A stretch of 64,000 nucleotides of DNA from Carboxylicivirga linearis (lineage in GTDB: Bacteria > Bacteroidota > Bacteroidia > Bacteroidales > Marinilabiliaceae). The notes below the pieces were generated by a model. It ran no database searches and was not told the origin of the DNA. It saw only the letters and a list, made by a program, of their open reading frames with translations. Positions 1 through 64,000 of the stretch are shown here, piece after piece. Position 1 is the first letter of the stretch. The number at the start of each line of letters is the position of its first letter. The translations under genes and the position numbers were made by a program. Location: assembly GCF_018271995.1 (NCBI RefSeq), contig NZ_JAGUCO010000002.1, positions 372,001 to 436,000 on the forward strand. The letters are read 5' to 3'.

Positions 1-338
1 CTGATTGCTTCTCCCATTGGAAGGACGAAAATTTTTCCGTCACCAGGTCCCGGTGTTTGGTTAGCTTCGATAATTGTTTCAACACATGTTTCCACTTTAT
101 TGCTTGGTACTACAATTTGTATTACTCTTTGTGGACGCAAACGCGGTTCTTTTCCCAGAAGTTCAAGTGCCTCAGGAGTATCGTTTTTAGCTCCTTCTAT
201 TACTTTAGCATCCCATAAGCCTTTTCCTCTACCAAAAACTTTACCTGTTGCAGTCATTGAAGTGATACCTGCATCTCTTAAAGCTCTTTTGGTTTCGTTC
301 ATCTTATCGATGCGAATTATGGCCATTACACATTTCAT
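1..338 (-). CDS. nifI2: Nitrogenase-associated PII-like regulator NifI2 (3' end cut by window edge)
   Basis: GlnB/PII-family regulator that, with NifI1, binds dinitrogenase and switches nitrogenase off in response to 2-oxoglutarate and ATP (known for methanogens and other anaerobic diazotrophs). Translation from the ATG at 338 begins MKCVMAIIRIDKMNETKRAL, then gives a long T-loop segment with VFGRGKGLWDAKV and the PII signature TPGPGDGKIFVLP near the visible end. About 112 codons are visible of a usual 120-125, so only the C-terminus is missing beyond position 1. It lies 119 bp downstream of nifI1 on the same strand. Family and place in the operon are clear. Confidence 0.93.
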   Translation of the reverse strand, partial: MKCVMAIIRIDKMNETKRALRDAGITSMTATGKVFGRGKGLWDAKVIEGAKNDTPEALELLGKEPRLRPQRVIQIVVPSNKVETCVETIIEANQTPGPGDGKIFVLPMGEAI

Positions 339-457
339 ATGCTTAATTTTTTAATGGTCATATGAAACTTACCGAAATCAGTACTAATCTTTATTTGTTA
401 AAGAGGAATGGTACCCAGCACCTTTTTCGGTTAGTTACATAGATTCAGGTTAATTGA

Positions 458-784
458 TTAAAGTTCCTTACTACCTCTACTGATAGTGTATGATTCGTCA
501 ACTGGCGAAATAAAGATTTTACCATCTCCGAATGCACCTTTAGGTTCAGTGCGGGCTGCTTCCATAATAGTAGTTACTGCAAAGTCTTTATCTTCGTCTT
601 TTACTACCATCAACAACATTTCTTTTGGAAGCTCATCATAAGTAACATCACCAATTTTAATACCTCGCTGCTTACCACGACCTACAACAGGCATTTTTGT
701 AACAGCTATGTAACCAGCTTCGAATAAAGCTTTCAATACTTTACTTGTTTTTTCAGGGCGAACAATCGCTTTTATCATTAACAT
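458..784 (-). CDS. nifI1: Nitrogenase-associated PII-like regulator NifI1
   Basis: PII-family protein of 108 residues, the normal NifI1 length; it partners NifI2 in post-translational control of nitrogenase. Diagnostic stretches are MIKAIVRPEKTSKVLKALFE at the N-terminus, VVGRGKQRGI at the base of the T-loop, YDELPKEMLLMVV, and the C-terminal FGDGKIFISPVDESYTI. The start could be codon 1 or the Met at codon 3. It sits 69 bp after nifH and before nifI2, the order found in cluster II/III nif operons of archaea and anaerobes rather than in proteobacteria. No promoter of its own is obvious, so it is probably co-transcribed with nifH. Confidence 0.96.
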   Translation of the reverse strand: MLMIKAIVRPEKTSKVLKALFEAGYIAVTKMPVVGRGKQRGIKIGDVTYDELPKEMLLMVVKDEDKDFAVTTIMEAARTEPKGAFGDGKIFISPVDESYTISRGSKEL

Positions 785-853
785 AGTCGATTCGTTTTAG
801 TAAGTTATTTGTCTGAGTTTAATTTATTATTTACCAATCGTTTGACTAACAAA

Positions 854-1696
<843 letters not shown>

Positions 1697-1717
1697 TTAT
1701 TATCTGTCCTCCCTTAA

Positions 1718-1733
1718 AACACACAATGTGCCA
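1718..1733 (-). promoter_or_regulatory. Possible sigma-54 -24/-12 promoter of nifH
   Basis: On the minus strand TGGCAC-N5-GTGTT. The -24 half is perfect, but the -12 half carries GT where the consensus has GC, at the correct 10-bp spacing from GG. A start about 12 bp further on would leave a leader near 28 nt before nifH. The NifA-type gene at 6050 makes a sigma-54 promoter expected. The weak -12 element keeps confidence moderate. Confidence 0.5.
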
Positions 1734-1828
1734 ATGACAAATATCATGTTGCATATTTTTTTACCAAACACATCGTAATACTCTTATTATCTGACATTTA
1801 AAATTTTATAAATAATTTTTTATGATTT

Positions 1829-1844
1829 TGGCATAGGTGTTTTT
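1829..1844 (+). promoter_or_regulatory. TGGCATAGGTGTT element (copy 1)
   Basis: TGGCATAGGTGTT at 1829-1841 matches 12 of 13 bases with the element at 2056-2068 in the same orientation. It has the -24 half of a sigma-54 promoter, but the expected -12 region is only T-rich. It could be a second promoter for the porin gene or a decayed copy. Confidence 0.35.
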
Positions 1845-2055
1845 TCCTACATTTATGTAGAAACCTCCTTTATTGGTGACATTTCGCGCAAAAAACCGAT
1901 AAAACACAGTATAACTGACACTTAAAAACGAAAGCCTTAATGTAAGTTCACATTTATGTTACATTTAGTGTCATTTTAGCTTCACCAAATATGGCTTGTT
2001 AAAGAACACTAAAACTTCAAAACTTCCCTTTTAATGCGGCAAAACAATATGTGTA

Positions 2056-2071
2056 TGGCATAGATGTTGTT
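2056..2071 (+). promoter_or_regulatory. Possible sigma-54 promoter of the porin gene
   Basis: TGGCAT-N5-TTGTT, with GG and GT spaced by 10 bp as in sigma-54 promoters, although T replaces the usual C of the -12 GC. Its position predicts a transcript start near 2081 and an 18-nt leader before the ATG at 2099. That fits well and would place the porin under the same NifA/sigma-54 control as nifH. Confidence 0.45.
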
Positions 2072-2098
2072 TTCTGAAGGCAACTCAAAATAATTACA

Positions 2099-3385
2099 AT
2101 GAAACTTAACAACTATATATATATAGGTCTACTATTGATTTTGATGAGCACTATACAAACTAGTGCCAATGCACAAATTGATTCTGTCCAATCAGAAGTT
2201 CAGAAACAGTATCCGGGTTTAGGAAAAGCAGCTTCAGGAATATTCTTTTCTGAAAAACCTTGGTCGGTTAGTGGATTTGGTGAAATAAATGGTGTCGGCT
2301 ATAATTACACACCTCCTAAAGCTGAACTGGGCGATGTAGAATTATATTATACGTCTTTATATAGGTTAGCATCCTTTTTTGGTTATCGCTTTACCGATAA
2401 GTTTATTTTTAATTCAGAAATTCAAGTTGAATATTTAACTGATGGCAGCGAAAGCCATACCGAACTAAATTTTGAACTGTTCTTTGATTACCGTTTTAAT
2501 AAGGCATTTAATCTCCGCACAGGTTTTCAGCCAATATCTATAGGTTATATTAATAGTAACGATGAACCTTTATTATTTTATTCTGTAAACAGGCCCGAAG
2601 TAGAACGTATTATTATACCAACCACCTGGATTGAACTGGGTGTGGGTGCATACGGTCAAATTTCTCCCAAATTAAATTACTTTGTAAATTTTGTAACTGG
2701 GCTTGATGGCAAGGACTTTACAAGTGCAACATGGGTAAGAAGCGGACGCGATGCTTTTGATTTCAGATCATACGGGCTATCACCTCAATTAATCTATACA
2801 CCACGTGCTGATCTTGATTTAAGTGTCTCTGGATATTTTGGAATAAATAAGCCGAACTCCTATAATATAGATGATAACAGTTTTGAGACTAACTCCAGAC
2901 TTTCCATTTATTCGGGATATGTAAGATATACACCTAAAAACTTTCGTTTCTTGATGGTAGGTACCTATGGACGATTAACAGATACAGAAGGTATTTATCA
3001 ACTAACAAAAGATGTTGACGGAAAGGGCCAGGTATTAGGAGAACAAGTGTATGGCGGATATTTTGAAGCTGGGGTTGATATACTTCATTGGCTGTGGCCT
3101 CAACGTAAAGACTGCCATAATAAATTGTATAGCACCAAAGAAATGAAATTACCCTTATTTATTAGGGCTGAACATTTAAATACACACGGTAAGGTTTCTG
3201 AGGTACTTTCGAAATACGATCGCGTTCAAAGCTACTTAAACATATTGGCTCTTGGAATAAATTTTAATATGTCCGAACACCTCGTATTAAAAATGAATTA
3301 CCAGTTAAGAAAAGATTTAACTCCTCAAGAATTTTCAATTGAATCAGGAAATATCTTCGAGTTTGGTTTAGGTTTTGAATTTTAG
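2099..3385 (+). CDS. Porin-like outer-membrane beta-barrel protein, divergent from nifH
   Basis: 428 residues with a signal peptide of about 25 residues (hydrophobic core GLLLILMSTI, cleavage after SANA). The rest alternates amphipathic strands with turn-rich loops and ends in FEFGLGFEF, an aromatic C-terminal strand typical of outer-membrane barrels. It resembles phosphate-selective-porin-like proteins of Bacteroidota, but the substrate cannot be read from the sequence. Its position, head to head with nifH and behind possible sigma-54 elements, suggests it is made during nitrogen fixation, perhaps for nutrient or metal entry (inference). A strong hairpin follows at 3411. Confidence 0.75.
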   Translation: MKLNNYIYIGLLLILMSTIQTSANAQIDSVQSEVQKQYPGLGKAASGIFFSEKPWSVSGFGEINGVGYNYTPPKAELGDVELYYTSLYRLASFFGYRFTDKFIFNSEIQVEYLTDGSESHTELNFELFFDYRFNKAFNLRTGFQPISIGYINSNDEPLLFYSVNRPEVERIIIPTTWIELGVGAYGQISPKLNYFVNFVTGLDGKDFTSATWVRSGRDAFDFRSYGLSPQLIYTPRADLDLSVSGYFGINKPNSYNIDDNSFETNSRLSIYSGYVRYTPKNFRFLMVGTYGRLTDTEGIYQLTKDVDGKGQVLGEQVYGGYFEAGVDILHWLWPQRKDCHNKLYSTKEMKLPLFIRAEHLNTHGKVSEVLSKYDRVQSYLNILALGINFNMSEHLVLKMNYQLRKDLTPQEFSIESGNIFEFGLGFEF

Positions 3386-3410
3386 CAATGAAATTCCCTA
3401 TTATATTTCA

Positions 3411-3446
3411 TCCCTCAATACATTCTATGTATTGGGGGATTTATTT
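3411..3446 (+). terminator. Rho-independent terminator after the porin gene
   Basis: Stem CCCTCAATACA / TGTATTGGGGG with a short loop, then ATTTATTTTT. It reaches into the last codons of the convergent GNAT gene (stop at 3441). Confidence 0.7.
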
Positions 3447-3836
3447 TTCCATCATATATTCCGGTTTCTCAAGAGCTGTAAATCCATATTGTTTATATAA
3501 TCCATGAGCATCAGCTGTGGATAAACGCCAACGCTTAATTATTGCCAAATCTACATCTTCCATTATTGAAGTCATTAACTTCTTTCCTGCTCCTTTACCT
3601 TGATAATCGGGTAATACAAAAACATCTAATAACCATGCAAAAACTGCATAATCGGTTATCACTCGTGCAAATCCAATTTGTTGGTCATTGCTATAAATAC
3701 CGTAACAGATTGAATTTTGAATTGATTTCTCTATTACTTCTCTGGTCCGCCCTTGTGCCCAATACGATTCTTTTGACAAATATTTACATATAACATCCAG
3801 GTCTAATAAACCTTTATCTTTTGAAATAGTGTACAT
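3441..3836 (-). CDS. GNAT-family N-acetyltransferase
   Basis: 131-residue single-domain acetyltransferase using acetyl-CoA; substrate unknown. Motif A, the pyrophosphate-binding loop, is visible as VLPDYQGKGAGKKLM near residues 74-88, preceded by the beta-4 strand AWLLDVFV. The C-terminal strand-helix GLYKQYGF is the usual GNAT motif B. The short length is normal for the YjaB/ElaA-like subgroup. It is convergent with the porin gene and shares its terminator region. No functional link to nitrogen fixation is visible. Confidence 0.88.
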   Translation of the reverse strand: MYTISKDKGLLDLDVICKYLSKESYWAQGRTREVIEKSIQNSICYGIYSNDQQIGFARVITDYAVFAWLLDVFVLPDYQGKGAGKKLMTSIMEDVDLAIIKRWRLSTADAHGLYKQYGFTALEKPEYMMEK

Positions 3837-3911
3837 TTTTTCGAGATATGAGTAGGCTCACCAAGATAATAAATTACTACAATTAATAATGACTTGAATA
3901 GCAGAGCAAAG

Positions 3912-4283
3912 TCATTCAATTATCCATTCAACGGCAGCATCGATCGTTGAGAACGGTTTAATTTTAAGAGCACCTTCTTTCTCCTCTCCTAAGGTGGGAT
4001 AAACAACAATTTTTGGCTTATTACATATTACCGCCAATTTAATTTTATAAAAACATTCGTTTTGCTTTAAATAACCCATCAGCATTTTAAATGAGTCCAT
4101 ATTCATGTTTAAATCGCAATCTAACAAATTATTAATAACCCCTTTTAGTTTATCAGTTAATAAATCATTTTCTTTCAGATTTTCCCAACTATTAATAATC
4201 TCATTAACATCCACCGAATTCTTAAAATCCCTAATAAGAATAGCATCTGGAAAGTCAGAATGTTTTTTGTATAAAATACTCAT
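3912..4283 (-). CDS. Small STAS/SpoIIAA-like hypothetical protein
   Basis: 123 residues, no signal peptide or membrane segment. The pattern of alternating strands and helices (ILIRDFKNSVDVNEIINSWE, KIKLAVICNKPKIVVYPTLG, C-terminal STIDAAVEWIIE) resembles the small SpoIIAA/STAS-like proteins of Bacteroidota. That is a fold guess, not a recognised family hit. Function is unknown. It stands alone between the GNAT gene and a long gene-free stretch. The ATG at 4283 is the only good start. Confidence 0.6.
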   Translation of the reverse strand: MSILYKKHSDFPDAILIRDFKNSVDVNEIINSWENLKENDLLTDKLKGVINNLLDCDLNMNMDSFKMLMGYLKQNECFYKIKLAVICNKPKIVVYPTLGEEKEGALKIKPFSTIDAAVEWIIE

Positions 4284-4567
4284 ATCATTAGGTTTTGGTT
4301 AAAATCAAAAATGATAATGCGTATTTAATATAACACTTTTCCTTTAAAAGATCAACAATCAACCTGTTGAAAATTCATGAATGCTATTATTTTAATTTAA
4401 CTTAAATAAAAACTAACTATTATTCAGGTAGTATCTTTCAATCTCAGTATTCAAAAATGGAATAGAACAAAATACAACAGTTAAGAAATCTAATTTGATT
4501 AATATTTAAATCATATAAATAATACATTAACTTGATTTAACTCTTTAAAATAATATTCAACATTCTA

Positions 4568-4583
4568 TGGCATGCGTATTGTA
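4568..4583 (+). promoter_or_regulatory. Orphan sigma-54-like element
   Basis: TGGCAT-N5-TTGTA, with the same GG-N10-GT layout as the porin promoter candidate. No coding gene follows on this strand before the hairpin at 4631-4660, so a transcript would be only about 70-80 nt long. A housekeeping -7 box TAGATTTG also occurs at 4608-4615. Confidence 0.35.
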
Positions 4584-4630
4584 ATATTACTATCAGATTT
4601 TTTTTCATAGATTTGGGTTAGGTTAATAAA

Positions 4631-4665
4631 AAAGGATGATAACGTTGGTTATCATCCTTTTTTTT
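4631..4665. terminator. Bidirectional terminator, hemH side
   Basis: Perfect 13-bp stem AAAGGATGATAAC / GTTATCATCCTTT with a 4-nt loop, a T run on the plus strand and a T run on the minus strand. It ends hemH on the minus strand and could end any plus-strand transcript from 4583 onward. Confidence 0.85.
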
Positions 4666-4693
4666 AAAGATTAAATTATTTCAAACGAATACA

Positions 4694-5728
4694 TTACATC
4701 TTTGAAACTAACATTTTATAAACAGCCTCAGCCCACTTATCATCCGCATTTAAACTTTCGGTAAAATTAAACTCTCCCCCACCATTTTCAATAAACAACT
4801 CTTTATATTGCTCACCAATTTCTAGCGTAGTCTCTAAACAATCTGCCACAAACGATGGAGAAACCACTAACAAATTTTTGATGCCTTTTTTTGCTAATTC
4901 TTCAATAGTCACATCTGTATACGGTTTTATCCAAGGCGATTTGCCTAACCTGCTCTGAAAAGAGGTGGTATATTTTTCCTCACTGAGGCCTGTTTCTGCA
5001 GCAATTAATTTGGTTGTATTAAAACAGGCAGAACGATAACAGAAACGTTGAACCTTATTTTCCTTTTCACATTGACAGTTTGGCCAGGTACATAATTTAT
5101 TGTTTTGCTTTTGAATGTTTTCTAAATGCCGCTCCGGTATACCATGATAACTAAATAACACATGATTGGGTTTCTTTTCCTGCATATCAGCCTCTACTTT
5201 TTGAGCAAAAGCCTTAATATATTCAGGTTCATCATGATAATCATTAATAAATTCAATGGAAGGAATCACTTCCCATTTTGAAATGATTTCCATTACTTTT
5301 TGCGCTACCGATCCAACAGTAGCAGAAGCATATTGTGGGAAAAGTGGTAAAACAACAATACGTTCAACAGCCTTTTCTTTTAACTTATTAAGTCCTGATT
5401 CAACAGATGGACTTTGATATCTCATAGCCAGTTCAACTACTGTTTCATCGCCATCATTATTAAAAAGTCCTTGAAGTTTATTTACCAGTTGCTGGCCATA
5501 AACCATTAGAGGGGAACCATTTTCTAGCCATAACTTATTGTACTCAACAGAAACCTTTCTTGAACGAAAGGGAGCAATAATCCCACGCACTAATAGAAAA
5601 CGCTTCCAAAAAGGAATATCTATAACGCGACCGTCCATTAAAAATTCTGCCAGATACTTTTTTACATCTTTACGCTTATAACTGTCTGGCGTACCTAAAT
5701 TAACTATTAATATGCCTGTTGTACTCAT
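4694..5728 (-). CDS. hemH: Ferrochelatase HemH
   Basis: Inserts ferrous iron into protoporphyrin IX, the last step of protoheme synthesis; 344 residues, full length. Visible are the N-terminal GILIVNLGTPDS, the catalytic His195 in LFSYHGIPERH, and the metal-site Glu in DCLETTLEIGEQY (around 299-303). A cysteine-rich insert at residues 213-235 has Cys213, 218, 220, 230 and 235, like the internal cluster-binding loop seen in several bacterial ferrochelatases. Heme supply fits the multiheme cytochrome at 14 kb. It lies divergent from nifA, with its own terminator at 4631. Confidence 0.97.
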   Translation of the reverse strand: MSTTGILIVNLGTPDSYKRKDVKKYLAEFLMDGRVIDIPFWKRFLLVRGIIAPFRSRKVSVEYNKLWLENGSPLMVYGQQLVNKLQGLFNNDGDETVVELAMRYQSPSVESGLNKLKEKAVERIVVLPLFPQYASATVGSVAQKVMEIISKWEVIPSIEFINDYHDEPEYIKAFAQKVEADMQEKKPNHVLFSYHGIPERHLENIQKQNNKLCTWPNCQCEKENKVQRFCYRSACFNTTKLIAAETGLSEEKYTTSFQSRLGKSPWIKPYTDVTIEELAKKGIKNLLVVSPSFVADCLETTLEIGEQYKELFIENGGGEFNFTESLNADDKWAEAVYKMLVSKM

Positions 5729-6049
5729 TAAATTGCTTTTCAGATCTACCTTTAAACACTATCCAACTGTCTTTGTTCATAAATATCGCAAAAGAAATAA
5801 ACAATAAATCAATTTTTCTAAGTGTTAAAATCCTTATACCTTACAAAGAAACTTTTAATTTTATCAGAACCAAATAGAGATGCATAACATGTAAAGACCT
5901 AATATTTTACCAAATACTTACGATTACCCCTAAAAAACAAGACCTCGAATTTATATTTAGTATAAATTAAGCCAATAAACTTACATTTCGTAAGGGTGTG
6001 TTAAATATTTTGTATTTTTGAAGTGAGAATACAACCACAATAAAAGCCT
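5729..6049. other. Divergent hemH / nifA intergenic region
   Basis: 321 bp, AT-rich. The only element I can name is a -7 box TATTTTTG at 6013-6020 for nifA. No riboswitch or palindrome stands out. Confidence 0.6.
6013..6020 (+). promoter_or_regulatory. -7 box of nifA
   Basis: TATTTTTG matches the Bacteroidota -7 consensus TAnnTTTG. The start would lie near 6027, giving a leader of about 23 nt. A clear -33 TTTG at normal spacing is not visible. Confidence 0.5.
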
Positions 6050-7606
6050 ATGAAGATAAATTGTAGAAAAGTTGGAGATGAATGTTACGGATTTAGAGAA
6101 CTAACTTTACTTTTTGACATAAGTCGGCGCCTTCTTGAAAGTAAAGAGTTAAATAAAGACCTAAATCCTATATTGGCCTCACTGGTGAAACACTTAGAGG
6201 CAGAACGAAGCTTTGTTACAATATTTAATCGACAGAATAAACAAATACTCATTAAATCGGCATACGGCCTTAGTGAATCACAACAGGCTCGTGGAAAATA
6301 CAATTTAGGAGAAGGAATAATCGGAAAAGTTATTGAATTAGCTAAGCCGGTTGTAATACCCGAGATTTCTAAATCGAAACTATTCATTAATAAAACCAAA
6401 GCCGAATTAACAAAAGACGGACAGGAATTAACCTATATATGTGTACCTCTATTGTTAGACAATGTAGTTTCCGGAGCTCTTAGTGTAATTAGAATATATA
6501 ATCCAAAAATTGAAAGCAGTGAAGATATTCAGCTGCTAAGTATTGTTGGATCAATGATTGCCAAAACAGCACGCTACAAACAAGAGAAACTGGAAGAATT
6601 GGAGCGTTTGCGTGAAGAAAACAGAAATCTTCAGAGCCAGATTAACGAAACTAAAAATCATAATATTATAGGTAACTCGGGCAAAATGAAAGATTTATTT
6701 GCCCTGGTAAATCGCGTGGCAGAAACGAACAGTACCGTTTTATTAAGGGGTGAAAGTGGTATTGGTAAAGAGTTATTTGCTGAAGCTATTCACAATAACA
6801 GTAATCGTAAAAATAAAAGCCTGATAAAAGTAAACTGTTCTGCACTTCCTGAATCATTGATAGAAAGTGAACTATTCGGTCATGAAAAAGGAGCATTTAC
6901 GGGTGCTGATCAACAACGAAAAGGAAGGTTTGAATTAGCTCATGGAGGTACCATATTTTTGGATGAAATTGGTGATTTACCTCTACCCACTCAGGTTAAA
7001 CTTTTACGAGTAATTCAAGAGCGGGAATTTGAACGAATAGGAGGTTCAGAAACAATAAAGACAGATGTTCGCATAATAGCTGCTACCAACCGAAACCTTG
7101 AAGAACAGATAGAAAAGGGTGAGTACCGTGAGGATTTATATTACAGAATCAACGTATTCCCTATTTTCATTCCACCGTTGCGAGAAAGAAGAGATGACAT
7201 CCCAACATTGGTTGATCATTTCATCGATAAATTCAATAAAAAGAATAACCGAAAGATAAAACGGATTACCACATCAGCCATTAACATGCTGATGGTGCAC
7301 AGATGGCCTGGTAACGTTCGTGAACTCGAAAACGTTATTGAAAGAGCCTGTATTATGTGTAAAGATGATGTTGTGCATAGCTACGACCTCCCTCCTACAC
7401 TCCAAACTGCTGATTCGACCAATACAGGTTTAGAAGGTGGAATGGTTCCAATAATTGAGCAAGTTGAAACACAATTAATTCGTGATGCTCTAACTACCAC
7501 CAAAGGTAATATCACCAAAGCTGCAGAAGTATTAAAAATTACCGAACGAATGTTAGGAACACGAATTAAAAAATACGAAATTGACGCTTGGAGGTTTAAA
7601 GTATAA
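6050..7606 (+). CDS. nifA: NifA-type sigma-54-dependent transcriptional activator
   Basis: 518 residues with NifA architecture. An N-terminal GAF domain lies at about 20-170 and a short coiled linker at 175-200. The AAA+ domain has Walker A GESGIGKE (234-241), the sigma-54 contact loop GAFTGA (281-286), Walker B TIFLDEIGDL (301-310) and the R-finger region YREDLYYRINVFP. A Fis-type HTH closes the protein (GNITKAAEVLKITERMLGTR). It is expected to activate nif promoters. Assignment as NifA rather than another GAF-AAA-Fis activator rests on the domain layout and nifH lying 4.4 kb away. No CxxC-type oxygen-sensing linker is present. Confidence 0.85.
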   Translation: MKINCRKVGDECYGFRELTLLFDISRRLLESKELNKDLNPILASLVKHLEAERSFVTIFNRQNKQILIKSAYGLSESQQARGKYNLGEGIIGKVIELAKPVVIPEISKSKLFINKTKAELTKDGQELTYICVPLLLDNVVSGALSVIRIYNPKIESSEDIQLLSIVGSMIAKTARYKQEKLEELERLREENRNLQSQINETKNHNIIGNSGKMKDLFALVNRVAETNSTVLLRGESGIGKELFAEAIHNNSNRKNKSLIKVNCSALPESLIESELFGHEKGAFTGADQQRKGRFELAHGGTIFLDEIGDLPLPTQVKLLRVIQEREFERIGGSETIKTDVRIIAATNRNLEEQIEKGEYREDLYYRINVFPIFIPPLRERRDDIPTLVDHFIDKFNKKNNRKIKRITTSAINMLMVHRWPGNVRELENVIERACIMCKDDVVHSYDLPPTLQTADSTNTGLEGGMVPIIEQVETQLIRDALTTTKGNITKAAEVLKITERMLGTRIKKYEIDAWRFKV

Positions 7607-7619
7607 AGCAGATCATACA

Positions 7620-8099
7620 ATGTGGAACAATTCATTAAAATACGAACTAATTGATTTAAATAATAAAGAGCATACCAATGCTCTTTTTCTTTTAATGGAT
7701 AATTATATGAGAGATCCGATGGGATCTGAAAAACCATTATCAGAGGATTTATTCGATAAAATGAAAGAAGGCTTGAAAAAGCAAAATAACTACGTTGGAG
7801 TACTTTTAAAACACCACTCGCAATATGTTGGGTTAGCTAATTGCTTTTATGCATTTTCAACGTTTAAAGCAGCCCGCTTATTAAATATCCACGATTTTAT
7901 TGTTTTAAAAAGTCAAAGAGGTTATGGATTGGGACATCAATTAATGAAAGCAGTTAAAGAAGTAGCTTCTAAAAACAGTTGTTGTAAAATAACCCTGGAA
8001 GTCAGAACCGATAATCCGGTTGCCCAGAATCTGTATTTAAGTGAAGGATTTGACAAAACCGATCCTGAATATTTATTCTGGCAAAATAACATTCTATAA
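7620..8099 (+). CDS. GNAT-family N-acetyltransferase downstream of nifA
   Basis: 159 residues if started at the ATG at 7620, 13 bp after the nifA stop. A longer reading from 7581 would overlap nifA and is unlikely. The GNAT core is visible: strand HDFIVLKSQ followed by the acetyl-CoA loop RGYGLGHQLMKAV, then KITLEVRTDNPVAQNLYLSEGF. Substrate unknown. It is probably co-transcribed with nifA and shares the terminator at 8106, but whether its role is tied to nitrogen fixation cannot be told. Confidence 0.88.
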   Translation: MWNNSLKYELIDLNNKEHTNALFLLMDNYMRDPMGSEKPLSEDLFDKMKEGLKKQNNYVGVLLKHHSQYVGLANCFYAFSTFKAARLLNIHDFIVLKSQRGYGLGHQLMKAVKEVASKNSCCKITLEVRTDNPVAQNLYLSEGFDKTDPEYLFWQNNIL

Positions 8100-8105
8100 A
8101 ATAAA

Positions 8106-8130
8106 AAAGGGCCACACGGCCCTTTCTAAT
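8106..8130. terminator. Terminator between GNAT gene and FKBP gene
   Basis: AAAGGGCC / GGCCCTTT stem with loop ACAC at 8114-8117. It sits between two convergent genes and can serve both. Confidence 0.8.
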
Positions 8131-8147
8131 ATTTTGATCAGATAAGA

Positions 8148-8810
8148 TTACTTAACAATCTCAATCAATTCTACTTCAAAAATTAATGCTGCAAAAGGAG
8201 GAATTACACCACCTGCACCTCTTGATCCATAACCTAGCTCATAAGGAACATACAAAACAGCTTTACCACCTTCTTTCATCAATTGTAATCCTTCAGTCCA
8301 ACCAGGTATTACACCATTCAATGGAAATTCAATAGGCTCACCTCTGTCAAGTGAACTATCAAACTTAGTACCATCAATTAAAGTTCCTGTATAATGCACT
8401 TTAACAGTACTTGTGGCTTCCGGAGTATTACCAGTACCTTCTTCTATAATTTTATATTGCAATCCACTTTCGGTTGTTTTCACCCCTTCTTTCTGTGCAT
8501 TTGCTGCTAAAAAGTCTTCACCTTCTTTTCTTTTCTCATAGGTAACAGCATCGTTAGCCTCTTGCATAGTTAACTGACCACTTTTAGTTAGCTGCTCTCT
8601 TACTCCTGCTGCAACCAATTCTGGATCTAGTCCTTCCATATTTGAAAGTTGATTGGCAATTAAAATACCATAACCATAACTTAAGCTATCACTTTGTGTA
8701 GTTAATTTTGCTGGTTGATTAGAACCATTCTGTTGACAAGCAATTGCTCCTAAAGCTACAACTACCGCAACCATCAATTTTGAAATCGATTTCTTATTCA
8801 TTTGTTTCAT
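8148..8810 (-). CDS. FKBP-type peptidyl-prolyl cis-trans isomerase, lipoprotein
   Basis: 220 residues from the ATG at 8810; a TTG at 8825 overlaps the promoter -7 box and is discarded. A lipobox at ALGAIACQQN predicts a lipid-anchored envelope protein. The Mip/FkpA-like N-terminal dimerisation region spans about 40-105 (SYGYGILIANQLSNMEGLDP). The FKBP catalytic domain follows from about 115 (TVKVHYTGTLIDGTKFDSS, PLNGVIPGWTEGLQLMKEGG, IPPFAALIFEVELIEI). It helps proteins fold in the periplasm. Confidence 0.95.
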   Translation of the reverse strand: MKQMNKKSISKLMVAVVVALGAIACQQNGSNQPAKLTTQSDSLSYGYGILIANQLSNMEGLDPELVAAGVREQLTKSGQLTMQEANDAVTYEKRKEGEDFLAANAQKEGVKTTESGLQYKIIEEGTGNTPEATSTVKVHYTGTLIDGTKFDSSLDRGEPIEFPLNGVIPGWTEGLQLMKEGGKAVLYVPYELGYGSRGAGGVIPPFAALIFEVELIEIVK

Positions 8811-8822
8811 TTTTATTTCGCC

Positions 8823-8830
8823 CAAAGATA
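8823..8830 (-). promoter_or_regulatory. -7 box of the FKBP gene
   Basis: TATCTTTG on the minus strand fits TAnnTTTG and implies a leader of only a few nucleotides before the ATG at 8810. It therefore decides that start over the upstream TTG. Confidence 0.55.
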
Positions 8831-8926
8831 TATAAATAGTGATAGGAAACTAAAGATTATGATGATATGATAAAAAAACAGGCATTGAAAACTCAACACC
8901 TGTTCTTGATTATTATATTCCTTTAT

Positions 8927-10909
8927 TTATAAAAATTCATATCGAACAAAAGCTTCAAAGGCTTCGTACTCAGCCATGCCTAATTCGTTATACAACTGTG
9001 CTGTACCTCTATTTCGGTCTTCTGCTCTTTGCCAAAACTCACGGCTATCACCACCCAAGAACATGGCGCCATCTTTTTGCGATTGATGCTTAAAAATAGC
9101 ATTACGCTTACGCATTAATTCATCCGGACTAATTGGCACTGCCATTTCAATATTGTGAATTTCCCACTCATGCCATGCTCCACGATACAACCACACCCAG
9201 CAATCTTTCATCCACTCTTCTTTCTTCAACTGATCAATCGCCTGAAATATTGCATCTAAACAAACACGGTGTGTACCATGCGGATCAGATAGGTCACCGG
9301 CTGCAAAAATCTGATGAGGCTTTACTTCTTTAATTAGGTCTGCAATTATTTTTACATCCTCTTTACCGATAGGCTTCTTCTCCACTCCACCTGTTTCATA
9401 AAAAGGTAAATTTAAGAAGTGAGTGTTACTCTCTTTTACATTTGCATATCTACAACCTGCTTTTGCTTCACCAACACGAATTAAAGTTTTGATTCTTCGT
9501 ATTTCAGGCAAATCAATTTGATCATGTTTTTTGTTAGCTATAAATTTCCTGATTTTATCATGCTCCGCTTTTATTTGCTTTGAATCTAAATTAAGACCAC
9601 CCGTATAATCACCGATAAAATCAATGTAACGTAGCACATCATCATCTGAAACAGCCAAGTTACCTGATACTTGATACGCAACATGCACATCATGTCCCTG
9701 ATCTACCAGGCGAAGCATAGTACCTCCCATTGAAATTACATCATCATCGGGGTGCGGACTAAATATGATAACCTTTTTCTTATCCGGAGATTTTCTTTCC
9801 GGACGATAAGTATCATCGGCATTGGGTTTACCACCCGGCCAGCCGGTAATAGTATGCTGAAGTTCGTTAAAAATACGAATATTAACCTGATAGGCAGATC
9901 CTTTTTCAGCAATTATATCGCCCATTCCATTATCGTTATAATCACGATCGGTTAGTTTTAAAATAGGCTTATTTACTTGCTGACACAACCAAACAACCGC
10001 TTTCTTCACTAAACGATCATTCCAAACAACACTATCAATTAACCACGGCGTTTTAACTCTTGTCAACTCATTACCTGCTGCTTCATCTACAATCACATGA
10101 CAATTTTCGTGTTTTTGCAAAAACGATGATGGTACTTCCTCTGAAATCTCTCCTTCTACCGTTTTTTGAATAATAGCAGCTTTTCCCTCACCCCATGCCA
10201 GCACTCTAATGCGTTTTGCTTTTAAAATGGTAGTTATTCCCATTGTAATTGCTTTACGGGGCACATTATCTTTTCCAAAAAAGTCTGATGCTGCAACCGT
10301 ACGAGTAATATCATCTAAAGAAACAATACGCGTAAGTGAATTTGATGATGAACCTGGTTCATTTAAACCAATATGTCCGGTTCCTCCAATACCAAGGATT
10401 TGCATATCAATACCACCTACTTTTTCGATTTGCTCCTCAAAGGTTCTACAGAAATCGTATATCTTTTCTTGCGGAAGTGTTGCATCCAATCCAAAGATGT
10501 TTTCTTTAGGAATATCAATGCGATCGTAAAATTTCTCACTGATATTTCGGCTAAAGCTTTGCAATGCATTTGGGGCAATAGGATAATACTCCATTACATT
10601 AAAAACAATCACATTCTTAAAGCTTAAGCCATCTTTTTTGTGCATACTAACCAACTCGTCGTACACCTCACTTGGAGCTGACCCAACGGCTAATCCAAGA
10701 ACGCATTTTTTGCTTTCTAGCTCTTTAATCTTAATGATGGAAGCAATTTCAGAAGCCAATGCCTTTGAACCTTCGGTTGAAGATCCATAGATTTTTGTAG
10801 CAATTTTTTCTTCTTTCGTGATTAATGACCGTAGATACGGATCATCATGATAGCCTTCATTCTTAAATTTTCCGGCTGGTGAAATTTTTTGATTAAATTT
10901 TTCTATCAT
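8927..10909 (-). CDS. nagB: NagB/PIG-L fusion: glucosamine-6-phosphate deaminase-like plus LmbE-like deacetylase
   Basis: 660 residues in two parts. Residues 1-290 are the NagB/RpiA fold. The NagB motif at 172-186 reads LGIGGTGHIGLNEPG and keeps the His (179) and Glu (184) of the catalytic site. The PIG-L/LmbE zinc deacetylase domain runs from about 378, with metal ligands HPDDD (386-390) and DPHGTHR (542-548). Fusions of this length are widespread in Bacteroidota and annotated as NagB. Compared with E. coli NagB, Asp72 corresponds to Met106 (FNVMEYY) and Asp141 to Thr177, so plain deaminase activity is not certain. It would act in the cytoplasm on amino-sugar phosphates. Confidence 0.85.
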   Translation of the reverse strand: MIEKFNQKISPAGKFKNEGYHDDPYLRSLITKEEKIATKIYGSSTEGSKALASEIASIIKIKELESKKCVLGLAVGSAPSEVYDELVSMHKKDGLSFKNVIVFNVMEYYPIAPNALQSFSRNISEKFYDRIDIPKENIFGLDATLPQEKIYDFCRTFEEQIEKVGGIDMQILGIGGTGHIGLNEPGSSSNSLTRIVSLDDITRTVAASDFFGKDNVPRKAITMGITTILKAKRIRVLAWGEGKAAIIQKTVEGEISEEVPSSFLQKHENCHVIVDEAAGNELTRVKTPWLIDSVVWNDRLVKKAVVWLCQQVNKPILKLTDRDYNDNGMGDIIAEKGSAYQVNIRIFNELQHTITGWPGGKPNADDTYRPERKSPDKKKVIIFSPHPDDDVISMGGTMLRLVDQGHDVHVAYQVSGNLAVSDDDVLRYIDFIGDYTGGLNLDSKQIKAEHDKIRKFIANKKHDQIDLPEIRRIKTLIRVGEAKAGCRYANVKESNTHFLNLPFYETGGVEKKPIGKEDVKIIADLIKEVKPHQIFAAGDLSDPHGTHRVCLDAIFQAIDQLKKEEWMKDCWVWLYRGAWHEWEIHNIEMAVPISPDELMRKRNAIFKHQSQKDGAMFLGGDSREFWQRAEDRNRGTAQLYNELGMAEYEAFEAFVRYEFL

Positions 10910-10949
10910 AACATTAAATGTTAATGTGATTGTGCTTTAAGATAGATGG

Positions 10950-10957
10950 CAAATTTA
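10950..10957 (-). promoter_or_regulatory. -7 box of the NagB/PIG-L gene
   Basis: TAAATTTG on the minus strand fits TAnnTTTG, with an expected leader of about 34 nt before the ATG at 10909. Confidence 0.5.
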
Positions 10958-11020
10958 TAATTTAAATTGATTAAAAATAACAAGAAACAAAGAAAATATA
11001 ACCTTTTAACTATTTTTAAT

Positions 11021-11039
11021 AAGCTTTCGAAAGCTTTCG
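11021..11039. promoter_or_regulatory. Palindromic operator candidate upstream of NagB/PIG-L gene
   Basis: AAGCTTTCGAAAGCTT at 11021-11036 is a perfect 16-bp palindrome. It overlaps a second perfect palindrome CGAAAGCTTTCG at 11028-11039. It lies about 64 bp upstream of the -7 box, a plausible site for a dimeric regulator. The regulator is not in this window. Confidence 0.45.
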
Positions 11040-11166
11040 TTTAATTACTAGTTTTCCTTCCTTACGCTCCTTTTTCTACTTATCAACCCTCTAAATCAGA
11101 AAATTACATACAAATTACAACAACCAACAAGTAAGATCAACCAAAAACTGCTATTACACACAAAAA

Positions 11167-13749
11167 TTAACGGTCAATAATTGAGTGGTATAAAACATCC
11201 TGAATATTGGTTCTCACATTCGACTCTATCAGTTTTTTGTTGTACGAATGCGGATGGATGCGATTAGAAAGAAATATATATATAAGGTCGTAGTCGGGAT
11301 CGATCCAAACCATAGTACCCGAAAATCCGGTATGGCCATATGACGAAGGTGATACCAGCAAAGAAGCCGGACTTTGTTTCTCAGGATCTAGCTCTGGCTT
11401 ATCTACCCCCAGGCCTCTTCTATTAATAGAATCATGACGAGAAGTAAAATAATCGATGGTTTGAGCATCAAAAAATTTAATTCCCCCGTAACGCCCCTTA
11501 TTTAAAAACATCTGAGAAATTTTAGCCAAGTCACCTGCATTTGCAAAGATTCCGGCATTGGTTGCCACGCCTCCTATCATTGCAGCTCCTTGATCATGAA
11601 CATAGCCATGCAAAAGCTCTTTTCTAAAAGATTTATCATTTTCGGTAGGAACAATTACACTTTCATCATACCTATCCAAGGGCTTGTATAGCAATTTATC
11701 AGCACCAAGTTTTTGGGTAAAATTGGTATAATAGTATTCATCTATAGATTGATGCAACTTTTCATCTAATACCAGATGAAGAAAATGATAACCTAAATCA
11801 CTATATCTATAGTCCTTTTTCTCTCTTAATTTCGAACCATAAGCCGCCGCTTTCATAGTATCTAAATAACTACTATTCATAAACAAGCCTTTACTAACCC
11901 GAATGGCAAAAACTGAATTTTTGTGATTTTGAAAAACATCTTTCCGGTATTTGGCATTTCTATTTTGGTAGTACCAATTATCGAGCTTTATATTATATGT
12001 TGATGAATATCGGCCACTATGTAAACTTCTTCCATTTAACGATTCCTCATCAATTGCATTGGTATGAAACGGTATAAAACTTCTTAAACCAGATTGATGT
12101 AAGAGTAAATCCTTAATGGTTATATCCCTTTTGTCTGTTGTATCAATACCGGGTAAATAATGGATAAGTGAGTCATTGATATCTATCCTATTTTCCTCAT
12201 ATAGTTTCATTAACACAGGCAACGTTGCACATAACTTTGTAACAGATGCAATATCGTACAAATCATTATTTTGAGTCTTTATCCTTTTGGAATATGTATG
12301 ATAGCCATATGCTTTTTGCCATACAATTTCCCCTTTTCTAGCTATCAAAATCTGTGCTCCTGGTGTTGCTTTATCCTTGATTGCTTTAGAAATAATATCA
12401 TTAACCTCATGCAGAGTATCTGAACTCATACCAATAGCTTCAGGTAAAGAAAAAGCCAACCGCAACTTAGTCAATGATAGATTTTCAAATCCATAATCAT
12501 AAAGATGATATGCTTTAGGGTTATCTCCGGTTATTCCAAAACCACTCATCATGGCCTGAGCTATCATATCCCATGTTATATCCTGTTCATCTTCTGCAAC
12601 CACAATTGCATCAAATGCCTTTAATAATGAAGAATTGAAAAAAGGTGCATCCTGTCCCTTTGCAACCAAAACTTTGTTCACATTTTTCAGTGATTGATTC
12701 TTCCTTATTTCCTCAGTAATAGCTATTAATTTCTCCTGACTATCGCAAAGGACAATGTACATATTAAATCCATCAACCGAATCAATAGCATTTTTTACAT
12801 TGGGCAGATAAAAACCCAGCCTATTAACAAAATCATCATTTTCATTAGTTCTATAATCATTTACTGAAACAATGGTTTGTTCAACATCAGTAACGGGAAA
12901 TATCTTTTTCTTCTGATAGATAGCAATAGATTTTCTATAAGCAGCCAGTCTTAGCGCAGTTTGTTCCTGGGCAACTTTCAAAGAGGGAATCTTATCTAAT
13001 TTTTGCTTGAGGCCCAAAGTATCCACTTTGTAACTATCGAGGAGCTGCGACTCCCTCAAAAGCAAATTGTACTCATATGCTCTAACTAAACTGGCATGAT
13101 CTCTTGCAAAGTTCTCCGAATAAAACAAAAAACCTTTTTCCAGTAAGTCTTCAAATGATAATTGTAATGAAACTTCGCCGTGCCAATTCAAAAAACTCAA
13201 TTCACCATACAAATCCTTCTCCCAATAAGTTAAACCTCCGGGCACTATTCTCTCTGTTTGAAAATGTTTATAGGGAAGTGTTTTTTTTATGTCATCAGGA
13301 AAATCCACAACCTGATAATCTTTAATATGCAACAGAGAATCTGACCATACCGATAATACATCATTACCTTTTCCATTTTGCATCAGTATACCATTCGCTC
13401 CCTTTAGCGTTTCAAACAATAATGCGGATAGTTTTAAACTATCGATAAAGCCTTGGGAGGTAATAGATTTCAATAAAGTGTTCGAAGGAAAACTGTATGC
13501 CAAATCATGTTTCTTACCGTACCTAAGATCTACTACCAGCTCCGAATTTTTATTCGATTCTTTTTCATCATCAGAAGCTATTAAAAACCCGGGTGGATAA
13601 TCATACTCTGATTGTTGAGTAGATGAAGGTACAACAAATAGTGAAGCCAACTTCTCAGCATAATTATTACCTATACTATCTAATTCCGGAGATGCAAAAA
13701 CCGACCGACAAACAGCTAACAACAATACAAACAACAGGTATTTGGTCAT
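11167..13749 (-). CDS. Degenerate GH3 region fused to class-C beta-lactamase-fold serine hydrolase
   Basis: 860 residues from the ATG at 13749 (a GTG two codons upstream is also open), with signal peptide MTKYLLFVLLLAVCRSVFA. The C-terminal half (about 440-860) is a beta-lactamase/PBP-like domain with the nucleophile motif SVTK (502-505), YSDLGYH as the YxN-like motif, and YGHTGFSG as the KTG-like motif. The N-terminal half resembles the GH3 N-acetylglucosaminidase plus GH3 C-terminal sandwich found in the usual Bacteroidota fusion, which is about 1000 residues long. Here the barrel is cut to under 200 residues and shows no KHFPGHG-type motif. It probably acts on peptidoglycan in the periplasm (inference). 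Confidence 0.8.
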   Translation of the reverse strand: MTKYLLFVLLLAVCRSVFASPELDSIGNNYAEKLASLFVVPSSTQQSEYDYPPGFLIASDDEKESNKNSELVVDLRYGKKHDLAYSFPSNTLLKSITSQGFIDSLKLSALLFETLKGANGILMQNGKGNDVLSVWSDSLLHIKDYQVVDFPDDIKKTLPYKHFQTERIVPGGLTYWEKDLYGELSFLNWHGEVSLQLSFEDLLEKGFLFYSENFARDHASLVRAYEYNLLLRESQLLDSYKVDTLGLKQKLDKIPSLKVAQEQTALRLAAYRKSIAIYQKKKIFPVTDVEQTIVSVNDYRTNENDDFVNRLGFYLPNVKNAIDSVDGFNMYIVLCDSQEKLIAITEEIRKNQSLKNVNKVLVAKGQDAPFFNSSLLKAFDAIVVAEDEQDITWDMIAQAMMSGFGITGDNPKAYHLYDYGFENLSLTKLRLAFSLPEAIGMSSDTLHEVNDIISKAIKDKATPGAQILIARKGEIVWQKAYGYHTYSKRIKTQNNDLYDIASVTKLCATLPVLMKLYEENRIDINDSLIHYLPGIDTTDKRDITIKDLLLHQSGLRSFIPFHTNAIDEESLNGRSLHSGRYSSTYNIKLDNWYYQNRNAKYRKDVFQNHKNSVFAIRVSKGLFMNSSYLDTMKAAAYGSKLREKKDYRYSDLGYHFLHLVLDEKLHQSIDEYYYTNFTQKLGADKLLYKPLDRYDESVIVPTENDKSFRKELLHGYVHDQGAAMIGGVATNAGIFANAGDLAKISQMFLNKGRYGGIKFFDAQTIDYFTSRHDSINRRGLGVDKPELDPEKQSPASLLVSPSSYGHTGFSGTMVWIDPDYDLIYIFLSNRIHPHSYNKKLIESNVRTNIQDVLYHSIIDR

Positions 13750-14001
13750 ATTCACTTTTTTGAGAAGTTCGAAATAAACGAAAAGTCAAAAACTCTCAAA
13801 GGAATTAGAATTAAAATTATTAACTTAACGGTATACCATTTCAGACATATTATCAATTAATTAAAATTTAAATATCAATAATGCAAATTGTAAAGCTGAC
13901 AATAATGAGCATATGCTTATTAAAGAAAATTATCCTTAATAAGACTCATTATAAATTAATCAGATGATGACATAAATCAACTATACATCCATATATCTAT
14001 A

Positions 14002-14009
14002 TATATTTG
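14002..14009 (+). promoter_or_regulatory. -7 box of the octaheme cytochrome operon
   Basis: TATATTTG fits TAnnTTTG. It places the transcript start near 14015, so the ATG at 14039, not the TTG at 14012, is the start of the first gene. A near-palindrome around AGCATATGCT lies about 90 bp upstream (13908-13917). Confidence 0.55.
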
Positions 14010-14038
14010 CATTGATACTTATATATACTTTAATAACC

Positions 14039-15601
14039 ATGCTAAGAGTTACTACATTTATTGTTCTTGCAACTGTGTTGATACTTTTATTGGTGAACTT
14101 ACTCCACAAAGATGATCCAATAAATAAATCACAGTACGAATTAAGGCAGAAATATATTTTCAAACCCTCTGCCAAGGTTGATCACAGTAAGTTTACTGCG
14201 CTACAACGAGATTTTGAAACCCCTCAGGAGGTAACAGAAACTTGCATAAGCTGCCACAATGAACGCCACATTGAAGTGATGCATTCTAATCACTGGAACT
14301 GGGATCGTGTTGAGTATGTAGAAGGAAAAGGAATTGCTAAACTTGGGAAGAAAAATGTACTTAACAACTTCTGTATAGGTGCCAGTGGTAATGAACAGGC
14401 TTGTGCTAAATGCCATATTGGTTTTGGTATGGATGGCAATACATTTGATTTCACCAATGCTCGCAATGTCGATTGTATGGTATGTCACGATCAAAGTGAG
14501 GCTTATTTTAAAGGTGCAGCACTTGCCGGATACCCCGACAGAAATGTAAACTTAACTGAAGTAGCTCAGCATGTTGGTCGCCCTAACAAAATAAATTGCG
14601 GAGCCTGCCATTTTTATAGCGGCGGTGGAAACAATGTTAAGCATGGTGATTTGGAAGAATCTTTACTATCGTGCTCAAGAACAACCGATGTTCATATGGC
14701 GAGTAATGGTATTAACATGGATTGTGTTGACTGTCATACGGCAGAAAAACACCAGATTAAAGGGCGCCTGTATTCAGTTTCATCAACCAACACCAATCGT
14801 TTGGAATGTACTGAATGCCACACAACCAAGCCACACCTGAACGATTTATTAAATCGTCATTATTCAAAAGTATCATGTCAAACCTGTCATATACCAACGT
14901 ATGCTAAAGAAAATGCAACCAAAATGAACTGGTTGTGGTCTGAGGCAGGTAAACTGGATGAAAATGGTCAACCATACCATGAGGAAGACACCATGGGTAA
15001 CCATTCATACTTATCTATCAAAGGTAGTTTTAAATGGGAAAAGAATGTTCAGCCAGAATACTACTGGTTTAACGGAAAAGCTAAACACTATGCACTGGGC
15101 GACACTGTTTCCACTTTCCCAATACAGGTTAATGCTTTATTAGGTGATGCCGATGATCCACATGCTAAAATATACCCGGTTAAGGTACACCGAGGAAATC
15201 AAATATATGACCCTAATACTAAAATGCTAATTCAGCCTCGCTTGTATGCCGAGAGCAAAGGTGATAGTGCATTTTGGGAAGATTTCGATTGGGCACTTGC
15301 AGCAGAGGCAGGCATGAAAGATGTTGGACTTCCATATAGTGGAGAATACAAATTTGTTGATACCGAAATGTATTGGCCGGTAAATCATATGGTAGCTCCT
15401 AAAAACGAAGCCTTGTCATGTAACGAATGTCATGTTAGTCAAAACGGAAGATTAGCCAGCTTAGAAGGATTATATTTACCGGGTAGAGACCGAAATTACT
15501 GGATTGACCTATTTGGACACTTGCTTCTGATCGGCTCATTTGCAGGCGTGGGTATACATACATTTGCCCGTATCGTTGCATCAAAATCAAAAAACAACTA
15601 A
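14039..15601 (+). CDS. Octaheme c-type cytochrome, tetrathionate reductase family
   Basis: 520 residues with an N-terminal membrane anchor (TFIVLATVLILLLVNLL) and a second hydrophobic segment near the C-terminus (LFGHLLLIGSFAGVGI). Eight CXXCH heme sites are visible at 69-73, 122-126, 146-150, 187-191, 229-233, 257-261, 280-284 and 461-465. This layout, with seven sites together and the eighth far downstream, matches the octaheme tetrathionate reductase family, whose Shewanella member reduces tetrathionate, nitrite and hydroxylamine in vitro. The physiological substrate here is inferred from the sulfur-related genes downstream. It is first of a four-gene operon and would face the periplasm. 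Confidence 0.92.
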   Translation: MLRVTTFIVLATVLILLLVNLLHKDDPINKSQYELRQKYIFKPSAKVDHSKFTALQRDFETPQEVTETCISCHNERHIEVMHSNHWNWDRVEYVEGKGIAKLGKKNVLNNFCIGASGNEQACAKCHIGFGMDGNTFDFTNARNVDCMVCHDQSEAYFKGAALAGYPDRNVNLTEVAQHVGRPNKINCGACHFYSGGGNNVKHGDLEESLLSCSRTTDVHMASNGINMDCVDCHTAEKHQIKGRLYSVSSTNTNRLECTECHTTKPHLNDLLNRHYSKVSCQTCHIPTYAKENATKMNWLWSEAGKLDENGQPYHEEDTMGNHSYLSIKGSFKWEKNVQPEYYWFNGKAKHYALGDTVSTFPIQVNALLGDADDPHAKIYPVKVHRGNQIYDPNTKMLIQPRLYAESKGDSAFWEDFDWALAAEAGMKDVGLPYSGEYKFVDTEMYWPVNHMVAPKNEALSCNECHVSQNGRLASLEGLYLPGRDRNYWIDLFGHLLLIGSFAGVGIHTFARIVASKSKNN

Positions 15602-15613
15602 ACACCTAATAAA

Positions 15614-16279
15614 ATGCGTAAAGTTTATATATATAAAAAGTTTGAAAGATTCTGGCACTGGACACAAGCTGCATTAATCTTCTTTCTTGCCGTAACCGGT
15701 TTTGAAGTGCATGATTCCTTCAGCCTATTTGGATTTGAAAATGCGGTTATGTATCACAGGATAGCTTCCTATCTTCTTTTAGGATTGATTGCCTTTTCAA
15801 TATTCTGGCATTTTACAACCGGAGAATGGAAACAATATGTTCCTACCATATCAAAACTTAAGGCTCAGGTGCATTATTATACAGTTGGTATGTTCAAAGG
15901 CGAACATCATCCAACTATTAAATCGCCACGTAAAAAATTAAATCCATTGCAGGCGATGGTCTATCTGGGTTTTAAATTAGTAATGGCACCCATTGTAATC
16001 CTTTCAGGTTTATTATACATGTATTACAAAACATTTGATGCCAATGACACCATTATAATTAGTGATATTCCACTTGATATTATTGCATGGGCACATACCC
16101 TGGGTGCATTTTTACTTTTGTCATTTATTATTGTTCATGTATATATGACAACCACAGGTCACACTCCTACTTCTAACATCAAAGGCATGTTAACTGGTTG
16201 GGAAATGCTGGAAGATGAAGATGAGCAGAATAAAGAAGAAATATCTGTTGAAAAAGACGAAAAAAAGCGAATAAAATGA
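15614..16279 (+). CDS. Membrane cytochrome b (b561/hydrogenase-type) electron-transfer subunit
   Basis: 221 residues with four hydrophobic segments and histidines placed as in di-heme b-type cytochromes: FERFWHWTQAALIFFLAVTG, MYHRIASYLLLGL, FSIFWHFTTGEWKQY, and IIVHVYMTTTGHT near the end. It probably passes electrons from menaquinol to the octaheme cytochrome made from the gene 12 bp upstream. The highly charged tail (EDEDEQNKEE) is cytoplasmic. Its stop overlaps the next start by four bases (ATGA), so translation is coupled. Confidence 0.9.
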   Translation: MRKVYIYKKFERFWHWTQAALIFFLAVTGFEVHDSFSLFGFENAVMYHRIASYLLLGLIAFSIFWHFTTGEWKQYVPTISKLKAQVHYYTVGMFKGEHHPTIKSPRKKLNPLQAMVYLGFKLVMAPIVILSGLLYMYYKTFDANDTIIISDIPLDIIAWAHTLGAFLLLSFIIVHVYMTTTGHTPTSNIKGMLTGWEMLEDEDEQNKEEISVEKDEKKRIK

Positions 16280-16803
16280 GAGAAGAACCTAAAAAATATA
16301 TGAATCCATACCTTGCAGGATTTATTCTCGGATTCGTATTACTAGCTACCATTTACATCACCGGTCGTGGACTGGGAGCCAGTGGTGCTTTAAAAAGTGT
16401 GGTGATGCAAACGGTCAATGATGTTGCCCCTTCCCATGCAGAAAACACAGCTTACTATAAAGATTACAATGCCAGTCACCCGGACGGCCCTTTAAAAAGC
16501 TGGTTATTCTTCGAAGTGATTGGAGTTATTATTGGAGCTTTTGTTTCAGGGTTGATATCCAACAGAGTTGCATTTAAACTTGAACGTGGACCTAAAGTGC
16601 AAAAATCAACCCGTATCGCAGCAGCCATATTAGGCGGTGCCCTCTTTGGTTTTGGAAGTCAGTTGGCAAGAGGTTGTACGAGTGGAGCAGCATTAAGCGG
16701 GATGGCAGTTATGTCTTTTGGAGGAATACTTACCATGATGTCAATATTTGGAATGGCATACGGAGTAGCGTTCTTCTTCAGAAAATTATGGATTAATAAA
16801 TAA
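16276..16803 (+). CDS. YeeE/YedE-family sulfur transporter, N-terminal half protein
   Basis: 175 residues, about half of a full-length TsuA-type thiosulfate transporter. The hallmark is the conserved membrane loop GSQLARGCTSGAALSG with Cys134. The other hydrophobic segments are at 11-30, 75-95 and 148-168. Family members move thiosulfate or other reduced sulfur compounds by thiol-mediated relay. The second half is encoded by the next gene, so the two probably form one transporter. Translation is coupled to the cytochrome b gene. Confidence 0.88.
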   Translation: MREEPKKYMNPYLAGFILGFVLLATIYITGRGLGASGALKSVVMQTVNDVAPSHAENTAYYKDYNASHPDGPLKSWLFFEVIGVIIGAFVSGLISNRVAFKLERGPKVQKSTRIAAAILGGALFGFGSQLARGCTSGAALSGMAVMSFGGILTMMSIFGMAYGVAFFFRKLWINK

Positions 16804-16810
16804 GATAACA

Positions 16811-18010
16811 ATGGGACCATTAGTACCAAATATTATAAGTAGCGATTTTAGCTTAATCATTGCTATCATACTAGGTTTTGGATTTGGCTTTGCTTTAGAG
16901 CAAGCTGGATTTGGATCAACTCGTAAATTAGTGGGATTGTTTTATGGTTACGACTTTACTGTATTAAAAGTATTTTTTACAGCCGGAGTTACAGCTATGA
17001 TAGGCGTTGTTCTATTAAATCACCTGGGATTATTAAATGTTGATATAATATATATCAACCCAACCTTTTTATATGCAGCCTTAGTTGGAGGAGGCATAAT
17101 GGGAGTTGGTTTTATTTTGGGGGGATTCTGTCCGGGAACAAGTGTATGTGCGGCAGCCACAGGCAAAATAGATGGCATGACATTTATTTTTGGAGCCTTG
17201 TTAGGCATCTTTGCTTTTACCGAATTCTTTCCATTAATAAGCACTTTATACACCGCTGAAAGCATGGGTAATGTATTAATGTTTGAAATGTTCGGACTAT
17301 CAAGAGAAGTATTTGCTCTTGTAATGATCTTTATAGCAGTGGGAGCGTTCTACTTTGTTCAAAAAATTGAGGATAAAGTAAATGGGGTAACTCCATCAAG
17401 TTCTAAAAAAACAATTCTTAATTATTCTATTGTAATTGGAGTAGCTATAATTCTTGTTTTAATTACAATTATTACCCCTACCCGATCAGAATTAATGCAT
17501 CAGCGTATAGAACATATGCTTTCTGATGAATCTATTAACATACATCAGATGGATGGTGATGAAGTGGCCCATGAGTTAATGAATCAATATTATAAATACA
17601 ATGTCATTGATGTAAGGTCAAAAGAAGAATTTGACAAATTTCATATCCCTACAGCCATTAACATACCGTTAGCTGAACTATCAAATCTTGAGAATAGATC
17701 TGTTTTTAGTCAAAGAGAAAAGATTAATATATTTTATGCCGGAGAAAGTGTAGACGCACAAAGAGCGTACCTAACTGCCGAATACTTTGGTAAAGCTGAG
17801 AATATTGCCATGACAACAACAGCAGATCAGTTTAAGAAGAATTACTATGAACTGAACACTGTTTCTGAAAATAGTTCTAAAAAAGAAAAAGACATCTATC
17901 TCTTCAGAAGTAATGCTGCCACTAAGCTAAATGAAATACAGGAAGCTTTATTAAAAATGGATCAACCAGTTGAGAAAAAAGTGGCACGAGTACAAGGCGG
18001 ATGTAGTTAA
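16811..18010 (+). CDS. YeeE/YedE-family transporter half fused to a Cys-less rhodanese domain
   Basis: 399 residues. Residues 1-185 are a YeeE/YedE membrane domain with the signature GGFCPGTSVCAAATG (Cys107, Cys113). A further membrane segment at about 203-222 is followed by a periplasmic rhodanese-like domain (about 245-345: NVIDVRSKEEFDKFHIPTAI). In that domain the position of the catalytic Cys reads FYAGESVDAQR, so the Cys is absent. The protein ends RVQGGCS, with Cys398 on a flexible lysine-rich tail reminiscent of the SoxY GGCGG carrier arm. Sulfur transport is established for the family; a carrier function of the tail is my inference. Last gene of the operon, with a terminator at 18051. 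Confidence 0.87.
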   Translation: MGPLVPNIISSDFSLIIAIILGFGFGFALEQAGFGSTRKLVGLFYGYDFTVLKVFFTAGVTAMIGVVLLNHLGLLNVDIIYINPTFLYAALVGGGIMGVGFILGGFCPGTSVCAAATGKIDGMTFIFGALLGIFAFTEFFPLISTLYTAESMGNVLMFEMFGLSREVFALVMIFIAVGAFYFVQKIEDKVNGVTPSSSKKTILNYSIVIGVAIILVLITIITPTRSELMHQRIEHMLSDESINIHQMDGDEVAHELMNQYYKYNVIDVRSKEEFDKFHIPTAINIPLAELSNLENRSVFSQREKINIFYAGESVDAQRAYLTAEYFGKAENIAMTTTADQFKKNYYELNTVSENSSKKEKDIYLFRSNAATKLNEIQEALLKMDQPVEKKVARVQGGCS

Positions 18011-18050
18011 TAATATCAAAATCTAAAGCAATAAAACTTTTATTGTTTGT

Positions 18051-18084
18051 AAACCCCATTGCTATAAAACTTTGGGGTTTTTTA
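18051..18084 (+). terminator. Terminator of the octaheme/YeeE operon
   Basis: AAACCCCA (18051-18058) pairs with TGGGGTTT (18073-18080), followed by a T run. Confidence 0.8.
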
Positions 18085-18286
18085 ATACATATTCATATAA
18101 TTTATCAATCTCTTCTTCTCCATTTGTGCAATTATAAACTGTAGCACCGTACATCACAAATACTATCATTACACCTTCATTTTTCCTTCTATAGTGAAGT
18201 TTTTTTTGCAATAAATGCTTTCAATTTTGACCACATAAGTATCTATACTCATAATCAAAAATAATGTAAAAAGTACTTTTGTAATG

Positions 18287-18400
18287 TAATTATTGTAGTA
18301 ATTACCGAAAATGCAAGTTAAACCGGATGTCAAACGTGGCTGGTAGGTTTAAATTAATAAATAGGACAAGCTCTCTTACTAAACTTGGTAAGAGAGCTTT
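18287..18400 (+). ncRNA. Candidate small RNA (possibly with an 11-codon ORF)
   Basis: A -7 box TACTTTTG at 18274-18281 is followed about 87 bp later by a perfect 12-bp hairpin, AAGCTCTCTTAC / GTAAGAGAGCTT at 18368-18399, and TTT. The unit stands alone between the sulfur operon and the kinase gene. It contains ATG at 18311 opening a short frame MQVKPDVKRGW that stops at 18344-18346. Whether it is a small RNA, a leader peptide unit or neither cannot be decided from sequence. Confidence 0.4.
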
Positions 18401-18558
18401 ATTTAACCTTAGCACTCTTATAGATCTTTTGCAATATATTCTTTTTGTAAATGAAAACCAATAAATTAATCTTTTAATTACTAATTCTTAAGACTAAATC
18501 ACTACTATTATATAGTAAAAAACACAAATGACATTTGAGAATTTTATACATTGATACT

Positions 18559-18585
18559 AAAGCTGCCTTTCGAGGTAGCTTTTTT
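18559..18585 (+). terminator. Orphan hairpin with T run
   Basis: AAAGCTGCC pairs with GGTAGCTTT (one G-T pair), then TTTTTT-like sequence. No gene ends just upstream, so it may end a short transcript or attenuate the kinase gene. Confidence 0.5.
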
Positions 18586-18730
18586 GCTCTTCAACGCTTG
18601 GCATTAAATTTGATAATAATCAATTTCTTCCTTTTCTAAGGATTTGTACCTACCTGTATTTATTTATGATAACATAACTTTAGCCCACTAACCAGCTCAA
18701 TCTTTGTATTTAATTATTAAGCACTAATAC

Positions 18731-19678
18731 ATGTTAATAGCATTAGTAAGCTCTATATTCGTTCAATTAATTGCAGCTTTGATTGCCATTAGAATTGCTA
18801 TAACAACTGATAAAAATTACAGTTGGTACTTAATTTCTTTTGCCTTTATATTAATGGTTTTAGGACGTATTGTAGCTGTATTCGCTACTACATTCGATGA
18901 TTATTTCAGGCTGGATACCTTTAATGCTTTTCTAACCTTATTGACCTCAATTACTTTTTTATTTTCATTAAAAGGAATAAGAGACCTTCTTAATGCCCAA
19001 AGAAAGTTAGAGACCACTAAAAAGGTCTTTAATCACAAAATGCTTAAAGCAATGATTAACACCGAAGAGCAAACAAAAAATAAGTTTGCTATGGAGCTTC
19101 ACGATGGCTTGGGTCCATTGCTTTCTATTGCACAAATGACCCTTTCCACAATAAAAAGTCCAAGACCGGAAAACAACGATAAACTGAATCACTCAAAAAA
19201 ACTGATTGAGGAATCAATACAAACCCTTAAAGAAGTATCAAACGGATTGAGTCCACGCGTATTAATCGACTTTGGCATTGAAAAAGCACTTAAAACCTTC
19301 TGTTATAAACTGCCAACAGAAGAAACACCACACATTCAAATTCACTACGGACTAAAGCAACGAAGGTATTCATTTGAACTGGAGATAACCATGTATCGCA
19401 TTATATGCGAAGTTATTAATAATGCATGCAAGCACGCAAAAGCAAATCAAGTCATAATTAACCTGGTACAGAAAGATGACACAGTTACCATTCGTTGTCT
19501 CGACAATGGAATAGGTGTTGATAACGATGCAATGACAAAAATTAATGGCAATGGTTTTATTAACCTTCAATCACGTATGGAATTTTTGAATGGTAAAGGC
19601 AGTATTAAAACATTAGAAGGCAGAGGAACATATGTAGCTGTATCATTCAATACTTTAAATAACGAATCACAAAATTAA
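18731..19678 (+). CDS. Membrane-bound sensor histidine kinase (HisKA_3/NarX-type)
   Basis: 315 residues. Three hydrophobic segments occupy roughly 1-85, so sensing is probably within or near the membrane. The HisKA_3 dimerisation box follows with the phospho-acceptor His124 in NKFAMELHDGLGPLLS. The HATPase domain has the N box MYRIICEVINNACKHAKA and G boxes CLDNGIGVDN and GNGFINLQSRMEFLNG. It phosphorylates the NarL-type regulator encoded 12 bp downstream. The signal is unknown; the neighbouring sulfur operon is the most obvious candidate target (inference). Confidence 0.93.
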   Translation: MLIALVSSIFVQLIAALIAIRIAITTDKNYSWYLISFAFILMVLGRIVAVFATTFDDYFRLDTFNAFLTLLTSITFLFSLKGIRDLLNAQRKLETTKKVFNHKMLKAMINTEEQTKNKFAMELHDGLGPLLSIAQMTLSTIKSPRPENNDKLNHSKKLIEESIQTLKEVSNGLSPRVLIDFGIEKALKTFCYKLPTEETPHIQIHYGLKQRRYSFELEITMYRIICEVINNACKHAKANQVIINLVQKDDTVTIRCLDNGIGVDNDAMTKINGNGFINLQSRMEFLNGKGSIKTLEGRGTYVAVSFNTLNNESQN

Positions 19679-19690
19679 ACCATTTTCCAG

Positions 19691-20338
19691 ATGAAGAGTT
19701 TATCAATAATAGTAGTTGACGATCATAAATTGTTTCGCGAAGGATTTTGCAAATTGCTTAGCGGTTTACCCTATATTAGTGAAGTACATCAGGCAGAAAA
19801 CGGATTAGCTTTTATTCGTATGCTTAACTCGCAACGTTTTGATATTGTTTTTATGGATATTGCAATGCCACACATTGACGGACTAAAAGCAACATCGGAA
19901 GCGGTTAACCGATTTGGACAATTGAATATTATTGCATTAACCATGCACGGCAGCGAAGAAACATTTAAAAGTATGATTGAAGCCGGCTGTAAAGGATATA
20001 TGCTTAAAAGCTCAAGTTTTGAAGAAATTACCAATGCCATTCAAACAGTTTATGAAGGGGAATTATATGTTTGCTCTGAATTGCAAGAAATCATTACAAA
20101 TACAGTAAACTCAGAAAGAGAAACCAATAATTTCACCAACCGAGAAATGGAAATTATACACCTGATTGCAAAGGGACAAACAAGTCAATCCATTGCAGAT
20201 AGTTTGGGCATCAGAAAGAAAACTGTGGATAAACACCGCGAAAATATTTTTATAAAAACCAATGTAAACAACTCTATTGAACTGGTTATGTATGCCATAA
20301 AAAATAAAATTATTGATGTGTATGAAATGATGGAATAG
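19691..20338 (+). CDS. NarL/FixJ-family response regulator
   Basis: 215 residues. The receiver domain (about 1-125) has the acidic pair in IIVVDDHKLFREG, the phospho-acceptor Asp56 in FMDIAMP, the switch Thr in IIALTMHG and the conserved Lys in GYMLKSSS. The C-terminal LuxR-type HTH is TNREMEIIHLIAKGQTSQSI followed by LGIRKKTVDKHRENI. It is translated together with the kinase gene upstream. DNA targets are not identifiable here. Confidence 0.95.
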   Translation: MKSLSIIVVDDHKLFREGFCKLLSGLPYISEVHQAENGLAFIRMLNSQRFDIVFMDIAMPHIDGLKATSEAVNRFGQLNIIALTMHGSEETFKSMIEAGCKGYMLKSSSFEEITNAIQTVYEGELYVCSELQEIITNTVNSERETNNFTNREMEIIHLIAKGQTSQSIADSLGIRKKTVDKHRENIFIKTNVNNSIELVMYAIKNKIIDVYEMME

Positions 20339-20514
20339 CGACTATTTAATATGCAAACCTATGCCTCCTTCTACCTATTTAGTCATAAAAGAATCCAGTC
20401 ACATCCATTAATTTTTTAAGTTCTACTGTACAAAAGCATAAATGCGTTGTTGTAATAATAGCATCATTTATTCTTTTTTTACAACTTGTAACATTGCCAC
20501 CTGCATAAAATATC

Positions 20515-20522
20515 TACTTTTG
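20515..20522 (+). promoter_or_regulatory. -7 box of the small lipoprotein gene
   Basis: TACTTTTG with a -33-like TTG at 20494-20496, 18 bp upstream. It predicts a start near 20528, leaving about 15 nt to the GTG at 20543, and so supports that GTG as start codon. Confidence 0.55.
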
Positions 20523-20542
20523 CACGATATTTTTTACACAGC

Positions 20543-20848
20543 GTGGGGACTTTACTTAACATCTTATCTTGTTTCTTACTATTTGCCTGTTCAAATAGTA
20601 ATGAAATTCGTCTGAATAACCAGATAGAAGATGAGCATGTTCTATCCCATCAAATTGTCAATTACAATATTGATTCGCCTGATTATAATGGTGAATTAGA
20701 CGATAATGATGCTGGTTCACAATATTGCAAATGTTCTTCAGGAATTCAGCTTTACTATTTCACACAAGAAAATTACTTCTATTTTTCTCAATTTATTGGT
20801 TGCTTTATAAACTTCGAAACCGATAAATCACCCCCTTTTCTTGCTTAG
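20543..20848 (+). CDS. Small putative lipoprotein of unknown function
   Basis: 101 residues from a GTG start. The signal peptide MGTLLNILSCFLLFACSNSN has a lipobox (LFAC) at residues 13-16. The mature part is acidic (EDEHVLSHQ, GELDDNDAGS) with a CKCSSG motif and an aromatic stretch YYFTQENYFYFSQF. I do not recognise a family. Promoter and lipobox together argue that it is real. It lies between the two-component system and nhaD in the same direction. Confidence 0.55.
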   Translation: MGTLLNILSCFLLFACSNSNEIRLNNQIEDEHVLSHQIVNYNIDSPDYNGELDDNDAGSQYCKCSSGIQLYYFTQENYFYFSQFIGCFINFETDKSPPFLA

Positions 20849-20935
20849 AAATAAGATTCAATCAACAAAATTATTCAGACAATTTAACTGAGCAAAAAGC
20901 TCATATCCATTTATTTATTCAAAACTTTACCGAAG

Positions 20936-22312
20936 ATGTTTTTATTAATGCTAATCATCTTTGTGCTGGGCTATGGTTTTATCGTTTTCGAGCACATCAA
21001 TCACATTAACAAAGCTGGAATAGCCCTTTTAATGGGCTCGCTAATTTGGGCAATTTATGCCATAGGTGGCGAGAGTATTTTAGGCATGGGATATAGTTCC
21101 GCCTGGGAATCGTTCAAAGCCTTAGGAAATGGCACTGAAGAGTTGCATCATTTTATTACCGAGCACGAACTTTACCACCACCTATCCGAAATTTCCTCAA
21201 TTCTATTCTTCTTAGTGGGTGCCATGACCATTGTTGAATTAGTTGACAAATACCAGGGATTCAGAATTATAACCAACAAAATCAACAGTACTAACATTGT
21301 TAAGCTATTATGGATATTAAGTATTCTTACCTTCTTTATGTCGGCTGTACTTGATAACCTTACAACAACTATAGTTATTATAACCGTTCTACGTAAACTA
21401 CTTACTGATCAAAAGAATAGATGGATATTTGCCAGTATGGTTGTGATATCAGCAAATGCTGGTGGAGCCTGGTCACCTATTGGTGATGTAACTACCATTA
21501 TGCTTTGGATTGGTAATCAAATTACCGCAGCAAGTATTATAGCATCTGTTTTACTACCCTCTCTGGTTAATATGATTGTTTCAACGTTGCTTTTCTCATT
21601 AATGTTAAAAGGACAGGCAGTAAGACCTGTATTGCATGACGACGAAACAAGAGAATTCACCACCTATAAAGAAAGGGTATTCATGCTCGTTGTAGGTATA
21701 TTAGCACTCATATCCGTACCTGTATTTAAAACCATCACTCACCTCCCTCCTTTTATGGGAATGCTGCTAGGTTTGGCTATTTTATGGATAATGACAGACA
21801 GATATCTAAAAAACAGATCGGGTGAAGATAAACGTAAACTTACTGTTACAGCTGTTTTAAAAGTAATTGATATGCCTACTGTATTATTTTTCTTAGGTAT
21901 ATTAAGTGCTGTTGCAGCTTTGCAATCAGCAGGTCACTTGGATATTATGGCGCAATACCTGGACAAGCATGTGAAAAATATTTACATCATCAATATACTT
22001 ATCGGGGCCATATCATCTATAGTAGATAACGTTCCTTTGGTAGCAGCCTCAATGGGAATGTACAATATTGCTGGAGCAAGTGCTTCGGGCTACATGGCCA
22101 ACTTTGTTCAGGATGGTAACTTTTGGTCGTTTCTGGCCTATTGTGCCGGAACAGGAGGTAGTATTTTAATTATAGGATCTGCTGCCGGAGTTGCTGCCAT
22201 GGGATTGGAGAAGATTGATTTTATGTGGTATCTAAAAAAAATTAGCCTGATTGGAATAGCAGGCTATCTAGCAGGAGCATTGGCTTTTTATTTACAAACC
22301 ATGCTCTTTTAA
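20936..22312 (+). CDS. nhaD: NhaD-type sodium/proton antiporter
   Basis: 458 residues with 12-13 hydrophobic segments. Signature stretches of the NhaD family include LFFLVGAMTIVELVD, SAVLDNLTTTIVIITVLRKL, ISANAGGAWSPIGDVTTIML and SSIVDNVPLVAASMGMY. The paired Asp-Asn and the SPIGD loop are conserved in this ion-transporter superfamily. It exports sodium in exchange for protons, which suits a marine or brackish habitat. It is the last gene before a strong hairpin at 22336. Confidence 0.94.
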   Translation: MFLLMLIIFVLGYGFIVFEHINHINKAGIALLMGSLIWAIYAIGGESILGMGYSSAWESFKALGNGTEELHHFITEHELYHHLSEISSILFFLVGAMTIVELVDKYQGFRIITNKINSTNIVKLLWILSILTFFMSAVLDNLTTTIVIITVLRKLLTDQKNRWIFASMVVISANAGGAWSPIGDVTTIMLWIGNQITAASIIASVLLPSLVNMIVSTLLFSLMLKGQAVRPVLHDDETREFTTYKERVFMLVVGILALISVPVFKTITHLPPFMGMLLGLAILWIMTDRYLKNRSGEDKRKLTVTAVLKVIDMPTVLFFLGILSAVAALQSAGHLDIMAQYLDKHVKNIYIINILIGAISSIVDNVPLVAASMGMYNIAGASASGYMANFVQDGNFWSFLAYCAGTGGSILIIGSAAGVAAMGLEKIDFMWYLKKISLIGIAGYLAGALAFYLQTMLF

Positions 22313-22335
22313 TTTAGTGATTTAAGTTATGTTTG

Positions 22336-22372
22336 AAAGCCGACTTTTAACGAAAAGCCGGCTTTTCTATTT
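22336..22372. terminator. Terminator after nhaD
   Basis: AAAGCCG / CGGCTTT outer stem with an inner CTTTT / AAAAG stem, then CTATTTTTT. It also faces the end of the convergent acyltransferase gene. Confidence 0.8.
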
Positions 22373-22374
22373 TT

Positions 22375-23478
22375 TCATGCTTTATTCGAAACTAGGATCT
22401 TTGGTGCATAATGTTTTTGTCCTATATTTCTTGCTGTATTCAGACCAAAACCTAGACCTATCCACCATATACGTTTTAATAGCAACTCATAAACCAATAA
22501 ACTCCCAGCAAAGCTAAATAGATTAACACCTGCAAATGTTATAAAAGCAGGCATTTGAAATGGTATTAACAGTGAAGCTCCCCAATAAAGGAATATCATA
22601 TGTAATATATAAACCGGATAAGCAGCTTTGCTTAAATAAGCTAATGCTTTATTTGAATGATTTAAATATCTATATCCAAATGAAAAAATGGTATATATCC
22701 ATAAAATTGATTCAATAGCTGTGAAAATATGTGAAGCAATCAATTCATATTTAATTACACGTACCAAATAAAATGTAATTGCAAGAGTCAGATATATCCA
22801 TCGCATCGAAAGGACTCTTTGCCAAAATGCTTTTCCACTGTATACCATTAAAAATCCAATTAAAAAGGCAATAAAGCCCAATACATAACCATGCAAAGTC
22901 ATCGCATACAATTCAAAACTATCAGGTTTAACCACCACAACTTCAATCACAAATAGTGATATTGCTATTAAAATTGAAAGAGGATGACTAAACACCTTTG
23001 ACACATAACCCTGAACAACATCAGCTTTGTGTTTTAAGAGGTAAAAAACAGGCAATAATATAATAACATAGCTAAATATATTACCCAAGAACCAAAGATG
23101 TCCTCTGCCCCAATCATAGCTTAAAGGTTGACTATAATAACGCTGCCAAATAAAAACATGTATTGGAACAATCACAAACATTCCCACTATAAAAGGCAAT
23201 AAAATACGCTTACTCCTCTCCCACACTAATTGCTTCCAGTTTCTTTTTCTCATCGCAAAGCAAACACCCATACCCGACACAAAAAACAATAGAGGAATTC
23301 GCCACACATTTAACATCGACATAGCTACCCAAAGCCAACTTAATCCTTTATTACTCTGTATAAATCCGATTAACACACCCCAGGGTTGAAAAACTATTGC
23401 CGAGTGGTATATTAAAAGTAAAGCAATAGCAATTACCCTTAACCAATCAATATCATATCGTCTTTCTGTAGTTTTCAT
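22375..23478 (-). CDS. Acyltransferase family 3 membrane protein
   Basis: 367 residues with about ten hydrophobic segments. It belongs to the acyltransferase 3 (OafA/WecH-like) family: N-terminal YDIDWLRVIAIALLLIYHSA with the conserved His25, then RIPLLFFVSGMGVCFAM and RSKRILLPFIVGM. Such proteins O-acylate surface sugars or lipids at the inner membrane; the acceptor is unknown. There is no sugar-biosynthesis cluster nearby. It ends against the nhaD terminator and is followed upstream by the ankyrin lipoprotein gene on the same strand (29 bp gap). Confidence 0.88.
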   Translation of the reverse strand: MKTTERRYDIDWLRVIAIALLLIYHSAIVFQPWGVLIGFIQSNKGLSWLWVAMSMLNVWRIPLLFFVSGMGVCFAMRKRNWKQLVWERSKRILLPFIVGMFVIVPIHVFIWQRYYSQPLSYDWGRGHLWFLGNIFSYVIILLPVFYLLKHKADVVQGYVSKVFSHPLSILIAISLFVIEVVVVKPDSFELYAMTLHGYVLGFIAFLIGFLMVYSGKAFWQRVLSMRWIYLTLAITFYLVRVIKYELIASHIFTAIESILWIYTIFSFGYRYLNHSNKALAYLSKAAYPVYILHMIFLYWGASLLIPFQMPAFITFAGVNLFSFAGSLLVYELLLKRIWWIGLGFGLNTARNIGQKHYAPKILVSNKA

Positions 23479-23507
23479 GGCTTCTGATTGATAAATAAAT
23501 TACACTT

Positions 23508-24086
23508 TTATTTTTGCAGCAATACTACCATCTTTGGTCTGGTCGCTTCTAAATAGTTTAAATCCAATCGTAAACCTAATGGCCCCAAATCACGGTTAAG
23601 CTGCTCATAAATTGCTTTGACATCTTCGAATGAACCTGAAACACTTTCTACTGGAGTTGATCCAAAACTATTCTTCAACGTTTTATCAGCCCCTTTTTGA
23701 AGTAAATATTGAGCAATTTCAACCCTACAGAAAAATGCTGCAGTATGTAAAGCTGTTGAGCCATCTGCACTTTTCAAATTTAAATCTGCCCCTCCATCAA
23801 TTAAGGCTTGGGCGGCCTCAATTTTATTAAAGGTTGTAGCAATAATTAAAGGAGTAGAACCATACTGATCTTTTTGATTCAAGTCGGTACCTATTGCAAT
23901 GTGGGCCTTAATGGCATTAACATCTCCCATAAACGCAGCTGCTGGCAAATCCATCGATGGTTTAGCCGTTTGGTGTGTTTCTTTACCTTCTTTTTGACTT
24001 ACACTATTACACGCCTGCATACCAATCATACTTAATGAAAGTAACATTAGTACTAAAATTCGATTAACATTCATCTTTGTTTTCAT
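23508..24086 (-). CDS. Ankyrin-repeat lipoprotein
   Basis: 192 residues from the ATG at 24086 (a TTG three codons upstream is less likely). The signal peptide has the lipobox SMIGMQACN. At least three ankyrin repeats follow: DLPAAAFMGDVNAIKAHIAI, YGSTPLIIATTFNKIEAAQA and GSTALHTAAFFCRVEIAQYL, with a fourth weaker one (GSTPVESVSG). It probably binds another protein in the periplasm. It is divergent from the AraC/TPR regulator and shares with it an intergenic region carrying repeated half-sites. Confidence 0.88.
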   Translation of the reverse strand: MKTKMNVNRILVLMLLSLSMIGMQACNSVSQKEGKETHQTAKPSMDLPAAAFMGDVNAIKAHIAIGTDLNQKDQYGSTPLIIATTFNKIEAAQALIDGGADLNLKSADGSTALHTAAFFCRVEIAQYLLQKGADKTLKNSFGSTPVESVSGSFEDVKAIYEQLNRDLGPLGLRLDLNYLEATRPKMVVLLQK

Positions 24087-24144
24087 AGCTTTCAATTTTA
24101 TCCTGTTGACAGGTTAATTAGTAATTAATTTTGATAGTGTAAAG

Positions 24145-24247
24145 TTGCGTTATAAGGTGACGCACTATTAATCAACCATGCAGCCAATAGCATAAAGTTT
24201 GAACAGCTCATAAAACATATGAAGCAAGCATATAAAATATGACGCAA
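24145..24247. promoter_or_regulatory. Cluster of ATGACGCAA-like half-sites
   Basis: Four related 9-mers: 24145-24153 (minus strand ATAACGCAA), 24157-24165 (GTGACGCAC), 24219-24227 (ATGAAGCAA) and 24239-24247 (ATGACGCAA). The last two are in direct repeat exactly 20 bp apart, two helical turns, as is usual for AraC-family sites. They sit between the ankyrin gene and the AraC-type regulator. Confidence 0.45.
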
Positions 24248-24400
24248 ACGAGGTAAAATCCCAAACTTATTAGTTCATTTCTTTTTGTTGATTTAATGAT
24301 CCAACACTTTCTAATCGAGTCGTATTTTTTATTCACAAATCAGTTAATCCCTTTATTTAGTATCTTGCAAAAAGTATTTATTCGAAAGCATCCTCCATCA

Positions 24401-26452
24401 ATGGTAAAAAATTTTATAAACAGACTTAAACAGGAAGTTCTGAATAATATCGAAAATGAAAACTTTGGTGTTTCAGAACTGGCAGAAAAAGTTGGTATGA
24501 GTCGCTCTAATCTTTTACGACGAATACAAAAGGAAAAAGGTTGTTCTGCCAGTCAGTTTATAAGAAAAATTCGTCTTGAAGAAGCAATGTCCTTATTAGA
24601 GGCAAATGAGAAAACAGTATCGGAAGTTTCCTACATGGTAGGATTTAACAGCACCTCTTATTTCATTAAATGCTTTAGAGAACAATATGGTTACCCTCCG
24701 GGAGAAGTGAACCAACAGAGTAAAAAGATTGAAGTAAAAACAAATCAAACAAATAGCATTAATTCATTTTTTAAGTATTGGCCATACTTTACAGCTGCAG
24801 CATTACTTATCATTGCAATTTTCATTTACCTAAGCCAAAACTATTCTTCAAATAAAACTGAGGATAAATCCATAGCCGTTTTGCCTTTTAAAAACGACAG
24901 TAATGATTCAACCAATCTTTATTTTATTAATGGTTTAATGGAGTCTGTTTTAAACAATTTGCAATCTATTGGTGAATTGAGAGTTGTCAGCCGAACCTCT
25001 GTAGAAAAATATCGTAATTCAAAGCTTTCGGCACCTGAAATAGCTGAAGGGCTTGGTGTAAGTTACATTGTTGAAGGAAGTGGTCAAAAAATTGGAAATC
25101 AAATATTATTGAGCATCCAACTTATTGAGGCTAATAAAGACAACCATCTATGGTCGAAACAATACAACAGACAAACCGCTGATATTTTTTCTATACAGAT
25201 GGAGGTAGCTAAAAAAATTGCTAACTCTATTGAAATCATCTTAAAACCAGAAGAGAAGGAACAAATTGAGCAAATTCCAACACAAAACATAGTAGCCTAC
25301 GACTATTATTTGAAAGGATTAGATCATTTACATAAAGAATCATTACCCGGATTAAGGGAAGGAATTGAATTGATAAAGCTTGCTATTAATGAAGATCCGG
25401 AATTTGCTCATGCACACGCTGTTTTGGCGTTCTCATATTATTACTTAGATCTATTCTCACCCAATAAAACATACACCGATTCTCTTATTCATTATGCTGA
25501 CAAAGCCCTTCTTTTTAATCCTAAACTGGCTGTTGCTTTAAATGCAAAAGCACTGTATTACATTAAAAATGCAGATTATAATCAAGCGGTTGAATATCTT
25601 GAAAAAGCGCTAGAGTACAACCCAAACTCAGCAACAGTTATTAATACCTTATCTGATGTTTATACCAATCATTTGCCTGACACCAAAAAATATCTCGAAT
25701 ATGCATTAAAAGGTATCCGGTTAGATATTGCCTCCTACGATTCTTCCACAACCAGTTATATATATCTTCATTTAAGTAATGCACTTATACAAACTGGCTT
25801 TGTTGATGAAGCATTGACTTCCATTGATCAATCACTACAATACAATCCCGATAACTTATTTTCGGAATATGTAAAAGCTTATATTTTATATGCTAAGAAC
25901 CAAGATCTGAATCAAACTAAAAACTTACTAAAACAAGCATTGGCAAAAGACACCAATCGTTTTGACATTATTCTGGAAATAGGAAATGTTTGTTATTATC
26001 AGCAAGAATGGAATGAAGCAGCAAAATATTTCGATAAATTTTTAGCTATTAGAGAATACATGCAGTTACAATCCTATATCCATAAAAATGTTGAAATGGC
26101 ATATGTTTATCGTAAAGTTGGCAAGTATGTTGAAGCAGAGAAATTAATTACTGATTATAAAACATTTATAGAACAAGATCAATCAGTATATCGCAACTTA
26201 TTTTGGTCAGCATATTACGCTTATATGAATGATGATCAGAATACAATACGATACTTAAAGAAATTCTCAGAAGAAGAAAGTATTCAAATATGGGTACCCC
26301 TTTTCACCCCTAATGATCCACTTTTTCAAACTATTAAAAACACTTCAGAGTTTATTGGTATAATGGATACCATTAAACAACAATTTTGGCAAAACCACAA
26401 AAAGATAAAAAGTAAACTTGAAAACGAAGGACTTATTTCCACTCTCAAATAG
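24401..26452 (+). CDS. Membrane-bound AraC-type regulator with TolB-N/FlgO-like and TPR domains
   Basis: 683 residues from the ATG at 24401; an ATG at 24296 would add 35 residues that do not fit the family start. The AraC-type double HTH comes first (about 20-110: FGVSELAEKVGMSRSNLLRR, EVSYMVGFNSTSYFIKCFRE). One membrane segment follows (YFTAAALLIIAIFIYL), then the SIAVLPFKN domain common in adenylate-cyclase/TolB-N proteins, then a long TPR region (e.g. AVEYLEKALEYNPNSATVIN, ALTSIDQSLQYNPDN). DNA binding faces the cytoplasm and the rest probably the periplasm. Targets and signal are unknown, but the half-sites upstream suggest autoregulation. Confidence 0.88.
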   Translation: MVKNFINRLKQEVLNNIENENFGVSELAEKVGMSRSNLLRRIQKEKGCSASQFIRKIRLEEAMSLLEANEKTVSEVSYMVGFNSTSYFIKCFREQYGYPPGEVNQQSKKIEVKTNQTNSINSFFKYWPYFTAAALLIIAIFIYLSQNYSSNKTEDKSIAVLPFKNDSNDSTNLYFINGLMESVLNNLQSIGELRVVSRTSVEKYRNSKLSAPEIAEGLGVSYIVEGSGQKIGNQILLSIQLIEANKDNHLWSKQYNRQTADIFSIQMEVAKKIANSIEIILKPEEKEQIEQIPTQNIVAYDYYLKGLDHLHKESLPGLREGIELIKLAINEDPEFAHAHAVLAFSYYYLDLFSPNKTYTDSLIHYADKALLFNPKLAVALNAKALYYIKNADYNQAVEYLEKALEYNPNSATVINTLSDVYTNHLPDTKKYLEYALKGIRLDIASYDSSTTSYIYLHLSNALIQTGFVDEALTSIDQSLQYNPDNLFSEYVKAYILYAKNQDLNQTKNLLKQALAKDTNRFDIILEIGNVCYYQQEWNEAAKYFDKFLAIREYMQLQSYIHKNVEMAYVYRKVGKYVEAEKLITDYKTFIEQDQSVYRNLFWSAYYAYMNDDQNTIRYLKKFSEEESIQIWVPLFTPNDPLFQTIKNTSEFIGIMDTIKQQFWQNHKKIKSKLENEGLISTLK

Positions 26453-27097
26453 AGATAATTAAGTGAGTTGCTTGAATAACAATGTATTGTTTTTTAGTAT
26501 GAATCAGTACTGTCCGATTAATTAAAAGAATTCAAGAAATAAGCCTCCTCAGTACAACTCCAGCAGAGTTGCATGTAAACAAAAGCATAACATTATGAAT
26601 GAAGATATTTAACGGACACCATTAATTAAGAATACATAATCAAATATCAATACAAAACACTTTCAACTAATATGTTTTGCGACATCACAGGTTACTCAAA
26701 AGTAACTTGTATTTTTATTCATAAAGCATCTTGATTCTGTAATATTAATCGACTTTTTATATAAAATTAAAATCAAAGGATTGAAACATTTCAGTCATAT
26801 ATACCTAATCAATGATCACATTTACCCCACTTATCACATCCATACACCTCATTATGTGTATCTTAATAAAATAAGCTTCACATTTGAGTAAATAAAATAG
26901 TAATGACCAATTCTTATTTCGGTAAACTATTTATGTATTCATAATCCAATTTAATGTAACAAAAATACACTTTCATCATAATGAAACAATCGTGAACATA
27001 AGTATGAATTCTTTTTATTTATCTTAGCAATATCTTTCCAGACAGGTTGTTTTCCCCTTGCCCCGTTCGTTTTCTTTCCTTAAGAGCGGGGCTTTTT
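26453..27097. other. 645-bp AT-rich stretch without genes
   Basis: No ORF or tRNA seen. A weak hairpin AACAAT / ATTGTT with T run (about 26478-26495) may end the AraC/TPR gene. TGTCCG at about 26514 and CGGACA at about 26610 form a short inverted pair. A strong forward hairpin lies at the right end (27059-27097) without an obvious transcript before it. Confidence 0.6.
27059..27097 (+). terminator. Forward terminator-like hairpin
   Basis: GCCCCG pairs with CGGGGC across a 20-nt loop, followed by TTTTTTT on the plus strand. The minus strand lacks a T run here, so it does not look made for the thioesterase gene that ends at 27098. Confidence 0.6.
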
Positions 27098-27586
27098 TTA
27101 TTTCCAAAAAGCATCTTTTCCCGGGTAATGATATTTGAGCACAGCAATTTTCAATGGAAACAGGTAATATGCAACATCAGCACTGCTGCAGACAATACCC
27201 TTTTGATTTATTATTTCGGTTTTTATAACAGCTTGCTCTGACGTCTTATTTTTTACGGTTGCCTTTATTTTAATGTATTCAACATTTGCAAATAATGGTC
27301 GATGATAATTTACCTCCATCTTTTGAGTTACACCAGCGGTTCCTACTATCGAATAAATTGTCCAACTGGCAATCTCATCCATTAATGTAGCCTGTATACC
27401 ACCATGAATAACATTTTTGTATCCTTCAAAGTGTTTTCTGGGTTTCCAATCTGCATATACACACTCTCCGTCAGAGTAAAACTCCATCAACAAGCCCTCA
27501 GAATTATGAGGTGAACAGCCAAAACACTGATAATCTCTACCTTTATTTTCTAAAAAAGGATTAAATATTTTTTTTAATTCCGACAT
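27098..27586 (-). CDS. PaaI-type hotdog-fold thioesterase
   Basis: 162 residues. The hotdog-fold catalytic region is plain: KNVIHGGIQATLMDEIASW (about 58-76), with the HGG turn and the catalytic acidic residue Asp70. Next come the strand MEVNYHRPLF and a C-terminal strand pair. Such enzymes hydrolyse acyl-CoA thioesters; the specific acyl group is unknown. The N-terminal part has a CFGC motif. It stands alone and is divergent from the RND efflux operon. Confidence 0.87.
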   Translation of the reverse strand: MSELKKIFNPFLENKGRDYQCFGCSPHNSEGLLMEFYSDGECVYADWKPRKHFEGYKNVIHGGIQATLMDEIASWTIYSIVGTAGVTQKMEVNYHRPLFANVEYIKIKATVKNKTSEQAVIKTEIINQKGIVCSSADVAYYLFPLKIAVLKYHYPGKDAFWK

Positions 27587-27699
27587 ACAATTTGATTTAA
27601 AGCAAAAAAATTAAACTGATATGAATATTATACAAATAACATTTTATAATTGATATTTAGATCATTATACACTCTGTACAATCTTCAAAGTACTCTTTT

Positions 27700-27758
27700 T
27701 ATAAAACATGAAAAATATACTATCTAATAAAATTAGATAAGAAATATAAAACATGAAA
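27700..27758. promoter_or_regulatory. Operator-like repeats upstream of the RND efflux operon
   Basis: TATAAAACATGAAA occurs exactly twice, at 27700-27713 and 27745-27758. The copies flank a perfect inverted repeat TATCTAAT-AAA-ATTAGATA at 27721-27739. The -7 box TATTTTTG follows at 27780-27787. The arrangement suggests control of the efflux operon by a dimeric regulator not encoded here. Confidence 0.5.
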
Positions 27759-27779
27759 TTTACCTTACAAACAAATAAC

Positions 27780-27787
27780 TATTTTTG
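27780..27787 (+). promoter_or_regulatory. -7 box of the RND operon
   Basis: TATTTTTG fits TAnnTTTG. The leader before the ATG at 27878 would be about 84 nt. Confidence 0.5.
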
Positions 27788-27877
27788 TATATTGCTTACT
27801 GAGATTGAAAAACCACAAGAGTATACTTAGTAAACTAACTTAACCGAAAACATATTCTATCCAAAACCTATATTCAA

Positions 27878-29020
27878 ATGAAAAAAATTTTCCATCTATT
27901 TTTTATTGCATTGGTTTTTGTGCAATGTACATCACATGGTGTTAAAGTGCAGGAAGAAACAATTCCTGTTTACATCACTCAACCTGAAGAAATAACTGTT
28001 TACTTCGATTTTGTTGGTCAAACTTATGGCTTGTTTGATATTGCTATCAGAGCCAGGGTAGACGGCTATCTTGAAGGAATCCATTTTCAGGAGGGAGGAC
28101 ATGTAAAGAAAGGTCAGTTGTTATACAGCATTGACCCAGCACCATTCGATGCCAAGGTAGCCCAGGCATTGGGTAAAGTTGCTGAAGCAAAAACACGCTT
28201 AATACAAGCTCAAAGTGATTACGAAAGGTATAAACCACTATCTGAAACCAATGCTGTAAGTAAAAGTGATTATGATGCTGCTGTTGCTAACCTAGGTGCA
28301 GCCAAAGCCGGATTAGAAGCGGCAAACGCCAGCCTTGATTATGCAAAGATACAACAAAGCTATACCAAAATTTATTCTCCTTTGTCGGGTATTATTGGCA
28401 GATCAGAAGCAAAAGTATCTGATTACGTGGGGCGTGAGCCTAATCCGGTTGTTTTAAATACAGTCTCTAGATTAGACACTATTCTGGTTCGATTTCACTT
28501 AACAGAATTGCAATATCTAAATATTAGCAAAAACAGAGAATCTATAGAAGAAATGCAAAAGGAAAGGAAAAATAGAGAACCAAGAATGACGTTGATTTTT
28601 GCTGATGGTTCGGTTCATAAATACAAAGGTAATGCTGATTTTGTAGGACGAAATATAGACCCAACTACAGGTACATTATTGGTACAGGCATCCTTTCCTA
28701 ATCCTGATGAATTAATCAGGCCCGGGCAATACGCCAAAATCAGAACTGAGCTAGCAAACTTAAAAGAGGCAATACTTATACCGCAGAAGTGTTTACTTGA
28801 AACTCAGGGCAAATACAGTGTTTACGTTGTTAATGGTAACAATGAAGTTGAGCACCGATCCATTGAGATTGAAACTTTTGAAGCTGACATGGCCGTCATT
28901 AAGTCGGGAATTGAAGCTAATGAAAAAGTGGTACTGGAAGGTTTAAACAGGATAAAGTCAGGTATGATTGTTAATCCTGTTGATACAAAGTTTAATTCAG
29001 TACGAAACACGAATCAATAA
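27878..29020 (+). CDS. RND efflux periplasmic adaptor subunit
   Basis: 380 residues, membrane-fusion protein of a tripartite efflux pump. The N-terminal signal MKKIFHLFFIALVFVQC suggests lipid anchoring. The split lipoyl domain is seen in ARVDGYLEGIHFQEGGHVKKGQ and YTKIYSPLSGIIG, with a helical hairpin between (about 95-165). The beta-barrel part includes DFVGRNIDPTTGTLLVQASF and LIRPGQYAKIRTEL. It links the inner-membrane pump to the outer-membrane channel encoded downstream. First gene of the operon, 3 bp before the pump gene. Confidence 0.95.
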   Translation: MKKIFHLFFIALVFVQCTSHGVKVQEETIPVYITQPEEITVYFDFVGQTYGLFDIAIRARVDGYLEGIHFQEGGHVKKGQLLYSIDPAPFDAKVAQALGKVAEAKTRLIQAQSDYERYKPLSETNAVSKSDYDAAVANLGAAKAGLEAANASLDYAKIQQSYTKIYSPLSGIIGRSEAKVSDYVGREPNPVVLNTVSRLDTILVRFHLTELQYLNISKNRESIEEMQKERKNREPRMTLIFADGSVHKYKGNADFVGRNIDPTTGTLLVQASFPNPDELIRPGQYAKIRTELANLKEAILIPQKCLLETQGKYSVYVVNGNNEVEHRSIEIETFEADMAVIKSGIEANEKVVLEGLNRIKSGMIVNPVDTKFNSVRNTNQ

Positions 29021-29023
29021 GCT

Positions 29024-32000
29024 ATGGGAAGTTTTTTTGTAAGGCGACCAATAGTTGCCATGGTAATTGCAATAGTTACCCTCATTGTTGGCGGTTTATC
29101 CATCACAAACCTACCGATGGAACAGTATCCGGATATTACTCCACCTATGGTACAGGTTAGAGCTAATTATACAGGAGCCAACTCTCTTAATGTTGAACAA
29201 TCGGTAGCCACACCTTTAGAACAACAAATAAATGGTGTTGAAAACATGCTTTACATGAAGTCAACTAATGCTGGAGACGGAAGTATGGCAATCGATATCT
29301 CATTTGAAGTAGGAACGGATCCTGATATGAACACTGTATTTGTTCAAAACAGAGTTTCGGCTGCTACTGCAAAATTACCCGAAGAAGTAAAGCGATTAGG
29401 TGTTACCACTCAAAAAAGTATGAGTAGTATTGTTTTAGCACTGAGTGTTTTTTCCGATGGAAGGTATGATCAGGAATTTTTAGGAAATTATTCCATCATT
29501 AATATTCAGGACGTTCTGGCTCGTATTAAAGGTGTGGGACGTGTTCAGGTATTGGGTGCCAGTGATTATTCGATGAGAATATGGATTAAACCCGATCGTT
29601 TATCACAATTAAATATGACGGTACCTGAAATTATGGCTGCCATTCGCGAACAGAACATTATTGTCCCGGGAGGTAAGTTCGGTGCTGAACCTGCTCCTGA
29701 TGGAACAGAGTTCACTTATACAGTTACAATGCCTGATAGATTGGTATCGGAAGAAGAATTTGGAAAAATAGCCATCAGAACCAATAAAGACGGAAGTCAG
29801 GTTCTTTTAAAGGATATTGCTGAGATAAAATTAGGGGTTGAAAATTACAGTACAAATGCCCAATATCAGGGTAAACCAACTGCCATATTATCCATTTATC
29901 AGTCACCGGGAACCAATGCGGTTGAATTAGGTAAAACCGTGATTGAAACCATGGATGAGCTTTCACTAGGTTTTCCTGAAGGAGTTGAATATGATATTGC
30001 ACTGGATGCTACTGCTCCAATTACAGCTGGTCTTAAAGAGGTTGCAATAACATTAGTAATTGCCCTATTGTTGGTTATTCTGGTTGTATTTATATTTATT
30101 CAGGATTGGAGGGCAACCCTGATACCAACCATTGCCATACCAGTTTCATTAATTGGAGCTTTTATGTTATTTCCCCTTCTTGGGTTTACTATTAATACAC
30201 TTTCGTTACTAGGACTGGTATTGGCCATAGGTATTGTGGTTGATGATGCCATTGTAGTAGTGGAAGCTGTTCAGGTAAACATCGAAAGCGGACTTAATCC
30301 CAAAGATGCTACCATCAAGGCGATGAAAGAAGTAACAGCCCCGGTTATTGCAACCACATTAGTATTGGTAGCTGTTTTTATTCCGGTTGCATCAATGGGA
30401 GGCATTACCGGTCGATTATACCAGCAATTTGCCATTACCGTAGCTGTTTCCGTATGTTTTTCATCAGTAAACGCTTTAACATTGTCTCCTGCCCTTGCCA
30501 GTTTATTATTGCGCAAAACAGATTTACCCAATAATATCTTAGGAAAATTCTTTAAAGGATTTAACAAGGTATTTGATCGATCGGCAGTAAGCTATATGAA
30601 AATAACCAATATTGTTACCCGTAAGATTACGCGAAGCGTTATTTTTATTGGTATTTGTACAGTAGCTATTGTGATAGTCGGTCGTTTTGTACCAGGTGGC
30701 TTTATACCGGAAGAAGACCAAGGCTATCTATTTGTAAATATACAGCTACCCGATGCTGCATCCATTCAAAGAACCAATGAAGTTGCATCTGAAGCAGAGC
30801 AGATAATCAGAAGTCTTGAGGAAGTAAAAAGTGTAGCTACAGCAACTGGTTTTAATCTTCTTTCGGGAAGTATGGCAACCAATGCCGGAGTTATGTTTTT
30901 AACATTGAGCGATTGGGGCGAACGCGATAAAACAGCCAATGAAATATCACGTATTTTAAACGGTTTATTATATACAAAATTAAAAGAGGGACAAGTTTTC
31001 ACCTTTGGACCACCAGCAATTCCCGGCTTAGGTAACGGATCAGGCTTTACTATGATACTTCAGGATAAATCAGGCCAAACGCCACAATATCTGGCAGAAC
31101 AATCAAGCCAATTTATTGCCAAGGCAATGCAACGTCCTGAAATTGGTAATATTTACACCACATTTAGAGCTGATGTTCCACAGCGAAGATTAAATATTAA
31201 TCGGGATAAGGCTCTTAAAGCCGGGGTTCCTTTAAGTGATTTATACACTACTATCAGCTCATTCTTGGGAGGTGCTTATGTAAACGACTTTAACCGATTT
31301 GGCCGTTTATACAAAGCCTATTTACAAGCCGAACCTGAATATCGTCAGAATGAAAATCAGCTGAATAGCTTCTTTGTTAAAAATAAAGATGGTATAAGCT
31401 TACCCCTTTCATCTCTGGTAACAGTTGAAAAAACTACTGGTGCTGATTTTACCAATCGTTTTAACCTGTATCGCTCTGTAGAATTAACCGGTTCACCTGC
31501 CGAAGGATTTACTTCGGCTCAGGCATTAGATGCTCTGGAAGAAGTGGCTAACGAATCACTTCCTGCAGAAATGAGTTATGAATGGTCAAACATGTCATAT
31601 CAGGAGAAAGTCGCCGGTGGATCCGGATCAACCGTTTTTATATTTGCTATCATCTTTGTGTTTCTAATTTTGGCAGCACAATACGAAAGCTGGACATTAC
31701 CATTTAGTATTTTAATGGGAACTCCCTTTGCTGTTTTGGGTGCCATGACATTCATTATGATCTCACGCTGGTTTAGCCCAAGTTTTGAAAATAATGTATT
31801 CATGCAAATATCATTAGTAATGCTGATTGCCATGGCTGCGAAAAATGCCATATTAATTGTGGAGTTTGCCAAACTAAAATTCGATGAAGGAATGAGCCTT
31901 TTCGATGCAGCAATTGAATCAGCTAAATTACGTTTCCGTCCAATTCTGATGACAGCCTTCTCGTTTATTTTAGGTGTTTTTCCTTTAGTGATGGCGTCGG

Positions 32001-32161
32001 GTGCAGGAGCTGAAGCTCGCAAGGTAATGGGAATGGCATTATTAGGTGGTATGACACTCGCTACTGTATTGGGGGTTGTAATGTATCCTATGCTCTTTGT
32101 TTTTATAGGAAAAATAGCCGGTTACGAGAAAAAAAGAGAATTAGCAAAGCCAAAAGAATAA
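29024..32161 (+). CDS. RND efflux pump, HAE1 family
   Basis: 1045 residues, the normal size for AcrB-like drug/lipid exporters. Visible are the N-terminal MGSFFVRRPIVAMVIAIVTL, the periplasmic porter domains, and the TM4 proton-relay aspartates in LAIGIVVDDAIVVVEAV. The TM10 lysine lies in AMAAKNAILIVEFAKL, and FIPEEDQGYLFV marks the second porter half. Driven by the proton gradient, it exports hydrophobic compounds together with the adaptor and the outer-membrane channel. Substrate cannot be predicted. Confidence 0.97.
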   Translation: MGSFFVRRPIVAMVIAIVTLIVGGLSITNLPMEQYPDITPPMVQVRANYTGANSLNVEQSVATPLEQQINGVENMLYMKSTNAGDGSMAIDISFEVGTDPDMNTVFVQNRVSAATAKLPEEVKRLGVTTQKSMSSIVLALSVFSDGRYDQEFLGNYSIINIQDVLARIKGVGRVQVLGASDYSMRIWIKPDRLSQLNMTVPEIMAAIREQNIIVPGGKFGAEPAPDGTEFTYTVTMPDRLVSEEEFGKIAIRTNKDGSQVLLKDIAEIKLGVENYSTNAQYQGKPTAILSIYQSPGTNAVELGKTVIETMDELSLGFPEGVEYDIALDATAPITAGLKEVAITLVIALLLVILVVFIFIQDWRATLIPTIAIPVSLIGAFMLFPLLGFTINTLSLLGLVLAIGIVVDDAIVVVEAVQVNIESGLNPKDATIKAMKEVTAPVIATTLVLVAVFIPVASMGGITGRLYQQFAITVAVSVCFSSVNALTLSPALASLLLRKTDLPNNILGKFFKGFNKVFDRSAVSYMKITNIVTRKITRSVIFIGICTVAIVIVGRFVPGGFIPEEDQGYLFVNIQLPDAASIQRTNEVASEAEQIIRSLEEVKSVATATGFNLLSGSMATNAGVMFLTLSDWGERDKTANEISRILNGLLYTKLKEGQVFTFGPPAIPGLGNGSGFTMILQDKSGQTPQYLAEQSSQFIAKAMQRPEIGNIYTTFRADVPQRRLNINRDKALKAGVPLSDLYTTISSFLGGAYVNDFNRFGRLYKAYLQAEPEYRQNENQLNSFFVKNKDGISLPLSSLVTVEKTTGADFTNRFNLYRSVELTGSPAEGFTSAQALDALEEVANESLPAEMSYEWSNMSYQEKVAGGSGSTVFIFAIIFVFLILAAQYESWTLPFSILMGTPFAVLGAMTFIMISRWFSPSFENNVFMQISLVMLIAMAAKNAILIVEFAKLKFDEGMSLFDAAIESAKLRFRPILMTAFSFILGVFPLVMASGAGAEARKVMGMALLGGMTLATVLGVVMYPMLFVFIGKIAGYEKKRELAKPKE

Positions 32162-32164
32162 ACT

Positions 32165-33535
32165 ATGAAGAATACTATATATTTATTCATCACTATAATA
32201 TTTCTGGGAATAGTAAGCAGTTGCAGAATGGGCAAGAATTATTCTCAACCTGAAATGGATATTCCCCAAACCTTCATTAATAGTGATGATACTACCTTTA
32301 ACGCAAGTATTAAATGGTGGGATGTCTTTGACGATCCAACACTCGATACACTCATTGCAACAGCTTTAAAAAACAATTACGACATATTGGCTACAGCACA
32401 ACGTGTAGAAGCAGCCATGCATGCCTTGAACATTCAAAAAGCTGAAATGTTGCCAAAATTTGGATATCAGGGACAGGCACAACGAGGAAATTTCGCCCTG
32501 ATTCAAACAGAAGATGTAATGAATAATTTCAGCGTTTTCGGGCAAGCAAGCTGGGAATTGGACTTCTGGGGGAAATATCGTCGTTTGAATGAGAATGCCA
32601 AAGCTCAATACCTGGCTTCTGAATATGGTTTAGCATCGTTAAAACTATCTTTAATTTCAACTGTAGCATCTACCTACTTTACCCTTTTGGAGTATCGTGA
32701 AAAAACTGAAATTGCGATTCAGACATACGCTACAAGGGATAGCTCTTTAAATATTATTCAACAACGATTTGAAGCCGGAATTATTCCAGAGATAGATGTT
32801 AATCAGGCTCAAATCCAAAAGGCAATTGCTGCTAAGGCTATCCCTCTTAATCGGCGATTAGCAAAAAAAGCAGAAAATGCGCTAAAGGTTTTATTAGGTG
32901 AAAACCCTGGAGGAATAGTTTCAGATGTTTCTTTGCAAAGTATTGAAGGAATTCCGGACATTCCACCCGGAGTGCCTGCAGATATTTTATTGCGTAGACC
33001 TGACATATTGCAAGCAGAACAAGAACTAGTAGCCCAAAATGCTCTAGTTGGAGTAGCTCTGGCTAATCGACTACCATCAATTAGTTTAACCGGAATGCTT
33101 GGCCTTGCCAGTAATGATCTAAGCCAATTAACATCTGGAGATCCTGCCTGGAATATCAATGGTAGTTTATTAGGTCCTATATTTAGTTGGAATCAGAATA
33201 TTAACCGAGTAAGAGCTGAGAAAAACAATAAGGAAGCAGCCATTTATAACTACAAAAACGTGGCATTAAATGCCTTTAGAGAAGTAGAAGATGCATTAAT
33301 TACCATTGAAACTCTAAAAGAAGAAAACGCTGCAGTTAAAGAACATGTAAGAGCTGCTCAAAATGCTCTATTACTGTCTGCAGACAGATATGATAAAGGA
33401 GTTGCCAGTTACATCGAATTCCTGGAAAATCAACGACAGGCGTTTGATGCACAAATATCGCTGGTTGGAAATGAAAAATTATTACTTGAAGCCTATATTA
33501 AATTATACCAGGCCTTAGGAGGAGGATGGGAATAA
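32165..33535 (+). CDS. Outer-membrane efflux channel, NodT family lipoprotein
   Basis: 456 residues; TolC-like trimeric channel of the NodT family. The signal peptide ends in a lipobox IVSSC (Cys20). The two outer-membrane-factor repeats are recognisable, including KWWDVFDDPTLDTLIATALK near the start, the family motif GVPADILLRRPDILQAEQEL, and the C-terminal RYDKGVASYIEFLENQRQAF. It completes the efflux system of this operon and is followed by a strong terminator. Confidence 0.96.
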   Translation: MKNTIYLFITIIFLGIVSSCRMGKNYSQPEMDIPQTFINSDDTTFNASIKWWDVFDDPTLDTLIATALKNNYDILATAQRVEAAMHALNIQKAEMLPKFGYQGQAQRGNFALIQTEDVMNNFSVFGQASWELDFWGKYRRLNENAKAQYLASEYGLASLKLSLISTVASTYFTLLEYREKTEIAIQTYATRDSSLNIIQQRFEAGIIPEIDVNQAQIQKAIAAKAIPLNRRLAKKAENALKVLLGENPGGIVSDVSLQSIEGIPDIPPGVPADILLRRPDILQAEQELVAQNALVGVALANRLPSISLTGMLGLASNDLSQLTSGDPAWNINGSLLGPIFSWNQNINRVRAEKNNKEAAIYNYKNVALNAFREVEDALITIETLKEENAAVKEHVRAAQNALLLSADRYDKGVASYIEFLENQRQAFDAQISLVGNEKLLLEAYIKLYQALGGGWE

Positions 33536-33553
33536 TATTGATATAAAAATGCT

Positions 33554-33590
33554 AAAAAAAAGGATGGTGAAAACCATCCTTTTTTTTTTA
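33554..33590. terminator. Bidirectional terminator between efflux operon and otsA/otsB fusion
   Basis: A8GGATGGT stem, GAAA loop (33569-33572) and ACCATCCT8 T-rich arm; near-perfect 15-bp stem. It works for both convergent units. Confidence 0.9.
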
Positions 33591-33600
33591 TTGTACTATT

Positions 33601-35811
33601 TTAATATTCACCTAACTTCTTCAGAAATCCTCTTACTGCTTCAACAGATTCGAGCTTGTAATTTGCTGCTGTTCGTTTTAGTCCCACCTTAATACTAATT
33701 GTTTCATTAGGTAGTTCACGAAACATAAATTCATCAGTCCAGTCATCACCTATGGCAGTAATAAAATCGAATTTCTTATTTTTTATAAACTGCAAGGCTG
33801 CAATACCTTTATTTATACCACCGCTTTTAACCTCTATAACCTTGCTTCCTTCCATTATTTCCAGATTCAGGTTACCAATCAATCCTAACAACTCATCTTT
33901 AAGCTCATTAGCTCTTATTTCACTTTGCTCCGGTTCTGCCTTTCGATAATGCCAAACCAAAGAATAGTTCTTTTCTTCAATAAACGAACCAGGTGTACGA
34001 TCAACAAAACGCTCCAGAATAGGACGAATCATTGGCATCCAGTCGTTATTTACTTTGGTAAGTGTTTCCCACTCCTCACCTAATTTTCGAAGCCAAACAC
34101 CGTGCTCACAAATAAGGTTAATAGGCACATCGGCAAACCATTTTTCTAAGGTATACCTATCTCGTCCACTAATAATAGTAACGGTATTTCTTTTATCTTC
34201 GATTAACCGATTTAGTATATCAAATAACTCCTGATTTGGCTTTGCCTCCAGAGGATTTTTATGAAAACCGGTAAGTGTACCATCATAATCAAGGAAAATA
34301 GCTCTTTTTTGAGCACTTGCATATTTCTCGTCAATCTCTTTATAAACTGTTTTGGAGATTTTCTTTGCCAAAAACTCTTGTTGCAATTCTTTAACCTTAT
34401 TCAAATCATTTACAAACTCACTTGCCCACTTAAATATAGAGTATCTCTGAATACGGTGTTGTAATAGCTGCATTCTCTCTTTTTGCTCATCCACAGGCAT
34501 GGTAAGAGCCTTATATAGAGCATCTGCAATTTCATCCTCATTAATAGGGTTAATGGTGATGGCCTCTCCCATCTCTTTACTCACTCCTGCCATTTCGCTA
34601 AGAACAATAGCTCCTGTACCGGTGATACGTGAAGCTACATACTCTTTTGCAACCAGGTTCATACCGTCGCGCAACGGAGTAATCAATGCTACATCACAAG
34701 AGGCGTATAACTCTATTAAGTTTTCGAATGGTAAAGAACGATAGAAATACCAGACCGGCACCCAGTTTACCTTACCAAATTCACCGTTGATATTGCCTAC
34801 CAACTCATCTACCTCTTTCTTTAATTTCTGATATTCTTCTACATGTCCCCTACTAGGAACAGCCAGCATTATCATGGTTACTTTACCTCTGAATTCAGGA
34901 TATTTTCTTAAAAAGTTACCAAATGCTTTCAGTCGTTGTGGAATACCTTTCGAATAATCTAAACGATCGATTGATAGGACCAATCTTCGTTGAGGAGCCA
35001 TTAAAAAATATTTCTCCAGCTCTTTATGAAGATCTGATCGTTCATGAATACTTTTATGCATGATGTCAGTAGATGCGTTCACAAACTTATCGTAGTCTAT
35101 ACCCATCGGATAGGCATCCACTTTAATGACACGATCTTCGAGGTTTATTTGATTAAAATTGATTTCATACCCATACAACCTTCTAACCGAACTGATAAAA
35201 TGTCGTTCGTAGTCATAAATATGAAAACCTAATAAATCGGCCCCTAGCATACCTTTTAACAACTCCATTCTCCAGGGTAATATTCTAAAAACCTCGTAGG
35301 AAGGAAATGGGATGTGTAAAAAGAAACCTACCGTAACTCCAGGTTTTTTCGACTTGATCATTTCCGGCACCAGTAACAACTGATAATCGTGTACCCATAC
35401 CGTATCTCCCTCTTCACAAACCTCCAACACTTTATCAGCAAAACGCTGATTAACTTTTTTATAAGTTTCCCAATTTGCAGGTGTATAATCTACATATTGA
35501 GTAAAATAATGAAACAAGGGCCAAATGGTTTTATTACTAAAGCCCTCATAATATTCTAATATTTCATTTTCGCTTAAAGGTACGGTAACACAATTTTTTT
35601 CACCTAACAGAGAATCTATCTTTTGTGATTCTTTCTCTTCAAGATCATCCGAATTCAGGCCAGACCAACCAATCCATTTCCCTCCATAGTCTTCATAAAC
35701 AGATTTCATCCCCGTTGCGAGGCCTCCAACACTAGCAATCAGCTCTATTTCATCATCTTCTTTCTTAATACTATAAGGTAATCGATTAGCTACAATGTGT
35801 AATTTCGACAT
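33601..35811 (-). CDS. Bifunctional trehalose-6-phosphate synthase/phosphatase (OtsA-OtsB fusion)
   Basis: 736 residues. The N-terminal GT20 synthase (1 to about 475) shows HDYQLLLVPEMI (141-152), HIPFPSYEVFRILPWR (166 onward), DRLDYSKGIPQRL and TPLRDGMNLVAKEYV. The C-terminal HAD phosphatase starts near residue 500 with AIFLDYDGTLTGF, and ITAIGDDWTDEFMF carries the late HAD motif. It makes trehalose from UDP-glucose and glucose-6-phosphate, a compatible solute consistent with a saline habitat. It is divergent from the GH15 gene. Confidence 0.96.
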   Translation of the reverse strand: MSKLHIVANRLPYSIKKEDDEIELIASVGGLATGMKSVYEDYGGKWIGWSGLNSDDLEEKESQKIDSLLGEKNCVTVPLSENEILEYYEGFSNKTIWPLFHYFTQYVDYTPANWETYKKVNQRFADKVLEVCEEGDTVWVHDYQLLLVPEMIKSKKPGVTVGFFLHIPFPSYEVFRILPWRMELLKGMLGADLLGFHIYDYERHFISSVRRLYGYEINFNQINLEDRVIKVDAYPMGIDYDKFVNASTDIMHKSIHERSDLHKELEKYFLMAPQRRLVLSIDRLDYSKGIPQRLKAFGNFLRKYPEFRGKVTMIMLAVPSRGHVEEYQKLKKEVDELVGNINGEFGKVNWVPVWYFYRSLPFENLIELYASCDVALITPLRDGMNLVAKEYVASRITGTGAIVLSEMAGVSKEMGEAITINPINEDEIADALYKALTMPVDEQKERMQLLQHRIQRYSIFKWASEFVNDLNKVKELQQEFLAKKISKTVYKEIDEKYASAQKRAIFLDYDGTLTGFHKNPLEAKPNQELFDILNRLIEDKRNTVTIISGRDRYTLEKWFADVPINLICEHGVWLRKLGEEWETLTKVNNDWMPMIRPILERFVDRTPGSFIEEKNYSLVWHYRKAEPEQSEIRANELKDELLGLIGNLNLEIMEGSKVIEVKSGGINKGIAALQFIKNKKFDFITAIGDDWTDEFMFRELPNETISIKVGLKRTAANYKLESVEAVRGFLKKLGEY

Positions 35812-35963
35812 AAATTCAAGTTATATTTTAGGATTTAAAAATATTAATTCGTCAACAAATGCTACGAAAAGTAGCAAAATACATAAAAATAAGCTTTTTT
35901 CGCATTATTGAAGCAAATAAGCTTACCGTTTTAACAATTAAAATCGATAATAGTTATTAGCCT

Positions 35964-37772
35964 ATGAAAAATCTCAATTATGGAATAATTGGTAATTGTA
36001 GAAGTGCAGCATTGGTCTCGGATAAAGGCTCGATAGAATGGCTATGTTTACCTCATTTTGCATCCCCGTCAACCTTTGCAAAATTGTTGGACGAAAAAAA
36101 AGGAGGATCATTTGGTATCAGGCCCGTTGAAGAGCATAGAACAGAACAATTTTACCTATGGCGTACCAACATATTAGTAACTCGTTTTATATGTGCCACC
36201 GGAGAGTTTGAGTTGCATGATTTTATGCCACGCTATAGAAATGAAAACGGCAAGTATTATACTCCACCTGATATTGTTAGATACGTTAAGCATATTTCGG
36301 GTAAAGTTGATGTGGTGGTAGATTTCAACCCACGTTTAGAGTATGCTGAATATCCTACTGAAATTGAGATTCAGGATGATTATATTAAGGCTCATACGAC
36401 AGAAGGAGAATACGATTCAATTTATTTATATTCTTCGCTGGATAAACAAAATATTATTGATTCTAGTACAATAACGATTGAAAAAAGTGAGTTTTTTCTT
36501 TTAAGTTATAACCAGAAACTATTAAAACAAACCACTAACCGTTCGTATGTAAAACATCAGCGAACAAAAATATATTGGTTAAACTGGACTGAGCGTACCA
36601 CAACATTTCAGGAGTATGAAGATGCTATATTAAGAAGTGCTTTAGTTCTAAAACTACTGAATTATCAAAAATCGGGCGCTATTCTGGCGGCACTTACCAC
36701 TTCATTACCTGAAACCATTGGAGAGGTTCGAAATTGGGATTATCGCTTCTGTTGGATTCGTGATGCCTCTATGGTGGTAAAAATCATGACTCGATTAGGC
36801 CATACGCGTATTGTTGAAAGATATCTTGACTTTATCGTTAACCTGATGCCGGACAAAGGTGAAAAGATGCAAATCATGTATGGAATTCATGGAGAGAAAT
36901 TCCTGCATGAATTAGAGTTAACCCACCTTGAAGGGTATGAAGGCAGCAAGCCTGTTAGAGTTGGTAATGCAGCATACGTTCAGAAGCAAAATGATATCTA
37001 TGGTATTTTGATGGATGTAATTTTACAATACTTTAAATTGTATTCCATCACACTGGAACGAAGCGAGGATTTATGGACCATTGTTAGAAATATTGTAACC
37101 ATTGTTGAAGACAACTGGTGTGAACCAGATAAAGGTATTTGGGAAATTAGAAGTGAAGGAAAACATTTCACCTTTAGTAAAGTGCTTTGTTGGGTTGCTA
37201 TTGACAGGGCGGAAAAAATTGCTCGACTGTTGAAATGCGATCAATATGCAAATGAATGGAAGATACTGAAAGAAGAAATTCAAATTGATATTCACAAAAA
37301 TGCATGGTCTGAGAAAAAGCAAGCATTTACTCAAGCGTATGGTAGCGATGATTTAGATGCTTCTGTACTATTGATGGAAAGCTATGATTTTATTCATGCA
37401 AGCAGTGATCAATACCAAAAAACCGTATTGGCTATTCAAAAAGACCTTGAATACAAAGGTTTGATGTTTAGGTATAAGAATGAGGATGACTTTGGTGAAC
37501 CACAATCCGCTTTTACCATCTGTTCATTTTGGCTAATAAAGAGTTTGTATAAAATCGGTTTAAAAGAAGAGGCTAAACAAAAATTTGACGACCTTTTAAA
37601 GTCAGCCAACCACTTAGGTTTGTTTAGTGAAGATCTGGACTTTAAAACCAGAAGATTATTAGGGAACTTTCCGCAGGCTTATTCGCACTTGGCTATTATT
37701 GAAACAGCTATTACTCTATCTGGTGCGCAGATAACCGAAGAAGAACAAATCTTATATACTATACAACACTAA
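35964..37772 (+). CDS. Glycoside hydrolase family 15 enzyme (glucoamylase/trehalase type)
   Basis: 602 residues without signal peptide, so cytoplasmic. An N-terminal beta-sandwich starts MKNLNYGIIGNCRSAALVSD. The (alpha/alpha)6 barrel shows NWDYRFCWIRDAS, the catalytic-acid region EPDKGIWEIRSEGKHFTFSK, and the C-terminal GNFPQAYSHLAIIETA. Bacterial relatives act as trehalases or oligosaccharide glucoamylases. Divergent pairing with the trehalose synthase fusion makes a role in trehalose turnover attractive but not proven. Confidence 0.9.
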   Translation: MKNLNYGIIGNCRSAALVSDKGSIEWLCLPHFASPSTFAKLLDEKKGGSFGIRPVEEHRTEQFYLWRTNILVTRFICATGEFELHDFMPRYRNENGKYYTPPDIVRYVKHISGKVDVVVDFNPRLEYAEYPTEIEIQDDYIKAHTTEGEYDSIYLYSSLDKQNIIDSSTITIEKSEFFLLSYNQKLLKQTTNRSYVKHQRTKIYWLNWTERTTTFQEYEDAILRSALVLKLLNYQKSGAILAALTTSLPETIGEVRNWDYRFCWIRDASMVVKIMTRLGHTRIVERYLDFIVNLMPDKGEKMQIMYGIHGEKFLHELELTHLEGYEGSKPVRVGNAAYVQKQNDIYGILMDVILQYFKLYSITLERSEDLWTIVRNIVTIVEDNWCEPDKGIWEIRSEGKHFTFSKVLCWVAIDRAEKIARLLKCDQYANEWKILKEEIQIDIHKNAWSEKKQAFTQAYGSDDLDASVLLMESYDFIHASSDQYQKTVLAIQKDLEYKGLMFRYKNEDDFGEPQSAFTICSFWLIKSLYKIGLKEEAKQKFDDLLKSANHLGLFSEDLDFKTRRLLGNFPQAYSHLAIIETAITLSGAQITEEEQILYTIQH

Positions 37773-37799
37773 AAAAGCCCCGAAAGGGGCTTTTTTTAT
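37771..37799. terminator. Bidirectional terminator between GH15 and ferritin genes
   Basis: AAAAAAGCCCC, loop GAAA (37782-37785), GGGGCTTTTTTT. Confidence 0.9.
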
Positions 37800-37816
37800 G
37801 CTTTTATAGGTTTCAA

Positions 37817-38344
37817 TTATTCTGCACTTGCAGGAACACTTCCTCTCATTCCCATTATATCCTGGTCGAACATATACAAACTATGATCGCCTAAAATTCT
37901 CAACTTATCGTTAATACTAGCAACCGAAGCTTCTTCTTCTATTTGCTCATTAACGAACCATTGCATCCAGGTTTGTGTAGTAAAGTCTTTTTCTTCCACA
38001 CAAACACCAATAATATCATTAATAAGTGATGATATATACTGTTCATGTTCCAGAGTCATTGCAAAGACTTCTTTCATACTACTAAATTCCGAAGGTGGTT
38101 GTTCTATTGATGGAATCACAGATTTTCCTCCACGTTCGTTTACGTACTTAATAAACTTAAGCATGTGCAAACGCTCTTCATCAGCCTGAGCATAAAACCA
38201 CTTAGATGTACCTTCAAACCCATTCGTTTCAGCCCAAACAGCCATTGAAAGATATAAATTTGAAGAGTAAGCTTCCTTCTCAATTTGACTTACTAAAGCT
38301 TCTTCAACTTTCTTGTTCAACATATCAGATAAATTTTTTGTCAT
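37817..38344 (-). CDS. Non-heme ferritin
   Basis: 175 residues, four-helix iron-storage protein forming a 24-mer. Ferroxidase-centre residues are visible in QIEKEAYSSNLYLSMAVWAE (helix A), ADEERLHMLKF (helix B, ExxH) and the pair EEKDF / NEQIEEEASV in helices C and D. There is no heme-ligand Met of the bacterioferritin type in the expected place. It stores iron, relevant to nitrogenase and the many cytochromes. Single-gene unit. Confidence 0.95.
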   Translation of the reverse strand: MTKNLSDMLNKKVEEALVSQIEKEAYSSNLYLSMAVWAETNGFEGTSKWFYAQADEERLHMLKFIKYVNERGGKSVIPSIEQPPSEFSSMKEVFAMTLEHEQYISSLINDIIGVCVEEKDFTTQTWMQWFVNEQIEEEASVASINDKLRILGDHSLYMFDQDIMGMRGSVPASAE

Positions 38345-38576
38345 ATTAATAATCCAAAGATATTAAAATAATAACCAGTGAATTTGCAAGAGGTTGAGCT
38401 CATTTGCTATTTATAATCATTCCACACAACAGACATTTTTATTTGTAAATTGGAATTTATTAATCATTTTTGCATTCGGAATTTTAGATCCTTTATTATT
38501 ATATAGAACAAAAAATGTATTTAATTTTTTATATATCTGAGCAATTAAGCTTGAAAAAGAAACCCTTATTTCAATT

Positions 38577-40088
38577 ATGATTAGAAAAGTATTAGTGGCT
38601 AACCGTGGAGAAATAGCGGTTAGAGTGATGAGATCTTGTCGCGAGATGGGAATCTTATCAGTGGCTGTATTCTCAGAGGCTGATCGTAAATCAATGCACG
38701 TTAGATATGCAGATGAAGCCTACTGTGTTGGACCGGCCAGTTCGGCAGAAAGCTATCTTAATATTGATAAAATCATTGAAGTAGCAAAAATAGCAAAAGC
38801 TGACGCTATTCATCCCGGATACGGTTTTTTATCTGAGAATGCCAACTTTGCCGATAAAGTAAAAAAAGCTGGCATTATATTTATTGGCCCTTCTATTCAT
38901 GCTATCAATACAATGGGCGACAAATTAACTGCACGCGAATTAATGATTAAATCAGGTGTTCCAGTCGTTCCGGGTACTGAGGAAAATATTACAGACAATA
39001 ACCGCTTAAAGGAAATAGCAAACCAAATCGGATATCCTGTAATGATTAAAGCCAGTGCAGGTGGCGGTGGTAAAGGTATGCGACTAGTAAGAGACGAAAA
39101 AGATGTAGTTTCGGCATATGAAATGGCAAAATCCGAGGCTAGTTCTGCATTTGGCAACGATGCTGTTTACATCGAAAAATATATTGAAGGACCCCATCAT
39201 ATCGAATTTCAGATAATGGCCGATCAACATGGCAATTACGTTCACCTTTTTGAACGCGAATGTTCGGTTCAAAGACGTCATCAAAAAGTTGTAGAAGAGA
39301 CTCCTTCGCCTTTGATGACTCCTGAGTTACGAGCAGAAATGGGTAAAAGAGCCATTGATGCAGCCAAATCAGTCGATTATATTGGTGCCGGAACGGTTGA
39401 ATTTTTGGTTGATAATGATCTTAACTTCTATTTTCTTGAAATGAACACACGCCTGCAGGTAGAACATCCTATAACAGAACGTGTGACGGGAATTGATTTG
39501 GTTAAAGCACAAATTAATGTAGCCAATGGGCTTCCGCTACCATTTAAACAAGAAGATTTAAGGCAAAATGGTCATGCAATTGAATGCCGGATCTATGCCG
39601 AGGACCACAAAAACAACTTTATGCCTAGTCCGGGTGTGGTTAAAAGTATTTCAGAACCTTTAGGTTTAGGGGTTAGAACCGATGGTTACGTGTACGAAGG
39701 TTATGAAATACCATTTCATTACGACCCCATGATTTCGAAACTAATATCGTGGGCCCCAACACGAAGTGAAGCCATTGAAAGAATGAAAAGAGCCCTTTAT
39801 GAGTATAAGATTATTGGTGTAAAAACATCTATTCCATTCGTGTCAAAAATAATGGAAGCAGAAGACTTTGTAGAAGGGAAATACGACACTCATTTTATAG
39901 AGAAGAATATGGACTTTCTAATGACGGATGATGATTGTTCAGACTATTGTGAAGACATTGCTTTATTGGTTGCTTACCTTGATTATACTGAAAAGATGAA
40001 ATTGGATGGTGAGCATACTCTGGATACCAAAAAACAAAATTCGGAGTGGAAAGAATTCGCAAGAAGACGCAATGTAATACGACTTTAA
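38577..40088 (+). CDS. accC: Biotin carboxylase subunit of acyl-CoA carboxylase
   Basis: 503 residues. The ATP-grasp enzyme carboxylates the biotin on the carrier encoded next. Seen are MIRKVLVANRGEIAVRVMRS, the glycine-rich loop KASAGGGGKGMRLVR, EKYIEGPHHIEFQIM, the catalytic region MNTRLQVEHPITERVTG and the C-terminal RIYAEDHKNNFMPSPG. First of a three-gene operon with a separate carrier and a PCC-beta-type carboxyltransferase, so the complex is probably propionyl-CoA or acetyl/propionyl-CoA carboxylase rather than the four-subunit Acc of fatty-acid synthesis. Confidence 0.95.
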   Translation: MIRKVLVANRGEIAVRVMRSCREMGILSVAVFSEADRKSMHVRYADEAYCVGPASSAESYLNIDKIIEVAKIAKADAIHPGYGFLSENANFADKVKKAGIIFIGPSIHAINTMGDKLTARELMIKSGVPVVPGTEENITDNNRLKEIANQIGYPVMIKASAGGGGKGMRLVRDEKDVVSAYEMAKSEASSAFGNDAVYIEKYIEGPHHIEFQIMADQHGNYVHLFERECSVQRRHQKVVEETPSPLMTPELRAEMGKRAIDAAKSVDYIGAGTVEFLVDNDLNFYFLEMNTRLQVEHPITERVTGIDLVKAQINVANGLPLPFKQEDLRQNGHAIECRIYAEDHKNNFMPSPGVVKSISEPLGLGVRTDGYVYEGYEIPFHYDPMISKLISWAPTRSEAIERMKRALYEYKIIGVKTSIPFVSKIMEAEDFVEGKYDTHFIEKNMDFLMTDDDCSDYCEDIALLVAYLDYTEKMKLDGEHTLDTKKQNSEWKEFARRRNVIRL

Positions 40089-40099
40089 AACAAATTATT

Positions 40100-40612
40100 A
40101 TGCCATTAGAACTTAAAATAGATACAAGAGTTGCTAAAATCCATGTTCTTAAAAAGGAAGGTTCGAATTATAAAGTGGAGATAGATGGCCGGATTTATGA
40201 TTTAGATATTGAGAAAGTAGAATCAGATGCGTATTCTGTTTTGCTCAATGGTAAATCGTATAACATGGAAATGATCGAAGGCGATACGCCAAGTCAATAT
40301 AAGGTTAGCACCCTCAATAATTATTACGAAATTGAAGTGGTTGATGCTGTTGCCCGTTACAGAGCTAAAGCTAAAAGCCATCTCGAAGCGGGTGGCAATG
40401 TTATTTCGACACCTATGCCGGGCAAAATTGTTAAAATACCAGTTAAAGAAGGTGATACAGTTGAAAAAGGCCAAACCGTAGTGGTTGTTTCAGCCATGAA
40501 AATGGAAAGTGAATACAAGAGTGCTTCTGACGGAATCGTTAAAACCATTCATGTTAAAGAAGGCGATGCCGTTGAAGGACATCAACCCCTTATTGAAATA
40601 GAAGCTCAGTAA
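40100..40612 (+). CDS. Biotin carboxyl carrier protein
   Basis: 170 residues from the ATG at 40100, 11 bp after accC stops; an upstream in-frame start would overlap accC and is rejected. The C-terminal biotinyl domain (about 100-170) carries the attachment motif SAMKMES with Lys134, between [16 protein letters not shown] and [13 protein letters not shown]. The N-terminal 95 residues are a beta-rich region that likely docks to the carboxylase core. It shuttles carboxybiotin between the two neighbouring enzymes. Confidence 0.95.
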
Positions 40613-40632
40613 ATCCAGGAAAATCACAAACA

Positions 40633-42171
40633 ATGCAAAATTTAGACGATAAATATAAGAAGTTTGAAGAGCGCAACCAGCAGGCCGAAGCCGGCGGTGG
40701 CGAAGAAAGAATTGCAAAACATCATAAAGCAGGAAAACTAACGGCTAGAGAACGAGTTAACTTATTTCTCGATCCGGGAACTTTTGTTGAATTAGACAAA
40801 CTGGTTACACACCGTTGTAACAATTTTGGCATGGAGAAAACAAAATTTCCGGGTGATGGATTTATAACCGGTTACGGTAAAGTAGATGGTCGCCTTGTGT
40901 ATGTTTTTGCACAAGACTTCACGGTATTTGGAGGCTCATTAAGCAGAACCAACGCCGATAAAATTATTAAAATATCAAAGCTGGCTCTAAAGATGGGGGC
41001 TCCCCTAATTGGCTTAAACGATTCAGGAGGTGCTCGTATTCAGGAAGGCGTTCAAAGTCTGGCAGGATATGGCGATATCTTTCATTTAAATGTAAAATCT
41101 TCGGGTGTCATACCTCAGATTTCTGCCATTATGGGACCCTGTGCCGGTGGAGCTGTTTACTCTCCTGCCCTCACCGATTTTATTTTTATGGTGAAAGATT
41201 CCAGCTATATGTTTGTTACCGGTCCTGAGGTTATCAAAACTGTAACACACGAAGAAGTAACCAAAGAAGAGTTAGGCGGTGCAATGACTCACAATTCAAA
41301 AAGTGGTGTGGCTCATTTTGTGGGTGATGATGATGAGCATACCTTGATGATGATCCGTGAATTGCTGAGTTTTATACCTTCCAATAATATGGAGGATCCT
41401 CCTGTAATAAAATCCACTGATGATATCCGTCGTGAATCGGAAGAATTGCAGTCATTAATACCTGCTGATCCCAATAAGCCTTACGACATGCACGATTTGA
41501 TCGGTAAGGTAATTGATAATGAGCACTTTTTTGAAGTGATGCCACATTATGCACAAAATATCATTACCGGCTTTGGTCGAATGGATGGAAAAACAGTTGG
41601 TATTGTGGCCAATCAGCCAAACTATCTGGCTGGTGTTTTAGATATTGACTCCTCAGCTAAAGGCGCTCGTTTTGTGCGTTTTTGTGATGCTTTTAATATT
41701 CCATTGGTAACCTTTGTGGATGTTCCAGGATTCCTACCCGGAACCGTACAGGAATATGGTGGAATTATCAAGCACGGCGCTAAGCTGCTTTATGCCTATG
41801 CCGAAGCTACTGTTCCAAAAATTACGGTTATCACTCGCAAAGCCTATGGAGGAGCTTATGATGTAATGGCATCTAAACATTTAGCTGCTGATATTAATAT
41901 GGCCTACCCAACAGCCGAAATTGCTGTTATGGGTCCGGAAGGAGCCGTTAACATTATTTTCCGCGGAGATATTGATGATGAATCAAAAGCCAAACGAGTG
42001 GATGATTATCGTGAGAATTTTGCCAACCCATACCGGGCTGCTGAATTGGGCTATATAGATGAAATCATCTATCCTAAAGAAACACGATTTAAACTAATAC
42101 AGGCATTGGAAATGACAGAAAACAAAAACGAATCCAATCCGCCCAAAAAACATGGTAACATTCCATTGTAA
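40633..42171 (+). CDS. Acyl-CoA carboxyltransferase (propionyl-CoA carboxylase beta type)
   Basis: 512 residues, crotonase-fold double domain. Typical stretches: [38 protein letters not shown], the first oxyanion-hole region [18 protein letters not shown], the second-domain [20 protein letters not shown] and [17 protein letters not shown]. It moves CO2 from carboxybiotin to an acyl-CoA, most likely propionyl-CoA, feeding methylmalonyl-CoA and succinate metabolism. Last gene of the operon; terminator at 42179. Confidence 0.95.
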
Positions 42172-42178
42172 AATATAA

Positions 42179-42207
42179 AGAGCAAGGCTTTCAACCTTGC
42201 TCTTTTT
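42179..42207. terminator. Terminator of carboxylase operon
   Basis: AGAGCAAGG / CCTTGCTCT stem with a 7-nt loop and TTTT. It abuts the stop of the convergent PHP gene. Confidence 0.88.
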
Positions 42208-43074
42208 CTATATTAATATTCCTTCATTCACCAGTTCTACTGGCTGCCATTCACCGTTGATTAATTCGTGTACGGTATTTATTCCTGTGGCTAGTAACAT
42301 TTCAGCCACTTGCTCAAAACCTAAAGTCAGAAACTTTGTAAGGTGAGCATCGCTATTGATGGTAATGGGTATGTTATTTTCCTTAATAAACCGAAAATGC
42401 TCTTTACCGGGGAACAAATGATTACTGCGCTGAAAGGCTTTGGTATTGATCTCAACCACTACCCCTTTTTCTTTGGCCAATAGTAATGTTTGATATACCT
42501 GATCGAGATACCATTTTTCGTTTTCATCAAATAGACTAAAGGTTTCATTATGCATCTTAATCTTATCCATATGCCCTAAAATATCAGGCGTATGGTTTTG
42601 CAACATCTCATTTTGCAGAGAATAAAATTCCAGGGCCAACTTTTTAAAATCAGAATGAAATATTTCATCAAACCCCTTTTTAAATTCAGGTGCCGGACCA
42701 TCAATTTCCCAACAGGTACCATCAATAAAACAATTTACGTAATGAACCGATCCTATGGTATAATCAAGGTTTAGTTTTTTAATTTCAGCATGGGTAGGCG
42801 ACATTTTTTCGGGGATATAATCAATCTCAAGCGATTTATATATATTGATCTTATCTTGGTATTTAGCTTTTACCAATTCAATATCATTAATATAATTTTC
42901 AATTTGATCGGCCTGCATATTCCAAACCGAATGAAAAGGTACCGGTGCATGCGATGAAATGCCAATACAGGCCATATTCAATTCTAATGCTTTCACAACA
43001 TAATCCTCAATTTCACCATGTCCGTCGCAATACTTACTATGTCCGTGATAATTAGTCCATCTCATATCTTTCAT
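42208..43074 (-). CDS. PHP-domain phosphatase (HisK-type histidinol-phosphatase family)
   Basis: 288 residues from the ATG at 43074; an ATG at 43065 fits equally, and a TTG at 43143 would add an unconserved extension. Metal ligands of the PHP fold are visible: NYHGHSKYCDG near the N-terminus, ISSHAPVPF, KSLEIDYIPE, DYTIGSVHYV, DILGHMDKIK and TINSDAHLTKFL. The family hydrolyses histidinol phosphate or related phosphoesters. No his genes are nearby, so substrate is open. Confidence 0.87.
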   Translation of the reverse strand: MKDMRWTNYHGHSKYCDGHGEIEDYVVKALELNMACIGISSHAPVPFHSVWNMQADQIENYINDIELVKAKYQDKINIYKSLEIDYIPEKMSPTHAEIKKLNLDYTIGSVHYVNCFIDGTCWEIDGPAPEFKKGFDEIFHSDFKKLALEFYSLQNEMLQNHTPDILGHMDKIKMHNETFSLFDENEKWYLDQVYQTLLLAKEKGVVVEINTKAFQRSNHLFPGKEHFRFIKENNIPITINSDAHLTKFLTLGFEQVAEMLLATGINTVHELINGEWQPVELVNEGILI

Positions 43075-43201
43075 CTTTACTTTGTCTTCTGCTCCTAAAC
43101 TGTTAACAGTATTAAAGTTGAAAAAATAGAAATTATCATTCAAATAATATAGAAATTAAAGGACTTTTTGCAGGAATAAATTTCAGACAACTCTTTTTCA
43201 G

Positions 43202-43453
43202 AATATAATGAGCATATCCCATGATAGGATGATAAAAAAACGGGATAGCTTGCTTATATCCCATATTAGAAGGATAATATCCTGAGATATGATGAACGTA
43301 TCCCACATTAGAAAGAGAATATCCTGGGATTTAGTGAACGTATCCCGGGATATTGTCTTTATATCTTGAGATATGGTGTTAAAAAAATGGAATATAATGA
43401 GCCTATCCCTGTTTCACACAATCATATCGTTGGATATGATGATATTCCCATGA
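43202..43453. repeat. Array of twelve degenerate 21-bp tandem repeats
   Basis: The sequence divides without a single insertion or deletion into twelve 21-bp units (starting at 43202, 43223, 43244 and so on to 43433). The approximate consensus is GATATgaTGAacgTATCCC plus two variable bases. Unit junctions form GGGATA / TATCCC inverted repeats, the best being TATCCCGGGATA at 43341-43352. A partial unit follows at 43454. The array fills most of the gap between the PHP gene and RF3. Read as protein it is interrupted by TGA codons. It is not a CRISPR, as there are no distinct spacers. Confidence 0.85.
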
Positions 43454-43589
43454 GATAAAGCCTCCTTTGTTTAGCAATAATGATTCTGACATTCACCTTC
43501 CTATAACCCCATTAAATGGTTTAGTTAATTAAGTCATTATTTTTTTAGAAACATTAAGCATAGAAAGCTGTTCATTTGAATGGTTTGTG

Positions 43590-43597
43590 TAAATTTG
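43590..43597 (+). promoter_or_regulatory. -7 box of prfC
   Basis: TAAATTTG fits TAnnTTTG. The start would be near 43603, so translation must begin at the ATG at 43618 rather than upstream. Confidence 0.55.
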
Positions 43598-43617
43598 CAC
43601 CTCGAAAAATTAAGACC

Positions 43618-45195
43618 ATGGGATTTAAGGAAGAGATTAAAAGAAGACGAACCTTTGCGATCATAAGTCACCCGGATGCGGGTAAAACAACATTAACCGA
43701 GAAGTTATTGCTTTTTGGAGGTGCCATTCACGTTGCAGGAGCTGTAAAATCAAACAAGATTAAAAAAACAGCAACCTCCGATTTTATGGAGATTGAAAAG
43801 CAAAGAGGTATCTCAGTTGCCACATCTGTAATGGGTTTTGAGTACGATGGTTACAAAGTTAACATCCTTGATACCCCTGGTCACCAGGATTTCGCTGAAG
43901 ATACTTTCCGTACACTTACTGCGGTTGACAGTGTAATTATTGCTGTTGATGCTGCTAAGGGGGTTGAGGCTCAGACCCGCAAACTGATGGAAGTTTGTCG
44001 TATGCGTAATACTCCTGTTATTGTATTCATCAATAAAATGGACCGCCCAAGTAAAGATCCTTTTGATTTGTTAGATGAAGTGGAAGAAGAATTAAAAATT
44101 AAGGTTCGTCCACTTAGCTGGCCTATTGGTAATGGTCCGGATTTTAAAGGTGTTTACAACCTATTCGAAAAGAGTCTTTACCTATTCGATCCCGGCAAGC
44201 AGGTGGTTGAAGAAGGAGTTTCGATCGAAGATATTAACGATAATCAACTTGACACGGATATAGGTGAAGAATCATCGGAGTTACTTCGCGAAGAATTAGA
44301 ATTAGTTGAAGGAGTATATCCTGAGTTTGAAATGGATTCGTACCGCGATGCTTCAGTTGCTCCCGTATTCTTTGGTAGTGCATTAAATAACTTTGGTGTC
44401 CGCGAACTACTGCATTGCTTCCTTAAGATTGCCCCTACTCCACAGCCTTCACAAGCTGAAGAGAGAATGGTAAATGCAGAAGAAGAAAAGTTCTCTGGTT
44501 TTGTATTTAAGATTCATGCCAATATGGATCCTAACCACAGAAACAGACTAGCTTTCTTGAAGATCTGTTCGGGTAAATTTGAACGTAACACTAATTATAA
44601 GCATGTGCGTTTGGGCAAAAACATGAAATTTTCAAGCCCAACAGCTTTTATGGCCGATAAAAAGTCGATTATTGATGAAGCCTACCCTGGTGATATTGTT
44701 GGGTTACCAGATTCAGGTAACTTTAAGATTGGTGATTCAGTTACACAAGGTGAAGACCTTCATTATAAAGGATTACCCAGCTTCTCTCCAGAGCTATTCC
44801 GTTACATTGAAAATGCTGACCCAATGAAATCTAAGCAATTGGCAAAAGGTATTGACCAGTTGATGGACGAAGGAGTTGCCCAGTTATTCACCAGTCAGTT
44901 TAATGGACGTAAAGTTATTGGAACGGTTGGAGCTCTTCAGTTTGAAGTTATACAGTACAGACTATTGCATGAGTATAGTGCCTCGTGTAGATATGAGCCT
45001 ATTAACCTGTACAAGGCCTGCTGGTTGAAAAGTGATAACAAAGAACAGCTGGACGATTTCAAGAAAAGAAAGCTTCAGTATATGGCTAAAGATAAATACG
45101 GAAGAGATGTATTTATGGCCGACTCAGCATACATGTTGCAATTGGCTCAGGATAACTTTAAAGACATTGAATTTCATTTTACATCGGAATTTTAA
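43618..45195 (+). CDS. prfC: Peptide chain release factor 3
   Basis: 525 residues from the ATG at 43618. The GTPase recycles RF1/RF2 after termination. The G domain starts [20 protein letters not shown] (G1 at 18-25), with [18 protein letters not shown] (switch region), [15 protein letters not shown] (G3) and [13 protein letters not shown] (G4). The rest matches RF3 domains II and III, for example [15 protein letters not shown]. Full length and no anomalies. The thioesterase and UPF0316 genes follow on the same strand. Confidence 0.97.
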
Positions 45196-45256
45196 TCAAG
45201 ACTTTATTTCTTTCATTGAATAATGTATATTTGATCACGCCAATACCCCAACACCT

Positions 45257-45679
45257 ATGGAATCGACGCCTAAGAAAATAACGGATAATCTATTCAAAGA
45301 GAAACTCTCTGAAGGTACTTCCTACGAGAAGGAGGTGATTGTGAACGAAACTGATTTGGCGACCCGATTGGGTACTGCACATATCGAGTTAATCTCCACC
45401 TCGGCACTTATTGCCTATGTAGAGCAATGTTGTGCAGAAATGGCGGATGAATATTTATTGGATGGATTGGTTTCCGTGAGTGCTGAAGTCAATTTCAAAC
45501 ACCTTTTTCCCGTAAAAAGCGGTGAAACTATTTATTGTCGTAGTGTATTAAAATTCATCGATACCAATCGCTTATTCTTTGATGTAGTAGTTCTGAATGA
45601 CAAAGAAATATCGGTAGGCATTGGAGCTCATGAACGCTACATTGTTGATAGAAAAAGCTTTTTAGGAGAAAATCAGTAA
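45257..45679 (+). CDS. FlK-like hotdog thioesterase
   Basis: 140 residues, similar in layout to fluoroacetyl-CoA thioesterase-like hotdog proteins: RLGTAHIELISTSALIAYVE (helix start), the strand VSVSAEVNFKHLFPVKSGE and the end IGIGAHERYIVDR. FlK uses Thr, Glu and His; here Ser/Thr, Glu52 and His135 are at plausible places. The natural substrate is unknown and need not be fluorinated. It lies 61 bp after prfC and 46 bp before the UPF0316 gene, possibly in one transcript. Confidence 0.8.
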   Translation: MESTPKKITDNLFKEKLSEGTSYEKEVIVNETDLATRLGTAHIELISTSALIAYVEQCCAEMADEYLLDGLVSVSAEVNFKHLFPVKSGETIYCRSVLKFIDTNRLFFDVVVLNDKEISVGIGAHERYIVDRKSFLGENQ

Positions 45680-45725
45680 CAAAATCAATCATCAATACAT
45701 AGTTCAACAATATTATAAAATCAAG

Positions 45726-46307
45726 ATGTCTTTTTCTGATAGCACTTTCTATGTGTATGTTGCCATTCCTTTATTAATTTTCCTGGCACGCGTTTCCGAT
45801 GTAACAATTGGTACTATACGCATTGTTTTTGTATCCAAAGGAATGAAACTATGGGCTCCTGTCTTAGGTTTCTTCGAAATTTTGATATGGCTGATAGCTA
45901 TGAGTAAGATTTTCGAGAATCTGGATAATTGGTTTTATTTTATCGCGTATGCTGGAGGTTTTGCAACGGGTAACTATGTTGGATTAAAAATAGAGGAACG
46001 TTTAGCCTTAGGCTATGTAAACATCCGTATTATTACACAAAAATCGGGCATGGACCTGATTAATAAGTTATCGTCGGCAGGCTACGGAGTTACATATATG
46101 GATGCGGAAGGTAGTCGTGGTCCAGTTAATATTATCTATTGTGTAACCAAGCGTAAAGATATTGTTCGCATATCTGAAATTATCAAGAAATACAACCCCA
46201 AAGCCTTTTTTACTTTAGAAGATATAAGGTTTGCCAACTCAGGCGTATTTCCTGTTAAAACATCAGTTATCAAACGCAACTTTATACCCTTAAGAAAAGG
46301 GAAATAA
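45726..46307 (+). CDS. UPF0316/DUF2179-family membrane protein
   Basis: 193 residues. Three N-terminal membrane segments (YVYVAIPLLIFLARVSD, APVLGFFEILIWLIAMSK, FYFIAYAGGFATGNYVG) are followed by a soluble DUF2179-like domain (NIRIITQKSGMDLINKLSSA, GSRGPVNIIYCVTKRKD). Conserved family features include RVSDVTIGTIRIVFVSKG and GLKIEERLALGYV. Function unknown. It is convergent with the exonuclease/GIY-YIG gene, whose stop lies 5 bp away. Confidence 0.88.
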   Translation: MSFSDSTFYVYVAIPLLIFLARVSDVTIGTIRIVFVSKGMKLWAPVLGFFEILIWLIAMSKIFENLDNWFYFIAYAGGFATGNYVGLKIEERLALGYVNIRIITQKSGMDLINKLSSAGYGVTYMDAEGSRGPVNIIYCVTKRKDIVRISEIIKKYNPKAFFTLEDIRFANSGVFPVKTSVIKRNFIPLRKGK

Positions 46308-46312
46308 ATCTA

Positions 46313-47680
46313 CTAATACGTAATTAATTTCTTGTATTTTTTTTGCCTAAGGTAATTTCCGATAATGATCCGGGTATCGCGGTTATCATTAAAACATGTA
46401 ATATGCTCTTTGAATTCTTCAGGATTTTCTATTGAGGTATCTTCATAAATATACCCATAACCCAGGTATTTGCCATTTTCGATAACCACAATACCTAATT
46501 CATCAGGAGTGCGTCCTTTATCTAAAATAACTGCATTATTATGCCCATAAGATAGTTTTGTAATTAGCTGCAATACTCTTTTATTATATGGTTGATCAGA
46601 CTCCTCTCCGACACATGCACCTTTACATGTTTTAAGCTGATACTGAAAACAGCCATTTTTACCTTCATATAACCCACAAAGTTGTTGACAAAGCTCGTAC
46701 TCATCAATCCATTTAAAAAGTTGCTCACGACCTTCTTTCAGGCTTTCAAAAGTGCAATCCGGAATTTCTACACCTGAATTTGGTTTAAGGATTAATCTCA
46801 TATACCCTTTTCGATCGGTATAATGATATAACCCTACCTGATTACGTGCTCTTCGTTGAGCCCGGTTAAATCGTGGTTTTTCCTCCTTTATTTCCTGCGA
46901 CTCCTTCAATAAAGCAATTAATTCACTTCCTGTAAGATGATAACTAATATCAGCTGTTTTCATCTTCATTTCAATCCCTTTTTTAGTTTTAGGATTGCCC
47001 ATATGAGTTATAATTCTATTGCGAATATTCTTACTCTTACCGATATATATTAATTCTCCATCTTCATTATGCAGATAATATACTCCTGTTTCACCCGGCA
47101 ATGATTTTATAAACTCAATAGATAAATCTGGATGCAAACCATCAGCGGAGAATTGCTGATAGGGATCTTCAGGATTAATCAGTCCATTATTTTTATCCAA
47201 TAATAATTCGAATAGCTTTACTGTAGCCAATGCATCACCTGCTGCCCTGTGCCTAGCTGATATAGAAATACCTAACTCATCACATAGCTTTCCCAGACTG
47301 TAAGATTGATGGCCGGGAATTAGTTTTCGTGATAACTTAACTGTACACATTGATGGCATATCAAATTCGTACCCCAAACTCTTGAATTCATGTTTGATAA
47401 AATTATAGTCGAAGCCAACATTATGAGCCACAAAAACAGCATCCTTACAGATATTAACAATATCTTTTGCAAGGGCATAAAACGGAGGGGCTGATTCCAC
47501 CATCTCGTTGCTAATACCGGTTAAAGAAGTTATAAATGGTGGAATTACACATTCGGGATTTACTAAACTCACAAACTCATCAATAATCTTTTCTCCATCA
47601 TGGCGGTAAATAGCAATTTCAGTTATTTTACCGTTACTCATGTTTCCTCCGGTTGTTTCAATATCAACGATGACGTACAT
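46313..47680 (-). CDS. DEDDh exonuclease fused to a GIY-YIG nuclease domain
   Basis: 455 residues. The N-terminal DnaQ-type 3'-5' exonuclease (about 1-170) shows VIVDIETTGG (Asp and Glu of ExoI), VAHNVGFDYNFIKHE and the ExoIII motif HRAAGDALATVKLF. The GIY-YIG endonuclease domain (about 195-275) shows ETGVYYLHNEDGELIYIGKS with NIRNRI. A cysteine-containing region further on (CQQLCGLYEGKNGCFQYQLK) resembles UvrC/Cho-type proteins. Fusions like this occur in Bacteroidota and are thought to act in DNA repair; the role is inferred. Confidence 0.88.
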   Translation of the reverse strand: MYVIVDIETTGGNMSNGKITEIAIYRHDGEKIIDEFVSLVNPECVIPPFITSLTGISNEMVESAPPFYALAKDIVNICKDAVFVAHNVGFDYNFIKHEFKSLGYEFDMPSMCTVKLSRKLIPGHQSYSLGKLCDELGISISARHRAAGDALATVKLFELLLDKNNGLINPEDPYQQFSADGLHPDLSIEFIKSLPGETGVYYLHNEDGELIYIGKSKNIRNRIITHMGNPKTKKGIEMKMKTADISYHLTGSELIALLKESQEIKEEKPRFNRAQRRARNQVGLYHYTDRKGYMRLILKPNSGVEIPDCTFESLKEGREQLFKWIDEYELCQQLCGLYEGKNGCFQYQLKTCKGACVGEESDQPYNKRVLQLITKLSYGHNNAVILDKGRTPDELGIVVIENGKYLGYGYIYEDTSIENPEEFKEHITCFNDNRDTRIIIGNYLRQKKYKKLITY

Positions 47681-47802
47681 TTTTTCCCTTCTGAATTTAT
47701 ATGCTAATTATAAGTGTAAAATTAATAAATTAAGGCTCAATCACTAACACTTAAATCGCTTTAAATCCCTTTATTTTTCTTGGTTTTGACAAGTTGAAAG
47801 GT

Positions 47803-47810
47803 TATATTTG
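47803..47810 (+). promoter_or_regulatory. -7 box of the 6S-like RNA
   Basis: TATATTTG fits TAnnTTTG; TTTTGAC lies 14 bp upstream as a possible -33 element. Start expected near 47817. Confidence 0.55.
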
Positions 47811-47816
47811 TAATAC

Positions 47817-48055
47817 GATCTTTGATACAAAAAACACCGCATCAGTCGTTTTGATTGTTAAACTCAACGCTATCAGAACACCGAGTGACGCTATGCTTTC
47901 TAAGGGCGGGCCTCACCTACGGGTTGCTCTCCGGAGCACGGAGGATTACCGAGGATTGTATGCACTCAAATCCTGTTTTCAGGAGTTTAAATTAATCCCG
48001 GTTGATGTGGTTCTTTATAAAAAAGCGACGTTTCTTTAATGATTCGTCGCTTTTC
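47817..48055 (+). ncRNA. Structured non-coding RNA, 6S-like (Bacteroidales-1 type) candidate
   Basis: About 240 nt between a promoter and a strong terminator, GC-richer than its surroundings and without a credible ORF. The ends pair over a distance: ACCGCATCA (47836-47844) with TGATGTGGT (48003-48011), then GATT/AATC and AAACTC (47860-47865) with GAGTTT (47984-47989). Asymmetric bulges lie between the helices. A small TCCTG-TTTT-CAGGA hairpin lies on the 3' side. A long rod with a central opening is the 6S RNA shape, and Bacteroidota 6S was first described as the Bacteroidales-1 motif. The identity is inference; that it is a structured RNA gene is more secure. Confidence 0.55.
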
Positions 48056-48057
48056 TT
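48021..48057. terminator. Terminator shared by the ncRNA and the YihY gene
   Basis: AAAAGCGACG (48021-48030) pairs with CGTCGCTTTT (48045-48054), followed by CTTTT. Confidence 0.88.
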
Positions 48058-49365
48058 TTATAAATCTTTAATTAGAATATTTTCAGAGCTTTCAACCAGT
48101 TTTTTATTGAAGCCATCCAATATATTTTGCAGACGCCCAAGTCCTTTCGTTTCTTCGAAATGCAAATCGCGACTTCCTTTGGCTTCAATCATGTGAAGTG
48201 TCTTCATTACTGTTAACTTATGAATATCAAAAGCAGGCTGATAAACTGTTTCTTTAGTATCATCTATTGCTATCTCTGAAAGGACCTTACTCTCAACCAG
48301 GTCAAAAAGTACCTGATTAATAAGTCGAATAGGTAATCGAAGTTCAACAGATAAAAGCATATTAGAAGGACCACTCTCTCCTTTTTCAAATCGTTTTACA
48401 ACATTTGCAACTACCATCAAGGTAATCAATCGTTTATACTCATAGCTTATTCGTCGTGTATCAGCATCAAATTCAAATGTATTCGCATTCTGATAAGCAA
48501 AGGACATTTCAGCTCCAAGTAATACTATTAACCAACTTGCCTGCAACCAGAATAAGAAGAATGGTAAAGCAGCAAAACTACCATAAATAGCGTTATAGCT
48601 TGTTACCATGCTTTGAAAATGAATATAACCAAATTGCAATAGCTGAAATAACGTTCCGGAGATAATACCTCCGAATAAAGCAGATCGGAATTTAACCCGG
48701 GTATTGGGCATTATATGATGTAAAAAAGTAAACACAATCCAGATTAGCACATAAGATAACAAGAGCATCATTTTTGGCCCAACCATACTTTCGTAACCAT
48801 AATTCTTGAGTTGCTTTGTTACAAAAACAAACATTCCGCTACTTGAAATCATTAAAAGTATCCCAACTAGCATTAACGATATATAATCGCTGAATTTGCG
48901 GATAAAACTTCTGGCATGCTTTACTTCCCAAATATCATTAAACGAGTTTTCGATATTTCCAAAAACCTTCATTATCGACCAGAATAAGACTATCAAACCA
49001 ATTCCGGCAATTTCTCCTCCCGGTGTTTTTTCCAGATAATTAAGAGCAAAATCAGTAACGAACTTTAAAACCTCTTCCTGACCTTCAAGTTTTGTTGCTA
49101 ACAAAGCTTCAATACGTTCATCAAAACCAAACCCTTTAGCAATACCAAAAACCATGGCTGCCACAGGTACTACCGATAATAACGAGTAAAATGTAAGAGC
49201 TGAAGCTTTTTGTTGGCAATTATCATTTATAAAACCTTTAATTGCCAGATATAGAATACGTGCTGTACGTATAAGGAAGAACTGCCTTTTGGAAGTATCA
49301 TCGGCACGGACGCGCCAGATCTCTTCATTTAAGTAATGAACTATTTTAGACAGTAGGTTTTTCAT
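48058..49365 (-). CDS. YihY/BrkB-family inner-membrane protein
   Basis: 435 residues. The YihY core (about 30-300) has six hydrophobic segments and typical stretches DNCQQKASALTFYSLLSVVP, WSIMKVFGNIENSFNDIWEV, IMPNTRVKFRSALFGGIISG and YNAIYGSFAALPFFLFWLQA. A cytoplasmic C-terminal part of about 120 residues resembles a winged-helix-like domain found in longer members. YihY was once called RNase BN, which is wrong; function is unknown. It lies between two RNA genes, the 6S-like RNA (convergent) and rnpB (upstream, same strand). Confidence 0.9.
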   Translation of the reverse strand: MKNLLSKIVHYLNEEIWRVRADDTSKRQFFLIRTARILYLAIKGFINDNCQQKASALTFYSLLSVVPVAAMVFGIAKGFGFDERIEALLATKLEGQEEVLKFVTDFALNYLEKTPGGEIAGIGLIVLFWSIMKVFGNIENSFNDIWEVKHARSFIRKFSDYISLMLVGILLMISSSGMFVFVTKQLKNYGYESMVGPKMMLLLSYVLIWIVFTFLHHIMPNTRVKFRSALFGGIISGTLFQLLQFGYIHFQSMVTSYNAIYGSFAALPFFLFWLQASWLIVLLGAEMSFAYQNANTFEFDADTRRISYEYKRLITLMVVANVVKRFEKGESGPSNMLLSVELRLPIRLINQVLFDLVESKVLSEIAIDDTKETVYQPAFDIHKLTVMKTLHMIEAKGSRDLHFEETKGLGRLQNILDGFNKKLVESSENILIKDL

Positions 49366-49390
49366 TAAATATGCGTTAAGAAAAGAAAAA

Positions 49391-49762
49391 TAGCAAGCCT
49401 GTAAGCCGGGTCCTGTTTCCTTACAAGTAAGGCGTCTATCATTTATCTAAATTAATTGTCACCAATTAATTTAAGCGACCTACCCCTCACAACTTTTCTT
49501 ACGAAAAACAAAACGGGCCGTTCTGCTCCATAGGAATTATGATATACATGGTCTTGCAATCCGCCAGATGTACAGCTACCAATGTTACCACCGGTACTGG
49601 TGAGCTCTTACCTCGCCTTTTCACCCTTACCCTTACGGGCGGTTATTCTCTGTTACATTACTATACTCTCACGAACATCTTCCTCTTCAGAAGGACGGCG
49701 CCCTACATTGCCCAGACTTTCCTCTTTCACATTTGTGACAGCGATAGACCGGCTTGCTATGC
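49391..49762 (-). ncRNA. rnpB: RNase P RNA (class A)
   Basis: Catalytic RNA that matures tRNA 5' ends; about 370 nt. On the minus strand the 5' end ATAGCAAGCC pairs with the 3' end GGCTTGCTA (helix P1). The conserved P4 strand region GAGGAAAGTCTGGGC follows near the start, and the conserved 3' segment containing ACCCGGCTTACAGGCTTGCT closes it. A -7 box TACTTTTG lies just upstream (49765-49772) and a T-rich run follows the 3' end. Confidence 0.95.
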
Positions 49763-49764
49763 CA

Positions 49765-49772
49765 CAAAAGTA
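49765..49772 (-). promoter_or_regulatory. -7 box of rnpB
   Basis: TACTTTTG on the minus strand, directly before the first helix of rnpB. The -33 region would fall inside the last codons of the SPOR gene, which ends at 49780. Confidence 0.6.
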
Positions 49773-49779
49773 GTACTTA

Positions 49780-50406
49780 TTATTCGATTTGAAATGGTAA
49801 ATAATTATCTAATTCCACTAAAAAGGCACCTTTATATCCCAGTTCTTTTATCTTTTGTAACTCTTCTCTAGCATCTGTACCAGGAAATTCACCAACACAA
49901 TATCTAAATATCTTGTCCTTCATTCTGAATTCCATTACATTATCCAAATTCTCAAAATGGCTTAAATAAACCGGAAAACGAAATGCACTTAATTGAACGG
50001 TATAGGTTTTTGAAGGATCAATTTTCTTATTTGAAGCAGTAAAAGATGATTCTTCATTTTCCATATTATACTCAGCAGTATTTACAACAAAAGCCTGATC
50101 ATAGCCAAGGTTTTTAAAGTAATCTAAATTACTTTTTGCCTCTTCATAACTGTTATACTGACCAACCGCATAGCGAACAAACCCATCAGTACATACATAT
50201 TCGCGTGCTACATCTACAGCCTGAAAAAATGATGCTACACCCGGTGGATGTTTGAGAGCAATAATTTGAATGGCCCAATAAGGAGCTTCAGCCTCGTCCA
50301 TTCTAATTATCTTTTTTGTAGTCCTCAAATAGGCAATATCTTCAGCTTCACCTACAAAGGTACCAACCACAATTGCTGTTATTATAAGTAAGAATTTGAG
50401 TCTCAT
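49780..50406 (-). CDS. Secreted double-SPOR-like protein
   Basis: 208 residues with signal peptide MRLKFLLIITAIVVGTFVGEA. It has two related SPOR-like repeats of about 65 residues: one from YWAIQIIALKHPP to GYDQAFVVNTAEY, and one from TYTVQLSAFRFPV to GYKGAFLVELDNY. Each ends in the same pattern, a strand FRYxVGxF/Y, a helix, then LGYxxAFxV. SPOR domains bind denuded glycan strands of peptidoglycan. It lies 40 bp downstream of the OmpA/PorE-like gene, so probably belongs to the same surface operon. Confidence 0.8.
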   Translation of the reverse strand: MRLKFLLIITAIVVGTFVGEAEDIAYLRTTKKIIRMDEAEAPYWAIQIIALKHPPGVASFFQAVDVAREYVCTDGFVRYAVGQYNSYEEAKSNLDYFKNLGYDQAFVVNTAEYNMENEESSFTASNKKIDPSKTYTVQLSAFRFPVYLSHFENLDNVMEFRMKDKIFRYCVGEFPGTDAREELQKIKELGYKGAFLVELDNYLPFQIE

Positions 50407-50446
50407 TTTTCAGATATTTTGCCGTTTCCCGACTATTAATTCAAGT

Positions 50447-52522
50447 TTAGTTAAGTCTTTTCCACACAACAACCTCAATACGCCTGTTTTTTATGTGTTC
50501 ACTTTGTTCGCAATATACTCCTCTCTTACATTTGTTTAACAGATATCTTTCTCCATATCCGCGAGGAATCATATTTTCATCATTTACACCTTTCATCATC
50601 AAATATTTTTCAGCTGATTCAGCAGCTGACTGCGATATATCAAGGTTTTTATATTTATTCCCTTTAGCTTCGGTATGACCGTTTAACTTCACTACTACAT
50701 TTGGATTCTGCAATAAGAACGCGGCCAGTTTATCCAATATAACTTTACCTTCTTCAGTAACTTCATCTCCGTCATATGGGATAACAAATTTACCAATCTC
50801 ATTCAACGAAGCCTCTTCAAATATTGGAGTTAAAGATAATCCATTATTATTAATATCCTCAATCTCCATAATATGAACAATCATTCTTTTGGCATTGTAA
50901 TCGTCTCCTTTAGATAATTCTATTTCAAATTCCTGACTATCATTTTTATATTCATCCGGAATTGGAATCAACACCTTACCACTGGCATCAGAAGTTCCAG
51001 TAGCAACAATATCACCAGTATTAGCATCTTTTATTACCACCTGAGCTCCATCAATTGGAGTTCCCTTAAATGTTGATGTTAAGGTGGTTGAAAAGGCAAC
51101 CGGATACATTGACAAATCATTCACAGGAGGTGCTACAATAACCGTTGTCTCCTCAATCGGTTCTGGCTCAACTGCCATTTCATCGAATACAGGTATACTT
51201 TCTTCACCATCATCTTCCATCTCATTAGTTGGTAACATCATAAAAATACCATCAGTACTTCCGGTACCAATACGGTTTGTTGAAAGAAAACCTTTTCTAC
51301 TATCGTTGGGATCCAAAACAAAACCAAAGTCGTCCTTACCACTATTGATTGGTTGGCCCATGTTGGTAACATTAGTGTACTTACCATTTACTAATTCAGC
51401 CTTAAAAATATCAAGTCCACCAAATCCCAGGTGACCATCGGAAGCGAAATACAAATCACCTTCCTTACTAATATATGGCCATTTTTCATTACCAAAGGTA
51501 TTTACTTCATTACCGACTGATTCTGGACGATCAACATCACCATTTGCTTTTATTTTGGCTTTATAAATATCCTGTCCTCCAAAGCCACCACGTTGACTTG
51601 ATGTAAAGAACAAATACTTATCATCAGGTGATACTGCCGGATAACCAATATCGTAATCATCGGAGTTAGCACTTAATTCTTTTTCATTCACCCAATCTTT
51701 ACCGTTATGTTCTGAAGTAAAGATTTTAATTCTACTACCTCCTTTTATCTTAACTACTTTAGTATAATAAATACGTTTGAAATCACTTGTAAAGGCAGTC
51801 GCTCCAACGTGAAAATCATATTCGAGGTTACTTGAAAAAGATGTACTTCCTTCCTGAATTTCACCATCAACATATTTAGATGAAAATAAATTTAAGAATC
51901 CTTTTCCTGTATTATCCAGTTTTTTTGATCCACCCGTCTTCTCTGCAGAATAAACTACTTCATCTTTATAAAACTGAATTCCGAAAGATTGACCACCAAT
52001 TAATAAATCAGCAGGGTTTACCCTTACATCCGGATTATATATTGGATTTTCACTTGCCCATTTACAAGCTTTTATAAATTCATTTATATCCAAAGGATTA
52101 ACCCCTTCAGCATCTTTTGCCTTTTCATACCATTCAATAGCCAATTCATATGCACCTAATTGCTGATAACAGGAAGCGTAATTTATAAAATCCTCACCAT
52201 CTGTTATATCTGATTCCGCATTCTGGTATATATCAAATGCCGCTTGATTATCCTTTAGATTAAAATAACAACGAGCTATTTTAAACTTTGTATCTATGCT
52301 ATTATCGCCTTTTTCTACAGCTGCATTAAAATACTCTAAGGCTTGATAAAAGTCCCTATTCTCGTATAAGTTTTCAGCACGTCTCAGTTCTGTTCGCTGT
52401 GCACTTACAAGTTGTGCAACTAACATCAAACCCACTATCGCTGATATTCTAAAGTTAGGTATCATAGCTAAAATATATTTAGGCAATAACATTTGTATTA
52501 TATCGTCAGGTGAATTCTTCAT
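50447..52522 (-). CDS. PorE-like OmpA-family protein (TPR, PD40 propeller, regulatory-like domain, OmpA)
   Basis: 691 residues. Start at 52522, 10 bp after the PorP gene; the internal Met20 (52465) gives a more standard signal peptide ending VAQLVSA. TPRs span about 45-150 (AENLYENRDFYQALEYFNAA). A PD40/WD40-like propeller follows at about 185-430 (PAVSPDDKYLFFTSSQRGGF, WPYISKEGDLYFASDGHLGF). A carboxypeptidase-regulatory-like domain comes next (TFKGTPIDGAQVVIKDANTG), then the OmpA peptidoglycan-binding domain (VVVKLNGHTEAKGNKYKNLD, GYGERYLLNKC). This order matches T9SS PorE, which anchors the outer-membrane complex to peptidoglycan. Paralogues are common, so the exact role is inferred. Confidence 0.88.
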   Translation of the reverse strand: MKNSPDDIIQMLLPKYILAMIPNFRISAIVGLMLVAQLVSAQRTELRRAENLYENRDFYQALEYFNAAVEKGDNSIDTKFKIARCYFNLKDNQAAFDIYQNAESDITDGEDFINYASCYQQLGAYELAIEWYEKAKDAEGVNPLDINEFIKACKWASENPIYNPDVRVNPADLLIGGQSFGIQFYKDEVVYSAEKTGGSKKLDNTGKGFLNLFSSKYVDGEIQEGSTSFSSNLEYDFHVGATAFTSDFKRIYYTKVVKIKGGSRIKIFTSEHNGKDWVNEKELSANSDDYDIGYPAVSPDDKYLFFTSSQRGGFGGQDIYKAKIKANGDVDRPESVGNEVNTFGNEKWPYISKEGDLYFASDGHLGFGGLDIFKAELVNGKYTNVTNMGQPINSGKDDFGFVLDPNDSRKGFLSTNRIGTGSTDGIFMMLPTNEMEDDGEESIPVFDEMAVEPEPIEETTVIVAPPVNDLSMYPVAFSTTLTSTFKGTPIDGAQVVIKDANTGDIVATGTSDASGKVLIPIPDEYKNDSQEFEIELSKGDDYNAKRMIVHIMEIEDINNNGLSLTPIFEEASLNEIGKFVIPYDGDEVTEEGKVILDKLAAFLLQNPNVVVKLNGHTEAKGNKYKNLDISQSAAESAEKYLMMKGVNDENMIPRGYGERYLLNKCKRGVYCEQSEHIKNRRIEVVVWKRLN

Positions 52523-52532
52523 AACTCCTCAA

Positions 52533-53468
52533 TTAAAAATACCTGATTGAACGCATTCCCGGACGCTTATTGAAAGAGAAATCGAATTGGATACCAATTT
52601 CATGCGTTCCGTATTTACCATATGTATTTAACGGTGATATTGAATAATCGAATGAATATCTTACCGTAAACTGTCGATTAATAATATACTCTGATAAGAA
52701 TACCACTTCAGAAATACTTCGGTATGATAATCCTAACCACAGCTGTTCAACTAAAAGAACATTTGCTGATACATCAAAAGTTAAGGGTGCTCCTACAACA
52801 GTACGGATTAATGCAGTAGGTTTTACCTTTACTTCTCCCCAATCAAATACATAACCTCCATACCAGTAGGCATGTAAATTTTTATAGTTGAAGGTATTCT
52901 TAAACTGTTCTTCAGCTTGATCAAACTGTGGGTTAAATAAGCGAGGAATAGAAAAACCAGCGAAATAATCTTTGGCATAAAAGTACGCTCCAACACCGGC
53001 ATTAAATCCAAAGTTTGTTTCCTTTCCCTGATAAACAGGATCACCAGGATTAATAGTAATGGCTTTTGTTCCATCATATACTTTAGAAGTTACCCCTAAT
53101 TGTAAACCCAATGATAAAAACTTACTTCTATCAATTTGTAGTTTATAGGAAGCAGCCCCCATAAATTCAAATGTATTTGTAAAACCTATTCTATCGTTGG
53201 TAATAATAGCCCCAACACCCAGATTGGTATCTTCAATAGGTCCATGAACATTTATAGCTTCGTTCATAGGAGCATTCTCCATTCCTAACCATTGGTTACG
53301 ATGTACAATTAAACCACTGATAATATCACGTGTACCATTATAAGCAGGGTTTAATATACCCTGATTACTGATATAATGATTGTACTGAGCCTGATCCTGT
53401 GCTTTTACCGTACCGGTAAAAACCAAAATCAATAATATGGGGATTATATATTTCATCATGGTCATCAT
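52533..53468 (-). CDS. Type IX secretion system membrane protein, PorP/SprF family
   Basis: 311 residues, outer-membrane beta-barrel. The signal peptide ends VFTGTVKAQDQ; the Met at codon 5 is an alternative start. Family features are QAQYNHYISNQGILNPAYNG, LIVHRNQWLGMENAPMNEAI and GVGAIITNDRIGFTNTFEF. SprF-type proteins are needed to export and anchor the specific type-B CTD adhesin encoded beside them. Here the giant adhesin gene ends only 5 bp upstream, so adhesin and SprF form a pair. Confidence 0.95.
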   Translation of the reverse strand: MMTMMKYIIPILLILVFTGTVKAQDQAQYNHYISNQGILNPAYNGTRDIISGLIVHRNQWLGMENAPMNEAINVHGPIEDTNLGVGAIITNDRIGFTNTFEFMGAASYKLQIDRSKFLSLGLQLGVTSKVYDGTKAITINPGDPVYQGKETNFGFNAGVGAYFYAKDYFAGFSIPRLFNPQFDQAEEQFKNTFNYKNLHAYWYGGYVFDWGEVKVKPTALIRTVVGAPLTFDVSANVLLVEQLWLGLSYRSISEVVFLSEYIINRQFTVRYSFDYSISPLNTYGKYGTHEIGIQFDFSFNKRPGMRSIRYF

Positions 53469-53473
53469 TTAAT

Positions 53474-56400
53474 CTAACGTCGTAATTCAATTGAACCATT
53501 ATACTCTCTGGTTTCAACCTTTGTTGAGCCCGCTTCAGAATTATTAATCTTAATAGAAAAAACATAGAAATAAGTACCGTCCGGCAAGTTATCACCTATT
53601 GAAACCATTGCACCGGCATTGGATTTCCCATCCCACGAATTATCATACTGCTTACCTTTAGATCGGTATACTACTGTACCCCAGCGGTTATAAACTTCCA
53701 GTTTTGATTCTGCAACCTGATCTTTAAACTCACCATCAATTTCAAACCGATCATTTATATTATCGCTATTTGGTGAAAAAGCATTAGGAATTAAAATACT
53801 ATTATCATCATCCACATCAATATTTCCAACAAAGAAGTATACATAAGCCGTATCTATTCTTTCTGTATATTCAGTATTACGAACAATGTATCTAACAGTA
53901 TCTCTACCGTAGAAAGTTGGAGATTTTTTGAATTCTAATTTACCACGACTGTTAATATTCACTCTATTTCCATAATCAGTAGTTACCTGAAGATCTTGAG
54001 TAAATTCACCACTTGCAGATAAATACAATAATTCAAATGCGATGTTATCTCCAATTTTATCAAGTAGTTGTTCATCTTTAATATCATTAGCCCAAACATC
54101 AATACTATCAGTAACTAATCCACTCTTAATCATTAAAGTATCATTGATCGCAATAAGTGGCTCTTGATATAATTGGATGGTTCCATTCATCATCGATACA
54201 CAACCATACTCCGAAACAGCTTGAACTGTAAAATAACCAGGTAAATCTCGAGGACCATAATTGATGGCATAAGCAGTTCCCAGACTATCAACTGCAGGAA
54301 TAAACGAAGTATCATTTATTAATAACTCATAGCTAGTTCCTAACTCTGATCCATTAAGTACTAACGAGTCAACACCTACTTGTCCCTGGCAAATTTCAGA
54401 ACAATCAAATAAGTTGTCACCATTACCCAATCTCATTTCTAAATCAAATACAGTAGGTAAAGCATCCTCAATAACCTGAATTGTATCAGACCACCACACT
54501 TCACAACCTGTATCAATATTTACAGCGCGAACTGAGTATTCAACAGTATCAGACTCGGCTCCCATAAAATAGCCAGAGAATAACCTGTTACTACCATCAC
54601 CACTTATATAACCTATATCATCAGTAAAATCTCGGTAAAGTATATATGCTATTCCGTCCTCTGTTGAATTAACTCCTATTTCAACTCCCATTCCATTAGC
54701 ACAATAACGGGCAGTATCAGAAACCTGTGTACCATTAGATTGAGCAAACATTGTGTAATCCGATGGACCATCTTTATAGGTAATATCTATTGTACCCATA
54801 ACTGCATTACAGGTTGTATTAGCTATTGCTATAATTTGATAACTAACAAGTCCTTGACTACTTTCTGATACATTCCATGATAAATCATTTCCATCACCAG
54901 TTAAAGTATCTCGTTGTGTTGTTCCATTATCAATATAGTACTCAATACCAACCTGGCTTTCTGATAACCTGATCGTTGTTCCTGTCGATCCGCATACACT
55001 ATATGCATCTGAAGAAACAATCTTACTTTCAGGTTCAGCAATTCCGATAATTTCAACAGAATCAGTGCTATTCATCAAGGTTCGGCATCCTAATTCATTA
55101 TAGGATCCCCAAATTGCATATTTTCCGTCAGTTAAAGGCCCCATATCAATTGGTGAACCAGCTGTTCCTCCAAGTGCTTCAGCAACCACCTCGCCATCGG
55201 CATCTACTGCAATATATAACACATCAGTTTGTTGATCTGACAATTGAATAATTACACCTTCTTCAGATGAGCAATATTCAAATACATCACCATCGATAAC
55301 GTCTTGTTCAAGTATATCAACACCGACTTCAATATTTACAGTATCACGCATACTTGAAGTACATCCCTCCGGAGACATACTATAAACAGTATAAGACCCA
55401 TCTTCGGTAATTGGGATAAATTCCAACTCGTTACCTGTACCATAAACAGTTTCTATTGGTACATTACCTGTACCATCATTACGTAACAGGATATATTCAT
55501 AATTAAACTCTGATCCATCCAATGTTAAGACAGCAGGATCATCAGTACAATATTTTTCAGCACCATACAACCTAAAGGCTTTTGGTAGTGGATTATATGC
55601 AATATCCACACGATTTAACATTTCGTTACTACATCCGCCAAAGTCAGTAATTACATCGTCGTAACCAATAACCATATACGTTCCTTCAGCAAATAATGCT
55701 TCGAATTCTATAGGATCAGTAGAATGAGACTGTAACAATGTATCTATTGCAATACTATCCCCCTGACTACTTAATCGATACAACACATAATCAACATCTG
55801 CTTCAGGATTATGAACTCTTACTGTTATACTTCCTGATCCAACGCATATAGGTCCTGAAGGCACATAATCAACCACACGTTTACCCACAACACCAGGTAT
55901 CTGAACATGAATCAAAGGATTATCACCTGTATTGTTTTCCATTAGGCTCATACATGTACCATTATAGGCTTCAACTCTATAATAGCCATCAGAATCAAAT
56001 AATTCCGCAAATGATATATTACCACCATCACCAATTATTTCATAACCGGGAACAGGCATATCGGTTGCAACATTGACAAGAACATAAGTAATTCCAACTT
56101 CTGAATTTGGAACTGTAATTACAGTACCTAATGAACAATCTGTTCCTGGATTTACTGTAAGGATACGATCTTCAGGTAATGGAGTCTCTGTTACATCGAT
56201 AGCCCCATTCATAATTGTTGGCTCACAAGCAATGTCTGGATTTTGTTTCACGGCTCTTACTGTGTATAAGCCTTCAGTTCCTACAGTCCAAACTATCTGA
56301 GCACCACTAACAACACCGAAATCTCCTGTTGGATTACTGTCTAACATTAACTCATAATCTACATCACTCTCTGGATTATTGATAAATAACATGGCTGTTC

Positions 56401-59400
56401 CTCCACCTTTACAGAAAGCTGTATCGCCTTGCAGATCAATAATCACAGGTAAAATATTTTCGCTTACTTCCAGTGAATTGGCCATGGAAGCTTCGCAAGT
56501 CAAACCTTCTACATTAGCAGTAACTGTATACACACCAATAGTATAATCACCTGAAAACTCTAACGGCATACCACTGGTTGTAGATAAAATATCTTCGGCA
56601 TATACTCCATCTTTAAATAAAGTATAACGTACACCGGCATCCTGATTATCCAATAAAAGTTTCACTCCGGCATCTCCCGGACAATAACTAGGTATATTGT
56701 TTTGTGCAATTAAATTGTATGCTACTGGTTGTTGTTGAATTGTTACAATAACATATTCATCCATTGGGAAGTAACATCCTCCTTCTTCCACAGCAACAGT
56801 ATATGTTCCTTCTATTGTATGCAAACCAAAATCGACAGGTGATCCAGCCACCCCTGTTACAGTTTGTATCTCGCTACCATCTCTGTATAATCTATAAACA
56901 ATACCGTCGTCAGCATCAGATAAATAGATATTAACACCTGTACCATCCTCACAGTATGTACCATCTCTCGGATCAATGTTAGCATCCGTATACACTTCAT
57001 ATGGATTACCTGAATACGTAACATCAATCTCATATTGGTTATTCATAGTTGATATACATCCGGTTACTGAGTTAATAGCAACTACGGTATAAATTCCAAC
57101 TGTAGTTTGAGGTCCAAAGTTTAAAGAATTACCATCACCGCTAATTACGCTAACCACATTATTGCCATTAACCATTAAGTAATAATCAACTCCTACTTCA
57201 GATCCATCTATAGTAACATCAGAACCATTGGTACATGTAGTTTCTACAATAGCCGGACTTAATTCAAATACTGTCGGTAAGTCATTTCTGGTAATGGTTA
57301 CCTGATTATTCATTTCAAGACGATCAGCTGGTACACTTGGATTATAGGCTTCCACCTTATAAGTCACAGTACCAATTATATCATCCCAAACAACATTATT
57401 ACTTCCATCGAATGCTATACTTGAAACAACAGAATTATCAGATACACGAATTAGATCATAGGTGATACCGATCTGTGCTCCACTTAAATAAATACTAATG
57501 CCAGTAGTTGTTTCTGTACCATCGCCACAATACTCTGATGCTGATGCAATAACATCAAAAGGTAATAATCCTTCAAACACACTCACTACTAACTCAGTAC
57601 TATCTTTACAACCTGTACTAGTTTCAGCAATAACACGAATTACAGTTTGATCGTCATTCTCATCGACAGGTGTCCATAAGTATGTATCAGAACCATCATG
57701 AGAAGTATCTTCTACTCCATTTATTTTATAAACATAATTAACAACATCTGTACCGCTTCCCACAAAGGTAATTTCAGTACCAGCAAGCACACTTAAACCT
57801 GGTGATGCTGTCAATACTACTCCTGCTAATGGATTAACAGTAACATCTAGTACTGATGCAGAAGGAGCATTACATCCATTTGTAAACTCGTAGTTTACAC
57901 TTACTTGTTGTGCTCCGGAAGTTTCCCAGCTGACAGTAATTTCATCCGTTCCATCACCTGATATTATAGTACCACCGGAAACAGTCCATACATAATTCAG
58001 ATAACCAGATTCAGTTGAGTATACTTCAATATTATTATTACATACTGTTGCTGAACCACTGATAGTTGGAACTGGTGTATCTTGTACGTCTACATTCAGA
58101 ACAGTTGGAGAAGCCACGTCACATAAATTAGGATCGGTGTAGCTTAAAGATATAGTTTGAGTTCCAACCGTATTCCATTCAATTGTAACTTCTTCAGTAC
58201 CATCACCGGAAATTATAGCACCACCGGTAACAATCCAATTGTAATTAGACATTCCGCTTTCTGTTGAATATACTTCAGCGTAAGTATTACATACTGTTGC
58301 ATTCCCTGTAATTGTTGGAACAGGTAAAGGATGGACAGTAACATCCACTTGCGTAGGTGAAACCGCATTACATCCACTTGAGTTATCATAATTAACTTCG
58401 ACAGAACCTTGTCCAACTACATCCCATGTAACAGTTATTTGTTCTGTACCTGCACCGGCAGTAATTACACCTCCTGTCACAGTCCACTGATAATTATTTT
58501 GTCCTGATTCAGTGACATATACATGACCACTTGTATTTAAACAAGCTTCAGTTGGGCCAGTCAAAGAAACAGTAGGAATAGGATTCACAGTAACTGGCAG
58601 TACAAATGGGGTTGCAGCCGGACATGAAGCCAATTCATAATTAACACTAATTTCTCTATCCACACCAGTTGTCCAAATAACAGCCACTGTATCTGATAAT
58701 TCAGGATTAGTTGTAAGAATTGTACCTCCAACAATTTGCCAATCGTAATTTGTTGCACCTGATTGAGTTCGGTATGTAATAGTATGACCTTCACAAACAG
58801 TATCATCACCAGTAATAGTTGGTGTTGGCAAATCAACAACAGTAATATTTGTTGATGTTGGAGTGATAGGATCACAAGTATTACCATCGGTATAAGTTAC
58901 CGATATAGTATGTGTTCCATTGGTAGCCCAATCTATAGTAATGGATTCGGTTCCCTGTCCTCCAGAGATAGTTCCACCTGAACCAACAGTCCAAACATAA
59001 TTAGACATACCTGATTCAGTTGAATAACTTTCAGTTACTCCATTACAAACTGTAGCCGATCCTGTAATTGTTGGCGTTGGTAGAGCATTTACATTTACCG
59101 GATATTCGGTAGGATTAGTAGGTTCACATCCATTTCCATCAGTATACGAAACACTAATTGATTGTGCACCTGAAGTATTCCAGGTTACAGAAACTGATTC
59201 AGTTCCATTACCGGAATCAATAGTACCTCCGTTTATGCTCCACACATAATTAGACATACCACTATCTGTAGAATATACGTTTGCGGTAGAATTCTGACAT
59301 ACATCTGCTGAACCTGTGATAGCAGGAACAGGCAAATCGTTAACCTGAACTTCTAGTAAAGCAGGACTAACAGCAGAACAGTTACCATTGATTGTTTCGT

Positions 59401-62400
59401 AATTAACACTAACACTCTGTAATCCAACTGATGTCCATTCCACATCAATGATTTCAGGATTCGCTGTTGGGATTATTGTGCCCCCTATTACAGTCCAATC
59501 GTAATTAACGTATCCTCCTTGAGTTGAATATTGTTCAATAGAATTTAAACAAACATCGTTACTACCACTTACTATTGTAGGATTTGGTAAATCGTGAATA
59601 ACTATAGCTAAAGATGTTGGTGAGCTGGCAATACAACCATTTGCGTTTTCATAATTAACACTTACTGAACCATTTCCGGGCGCAGCATCCCATATCACCG
59701 TTATATTACCATTATTATCATCTGTTTGCACACTTCCTCCAACTATAGTCCAATCATAATTAGTCATACCGGTTTCAGTAGTGTATGAACTTGTACCATT
59801 AATACACACATCGGTATCTCCGTTTAATGAGATAGTCGGAAGAGAATTAACTGTTATAGATTGAACAGTTGGTGTTGCTGGCGCACAACTTTCTGCAGAT
59901 TCATAACTTACAGTAATTGATTGAGTACCCGTTGTATTCCAATTAATATCTACATAATCGAAACCATTTCCACCACCATCAACAGATCCACCGGTAACAT
60001 TCCATATATAATTATTAAATCCTGAATCGGTAGTATATCTTTCAGTAGTATTTACACAAGGTGATAAATTACCCGATAGAGTTGGAACAGGTAATTGATT
60101 AACAGTCATTACTAATTCTGGAGCTGAACTTGCCTGACAAGAATTAGTGGTTATTACTGTTACAAATACCAAATCTCCATCAGACAATGTACTTGATGAA
60201 AATGTATTACTTGCACCACTCTGTTGACTTACACTATTAACAAAAAACTCATAATTTGCAGGCACTACGTTTGCAGATGCATTGGTAACATTTGCAGTAA
60301 ATGTTGCTGTGGTGCCATCACAAATAGGATTTGCATCAACTGTCAATTCAACAACAGGATTAGCATTCACTGTCATAGATACACTACTTGAGTTATCGCT
60401 ACATCCAGAGTTTGTTTCTGTAACAATTACATAAATCTGATCTCCGTCTTCAAGAGCACTATCTGTAAAAGTACTGGATGAACCGTTTTGCACAGATACA
60501 TCATTTACACCACGCACTCTATGAAAATCATAATTGAAGTTTGCTCCAGGATCATTTGGCGTTTTCACTGCACTTGCATTAAAAGTAACTGGTGTACCCG
60601 CACAAATCTCAGAACCTGGTGATGATATACTTATAGATGCAATTACTTCATTAACTGTAACGGTAACATTAGCTGTTCCATTACAATCAGTTGATGAACT
60701 TGTATCATATCCAACAACTATAATTACATCTCCATTAACTAATGCATTATCAGCGTAAAAATCATCTGTACTTCTTGGCTTAACAACATTGGCTGGATCG
60801 ATTGCATTCTTGTAAAAGATATATTCATCAGCTCCACCCGCTGTGAATGTTACCATTGTTCCAATGCAAAATTCATCACCCGGTTGATCGGACGATAATG
60901 TTACAACAGGATTACTATTAATTATAACATTATGATCCAGGGTATTTGTACATGTGCCATCATCAACAGTTAATGTATAAACTCCCTCATGAGTTAATTT
61001 AATTGTTGTAGGTATTGTTAATGTTGATCCACTTACCGTTGATGCATCTGGTAATAACCATGAGTAGGAAGTACCTCCTCCACCAGTTAGGCTTAAACCA
61101 TCACCCTCGCAAAGTTCAGTCGTTGTTACAGCAACATCGCCATTAATAGAAGGCGTTGGCAATGTATTTATCACAACATCAACTGTTGCTGAATGCGTAC
61201 ACGAGTTATCATCCGTTACAACTACCGTATATCCACCATCGTAAGTTGCCTTATCTACTGAAGCGATAAATGGGTTTTCATCTGAGCTTGCGAAACCATT
61301 GCTAGCATGCGACCAACCAAAAGTGAATGGAGCAGTACCATTTGCTCTATTGGAATACAACTGCAAATCACTACCATCACATGTAGGATCGTAGGATGGC
61401 GATACAGTTGGCGCTTCAAAAACAGTAACTGTTATACTTGCCGTTGAGCTACACTCTGTAGCATACGTCATATCAAAACCTTCAACAGTTACAATATCTC
61501 CATCAATTAGGGTATTATTAGTATATGTATTTGTGGCCCCTCGGGGTTGATCTTCCACTCCATTTACATAAAAGATATATTCATCTGCTCCACCGGAAGT
61601 AAAAGTAACATCAGTTCCAGGACAAAATTCATCATTGGTTTGATCACTTGATAAAGTAACATTAGGTGTTGGATTCACAATAACCGTCCAATCCAAAGTC
61701 TCCTCACAAGTACCTTCAATTACTTTTAAAGTATATGTTTCACCCGCCGGTGCAGTTGAGGCCATATTATTTATTGTGAGTACATCCGATAGTATTGTAC
61801 TCATATCCGGTAGGGTCCACTCATAAATAGCACCACTTGCTCCTCCACCACCTGTAAGTGTTAAAGTTTCACCTTCACACATTTCAGTTGTACCAGAAAC
61901 AGCACTTCCATTTATTGTTGGATTAGGTAACTCTTGTATTGTTACGTCTACAAAACTTTCAAGACTGGAACATCCGGCATCGTCGGATACAATAGCCCCA
62001 TACTGAGCAGCATCACTTAAAGAAGCATGATCGATAACTAAAGTTGAACCTGTTTCTCCAGAAATCAAGACTCCATCTTTAGTCCATGCATAATTACCAT
62101 ATGAACCACTACCACCTGATGCTGTTGCTGTGATAGTTAAATTACCACCGACACACACAGGTGCGTTATACGACAAAGTAACTGTTGGAATAGAATTAAC
62201 AGTTACTGTTGTTTGATCTGTATTTTGGCAGGTATTGTTATCAGTGACAGTTAAGGTAAAAATATGATCACCGGAACCATAGCTTGTTGATGACAATGTA
62301 ACATCCTGAACTGAACCAACAGGATTTCCACCTGCATCAGTCCATGCGTAATTTGTTAATCCATCAGGATCACCTTCAAGTGTGAAATCTTCACCTAAAC

Positions 62401-63172
62401 AAACAGCCCCTGTATTACCGGCAGAAACAGAAGGTAGAGAATATTCAATTAACGTAACTGAAGAAGTCATAGTTACCTCACAACTTGGAGCACCACTTCT
62501 CTCTACATCTACAGTATAAGTACCACCTGAAGTAACTGTCCATTGCAATGGAACCCCCGTATTACCACTAATAGCCATTTGTTCGTCAGCACCATCTAAC
62601 TGCAATTGATAACTATATCCAGATTGAGAATTTGAAAGCGTGAGGGTGGCTGAATTTCCAGCACAAATAGCTGGAACATCACTAGTTAACATATATTCCT
62701 CAGAAGACATATACACTGTAGTAAAGTCAGTTAAGATACCAACTTCTACTCCACCAGCATCATAAGCTCTTATAATAATATATACCGGAACCCCATCATA
62801 TTTTCTATCAACTCTACTTGGAAAAAACTCAAGATATGAATCCAGACCTGTATCATATACATCTCCCCAACCAGGATGATCCAATGTACCTTCTCCAGCC
62901 AAATTTGTAATCATTTGCCATTGAACAGTAGCTGTATAAGCTGGCAAAGAGTTTTCTGGAATTTCAATTTTACTAAAACCATCTATCGAACAATAATCTG
63001 ATGCTAATGTTGGCAATGTACCATAACCACCTTTTAACACAGGAATACGAGTACCCAGATAGTCCCCTATTGCTTTAAGATCATTCGCAACATTTTGCCT
63101 TTGCCCAAAAGTATTTGACAAAAACAAAAGTCCAAATGCAATTACTAGCGTAAGACGTAAATTTCTTTTCAT
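53474..63172 (-). CDS. Giant T9SS-exported adhesin with PKD/Ig-like repeats and type-B C-terminal domain
   Basis: 3232 residues. Signal peptide at 1-23 (LVIAFGLLFLSNTFGQ). Residues up to about 1020 are assorted Ig/PKD-like domains. Nine tandem repeats of about 84 residues follow (roughly 57838-60105), each with the pattern PTPTITGSATVC ... YSTESGMSNYVWTV ... SVSYTDGNGC. Twelve repeats of about 95 residues come next (roughly 54167-57571), with YC near the start and GxYTVxAxN ... GC ... MNN near the end. The tail is a CHU_C/gliding-motility C-terminal domain (IPNAFSPNSDNINDRFEI, VYNRWGTVVY, NLPDGTYFYVF), the type-B T9SS signal. A surface adhesin; ligand unknown. Confidence 0.95.
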   Translation of the reverse strand: MKRNLRLTLVIAFGLLFLSNTFGQRQNVANDLKAIGDYLGTRIPVLKGGYGTLPTLASDYCSIDGFSKIEIPENSLPAYTATVQWQMITNLAGEGTLDHPGWGDVYDTGLDSYLEFFPSRVDRKYDGVPVYIIIRAYDAGGVEVGILTDFTTVYMSSEEYMLTSDVPAICAGNSATLTLSNSQSGYSYQLQLDGADEQMAISGNTGVPLQWTVTSGGTYTVDVERSGAPSCEVTMTSSVTLIEYSLPSVSAGNTGAVCLGEDFTLEGDPDGLTNYAWTDAGGNPVGSVQDVTLSSTSYGSGDHIFTLTVTDNNTCQNTDQTTVTVNSIPTVTLSYNAPVCVGGNLTITATASGGSGSYGNYAWTKDGVLISGETGSTLVIDHASLSDAAQYGAIVSDDAGCSSLESFVDVTIQELPNPTINGSAVSGTTEMCEGETLTLTGGGGASGAIYEWTLPDMSTILSDVLTINNMASTAPAGETYTLKVIEGTCEETLDWTVIVNPTPNVTLSSDQTNDEFCPGTDVTFTSGGADEYIFYVNGVEDQPRGATNTYTNNTLIDGDIVTVEGFDMTYATECSSTASITVTVFEAPTVSPSYDPTCDGSDLQLYSNRANGTAPFTFGWSHASNGFASSDENPFIASVDKATYDGGYTVVVTDDNSCTHSATVDVVINTLPTPSINGDVAVTTTELCEGDGLSLTGGGGTSYSWLLPDASTVSGSTLTIPTTIKLTHEGVYTLTVDDGTCTNTLDHNVIINSNPVVTLSSDQPGDEFCIGTMVTFTAGGADEYIFYKNAIDPANVVKPRSTDDFYADNALVNGDVIIVVGYDTSSSTDCNGTANVTVTVNEVIASISISSPGSEICAGTPVTFNASAVKTPNDPGANFNYDFHRVRGVNDVSVQNGSSSTFTDSALEDGDQIYVIVTETNSGCSDNSSSVSMTVNANPVVELTVDANPICDGTTATFTANVTNASANVVPANYEFFVNSVSQQSGASNTFSSSTLSDGDLVFVTVITTNSCQASSAPELVMTVNQLPVPTLSGNLSPCVNTTERYTTDSGFNNYIWNVTGGSVDGGGNGFDYVDINWNTTGTQSITVSYESAESCAPATPTVQSITVNSLPTISLNGDTDVCINGTSSYTTETGMTNYDWTIVGGSVQTDDNNGNITVIWDAAPGNGSVSVNYENANGCIASSPTSLAIVIHDLPNPTIVSGSNDVCLNSIEQYSTQGGYVNYDWTVIGGTIIPTANPEIIDVEWTSVGLQSVSVNYETINGNCSAVSPALLEVQVNDLPVPAITGSADVCQNSTANVYSTDSGMSNYVWSINGGTIDSGNGTESVSVTWNTSGAQSISVSYTDGNGCEPTNPTEYPVNVNALPTPTITGSATVCNGVTESYSTESGMSNYVWTVGSGGTISGGQGTESITIDWATNGTHTISVTYTDGNTCDPITPTSTNITVVDLPTPTITGDDTVCEGHTITYRTQSGATNYDWQIVGGTILTTNPELSDTVAVIWTTGVDREISVNYELASCPAATPFVLPVTVNPIPTVSLTGPTEACLNTSGHVYVTESGQNNYQWTVTGGVITAGAGTEQITVTWDVVGQGSVEVNYDNSSGCNAVSPTQVDVTVHPLPVPTITGNATVCNTYAEVYSTESGMSNYNWIVTGGAIISGDGTEEVTIEWNTVGTQTISLSYTDPNLCDVASPTVLNVDVQDTPVPTISGSATVCNNNIEVYSTESGYLNYVWTVSGGTIISGDGTDEITVSWETSGAQQVSVNYEFTNGCNAPSASVLDVTVNPLAGVVLTASPGLSVLAGTEITFVGSGTDVVNYVYKINGVEDTSHDGSDTYLWTPVDENDDQTVIRVIAETSTGCKDSTELVVSVFEGLLPFDVIASASEYCGDGTETTTGISIYLSGAQIGITYDLIRVSDNSVVSSIAFDGSNNVVWDDIIGTVTYKVEAYNPSVPADRLEMNNQVTITRNDLPTVFELSPAIVETTCTNGSDVTIDGSEVGVDYYLMVNGNNVVSVISGDGNSLNFGPQTTVGIYTVVAINSVTGCISTMNNQYEIDVTYSGNPYEVYTDANIDPRDGTYCEDGTGVNIYLSDADDGIVYRLYRDGSEIQTVTGVAGSPVDFGLHTIEGTYTVAVEEGGCYFPMDEYVIVTIQQQPVAYNLIAQNNIPSYCPGDAGVKLLLDNQDAGVRYTLFKDGVYAEDILSTTSGMPLEFSGDYTIGVYTVTANVEGLTCEASMANSLEVSENILPVIIDLQGDTAFCKGGGTAMLFINNPESDVDYELMLDSNPTGDFGVVSGAQIVWTVGTEGLYTVRAVKQNPDIACEPTIMNGAIDVTETPLPEDRILTVNPGTDCSLGTVITVPNSEVGITYVLVNVATDMPVPGYEIIGDGGNISFAELFDSDGYYRVEAYNGTCMSLMENNTGDNPLIHVQIPGVVGKRVVDYVPSGPICVGSGSITVRVHNPEADVDYVLYRLSSQGDSIAIDTLLQSHSTDPIEFEALFAEGTYMVIGYDDVITDFGGCSNEMLNRVDIAYNPLPKAFRLYGAEKYCTDDPAVLTLDGSEFNYEYILLRNDGTGNVPIETVYGTGNELEFIPITEDGSYTVYSMSPEGCTSSMRDTVNIEVGVDILEQDVIDGDVFEYCSSEEGVIIQLSDQQTDVLYIAVDADGEVVAEALGGTAGSPIDMGPLTDGKYAIWGSYNELGCRTLMNSTDSVEIIGIAEPESKIVSSDAYSVCGSTGTTIRLSESQVGIEYYIDNGTTQRDTLTGDGNDLSWNVSESSQGLVSYQIIAIANTTCNAVMGTIDITYKDGPSDYTMFAQSNGTQVSDTARYCANGMGVEIGVNSTEDGIAYILYRDFTDDIGYISGDGSNRLFSGYFMGAESDTVEYSVRAVNIDTGCEVWWSDTIQVIEDALPTVFDLEMRLGNGDNLFDCSEICQGQVGVDSLVLNGSELGTSYELLINDTSFIPAVDSLGTAYAINYGPRDLPGYFTVQAVSEYGCVSMMNGTIQLYQEPLIAINDTLMIKSGLVTDSIDVWANDIKDEQLLDKIGDNIAFELLYLSASGEFTQDLQVTTDYGNRVNINSRGKLEFKKSPTFYGRDTVRYIVRNTEYTERIDTAYVYFFVGNIDVDDDNSILIPNAFSPNSDNINDRFEIDGEFKDQVAESKLEVYNRWGTVVYRSKGKQYDNSWDGKSNAGAMVSIGDNLPDGTYFYVFSIKINNSEAGSTKVETREYNGSIELRR
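54167..57571 (-). repeat. Twelve-copy repeat block (type 2) inside the adhesin
   Basis: Twelve divergent copies averaging about 95 codons. The shared pattern is Y-C, a hydrophobic strand with GVxYxL, a GDGN/GSP turn, GxYTVxAxN, GC, then an M with N. Copies are too diverged for DNA slippage. The boundaries are estimates from the translated pattern. Confidence 0.7.
57838..60105 (-). repeat. Nine-copy PKD-like repeat block (type 1) inside the adhesin
   Basis: Nine tandem units of about 252 bp (84 codons). Each carries a Cys near the start (VC) and near the end (GC), so each domain may hold a disulfide. Copies are closer to one another than those of the type 2 block, and some 15-20-bp stretches recur at DNA level. 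Confidence 0.8.
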
Positions 63173-63440
63173 AAACGTTTGTTTATCTAATCCCCAACTT
63201 CACAATCCAACTACGTACGTTAATTAATATTTACTAACCATCATTTTATGTTAGTTAAATCTATTATTTAAACATCTATTCCAACACATGCTCTCCATTT
63301 ATTTAATGATTTCCAGCTCTGATCTTCCGAAAACCATTGAAAAGTCGCAATAAATGTTCTGTTCAATAGTATTAACGTTTCTACGAAGCACCATTCAAGT
63401 TGTTTCATTAAATCTGCTTCTCATTCAATATTTTTGATAA

Positions 63441-64000
63441 TTAATTATTAACACCAACCCCAAGACTCTGTAAAGCTTTGGGAGAATGCTCTAAAGCAAT
63501 CCGAGCAATTTTAATAAAGTCACTGACATAATTTTGCATTTTTATCACCATCTTCTTCCGCTGTGCTGTAAGTCGCTTTAGCTCTGCAGCACTTTTAATG
63601 CACTCATCATTCACTTCATTTAACTTTACCAACTGCTTTCGCAAATCTTCAATTTTGACTACCTCTATTCCATATTGAGCCATTCTATCCTGATAACCAT
63701 CATCATTTTTAAGCATGATAGAACAGAATACACTCACCTGAAAATACCACTCTTTATAAGTACGTTCTCTCCCTCCATCTAAAATCAGAACATTACGAGC
63801 TTTAAAATCTTCCGCAAAAGCAATACGTGCAATCTTTAAATACTTCATATACTCTTTATGAATCTTTGATTGCAAATCCTGCTTCAGCTTAAACTTCTCC
63901 ATTTTATCAGACTTTGCCTGATGTTGTTTAAACGAAATCTCCTTTAACATTTTAAACACCTGCTCACCGTCGTCCAACCGCCGTTCATCATAACCATACT
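63441..64000 (-). CDS. Hypothetical helical protein (5' end beyond window)
   Basis: The frame is open to the right edge, so the N-terminus is missing; the first visible codons read YGYDERRLDDGEQV. About 186 residues are visible. The sequence is strongly helical and charged (FKLKQDLQSKIHKEYMKYLK, AAELKRLTAQRKKMVIKMQN). It contains the phrase KIARIA twice (KIARIAFAEDFKARNVL and KIARIALEHSPKALQSLG), which hints at an internal duplication of a helical unit. I do not recognise a family with known function. Confidence 0.65.
   Translation of the reverse strand, partial: YGYDERRLDDGEQVFKMLKEISFKQHQAKSDKMEKFKLKQDLQSKIHKEYMKYLKIARIAFAEDFKARNVLILDGGRERTYKEWYFQVSVFCSIMLKNDDGYQDRMAQYGIEVVKIEDLRKQLVKLNEVNDECIKSAAELKRLTAQRKKMVIKMQNYVSDFIKIARIALEHSPKALQSLGVGVNN

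Follow-up and report, generated by a model that had tools for sequence, protein, structure and literature searches.

Intergenic tandem arrays in a two-helical-turn register in the genus of Carboxylicivirga linearis: possible rows of phased protein-binding sites

Introduction

Plasmid iterons are direct repeats of approximately two helical turns, which are bound by protein on one face of DNA and lie next to the rep gene in a replicon. Partition (centromere) arrays, e.g., parC of plasmid pSK41, comprise 20-bp tandem repeats that are bound cooperatively, with one array per replicon and with partner genes. REP and BIME elements are dyad-symmetric intergenic repeats, REPs being dispersed units of one sequence family, and CRISPR arrays have near-identical repeats separated by unique spacers of approximately 30 bp. 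Porphyromonas gingivalis, a member of the Bacteroidales, is the host of a further type, BrickBuilt. BrickBuilt is a MITE in which a tandem 23-nt repeat is placed between leader and tail segments with terminal inverted repeats, and its intergenic imperfect tandem repeats lack spacers, occupy several loci and vary in unit number between strains (PMC4596501).

The array studied here lies near prfC in a window of 64,000 nt from the genome of Carboxylicivirga linearis (G000 below); it is referred to as array 1, and its sister array as array 2. Arrays of the genus resemble iterons in being two-turn direct repeats, but are chromosomal and intergenic, have housekeeping neighbors and comprise several different arrays. 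For array 1 the iteron assignment was rejected, as its neighbors are a PHP-domain gene and prfC, the contig is 562 kb long and no plasmid match was found. Tandem spacing of approximately 20 bp is common to the genus arrays and parC, from which they differ in the presence of several arrays with different units and in that no partner gene was seen. With REP and BIME they have intergenic dyads in common, but form long 21-bp tandem arrays rather than dispersed units of a single family, and a CRISPR array was rejected for array 1, since its 21-bp units have no spacers of the CRISPR kind. BrickBuilt is the nearest described case that we found: it agrees with the genus arrays in intergenic tandem repeats at several loci and variable unit number, and is one 23-nt family with ends, compared to approximately 21 bp, unrelated units and no ends found in the genus arrays (PMC4596501). 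It also comes from the same order. Array 1 was not accepted as a BrickBuilt-type MITE, given a unit of 21 rather than 23, units differing by locus, and no common leader or tail found in the one pair compared, arrays 1 and 2. Tandem repeats and minisatellites as such are already well known; unrelated arrays locked to two helical turns are perhaps undescribed, and we found no earlier description of them in the open-licence literature.

Results

Structure of the array near prfC

Array 1 is an intergenic, noncoding minisatellite-type array with a dyad-symmetric motif every two helical turns (Table 1). Its head-to-tail copies are in constant register, as in a minisatellite or tandem repeat, without a single indel between the twelve units. 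An earlier note, made from the letters of the window, had placed twelve 21-bp units at 43202–43453; the units and their register are real, and the cleanest phase is 43200–43451. The autocorrelation at lag 21 is 0.48, compared to a maximum of 0.41 over lags 10–63 in 1000 dinucleotide shuffles, with further peaks at lag 42 (0.55) and lag 63 (0.52). TRF detects only the best-preserved part of the array (43257–43346, period 42, 2.1 copies, score 131), where units 4–5 and 6–7 look like a 42-bp block and its copy.

Table 1. Features of the window around array 1 and Rfam matches above the gathering score.
Feature	Position	Strand	Remarks
PHP-domain gene, 285 aa	42208..43065	-	Pfam PF02811, E 1.2e-17; divergent from prfC
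Array 1, twelve 21-bp units	43200..43451	.	consensus GGGATATAATGATCATATCCC, dyad-symmetric; orthologous array in G001 (L040 from 4838)
Units 4–5, first copy of 42-bp block	43263..43304	.	TRF; loops of units 4/6 and 5/7 alike
Units 6–7, second copy of 42-bp block	43305..43346	.	TRF; loops of units 4/6 and 5/7 alike
prfC, peptide chain release factor 3 (RF3), 525 aa	43618..45195	+	Pfam PF16658, E 2.9e-43
Bacteroidales-1 (suggested 6S) RNA	47844..48018		Rfam
RNase P RNA	49386..49760		Rfam

The array 1 consensus is approximately GGGATAT-N7-ATATCCC, which gives dyad symmetry to the unit and to the TATCCC/GGGATA junction alike (column-permutation p = 0.002). Individual junctions are often broken, Watson–Crick pairs being formed in 36 of 66 junction base pairs, with a mean of 40.8 for randomly paired units. 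The GGGATA/TATCCC inverted repeat reported at the junctions is thus a feature of the consensus that does not hold for every unit.

Array 2 has the same core and is located 248 kb away on the same contig (G000:C104:166790-167012), beside hcp and a lipoprotein-like gene that has no Pfam match; sister arrays that were read adjoin genes other than those of their partners. When 1-kb stretches around arrays 1 and 2 were compared, alignment at E < 0.1 was confined to the repeats, and no leader, tail or terminal inverted repeat common to this one pair was found in these stretches. A genome-wide search for sister arrays, proposed in the earlier note as a check, yielded one, and the family turned out to be wider than guessed, with several arrays common in period but not in sequence.

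Orthologous arrays in related species

Orthologues of both arrays are present in a second species (G001), that of array 1 between prfC and the PHP-domain gene and that of array 2 beside the same lipoprotein gene, as in C. linearis. When 60 relatives were searched with a model of 42-bp dimers based on sequence alone, arrays came up in two of the 14 genomes of the genus, namely G000 and G001, at two places each; the best E-value in the remaining twelve was 0.0123. Three of the stronger weak model matches, in G006, G011 and G004, as well as two in G018 from the same family (E 0.0019 and 0.011), were not arrays when read. The gap between prfC and the PHP gene measures 552 bp in C. linearis, 581 bp in G001 and 230 bp in a third species (G006), where this gap holds no array. 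Neither was array 2 found in G006, in the 900 bp upstream of the lipoprotein gene or in the scanned 20-kb stretch holding that gene. As the prfC locus lacks the array in 12 of the 14 genus genomes, the array is dispensable.

The two copies of array 2 are 90% identical and gap-free inside the array. In C. linearis it adjoins a block with hcp, in which 87% of third codon positions agree between the two species, compared to 61% in prfC. Identity across the 4.2-kb block (L042 6041–10214 vs. L041 4170–1) is 93%; besides hcp, it carries what look by eye like a Crp-like regulator and an Fe-S protein. Given the mere 61% in prfC third positions, this block was probably exchanged recently between the two species; as it seems recently shared, conservation of array 2 tells little. 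Array 1 is the older of the two. Adjoining array 2 in G001 is a gene pair resembling nitrite reductase nrfH/nrfA by eye (L041 4250–6157), and a short nrfH/nrfA remnant seems left next to array 2 in C. linearis (L002 1617–1745), as if an approximately 2-kb deletion had ended near the array.

In the global alignment of array 1 between the two species the 21-bp register persists despite the divergence of units, in accordance with the earlier note, the gaps being of 21 and 42 bp with one 3-bp gap in the last unit. Neither of the outcomes that the note had listed as speaking against it, absence of a second array and loss of the register, was observed. Over ten unit pairs, half-site (core) columns are identical in 85 of 100 cases and spacer columns in 46 of 90, that is, 85 and 51% (Fisher p = 7e-7). 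Orthologous pairing of units beats permuted pairing (p = 0.0002 for the core and 0.011 for the spacer); non-orthologous unit pairs give 64% core and 41% spacer identity, so mispaired units could account for part of the difference. The orthologues of array 2 are identical in 137/150 core and 94/107 spacer positions (p = 0.40), those of another array, L130, in 80/90 and 60/69 (p = 0.81). Excess conservation of half-sites is hence present in one of the three orthologous arrays compared, and, since core and spacer identity are equal in the other two, this one array carries the case for constraint on half-sites, which it suggests.

The L130 array is 88% identical to its G001 orthologue, within a 92% identical block. 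By eye, the gap orthologous to that of the C. linearis array L192 is free of a corresponding array in both G001 and G004. The same applies to the G001 array L144, which lies upstream of a tpiA-like gene: no counterpart precedes this gene in either G000 or G004.

Arrays in two-turn register in the genus

De novo autocorrelation scanning for any period of 10–70 at a fixed setting was applied to 1,516 kb sampled from four genus genomes (556 kb of G000, 400 kb each of G001 and G004, and 160 kb of G006). Eight of the 61 periods (20–22, 41–43, 62 and 63) were considered as the helical set, a choice made after the window array had been seen. Thirteen of the 15 noncoding arrays have a period of 20–22 or 41–43 bp and none of 62 or 63, while approximately two of 15 would be expected in the helical set if the 61 periods were equally likely. 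By genome, the counts are 7/7 in G000, 3/5 in G001 and 3/3 in G004; the 160 kb of G006 yielded no noncoding array at this setting. Exclusion of the window family (array 1, array 2 and the G001 orthologue) leaves 10 of 12 in the helical set, and exclusion of L122 in G000, by eye possibly a decayed coding repeat, 12 of 14. One shuffle per sample, in six genome samples, gave no arrays at the lower threshold.

In most coding arrays of the genus, the period is a different multiple of three. At the fixed setting, period 21 was seen in one of 18 coding arrays in the four samples, namely L123, whose class is doubtful: the ORF filter calls it coding, and it was left out of the noncoding count, but a closer look places it between two divergent genes. 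At the lower threshold, a period of 21 or 42 is seen in five of the 49 coding matches in G000, G001 and G004. The period had been remarked upon as equal to both two helical turns and seven codons; the existence of noncoding arrays with periods 20, 41 and 43 fits the helix and not codons, and stops were seen in the frames read by eye.

Unit sequences are mostly locus-specific and unrelated between loci. As the earlier note had supposed, the period is what counts; other arrays keep it without a common sequence. Array 1 belongs to a class of arrays in the genus with a common period and mostly locus-specific sequence. In DNA searches of the 14 genus genomes with array 1, L131, L130 and L192 as queries, the first three each detected one additional array in the genome of origin; L192 detected none. 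Matches to L131 and L130 in G001 lie at the orthologous positions; there the array 1 query matched the array 2 orthologue, the array 1 orthologue having been found via the model. None of the four queries had a DNA match at E 0.001 in the other twelve genus genomes.

Outside the genus, six of seven noncoding arrays in 98 kb of G097, from another Bacteroidales family, have periods of 20–22 or 41–43, in a sample biased by the choice of contigs matching model R2. Numerous 21- and 42-bp arrays, some with alternating unit types, lie within these 98 kb (L218–L222). At the fixed setting, the helical set comprises 0/2 noncoding arrays in G018 (40 kb) and 0/2 in G448 (200 kb), and there are no noncoding arrays in G047 (200 kb), G382 (100 kb) or G475 (100 kb). 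In 200 kb of Escherichia coli K-12 one of two arrays is in the set, a period-21 array inside the gene gfcA. The lower threshold gave four noncoding matches in G448, one of them with period 20, and G047 has two coding matches of period 21.

Dyad symmetry, folding and curvature

Of 21 arrays, 13 show dyad symmetry at p < 0.05 and eight show none that is significant, the list including seven G097 arrays, UBA8494 and L123. For array 1, a chain of small hairpins had been suggested; it is not borne out, as pairing within units is not above that of permuted units and the predicted RNA fold is one long nested hairpin. In both G097 arrays tested the loops pair within units above the permuted level (p about 0.01), and core pairing within units is slightly above it in UBA8494 (p 0.03) and G001 array 2 (p 0.04 with G-U pairs).

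Compared to dinucleotide shuffles, array 1 folds strongly on both strands (z –6.6 and –5.2) and array 2 on one strand (z –6.8). Column shuffling weakens the fold in four of nine arrays (both of G000, G001 array 1 and one of G097; p ≤ 0.03), and unit order affects it in one of nine, the window array (p 0.01). Strong folding of both strands follows largely from the repetition of dyads. As pairing within units is at chance level and there is no Rfam match at the gathering score inside array 1, a structured RNA family was rejected for it. Inverted copying of units is unsupported in six of seven arrays, the exception being G097_1 (p = 0.003).

Predicted curvature, calculated with wedge parameters, places array 1 at the 67th and array 2 at the 82nd percentile towards straight DNA among other intergenic regions, and an intrinsically curved element was rejected for both; three of 16 arrays are below the 5th percentile, that is, curved.

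Distribution beyond the genus

The exact two-junction pattern occurs at five loci among 84,980 genomes: L085 (Prolixibacteraceae) has a clear array of the array 1 type, L083 a related array, and the remaining three are two-site palindromes. With two mismatches allowed, seven of the 393 genomes searched in the order carry the pattern, the own genome among them; for the reversed control pattern the count is 2 of 393, and single two-mismatch matches thus carry little weight. At E ≤ 0.001, a 63-column model has matches in six of the 393 order genomes (own included), those in G094 and G177 not being array-like when read, and 2 of 395 genomes of the phylum at E ≤ 1e-4, own included, the second being G642 by the model match alone. 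Arrays with the TATCC/GGATA core in other families are no evidence for a common protein, as that core was used in the search. Neither a DNA search of phages and plasmids with array 1 nor an exact pattern search of viral contigs gave a match. In G064 (L009), a match of 33 bp at 91% falls within a gene that by eye resembles an IS3-type transposase gene; this match is probably due to chance.

Along the array at L083 5390–5900, in a Bacteroidetes genome, the unit shifts from 21 to 62 bp. Two palindromes TATCCTAGGATA 21 bp apart are found at L082 6811, L084 382 and L086 5059 (Gordonibacter, an uncultured bacterium and Enterorhabdus), near genes that by eye look Tat-exported; such a pair is perhaps a two-site operator.

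Discussion

Tandem repeats of unrelated sequence would be expected to show unrelated periods. Most noncoding arrays being at the two-turn period, something reads or makes DNA in two-turn steps, that is, either a protein–DNA architecture not yet described or a helix-dependent way of duplicating DNA; each of the two can be tested in one cultured species. We tentatively favor, with a probability of about 0.4, the reading of arrays as phased rows of dyad sites for a putative protein, since it agrees with the dyad symmetry, the spacing of two turns and the existence of sister arrays. Each array would then be a row of half-site pairs on one face of DNA; the binder might be a dimeric DNA-binding or nucleoid-type protein acting cooperatively, and a sequence-related array at a second locus would be a further target of the same putative protein. 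Binding may affect local chromosome structure or the regulation of flanking genes. As unit sequences differ between loci, this reading would need many binding proteins. For array 1 itself, protein bound on one face of the helix, one of the earlier suggestions, is possible; the interpretation in the earlier note as a whole is partly supported, and the observation behind it is confirmed.

The binding-site reading is placed slightly ahead of a possible neutral one. By the latter, the arrays are functionless minisatellites, formed by slippage, nuclease stagger or template switch in a duplication step that is gated by DNA geometry and copies approximately two turns at a time; as such a step would act at arbitrary intergenic sites, a locus-specific unit with a common period would follow, and units are indeed mostly locus-specific at constant period. 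It is also consistent with the turnover of arrays (L192 and L144 without counterparts in relatives, arrays 1 and 2 missing in G006), with L130 being 88% identical in a block of 92% and with the equality of core and spacer in two of three orthologous arrays. Yet dyads in 13 of 21 arrays and sister arrays for three of four tested are unexpected from random seeds, the core-specific conservation in array 1 also argues against neutrality, and no mechanism that duplicates DNA in two-turn steps is known to us. It is unlikely that small mobile elements similar to the BrickBuilt MITE contain the arrays as their inner part: the arrays are intergenic, form small dispersed families with variable unit number, and G006 could represent an unoccupied site, but strong alignment of arrays 1 and 2 is restricted to repeats, ends are absent from the 1-kb stretches, and phages, plasmids and viral contigs gave no match. 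As units are unrelated between arrays, one element cannot explain all of them.

We consider it rather improbable that the arrays are addresses, i.e., unrelated sequences in two-turn register at a few loci, each read by its own protein that would join matching loci. The period would then be set by a common geometry of protein filaments and the sequence would serve as the address, with two loci seen for three of the four arrays tested. Similarly improbable is a transcribed RNA with repeated stem-loops, such as a structured leader or decoy. The folding of both strands of array 1 and one of array 2 compared to dinucleotide shuffles, the four of nine arrays that beat column-shuffled versions and the pairing of G097 loops within units would agree with it; the permuted-level pairing within units of the window array, the folding of both strands, largely from repeated dyads, the effect of unit order in just one of nine and the lack of an Rfam family at the gathering score in array 1 would not. 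The least credible candidate is a decayed protein-coding repeat of seven codons: it would account for period 21, for partly open frames and for the five of 49 genus coding matches with period 21 or 42 at the lower threshold, but not for noncoding periods of 20, 41 and 43, for other multiples of three in most genus coding arrays, or for stops in the frames read by eye.

The autocorrelation scan is applicable to any genome. Another noncoding stretch of G001 (L152 8873–9010) has period 11 and A+T-rich inverted repeats.
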